Of a stretch of DNA of 10,139 nt, positions 1-10,139 are shown in pieces. Origin of the DNA: Pelagophyceae sp. CCMP2097. Its lineage: Eukaryota; Sar; Pelagophyceae. Position 1 is the stretch's first letter, and every line of letters begins with the position of its first letter. The stretch spans positions 1-10,139 of the forward strand of contig MU657469.1 of the NCBI GenBank assembly GCA_026770575.1, given 5' to 3'. Under the pieces are notes generated by a model. The model saw only the letters and a program-made list of their open reading frames with translations, did no database searches and was not told the DNA's origin. The translations under genes and the position numbers were made by a program.

Positions 1-365
1 CTCGAAGGCCGAAAAAGTCGGATTCAGGGTCCCTACTTCGGATTCTGGGGTACGATTTGACTTAATTTGCTAACGATTTCTTGACGGGGTTAGGGATTTC
101 TATCCTCGGTACTTTCATCTAAGGTTCAGGTTGTTTTTTGCGTTTGTGTGCCCCTCCCTTTGCTGGGTTATGTGTCTTCATGCGGGTTTTCAATTCTCCC
201 GTTTTCCCCATCTGTGCGTCTTCTTGTGTTTTTTTGGGTTTTGGGGTTTGGGTCTTATCGTCTTTTCGGGACCTTGTGGGTTTTTTAAATCCTGTCGTGT
301 TCGGGTTGTGTTCGTTTTGGGTTCATCTTCGGATTGTGTCATTTTCAAACCCGAACACAAAACGA
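1..365. other. Non-viral-looking left flank, probable host or foreign DNA
   Basis: This stretch differs in composition from everything after it: it is richer in G and C, and the + strand is strongly G/T-biased with long T runs and G runs, while the rest is AT-rich with A-rich coding strands. A reading frame starting at 138 is open through it and runs into the helicase frame, but the first 76 or so codons give a Cys/Phe/Val/Gly-rich peptide with no recognisable domain. I therefore treat that part of the frame as chance read-through. The abrupt change next to a virus gene lacking its N-terminus suggests an integration or rearrangement junction around 340-370. An assembly chimera is the alternative. 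I see no gene here. Confidence 0.6.
18..49. repeat. Short tandem duplication, 20-base period
   Basis: The 12-mer TCGGATTCAGGG at 18-29 recurs as TCGGATTCTGGG at 38-49, 11 of 12 bases identical and exactly 20 bases apart. A shorter echo, CTTCGGATT, appears again at 328-336. It lies wholly in the left flank and has no counterpart in the viral part. Confidence 0.5.
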
Positions 366-2150
366 ACTTTACTCGAACACATCAAACATTCCAATATATC
401 TTGTCCTCAATTAGAATATTATATAAATAATCGTGATGACATTCTCAAAAAATTCGAGAATAGAACCGTTGGAAAAATCGCTTATATTTGTTCAACAAAC
501 ACGGACAAAGTTACTCGAAAAACTGGTATGTCAGAGCATTTTAAAAATTACGATAAAGAAATGAAATCAATTCAAAAGGAACTTGTTAACATTGAAAAAT
601 ATAAAGGAATTCTCGAATTGGTATCGTTTGATAAAAAAGATACCAATTATAATGGTTGTGCTGTCAATCGAATTATTTGCCATTATGAGAATATTATTTT
701 GCAGCACATGATTCATGAAATAAATCGACTAGGTATTGAAATTGCAGTTCTTTGTTTTGATGGATTATTAATTTATGGCGATAAATATGAAGATAACCAA
801 TTATTGAGTGATGTTCAAAATTACGTTAATTTAATGATGCCGGACTTGAATATGAAGTTAGCATATAAAAAACATGACGATAAATTATTTGTACCAGATG
901 AATTTGACGAAAATACTCCTGTTTCAAACGAGCGAGAATTTGTTCAGTCCGACTTGGAAGCCACACAAAAATTATTTTCATTATATCCACATTGGAAATA
1001 CTGTCTTGGAAACTTATATGTGTTTGATAGCGGCACGTGGTCAACAGATGTTTCTATAATGAGGAAAATCATAAGCAGTTACAAAAATGTTTTGTGGAAA
1101 AGTGTTTTTGACAAAGAGACTGAAAAATACAAAGCATGCCCAGAAAAATCGTATGGCAATACTTCTGATTTGAAGAATAAAATTCTTATAGAAATGCCAT
1201 CACTCTGTACCGACAACGATTGGATAAAACGTACGGAAAATTCTTCGTTGGGTATGCTTTTGTTTAAAAACGGTTATCTCGATTTTAAGAATTGCCAATT
1301 TTATAAATATCCAGACCATCCATATAACCCAGACATCGTTTTTACGTATACAATGCCACATGATTACGAAGAAGAAACTGACGGGGGGATTTATCGCGCT
1401 TCAATTGAAAAACGATTATTTTACGACCCTTTGGGCAAAGAAGTTGGCGATTGGTTCATATATAATTTGAGCCGCGGTTTGGCTGGGGATGTTATGAAAA
1501 AATGCCTTTTTGCCTTGGGTTTCGGAAATACAGGGAAATCTACTCTTTCGCGTGCTTTATTGATGAGTCTTGGAGGCTACTGCGATAGTTTTAATGCAAA
1601 CAATTTACAATATAAACAGACTGGACAAGACATGGCACAGCAAAATCGATGGATTATGTTGAAAAAAAATATTATTATATCAAACGAAATAAATAGTATA
1701 TCTGCTTTGAACGGAAACGCGATAAAATCGTTATCCTCTGGGGGCGATGTATTGGAAGGGCGAGACCATAATAAAAGTGAAACGACTTTTAAAGTTGAAT
1801 TTTTGACTTTGATATGCGCCAATGATTTGCCAAAAATTAAACCATATGACGATGCTCTGGATAACCGAATAAGGGTAGTATCTTATACAAAAGAATATGT
1901 CGAAAATCCACAGAATGATATTCTTGAATTGAAAGCCGACCCAAGTATAAACGATGAAATCGATTCAGTTCAGTTTCAGAAAACATTTGTGCAATTATTA
2001 ATAAAAAAATATATGCATGGCAAGGACACTCGTGAGTTTGACGATGACCCGAAGGGAGTGGTCCAAGCAAAAGATGACTGGATTGGTGCAGACGTTACAG
2101 TTCTCGACAAATTCTTGGAGGATTTTGAAATTAAATCAAAATGTCAGTGA
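138..2150 (+). CDS. TVpol-like / superfamily 3 helicase replication protein, N-terminally truncated
   Basis: This replication protein would unwind and prime viral DNA in the host nucleus or a virus factory. Recognisable sequence starts near residue 77 (nt 366). Around residues 172-212 is a block resembling the palm of the transposon-virus polymerase (TVpol, PolA-related) found fused to SF3 helicases in virophages and PLVs: a conserved helix followed by VLCFDGLLI, with Asp208 in the metal-binding motif C position. A D5_N-like linker region follows. The SF3 ATPase has Walker A GFGNTGKST (461-469), Walker B-like IIISNE (about 512-517) and a sensor motif with CANDLPKI (about 558-565). Family members are usually 800-1000 residues, so most of the polymerase half is missing. 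Residues 1-76 are probably flank. The frame leaves the family pattern near nt 2125-2145 and stops at 2150, while the C-terminus continues in other frames. The helicase assignment is strong; the TVpol assignment is tentative. Confidence 0.85.
   Translation: MRLCAPPFAGLCVFMRVFNSPVFPICASSCVFLGFGVWVLSSFRDLVGFLNPVVFGLCSFWVHLRIVSFSNPNTKRTLLEHIKHSNISCPQLEYYINNRDDILKKFENRTVGKIAYICSTNTDKVTRKTGMSEHFKNYDKEMKSIQKELVNIEKYKGILELVSFDKKDTNYNGCAVNRIICHYENIILQHMIHEINRLGIEIAVLCFDGLLIYGDKYEDNQLLSDVQNYVNLMMPDLNMKLAYKKHDDKLFVPDEFDENTPVSNEREFVQSDLEATQKLFSLYPHWKYCLGNLYVFDSGTWSTDVSIMRKIISSYKNVLWKSVFDKETEKYKACPEKSYGNTSDLKNKILIEMPSLCTDNDWIKRTENSSLGMLLFKNGYLDFKNCQFYKYPDHPYNPDIVFTYTMPHDYEEETDGGIYRASIEKRLFYDPLGKEVGDWFIYNLSRGLAGDVMKKCLFALGFGNTGKSTLSRALLMSLGGYCDSFNANNLQYKQTGQDMAQQNRWIMLKKNIIISNEINSISALNGNAIKSLSSGGDVLEGRDHNKSETTFKVEFLTLICANDLPKIKPYDDALDNRIRVVSYTKEYVENPQNDILELKADPSINDEIDSVQFQKTFVQLLIKKYMHGKDTREFDDDPKGVVQAKDDWIGADVTVLDKFLEDFEIKSKCQ
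310..367. repeat. Imperfect inverted repeat (hairpin) at the flank/virus boundary
   Basis: GTTCGTTTTGGGTTC at 310-324 and GAACACAAAACGAAC at 353-367 are reverse complements at 14 of 15 positions, with a 28-base spacer. The right arm ends where the recognisable helicase-protein reading begins. It could be a relic of the insertion site, part of a terminal structure, or a chance hairpin in flank DNA. Confidence 0.55.
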
Positions 2151-2377
2151 TTTTGTTTCATCACAGGAAATTGATAATTGGTTGACCGAGAAAAAACTGG
2201 GAATCACGATGAGACGTTTCGGCATGGACATGAAGAAATTCGTTATAAAAAATAAGTAAATTTTTGTCAATAATATCCAAAAAAAAAATTTCTTAAAACA
2301 TACATGTGTGGACTGGTTTGAAATTCGTTCAATCAATCCCCAACGAATACATTGCAGACCCATCCGATGATATGTAA
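2122..2377 (+). pseudogene. Displaced C-terminal tail of the SF3 helicase protein
   Basis: Immediately after the helicase frame breaks, the +1 frame carries a D5-type C-terminal winged-helix-like stretch (SSQEIDNW, then an RRFGMDMKKF segment) as far as a TAA at 2257-2259. A further piece in yet another frame, containing VWTGLKF and ending in TAA at 2375-2377, matches how such helicases normally finish. The tail is therefore spread over at least two more frames with at least two frameshifts and an in-frame stop. The poly-A tract near 2280-2290 is a likely indel site. The continuity of family-like sequence is my reading by eye. There is no start codon that makes this a separate gene. Confidence 0.65.
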
Positions 2378-2447
2378 TTTTATATATTACTTAAAATGAT
2401 GGAACGCGAACATGATATAAGAATAAATATATATTGTTTGATATAGA
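2378..2447 (+). promoter_or_regulatory. AT-rich intergenic region before the recombinase
   Basis: This 70-base gap between the end of the helicase remnant and the ATG at 2448 is very AT-rich, with TATATATTAC and ATAAATATATAT stretches. It is the only place for the recombinase promoter on the + strand. No specific factor site is recognised. Confidence 0.35.
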
Positions 2448-3577
2448 ATGTCGACTAATTTTAAATTACAATTTGAATATGCTAAAATATATAATTCAAG
2501 GCAAAAATCAATTATCCTTCAATTGAATCGTCTTCTGGCTGGCGATTCAGATGAAAACAGAGTCAAAGAAAAAACGATTTTAGACAATGGGTTAGAGTAC
2601 TTGCTCGAATATGCAGAAATACAGAATATAGTCCGTAAAACTGTTGGACGTATTAACAAAGATAAGAAGCAAAAAGTCGGACATGTCAAAAACAATTTTG
2701 AAAAAAAGACCTCATTATGTTTGCAGAGTCATATTATGAAAACATAAATACTAAAAAAAGTTATTTAAATTGTCTTGTAGACAAAGAGGGTCGTCAGTCT
2801 AACATTAAAAATTTGAAAGGAAGTGAACAAAATCAAGATTTTTTTAAGAACATTGAAAATAAAAACAGTCTCAAATTGTTTATCTCGGTATTGTCTTAAT
2901 GTTTACAAGAAAAATAACTATTAGACGATTATCAAGATTTAGTAAAACTAATTCAGAACACTTTTATTGAATTAAATGAAAATGAAATTATCAATCAAAT
3001 TAATAAAAGTCAGGAGAAATTAGTCATTCACTTAGAAGAATTACTACAAATGAAAAATATTTTAGTAGAGTCGGCTCTTAAATTAGAACCAATCTCTGAT
3101 TTTAGAATGTCTCCTTATGAAGTTCTCGATGCCGCCATTTTAGTGACGTTCTATTCGACTTTGGGCTTTAGAGATGACCTTCCAAAAATAATTATCAATC
3201 CGTCTACATTTGATGACACAATGAATTATTACAGTACAGATACTGATACTTTGTTTATTCAGACACACAAAACAAGCAAAAAATATGGAGCAATTATTTT
3301 TAATGTAATCGATGAAAAATTTAAAAGCTTGATTCAAATGTTATTGCTGTACAAACCACGTATGTATCTATTTGACTCGGGTAAGTCATTCAGACTAAAC
3401 CAACATGTTACGAAGGTCATGAAAAAATGTTTTCATAAACATATAACTGTTGACGACATACGAAAAGCACATGTAAGTGCGGCTGTAAATAATTGCCTGG
3501 ATTTTCAAAAAGACCTTGCTTCTAAAATGAAGCACTCGGTATCAACATCGCAAATATTTTATAGACGGAATGATTAA
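2448..3577 (+). pseudogene. Tyrosine recombinase (integrase), broken
   Basis: The C-terminal catalytic part is clear in the frame open from 2918 to 3577. Counting from the internal Met at 3050, it has the first Arg in GFRDD (R41), the beta-hairpin Lys in HKTSKKYG (K74), the second Arg in DIRKAH (R138), a His in KHS (H162) and the nucleophile Tyr in FYRR (Y171). This is the Arg/Lys/Arg/His/Tyr set of the family, though the usual His three residues before the second Arg is Asp. The upstream 2448-2707 frame and the 2709-2896 frame probably encode the N-terminal DNA-binding arm. The reading changes by -1 in the A run at 2701-2707, then meets TAA at 2897-2899 and TAA at 2915-2917 without a frame change. 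A recombinase would integrate the element into host DNA. About 376 codons in all, a normal length. As written, no full enzyme can be made. Confidence 0.82.
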
Positions 3578-3624
3578 ACAAAGTAAAAAAATACCGTCTT
3601 AAAATTAAAATTACCGTGTAAAAT

Positions 3625-3858
3625 TTAATCGAAATAAAGAGTGTGTAATTTTTTCTCAATCGAAAAATCATTTTTCTTCTCAACGATAATTTTTTCTTTT
3701 GATATTCTAACTAATAGTTGAATAATATCATCTGAAAATTTGTCAAATCTTTTCTTAAAATATTCATAGTCATAAAATTCTGTGCTCAAAAACTTCGTCA
3801 TGTCCATTGTATTAGTGGTTTCAGCTGGCATAAATTTGTCATCAATGGATTTGTTCAT
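3625..3858 (-). CDS. Small acidic/charged hypothetical protein
   Basis: A 77-residue frame starting at ATG 3858. A longer frame to 3894 would need a GTG start and would cover the start of the divergent gene. The protein is rich in Asp, Glu, Lys and Phe, with an aromatic cluster FYDYEYFKKRF and a Leu/Ile-rich helix-like stretch followed by a Lys-rich C-terminus. I do not recognise a family. It converges with the recombinase (47-base gap) and diverges from the 3888 gene across 29 bases. That tight placement, with few alternatives on either strand, is the main support that it is real. There is no signal peptide or membrane segment. Confidence 0.5.
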   Translation of the reverse strand: MNKSIDDKFMPAETTNTMDMTKFLSTEFYDYEYFKKRFDKFSDDIIQLLVRISKEKIIVEKKNDFSIEKKLHTLYFD

Positions 3859-3887
3859 ATCTTTAAAATTAAAATAAATTAAACAAT
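3859..3887. promoter_or_regulatory. Compact divergent promoter region
   Basis: Only 29 bases, almost all A and T, separate the ATG of the minus gene (3858) from the ATG of the plus gene (3888). Any promoters for the two must overlap here or lie within the opposing genes. No named motif is seen. Confidence 0.3.
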
Positions 3888-4261
3888 ATGGCACAGATTG
3901 AAAAAACGAAATTGTCTTAAAAAAAATAAAAAAGACAATTGTTGAAGAAGTCCCTGACGAAGTCCCTGATGAGACACCTGATGAGATGATTGCTGATGAA
4001 AATAAGCCACATGTTCGAAAACGACGAACTAATGCTCAGATTGCTTCTGATAATAGGCTTAAAGAAGCAACAAAGGAACGACTTCGATTAAAAAAGGAAC
4101 AACTGATAGTTATGAAAAAACAGGATTCGGATAAGCAGGTTTTAGAAATAGTTGAGAAATTAAAAAGACCAACATTGATTCGACAAAAAGTTTACAAATC
4201 TGATTCATCTGATTCTGATTCCGAACAATATCCGCATCAAATTCCTTTCAGGTTTGTTTAA
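3888..4261 (+). pseudogene. Charged low-complexity protein with PDE repeats, early frameshift
   Basis: From ATG 3888 the frame runs only ten codons before TAA (3918-3920). The -1 frame is open from 3902 to TAA 4259-4261 and carries the recognisable protein, so a frame change in the A run at 3901-3906 is likely. If instead the gene starts at ATG 3986, it is an intact 91-residue protein. Order of parts: an acidic block with three PDE tetrapeptide repeats (3950-3985), a basic RKRRTNAQIA segment followed by a Lys/Arg/Glu-rich helix, then a Ser/Asp run (SDSSDSDSE), ending PFRFV. Similar small charged proteins are common in PLVs and adintovirus-like elements, but I cannot assign a role; nucleic acid or capsid binding is a guess. 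It ends 4 bases from the convergent basic-protein gene. Confidence 0.6.
3950..3985 (+). repeat. Three 12-base tandem repeats encoding VPDE/VPDE/TPDE
   Basis: Units at 3950-3961, 3962-3973 and 3974-3985 each encode a Val/Thr-Pro-Asp-Glu tetrapeptide. They sit just before the in-frame ATG at 3986 and are in frame with the downstream protein, evidence that translation normally began upstream of 3986. Confidence 0.7.
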
Positions 4262-4265
4262 TCAT

Positions 4266-4793
4266 TTAATCCATATCGAAAAGCATATCTTTTTTTACTG
4301 GTCCTCTTCGTTTTGTTCGTTTTACTTCACTTTTATCGGGTTGGGGCATTTTCATCAAATCATTCGCCATTGGATTATAGAATGGTCCAGGCTCGTTTAA
4401 TTCGACATATGGTGAATCATCAAAAATATTCTGGCGAGGCGTCTGAAAAGCAGGCGCGGGCGTCTGAAAAGCAGGCCCAGGCGTCTCAAAAATAGGCGCA
4501 GGTTTCCTGATAGAAGGAATATTTGTTGGCATCTTAATAGCAGGCTTCTCATTATTAGCAATAGAAGGTTTCTGATTAGGATGATATTTATTCACAAAAA
4601 TCTGTTTATGAGTTGTTAATTTTTCATTTAATTTGGTCGGTTTATTGTGAATGACATGATGAATTATTTGAGTTTTACTGATTTTCGGAAAATTGGTTGG
4701 TTGCTTTATTTTGATATTAACTTTCCTAGGTTTATATTTTAAGTTTTTTGTAGTTTTTGGAGTCTTTTTTTTCTTAACAAACGTCTTCTCCAT
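4266..4793 (-). CDS. Basic, proline-rich protein with PAPAFQT heptad repeats
   Basis: An intact 175-residue frame from ATG 4793. The N-terminal two thirds are Lys-rich (KKKKTPKTTK near the start) and mostly disordered-looking. Residues about 97-117 carry three copies of a seven-residue Pro/Ala/Phe/Thr unit. An acidic/aromatic patch follows, then a basic RTKRRGPVKK cluster and an acidic end (DMLFDMD). There is no membrane segment or known enzyme motif. It overlaps the packaging ATPase end by 20 bases and so is probably cotranslated with, or transcribed behind, the ATPase. The charge pattern would suit a DNA-condensing core protein or a capsid-lining protein. That role is inferred from composition and position only. 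Confidence 0.7.
   Translation of the reverse strand: MEKTFVKKKKTPKTTKNLKYKPRKVNIKIKQPTNFPKISKTQIIHHVIHNKPTKLNEKLTTHKQIFVNKYHPNQKPSIANNEKPAIKMPTNIPSIRKPAPIFETPGPAFQTPAPAFQTPRQNIFDDSPYVELNEPGPFYNPMANDLMKMPQPDKSEVKRTKRRGPVKKDMLFDMD
4440..4502 (-). repeat. Three 21-base tandem repeats inside the basic-protein gene
   Basis: Units at 4440-4460, 4461-4481 and 4482-4502 (+ strand CGTCTGAAAAGCAGG...) are nearly identical; the third is the most diverged. Because 21 is a multiple of three, copy number can change without breaking the frame. They encode the Pro-x-Pro-Ala-Phe-Gln-Thr heptads. Confidence 0.85.
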
Positions 4794-5565
4794 TAGATAA
4801 GTTGACTATTTTAATTTGATATAAGTTTCTAAAATATTGTCCTGGAGTCTCATATAAAGTAATAAGGAGAAAGTCTCCTTTTTTTTGATAAACAAAGTAA
4901 TTCAATTGGTTGAACTCATTGTTACTTAAATAACTTAAAAATTCCTGATGCAAAATTTCGCTGCGTCGTGAATTAATCGGTTTGAAAACAATTAAAACAC
5001 TCAAATTTTCACGAAAACATGGACGGAGAAAATACACATCTTGGACTAAAAAAATAAGTGTGGCTTTCAGATGACGTCGAGCAATAACTAATTGGACCAA
5101 TCTTTTCAAAAGCATTTGGTTCCTTAATTTTGAACCAATGTCATCTAAAACGATTAAAGTATCGAGGCCTTCTCTCGAAGTTTCCTCCAAACTGGTTAAG
5201 GTGTAATCTAAAAATTCGTTTGTAAAATCTGTAAATTTTTGTGAGTCTGGCAAACTTTCAAAAGGATTTTTGACCATTGATTTAAGCGTGGATGAGGGGA
5301 TACATGTAATAATTTTATCAAAAACTCTATGATAAATTTTATATTTTTTGCTTTGTAATAATGAGATAAGAGCGCTCGTTTTTCCGCTGCCCGCTGCACC
5401 AGTATACACAATGACAGACGAGGAACTCGGGAAAGGCGTGGATTTTATATAATCTGCTTTTTTATTCGAATTAGTCGATTTGTCATAATATGTAAAATCG
5501 CTATCGACATGTTGTTTTATGACTTCGACGCCGAGGCTTTCATTATTTATCTCTGTTATTTTCAT
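4774..5565 (-). CDS. Genome-packaging ATPase, A32/FtsK-HerA type
   Basis: An intact 263-residue protein, the usual size for PLV, virophage and polinton packaging ATPases. It would use ATP to drive the genome into preformed capsids. Walker A is GAAGSGKT at residues 56-63, Walker B is LIVLDD at 137-142, and the RRHLKATLIFLVQD block at 163-176 matches the conserved Arg-His and sensor Gln region of this family. No membrane segment is seen. Start is ATG 5565, 23 bases inside the upstream small ORF; the 3' end overlaps the basic-protein gene by 20 bases. This tail-to-head overlap on both sides supports the start chosen and coordinated expression with the capsid genes. No frame damage is visible, in contrast to most neighbours. 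Confidence 0.92.
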   Translation of the reverse strand: MKITEINNESLGVEVIKQHVDSDFTYYDKSTNSNKKADYIKSTPFPSSSSVIVYTGAAGSGKTSALISLLQSKKYKIYHRVFDKIITCIPSSTLKSMVKNPFESLPDSQKFTDFTNEFLDYTLTSLEETSREGLDTLIVLDDIGSKLRNQMLLKRLVQLVIARRHLKATLIFLVQDVYFLRPCFRENLSVLIVFKPINSRRSEILHQEFLSYLSNNEFNQLNYFVYQKKGDFLLITLYETPGQYFRNLYQIKIVNLSNGEDVC

Positions 5566-5749
5566 TATTTAATGTTTTTTTTAATTGTATAATTTTAAAA
5601 ATACTTTGTTTTTTATTATTTTTTGAAAACTTGTTATAGTTAAAATAATTGTCAGAAAACTTCATTAATTGTCGTATACTATCAAATAATAAAAAACCAA
5701 TCAATTCATAATGCTTTACATCATTGATAATTAAAAGTACAATTTTCAT
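5543..5749 (-). CDS. Small hypothetical ORF between MCP and ATPase
   Basis: A 68-residue frame from ATG 5749, which lies 18 bases after the MCP stop and overlaps the ATPase start by 23 bases. The first half is hydrophobic and aromatic (IVLLIINDV, LIGFLLFD) and the second half is Asn/Lys-rich, possibly just AT-rich composition. I recognise no family. Its perfect fit in the gap favours a real gene. It could also be the remnant of a larger protein, since this position often holds a protease or minor protein in related elements, but no catalytic motif is visible. Moderate to low confidence that it makes a functional product. Confidence 0.45.
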   Translation of the reverse strand: MKIVLLIINDVKHYELIGFLLFDSIRQLMKFSDNYFNYNKFSKNNKKQSIFKIIQLKKTLNNENNRDK

Positions 5750-5767
5750 TTTTTATTAGAAATATAA

Positions 5768-7042
5768 TTAAATTGAAATCTCGAAATTGCGTGAGCCATC
5801 AATCATGTTGGCAGAAATCATGGCATCATAAGTCATGAAGACTTGCAATTTATAGGGAACTTGTGTCGCGGTTATAAATTCAAGTTGTAACTGTGTAACG
5901 GTTGAAGACAGGTCCATACCACTACGGATTGATTCAGAACGATTTGCTTCACTGTCCAAATCGAAACTCATAATATACCCCGCGTCGGAGTATCGAGGCG
6001 AATTATCGAGGCCTGGAATACTTAGGTCTGACAGGCAATGTTGTGTCAACCTGGAATGAGTTTTCTGTACGGCTGGGTCACAATCGATACCGCCTGACAA
6101 TAAAATCTGTTGACCATCAATAAATAGAATAACAATTTTAAGATTAGCTCGTACATAATCGAATTTGGCAGTCCCTGGTGTTGGAACTGTTGATAATGAA
6201 AAATATATGGCATTTGCCGATGAATACGATCACCCGATATTAAATGTGCTTATGTTTGTCAATGCAGGAATTGAAGACTGATAAAATCCTGTATTATTCG
6301 ACAGAAATTTAAAAACACCATCATGGGACATCATAAGACCGTCCGGATTTTGTGAATGAGCCTGAGCAGCGACGTTGGCATTCGTCTCGTTGGTCCCTTT
6401 CGCTGCTATTGAATCCTGCATATCGAAACGAGGGGCACTTGTACCCAAATTTTTGTTTAGGACATCGCCATTTGTTTGGACGTATTCCTGATTCGAGGTT
6501 ATATCGCCAAGGGCTATATCGATTTGAAGTGAGTCGGATGTTCCCAGTGTGATATACTTGTTATTCGCAAACATTGACGAATCAAGATGTGACAACGGGT
6601 CGGTGAATGTGACAGATTCACCGGCGTCCATAAATCGACCACTTAAATGGTCAAACATACCATGCACAACCGCACCGTCTTTTAACATGTACTCTTTTGG
6701 GACTTGCAATTTGGTAAACATGGTTCTATAATTGGCGTAGTTTGATATAGAAGACAACACATTACCCTGTTGTCTCAATGTCACTTCACTGAAAAATGCT
6801 GCAGCCCCGGCAACAGAACTAATCTGTGCCGCCACCGACGATTTGACTGTAAATTTAATGTAAGAATTTGCCGGGTCGAAATATGCTCCGCTTCGGTTGC
6901 TTGGGAGTTAAAAACGAACTCGTTCACCCGCACGAGCCGAAGAGCCACTGATGGGAGTGATTCGAGAATAAACTAGTCTTACGGGCGCACTACGAGGCTT
7001 ATTTTCTGATTGGAAACGTTGTGATATTACTGTGTCTTTCAT
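5768..7042 (-). pseudogene. Major capsid protein, double jelly-roll type, with two in-frame stops
   Basis: One frame of 425 codons runs from ATG 7042 to TAA 5768-5770 and is interrupted only by TAA at 6910-6908 (codon 45) and TGA at 6232-6230 (codon 271). There is no frameshift. The segment after the first stop has SGAYFDPANSYIKF, the N-terminal strand pattern typical of PLV/adintovirus-type hexon proteins. The C-terminal third has an RSESIRSGMDLSS block, then a hydrophobic strand pair around VFMTYDAM, as expected for the second jelly roll. Size fits the family (about 400-600 residues). The product would form the pseudohexameric capsomers. It sits between the penton candidate and the ATPase, the normal morphogenesis neighbourhood. 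As written, only short pieces could be translated. Family assignment is by pattern, without alignment. Confidence 0.8.
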
Positions 7043-7087
7043 TATTACATATAAGATTTTATTATTTATAATATTTTTTTTAAATTT
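7043..7087 (-). promoter_or_regulatory. AT-rich leader upstream of the MCP
   Basis: The 45-base gap between the penton-candidate stop and the MCP ATG is nearly all A/T and carries TGTAATAAT (minus strand, 7049-7041), overlapping the first base pairs of the ATG. The same nine bases stand just before the 7914 gene. It is the largest gap in the minus-strand capsid run and a likely place for an MCP promoter. Confidence 0.35.
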
Positions 7088-7540
7088 TTATAATTCTGTT
7101 TCGTAATTGATTTGTAATATTATCTGACAATCGTGGTCAGGTATTTTATTGGTAAAAAAAATTAGTTTAAACCGAATAATTCTTGGTAATTCACTAATAA
7201 CATAGGTAGGCGAATTCCCATTATAACAACTTAATTTATCAATCTGAATTAATTGAGTCAGGATTATATCTCGTGATCCACTCAATGATTTAAAATTTTG
7301 ACAATTTAAAGAATCGCATGATAAGGTGTTATAAACTTCACCAGAAACAATTGGTCCAGTGGTATTTTGAATTTATTGGATAATCATAGAATGCAATTTA
7401 ATTGTTATTTTTGTATTATTTGGAGTTCGTCTCAGGGATTGAAAACAATCAGTTGATAAATTAAATTCGAATATGTTTGTTGAAGGAGACCCTCCCCCTG
7501 AGCGCAAATCAAAACTTATGTAGTCTGTTTTTTTCTCCAT
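7088..7540 (-). pseudogene. Penton / minor capsid protein candidate, one in-frame stop
   Basis: One frame of 151 codons from ATG 7540 to TAA 7090-7088, broken only by TAA at 7375-7373 (codon 56). Size and alternating hydrophobic pattern suggest a beta-rich protein: strands around NIFEFNLS, TKITIKLH, RIIRFKLIFF and CQIILQINYE. That fits a single jelly roll, and its place immediately upstream of the MCP is where the penton (minor capsid) gene is usually found in PLVs and polintons. It begins 5 bases after the stop of the pVI-like gene. I see no diagnostic motif, so 'penton' is inference from position, length and strand pattern. A shorter translation starting at the TTG at 7285 would lack the N-terminal third. 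Confidence 0.55.
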
Positions 7541-7545
7541 ATATA

Positions 7546-7914
7546 TTAACCATATTTATTAATTTTAATATCTTTTTGAGTATCAATTACAGTTTTTTCC
7601 AAACTTTCAATAGCCCTGTTATATTTTCCTTTTTTATAGGCGCGACTGGAATCACTCAATCCCTGTGCGGTATTGCCGGACGCTCGGAGTGCAAAACTGG
7701 CGGCGGCAAGGGGGGCAGATAACTCAGGCTGGCCTACTAATAGCAATAGAGACGATGCCGTTCCCCCGATTTTTGAGGCTTTATTTAAATAATTGCTGGT
7801 ATTTTCTAAAATGCTCGGGAGTTTGTTCGCTATACCACGAGCAACATGTGTGCTTTTCATTGAAAGAGAACGAAAAAGTCTATTAGATTTTTTACCAATT
7901 GATTTAACTCCCAT
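7546..7914 (-). CDS. Small basic protein with hydrophobic core, pVI-like candidate
   Basis: An intact 122-residue frame from ATG 7914, placed 4 bases after the upstream stop and 5 bases before the next start. The N-terminus is basic (MGVKSIGKKSNRLF), followed by an amphipathic region. A Gly/Ala/Leu-rich stretch at about residues 49-80 contains SSLLLLVG and APLAAASFALRASG, then comes a Lys/Asp-rich tail. PLVs and adenovirus-like elements often encode a protein of this size and build beside the capsid genes, sometimes compared with adenovirus pVI, a membrane-active internal capsid protein. The comparison rests on size, charge and hydrophobicity, not on a motif. A peripheral or transmembrane role is possible. 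No damage is seen. Confidence 0.6.
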   Translation of the reverse strand: MGVKSIGKKSNRLFRSLSMKSTHVARGIANKLPSILENTSNYLNKASKIGGTASSLLLLVGQPELSAPLAAASFALRASGNTAQGLSDSSRAYKKGKYNRAIESLEKTVIDTQKDIKINKYG

Positions 7915-7918
7915 ATTA

Positions 7919-8780
7919 TTACAAATAAAAATTATTGATTTTGTTTTTAATGTTTTCGTTTCGTAAAAATATTTTTTTTAACTCACTGTCAGTAAAAATG
8001 TAGTTAATAGAATGTGTTCGTTTAAAAAGATTAAATCTAAGTTGTTGGAGTTCTTTGGCATTTAATAAAATACTGACATTTTTATTCGCAACAACTTTCA
8101 TGTATGTAATTTGTTTATTAACAATCGATTGATTTAAAGGTTCATTCGTATCGGTTTCAATTGGTGTAAAAACTAATTCTATAGTCATACTCCATTTGTT
8201 TTTCATTAAAATGTCTTTGTTTGCATCATTTAAAAGCCTTAGCGTAAACGAATTTAAAAGTTTCTCGTTTATAATAGATTTTCGATTATTTTCGTTTTGA
8301 TAAATTACATAAAACCCGAATTCAGATTTTATTGGTATTTTACCAATTTTCGAGATGTTTATATTATCAGAGTCTGGATTTATATTATTTGTTTTAAGTT
8401 CCAAAAACATGACATTAATATATTGAATATTTTGGTATATATCAATTGGTTGACTTGATATTAAAATTACATCATCGATTGTTTTTGCAAGTTTTAAAAA
8501 ATCATTAAAAAATCTCCTATTAATTTAACTGGAATATCTGACTCTATTTTAAATTTCAAACTAATTCTGTTAAAACTCAAAATTATATTTATCTCATTTA
8601 ATAACTTAAATTTCTTATTCACATAGTCAACTATATCACGCACTGCATAAATCCTTCGTCAAATATGACATCCCGTGTGACTTCCGTACCACCGAATAGA
8701 CTAAATTTTATTTGATTTTTTAAATAATTTGATTCAATATTATAAATGGAGTTTAATGTGGAAAAATCGGTTATTGCCAT
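7919..8780 (-). pseudogene. Virion-associated protein of unknown class, split over three frames
   Basis: The obvious frame (8410-7919, 163 residues) is only the C-terminal part. Upstream, coherent coding continues from ATG 8780 in one frame (starting MAITDFSTLNSIYN) to about 8645, in a second frame from there to about 8510, and then in the third frame through the 8410 Met to TAA 7921-7919. About 286 codons in total. The frame changes lie near 8641-8655 and in the A/T runs near 8496-8516. The C-terminal part has LLNSFTLRLLND and WSMTIELVFTPIE, the strand pattern of a beta-rich capsid-type protein. The first 40 or so codons follow directly (10 bases) on the preceding minus gene. I cannot name the family. 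Position in the capsid run suggests a structural role. Confidence 0.6.
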
Positions 8781-8790
8781 CGAACAAGAA

Positions 8791-9105
8791 TTATTTTTTT
8801 AAATTTATTGTTTCACTCAAATCGTAAAAATATGTTCCGTTTAGTTCATCATAGATTGAATTACTATTGTTTAAATTGATATTTACAATTGTAGTCACAT
8901 AATAAATATATAAAAAATATTAAAAATAAATTGTTCGATTCGATTGGTATTTAAAATAGTTTGATGGATTCGCACGATTCATCATGACTTGTTTTAATGG
9001 TTTAAAATCACTCGTTCTATATTCACGTTTAGTATATTGTAGAGCCGCTTTCAAGTATGCTTTTTTTCTGCCTTTTTTGAATTGATTAATAACAAATCCA
9101 TAATT
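8791..9105 (-). pseudogene. Small hypothetical gene with lost start and one in-frame stop
   Basis: A frame open from 9105 (after a TAA at 9108-9106) reads to TAA 8793-8791 with one internal TAA at 8922-8920. The only ATG near the front (9101-9099) is in another frame, so the start is damaged or lies at the later ATG pair 8985-8980. The N-terminal half is basic (FKKGRKKAYLKAALQ, then an Arg/Lys/Asn-rich stretch). The part around the stop is aromatic and hydrophobic, and the end contains GTYFYDLSE. It stops 10 bases before the next minus gene, in keeping with the compact run. No family recognised. The support is frame continuity and spacing. Confidence 0.45.
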
Positions 9106-9146
9106 TTAATAATATTATTTTTGATTATTATTTTTTAAATAATAAT
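9106..9146. promoter_or_regulatory. AT-only divergent region
   Basis: Between the minus gene front (about 9105) and the plus ATG at 9147 lie 41 bases of nearly pure A/T with AATAAT and ATTATT blocks in both orientations, a partly palindromic arrangement. It is probably the divergent promoter of the two small genes. No specific factor site is seen. Confidence 0.3.
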
Positions 9147-9344
9147 ATGGAATCTGTCTTTTTAAATAATAACAACCAGCCTCATATCTACATTATCATT
9201 ATATCACTATTTATTGGATGCTATTGGAAAACAGTTTAATTATTTGTTATTTCGAGAATTTCGCATTTGGAAGTCGGCTGTTTAAAAGTCGATAATAATC
9301 CTATTATTGTCACCGAAACCGTTTTGGTAACACGTAACAATTAA
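9147..9344 (+). pseudogene. Tiny membrane-segment protein, one in-frame stop
   Basis: ATG 9147 opens a 66-codon frame ending in TAA 9342-9344, interrupted by TAA at 9237-9239 (codon 31). The first part encodes an Asn-rich N-terminus and a hydrophobic helix (IYIIIISLFIGCYW), long enough for a membrane span. After the stop the same frame goes on with an ordinary-looking hydrophilic domain to the final stop. That final TAA overlaps the stop of the convergent minus gene by two bases, which is how compact viral genes end and argues that the original gene extended to 9344. With the stop, a 30-residue peptide could still be made. Function unknown. Confidence 0.45.
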
Positions 9345-10139
9345 ACCAATTCATACACATAAACACAAAACTTCGCATCTGCAATACTATTATTCGTATC
9401 ACGAGTTATTACTCTGAAGCCCTTGGCTCCCACAATACCGCTTTGTAACCCATTGCTTGAAAATTGGTTGTTTACCCCATATTGGTCGATTTGATTAAAT
9501 CCTGCTGATATGTTTTCCATAAGATTTGCATTTATTATCATATTGCCTGTCACTCCTGGTGTAGAAAATGTTATGATATACACTCCACGCGTGTCGTTTG
9601 GGCTCCGTTTGTCAGTACAATTACTTCCATATAAAAATTCGCCATTACGAGAGACCGTCGCACAACATTTAAATTGAACGTTGGAATTTGATTTTGAAAG
9701 GTATGCCGTAGGAACTCCGTTCGCATCGTTGGCGCTTATCATAGTAAAATCGGCAACTGCAAAATTGATATTAAAATCAGGTACGTTATACTTAGCATTT
9801 TTAAAGTGGCTCACTACATTATTAATTACTTTGGTTATGGAATAGTCGACTGCCTTGAAAGTCGTCGTTGAAGCCGCTTCTATGCCACTATCAACAAAAA
9901 CAAGGGCATTTTTCATTGTAGCGATAATTTGATTGGGAATATCTGCTTTTTTATATCCATCTGTGAAAATTGTAAATTTAGAACCGGTGGTATCGACTGA
10001 TGTAGAACTTGATGACCCCGCCGCGTCTGTTATTGTCACTGGGACATTCGGCGATAAATTTGATATAACCCCCGAAGAATCGACCGATATATTACTTCCT
10101 CCGGTATAGAGTAACGATTTAATTGAAAATGAGGGATAA
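9341..10139 (-). CDS. Fibre-like surface protein, 5' end outside the window
   Basis: The frame is open from the window edge (first full codon 10138-10136) to TAA 9343-9341, 265 residues. The GTG at 10039 is not needed as a start, because coding runs on upstream. The N-terminal visible part is Ser/Gly/Thr/Asp-rich with a GGSNISVDSSGVISN pattern like the shaft repeats of fibres and tail spikes. It then passes to a globular-looking C-terminal domain rich in Asn, Phe and Val, with GVYIITFSTPGVTG and a strongly hydrophobic final strand FCVYVYEL. This build (shaft plus terminal head) suggests a host-attachment fibre or spike; C1q/TNF-like heads end similarly. No enzyme motif. Base use is less AT-rich than in the neighbours. 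Function is inference from architecture. Confidence 0.6.
   Translation of the reverse strand, partial: YPSFSIKSLLYTGGSNISVDSSGVISNLSPNVPVTITDAAGSSSSTSVDTTGSKFTIFTDGYKKADIPNQIIATMKNALVFVDSGIEAASTTTFKAVDYSITKVINNVVSHFKNAKYNVPDFNINFAVADFTMISANDANGVPTAYLSKSNSNVQFKCCATVSRNGEFLYGSNCTDKRSPNDTRGVYIITFSTPGVTGNMIINANLMENISAGFNQIDQYGVNNQFSSNGLQSGIVGAKGFRVITRDTNNSIADAKFCVYVYELV

Follow-up and report, generated by a model that had tools for sequence, protein, structure and literature searches.

Polinton-like viruses (PLVs) are marked by a double-jelly-roll major capsid protein (MCP), an A32/FtsK-type ATPase, a minor capsid (penton) protein and TIRs, and measure about 14-40 kb. A TVpol-SF3 or primase-SF3 replicase is common among PLVs, if not universal, and in some a tyrosine recombinase replaces the rve integrase. 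Maverick-Polintons are marked by pPolB and an rve integrase, and virophages (Maveriviricetes) by a virophage-type MCP and a cysteine protease.

Endogenous PLVs of protists occur as many divergent copies per genome, and false stops were found in them, according to the sections of Bellas et al. (2023; PMC10120064) drawn on here. False stops in such elements also appear in the cited part of Hackl et al. (PMC8547959). As far as these portions go, both papers leave open whether broken genes reflect real decay or assembly error, while the portion of PMC12721341 used here reads fragmentation as decay. Sister copies within one genome allow this decay-or-error question to be put into numbers.

We analyzed a whole stretch of DNA (the window) that forms an entire contig (10,139 bp) in an assembly of 66 Mb and 638 contigs. 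Its element belongs to an already known kind, the endogenous PLVs, and is a new member. The window is probably part of one of several PLV insertions in the nuclear genome, which diverged while functional and then decayed at random.

An incomplete PLV fills most of the contig

The earlier note had placed a partly decayed, probably endogenous PLV at 366..9344. An incomplete PLV is present, but it occupies the window from about 392 up to its last base, 10139, with viral homology starting at 392-398 and no viral gene in 1-391. Partial decay after insertion is supported by related copies in contigs with host-like GC stretches and by related elements with inverted repeat pairs. GC in the window is 22-46% by 300-bp step, and the contigs of two related copies, C300 and C207, hold host-like stretches of 65-73% GC. 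The window itself, in which the element is incomplete, carries neither a TIR pair nor flanking host genes, which weighs against reading it as an insertion. A tRNA search of it found none. Elsewhere in the assembly, inverted repeat pairs spanning 10.8-14.9 kb surround ATPase or MCP matches in C132, C349 and C189, and a near copy of the window, C287, carries a matching left piece of the inverted repeat and an element of at least 12.7 kb. The left end of the window consists of two repeats:

1..40, no strand assigned: short dispersed repeat at the contig end
41..391, minus strand: repeat unit of about 350 bp, its end abutting the truncated viral helicase

Fifteen other places in the genome match only within 1-44, at 90-100% identity (hand count), and C300, the other near copy, differs from the window within 1..40; these bases may be an unreliable contig tip. 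The 41..391 unit has copies in C300 (95%) and in C77, C189, C195 and C25 (77-85%), and of the 10 contigs carrying it, 7 contain an ATPase or MCP match as well (hand count). The idea that this unit is a terminal repeat of the virus itself was considered but not kept, because the inverted pairs mostly begin further in and the tip of the unit faces the viral body.

Hallmark genes occur together

Three of the hallmark genes named in the earlier note are confirmed and lie together: the SF3/D5-type helicase was confirmed by Pfam and PHROG matches, the A32-type ATPase by Pfam and the MCP by fold matches.

392..2259, plus strand: SF3 helicase-primase, probably a TVpol-SF3 fusion, lacking its 5′ end and frameshifted once near 2131
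2448..3577, plus strand: probable tyrosine recombinase, broken by a frameshift near 2704 and stops at 2897-2899 and 2915-2917
4774..5565, minus strand: A32-type packaging ATPase, open (Pfam Pox_A32, E 1.7e-9)
5768..7042, minus strand: double-jelly-roll MCP, broken by stops at 6230-6232 and 6908-6910, with a 66-bp in-frame deletion at 6332

The helicase matched Pfam DUF5906 (E 9e-7) and PHROG primase families (down to 9.5e-18). It has 371 database relatives at E<=1e-6; among the 120 matches listed, many are 720-870 aa long. In a phage collection the helicase matched 37 records, all of them distant phage primases with coverage below 80%, and a PDB sequence search with the helicase returned nothing. 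The missing 5′ part is present in C287. The polymerase part, found only in C287 and the database relatives, had no polymerase match there by profile search; going by motifs, the replicase is probably of the TVpol type. In pattern-limited IMG/VR scans, no relatives turned up for the MCP alignment, for the helicase or a helicase alignment, or for a database relative of the ATPase.

The gene at 2448..3577 is probably a tyrosine recombinase, as judged from its homologues. An open homologue at another locus (L008) has a 406-aa frame, 372 aa from its ATG, and the homologue alignment (A4) contains the pattern R..HKxxK..IRKxH..H..Y, which we take to be tyrosine recombinase catalytic-type residues. The residue pattern agrees with the earlier naming of this gene, but Pfam, PHROGs and NCBIfam profile searches gave no match, and a fold search with its poor predicted model (pLDDT 43) was uninformative. 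Neither pPolB nor an rve integrase was found among the Pfam-scanned ORFs, a set from which two small ORFs near 9 kb were absent, with 7922-8410 scanned against PHROGs only and the element ends missing.

Of the three genes for which the earlier note had proposed profile searches, the ATPase and helicase had matches in Pfam, the helicase also in PHROGs, and the MCP had none in Pfam. The ATPase scored 38 bits against Pox_A32, above the Pfam cut-off of 22.8; it had no match in the phage collection or in a PDB sequence search. Open MCP homologues of 411-421 aa lie on other contigs, and one of these (L015, 39-42% identical to the window pieces) was used for the fold test. Its predicted model was of low confidence (pLDDT 52), and fold-match TM was about 0.3. 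Foldseek comparison with the PDB gave a best E of 1.5e-10, and all 50 matches listed were large DNA virus capsid proteins, mavirus MCP or poxvirus D13-type scaffolds. Against BFVD (E 4.4e-14), 23 of the 50 matches listed bore a capsid or coat name and the remainder were mostly nameless or uncharacterized. The homologue had no PDB sequence match, and a protein search with the MCP found just two unnamed relatives at E<=0.001 among 7996 candidates scored. Going by the predicted fold of its homologue, the gene at 5768..7042 is a double-jelly-roll MCP, and we count it as the capsid mark of a PLV. A cysteine protease, the virophage mark, had no match in the ORFs scanned from this window, which lacks the element ends.

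The remaining genes are:

3625..3861, minus strand: small ORF without stops in all three copies (window, C300 and C287), the first ATG lacking in C287
3888..4261, plus strand: small gene for a basic protein, with a frame break near 3911 and an ambiguous start
4266..4793, minus strand: basic, proline-rich ORF of 175 aa, open in the window, frameshifted in C300 and C287
5543..5749, minus strand: small open ORF (68 aa), lying between the ATPase and MCP genes
7088..7540, minus strand: ORF without assigned function, in-frame stop at 7373-7375, open in C287
7546..7914, minus strand: ORF of 122 aa, labelled pVI-like in the earlier note, open in the window and C287, broken in C300
7919..8907, minus strand: candidate penton or minor capsid gene, by position only, frameshifts near 8511, 8648 and 8791
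8923..9101, minus strand: small basic ORF, frame broken near 9072
9147..9239, plus strand: small hydrophobic ORF, cut short by a stop at 9237-9239 which is absent from C300 and C287
9341..10139, minus strand: fibre-like gene, open, running off the contig

In the 3888..4261 gene, a start at the internal ATG at 3986 would give an open frame of 91 aa. ORFs resembling 5543..5749 sit beside the ATPase in C300 and at four other loci. The pVI-like label found no backing in Pfam or PHROGs, and the penton candidate had no match beyond E 0.19 (window part against PHROGs, C300 part against Pfam). Tandem repeats follow the fibre-like gene in C287, and the contig edge ends all three near copies inside or just past the part of this gene held in the window.

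Lesions in the window and its sister copies

Eight genes carry lesions, as the earlier note had stated: the helicase, the recombinase, the basic gene at 3.9-4.26 kb, the MCP and the genes at 7.09-7.54, 7.92-8.9, about 9.0 and 9.15-9.24 kb. The ATPase, pVI-like, 175-aa basic and fibre frames are open, again as described, and so are two further small ORFs, at 3628-3861 and 5546-5749, both on the minus strand. Ten of the 14 lesions are private to the window; frame breaks near 2704, 3911 and 8511 are shared with C300, and one near 9072 with C287.

Related copies are numerous. ATPase matches number 145, on 101 of the 638 contigs, and MCP matches were found at further places in the genome. Among ATPase matches that span 224 or more of 263 residues, 12 of 36 are stop-free, as are 5 of the 12 MCP matches that span 357 or more of 420 (hand counts); these sets exclude shorter matches and hence frameshifted copies split into pieces. 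Two copies, C300 and C287, are near the window (~95% identical). Three stretches are gone from C300, corresponding to window 396-1176, about 5070-5534 and about 7834-7879. In C300 part of the ATPase is deleted, and in C287 this gene is broken; the 175-aa basic gene is broken in both copies, and C300 also carries broken pVI-like and fibre genes.

Could the window be an intact copy whose stops and frameshifts are consensus errors, produced by collapsing many similar copies during assembly? Such elements have yielded false stops before (in the cited portions of PMC10120064 and PMC8547959), and several window lesions are single-base changes in or beside short A or T runs, including the breaks shared with C300. 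However, nonsense substitutions, the 66-bp MCP deletion (evident against C300, C287 and homologues) and the larger losses of C300 are not expected of consensus errors, and the same assembly holds the 12 stop-free, near full-length ATPases. The window's examined genes contain five nonsense codons, with 3.4-4.9 expected at an unselected share of 0.011. We consider assembly artefact unlikely; because deletions and nonsense changes are present, real decay of the window is favoured.

Probable selection before decay

For the three pairs among the window, C300 and C287, dN/dS was 0.24, 0.34 and 0.27, from counts omitting codons with gaps, inserts or stops. As a control, 11 diverged pairs of open copies gave 0.06-0.11. 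The 7 control pairs with dS below 0.35 span 0.07 to 0.51, values that are noisy at such low divergence, and each includes a copy with a stop in the ATPase or MCP; all control pairs reported have dS <1. Because dN/dS is 0.24-0.34 between the copies, compared to 0.06-0.11 in the open controls, most divergence among the copies seems to predate decay. If constrained dN/dS is 0.08, the unselected share would be 0.021-0.031 per pair and 0.010-0.018 per branch (counts restricted to codons on which the remaining two copies agree), or 1-2% per copy. Thus, substitution patterns, beyond stops alone, indicate that selection acted first and that a brief unselected phase came after it. Taken alone, the substitutions suggest relaxed constraint, which argues against assembly artefact, although 1% random substitution error would look alike.

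For C287, a separate insertion is the best reading; the window and C300 may come from one. Their truncated left junction is homologous: the 41-391 repeat unit is identical at 334 of 350 bases, the six bases before the virus are also shared, and divergence of the unit (4.6%) is close to that of non-coding sequence in the body (6.6%). Together with the three common frame breaks, this junction suggests descent from one already broken insertion. It is quite possible, if somewhat short of an even chance, that the two go back to a single truncated insertion as its duplicates or alleles, a relationship compatible with the main reading. Against it, the shared breaks lie in or by short A or T runs, which are prone to repeated slippage or error, the sequences differ left of position 41 (although these first 40 bases of the window could be chimeric), and dN/dS between the window and C300 is 0.24.

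A value near 1 would be expected if C300 and the window shared a dead ancestor; this mismatch with the shared junction and breaks runs against the main reading. A form that would explain the shared truncated junction together with the dN/dS of 0.24 is a truncated, repeat-joined, helper-dependent derivative without the polymerase part, which kept spreading and evolving under selection before the copies died; we regard this as very unlikely.

Open genes in the window

The earlier note had taken the mosaic of open and broken genes as a record of which viral genes stay open after insertion. The copies contradict this, as none of the four named genes is open in all three. The 14 lesions, distributed over 14 genes, touch 8, where chance predicts 7.8. 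On the window branch, dN/dS is 0.59 for the open and 0.29 for the broken genes (Fisher p 0.15); therefore, the open genes are not more constrained. The comparison of dN/dS with related copies, which the earlier note had suggested, thus gave low values but no extra constraint in open genes.

That the host keeps the ATPase, basic, pVI-like and fibre genes open for its own use is scarcely credible. All four are open in the window, and a random throw of 14 lesions spares them in 1.4% of trials, a figure for a set chosen post hoc; against host use stand the broken frames in the sister copies and the branch values above. Since the set of unbroken genes varies from copy to copy, we are dealing mostly with ordinary decay. 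The window's open genes are open through chance and recency, not host upkeep, and the open-gene pattern of a single copy should not be taken as retention.

A model that accommodates insertion, divergence and random decay is that a PLV lineage entered the protist nuclear genome more than once, the window being part of one copy. The helicase-polymerase would serve the lineage's replication and the tyrosine recombinase its integration, and virions would be built from the ATPase, capsid proteins and fibre. Variants would have diverged while functional (synonymous distance 0.10-0.15) and then become fixed as insertions, which decay unselected by about 1-2% each through frameshifts, nonsense changes and deletions that strike genes at random.

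Comparison with described PLVs

As in the endogenous protist PLVs described in the cited sections of PMC10120064, there are many copies, GC is often unlike that of the host (TIRs occur in about half of the elements there), the MCP accompanies helicase and recombinase genes (the latter probable here), and many copies contain stops. Unlike that set (73 clusters, in the portion cited), the MCP here is ~420-430 aa, with only two protein matches among 7996 scored. In the cited part of PMC12220804, cryptophyte PLV cluster C1 has a tyrosine recombinase as its representative integrase, as is probably the case here; TVpol-S3H is dominant in one species, and fibre proteins occur in PLVs. This likeness is drawn from descriptions, and the flanks here, in contrast to C1, are GC-rich. 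Endogenized PLVs of Oxyrrhis marina, as far as described in the section of PMC12721341 used here, resemble our element in a tyrosine recombinase (probable here), TIRs (here, inverted pairs at related loci) and gene fragmentation taken as ongoing decay. They encode an SF1 helicase-PolB fusion, whereas the replicase of our element has an SF3-type helicase.

Lesions in the window and its near copies

As the earlier note had claimed, eight genes of the window are broken; we counted 14 lesions in addition to the 5′ truncation. Among them are in-frame stops, single-base frameshifts and one 66-bp in-frame deletion in the MCP gene, which removes a segment that homologues have. Comparison with two near copies on other contigs, C300 and C287, revealed that the window alone carries 10 of the 14 lesions. 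C300 has the window's frame breaks near 2704, 3911 and 8511, C287 has the one near 9072, and each of these four falls within or close to a short run of A or T. C300 has suffered larger losses than the window, lacking window-equivalent 396-1176, about 5070-5534 and about 7834-7879.

The note had also read the mosaic as a record of the viral genes that remain open once inserted, and listed the ATPase, pVI-like, basic and fibre-like genes as open. Here the copies disagree with it, as none of these genes is open in all three.

State of the four genes in the three copies
ATPase, 4774..5565 (-): window, open; C287, broken; C300, part-deleted
Basic gene, 4266..4793 (-): window, open; C300, broken; C287, broken
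pVI-like gene, 7546..7914 (-), and fibre gene, 9341..10139 (-): window, open; C287, open as far as read; C300, broken

A 78-aa ORF (3628-3861) is stop-free in the window, C300 and C287. When 14 lesions were thrown at random over 14 genes, a mean of 7.8 genes were hit (observed, 8). The four named genes were all spared in 1.4% of throws, a figure that counts in favour of the note, although these four were singled out after the fact. Substitutions on the window branch gave dN/dS of 0.59 for open genes versus 0.29 for broken genes (p 0.15).

Selection and probable decay

Pairwise dN/dS among the three copies (2,414-2,885 codons, dS 0.10-0.15) was 0.24 for window-C300, 0.34 for window-C287 and 0.27 for C300-C287. 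Where the ATPase or MCP frames of a control pair were open and dS was >0.5, dN/dS was 0.06-0.11 (n = 11). Control pairs with dS <0.35, in each of which a copy carries an ATPase or MCP stop, gave 0.07-0.51 (n = 7), a spread indicating that dN/dS is noisy at low divergence.

Assuming a constrained dN/dS of 0.08, the unselected share per copy is 0.010-0.018. At a share of 0.011, 3.4-4.9 nonsense codons are expected in the examined segments of the window, and five were seen (2897, 2915, 6230, 6908 and 7373). These numbers fit decay that is real, recent and random. An assembly substitution error rate of 1% would mimic them, but such a rate is hard to reconcile with the 12 of 36 near full-length ATPases that are stop-free.

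Element ends and the relationship of the window to C300

Homology to C287 starts at window 392-398, within the helicase gene, and C287 carries further helicase-gene sequence upstream of that start.

Repeats at and around the related elements
Window 41-391: repeat unit of about 350 bp, separate from viral homology; also in C300 (from 9075), C77, C189, C195 and C25
C132: inverted repeat pair around ATPase or MCP matches, 11.7 kb
C349: inverted repeat pair around ATPase or MCP matches, 14.9 kb
C189: inverted repeat pair around ATPase or MCP matches, 10.8 kb
C287 48341-48575: left piece of the inverted-pair repeat

By hand count, ATPase or MCP matches are present on 7 of 10 contigs holding the 350-bp unit. 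The unit may be a sign of an insertion site that is favoured, or of an old viral end. The inverted pairs around related ATPase/MCP loci, formed by the repeat neighbouring this unit, look like TIRs. None of the three copies extends to the right end of the element: the window, C300 and C287 all stop at a contig edge, inside the fibre gene or at most 812 bases past the part held by the window. Past window-equivalent 10139, the fibre-like gene of C287 (stretch L055) runs on into imperfect tandem repeats.

The window and C300 both carry the repeat unit, alike at 334 of its 350 bases, and also have in common six bases ahead of the virus and three frame breaks, so they may descend from a single truncated, already broken insertion. 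Such descent predicts dN/dS near 1, but the observed value is 0.24. This anomaly could have arisen if copies recombined with one another, if the contig tip is chimeric, if slippage or errors recurred in A/T runs, or if a truncated element went on moving.

Gene identities

Two genes were identified by profile scans: the packaging ATPase, which is of the A32 type, and a helicase-primase of the SF3/D5 type whose 5′ end is truncated. The 5.77-7.04 kb gene (MCP) had no Pfam match; its open homologues in other contigs (411-421 aa) adjoin the ATPase. For a low-confidence model of the homologue from L015, a stretch of another contig, all 50 listed PDB fold matches were double-jelly-roll capsid proteins or the D13-type scaffold (best E 1.5e-10), including those of chlorovirus PBCV-1, iridovirus, faustovirus, mavirus and poxvirus (D13 scaffold). 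Against BFVD, at least 23 of 50 listed matches were capsid-type by name (best E 4.4e-14). The modelled homologue thus appears to resemble double-jelly-roll capsid proteins. In the 2.45-3.58 kb gene, alignment with an open homologue reveals a residue pattern of the tyrosine recombinase type, making it a putative recombinase; profile and fold searches gave this reading no support.

The protein database holds 371 helicase relatives at E<=1e-6 (120 of them listed), 9 ATPase relatives at E<=1e-5 and, among the candidates scored, 2 MCP relatives at E<=0.001. One helicase relative, P0041, has an N-terminal AEP_C962R primase domain; similar SF3 helicases are therefore joined to different polymerase/primase parts. 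Within the assembly, ATPase-family matches (E<=0.001) occur on 101 of 638 contigs, with 26-100% identity to the window ATPase. ORFs near two related ATPase genes (L033:19-699 and L034:366-1205) have weak lipase/cutinase-like (alpha/beta hydrolase) Pfam matches, with best E of 0.00036 and 0.0016, under the curated cut-offs.

Discussion

The window is an entire contig (C286); the assembly to which it belongs has 638 contigs and totals 66,184,329 bases. From the size and content of the genome, we take it to be eukaryotic. It is AT-rich (GC 22-46% in 300-bp steps); host-like readable stretches adjoining related elements have GC up to 65-73%. Judged from the ATPase matches, this 66-Mb genome holds many divergent PLV lineages.

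Published papers, taken as a group, describe tens to thousands of PLVs in protist genomes, elements with TVpol-SF3 and tyrosine recombinase, PLVs interpreted as decaying, and false stops in assemblies (PMC10120064, PMC8547959, PMC12220804, PMC12721341, PMC4642659). The element type itself is already known, and the useful part of the present study is the selection analysis at the level of individual copies.
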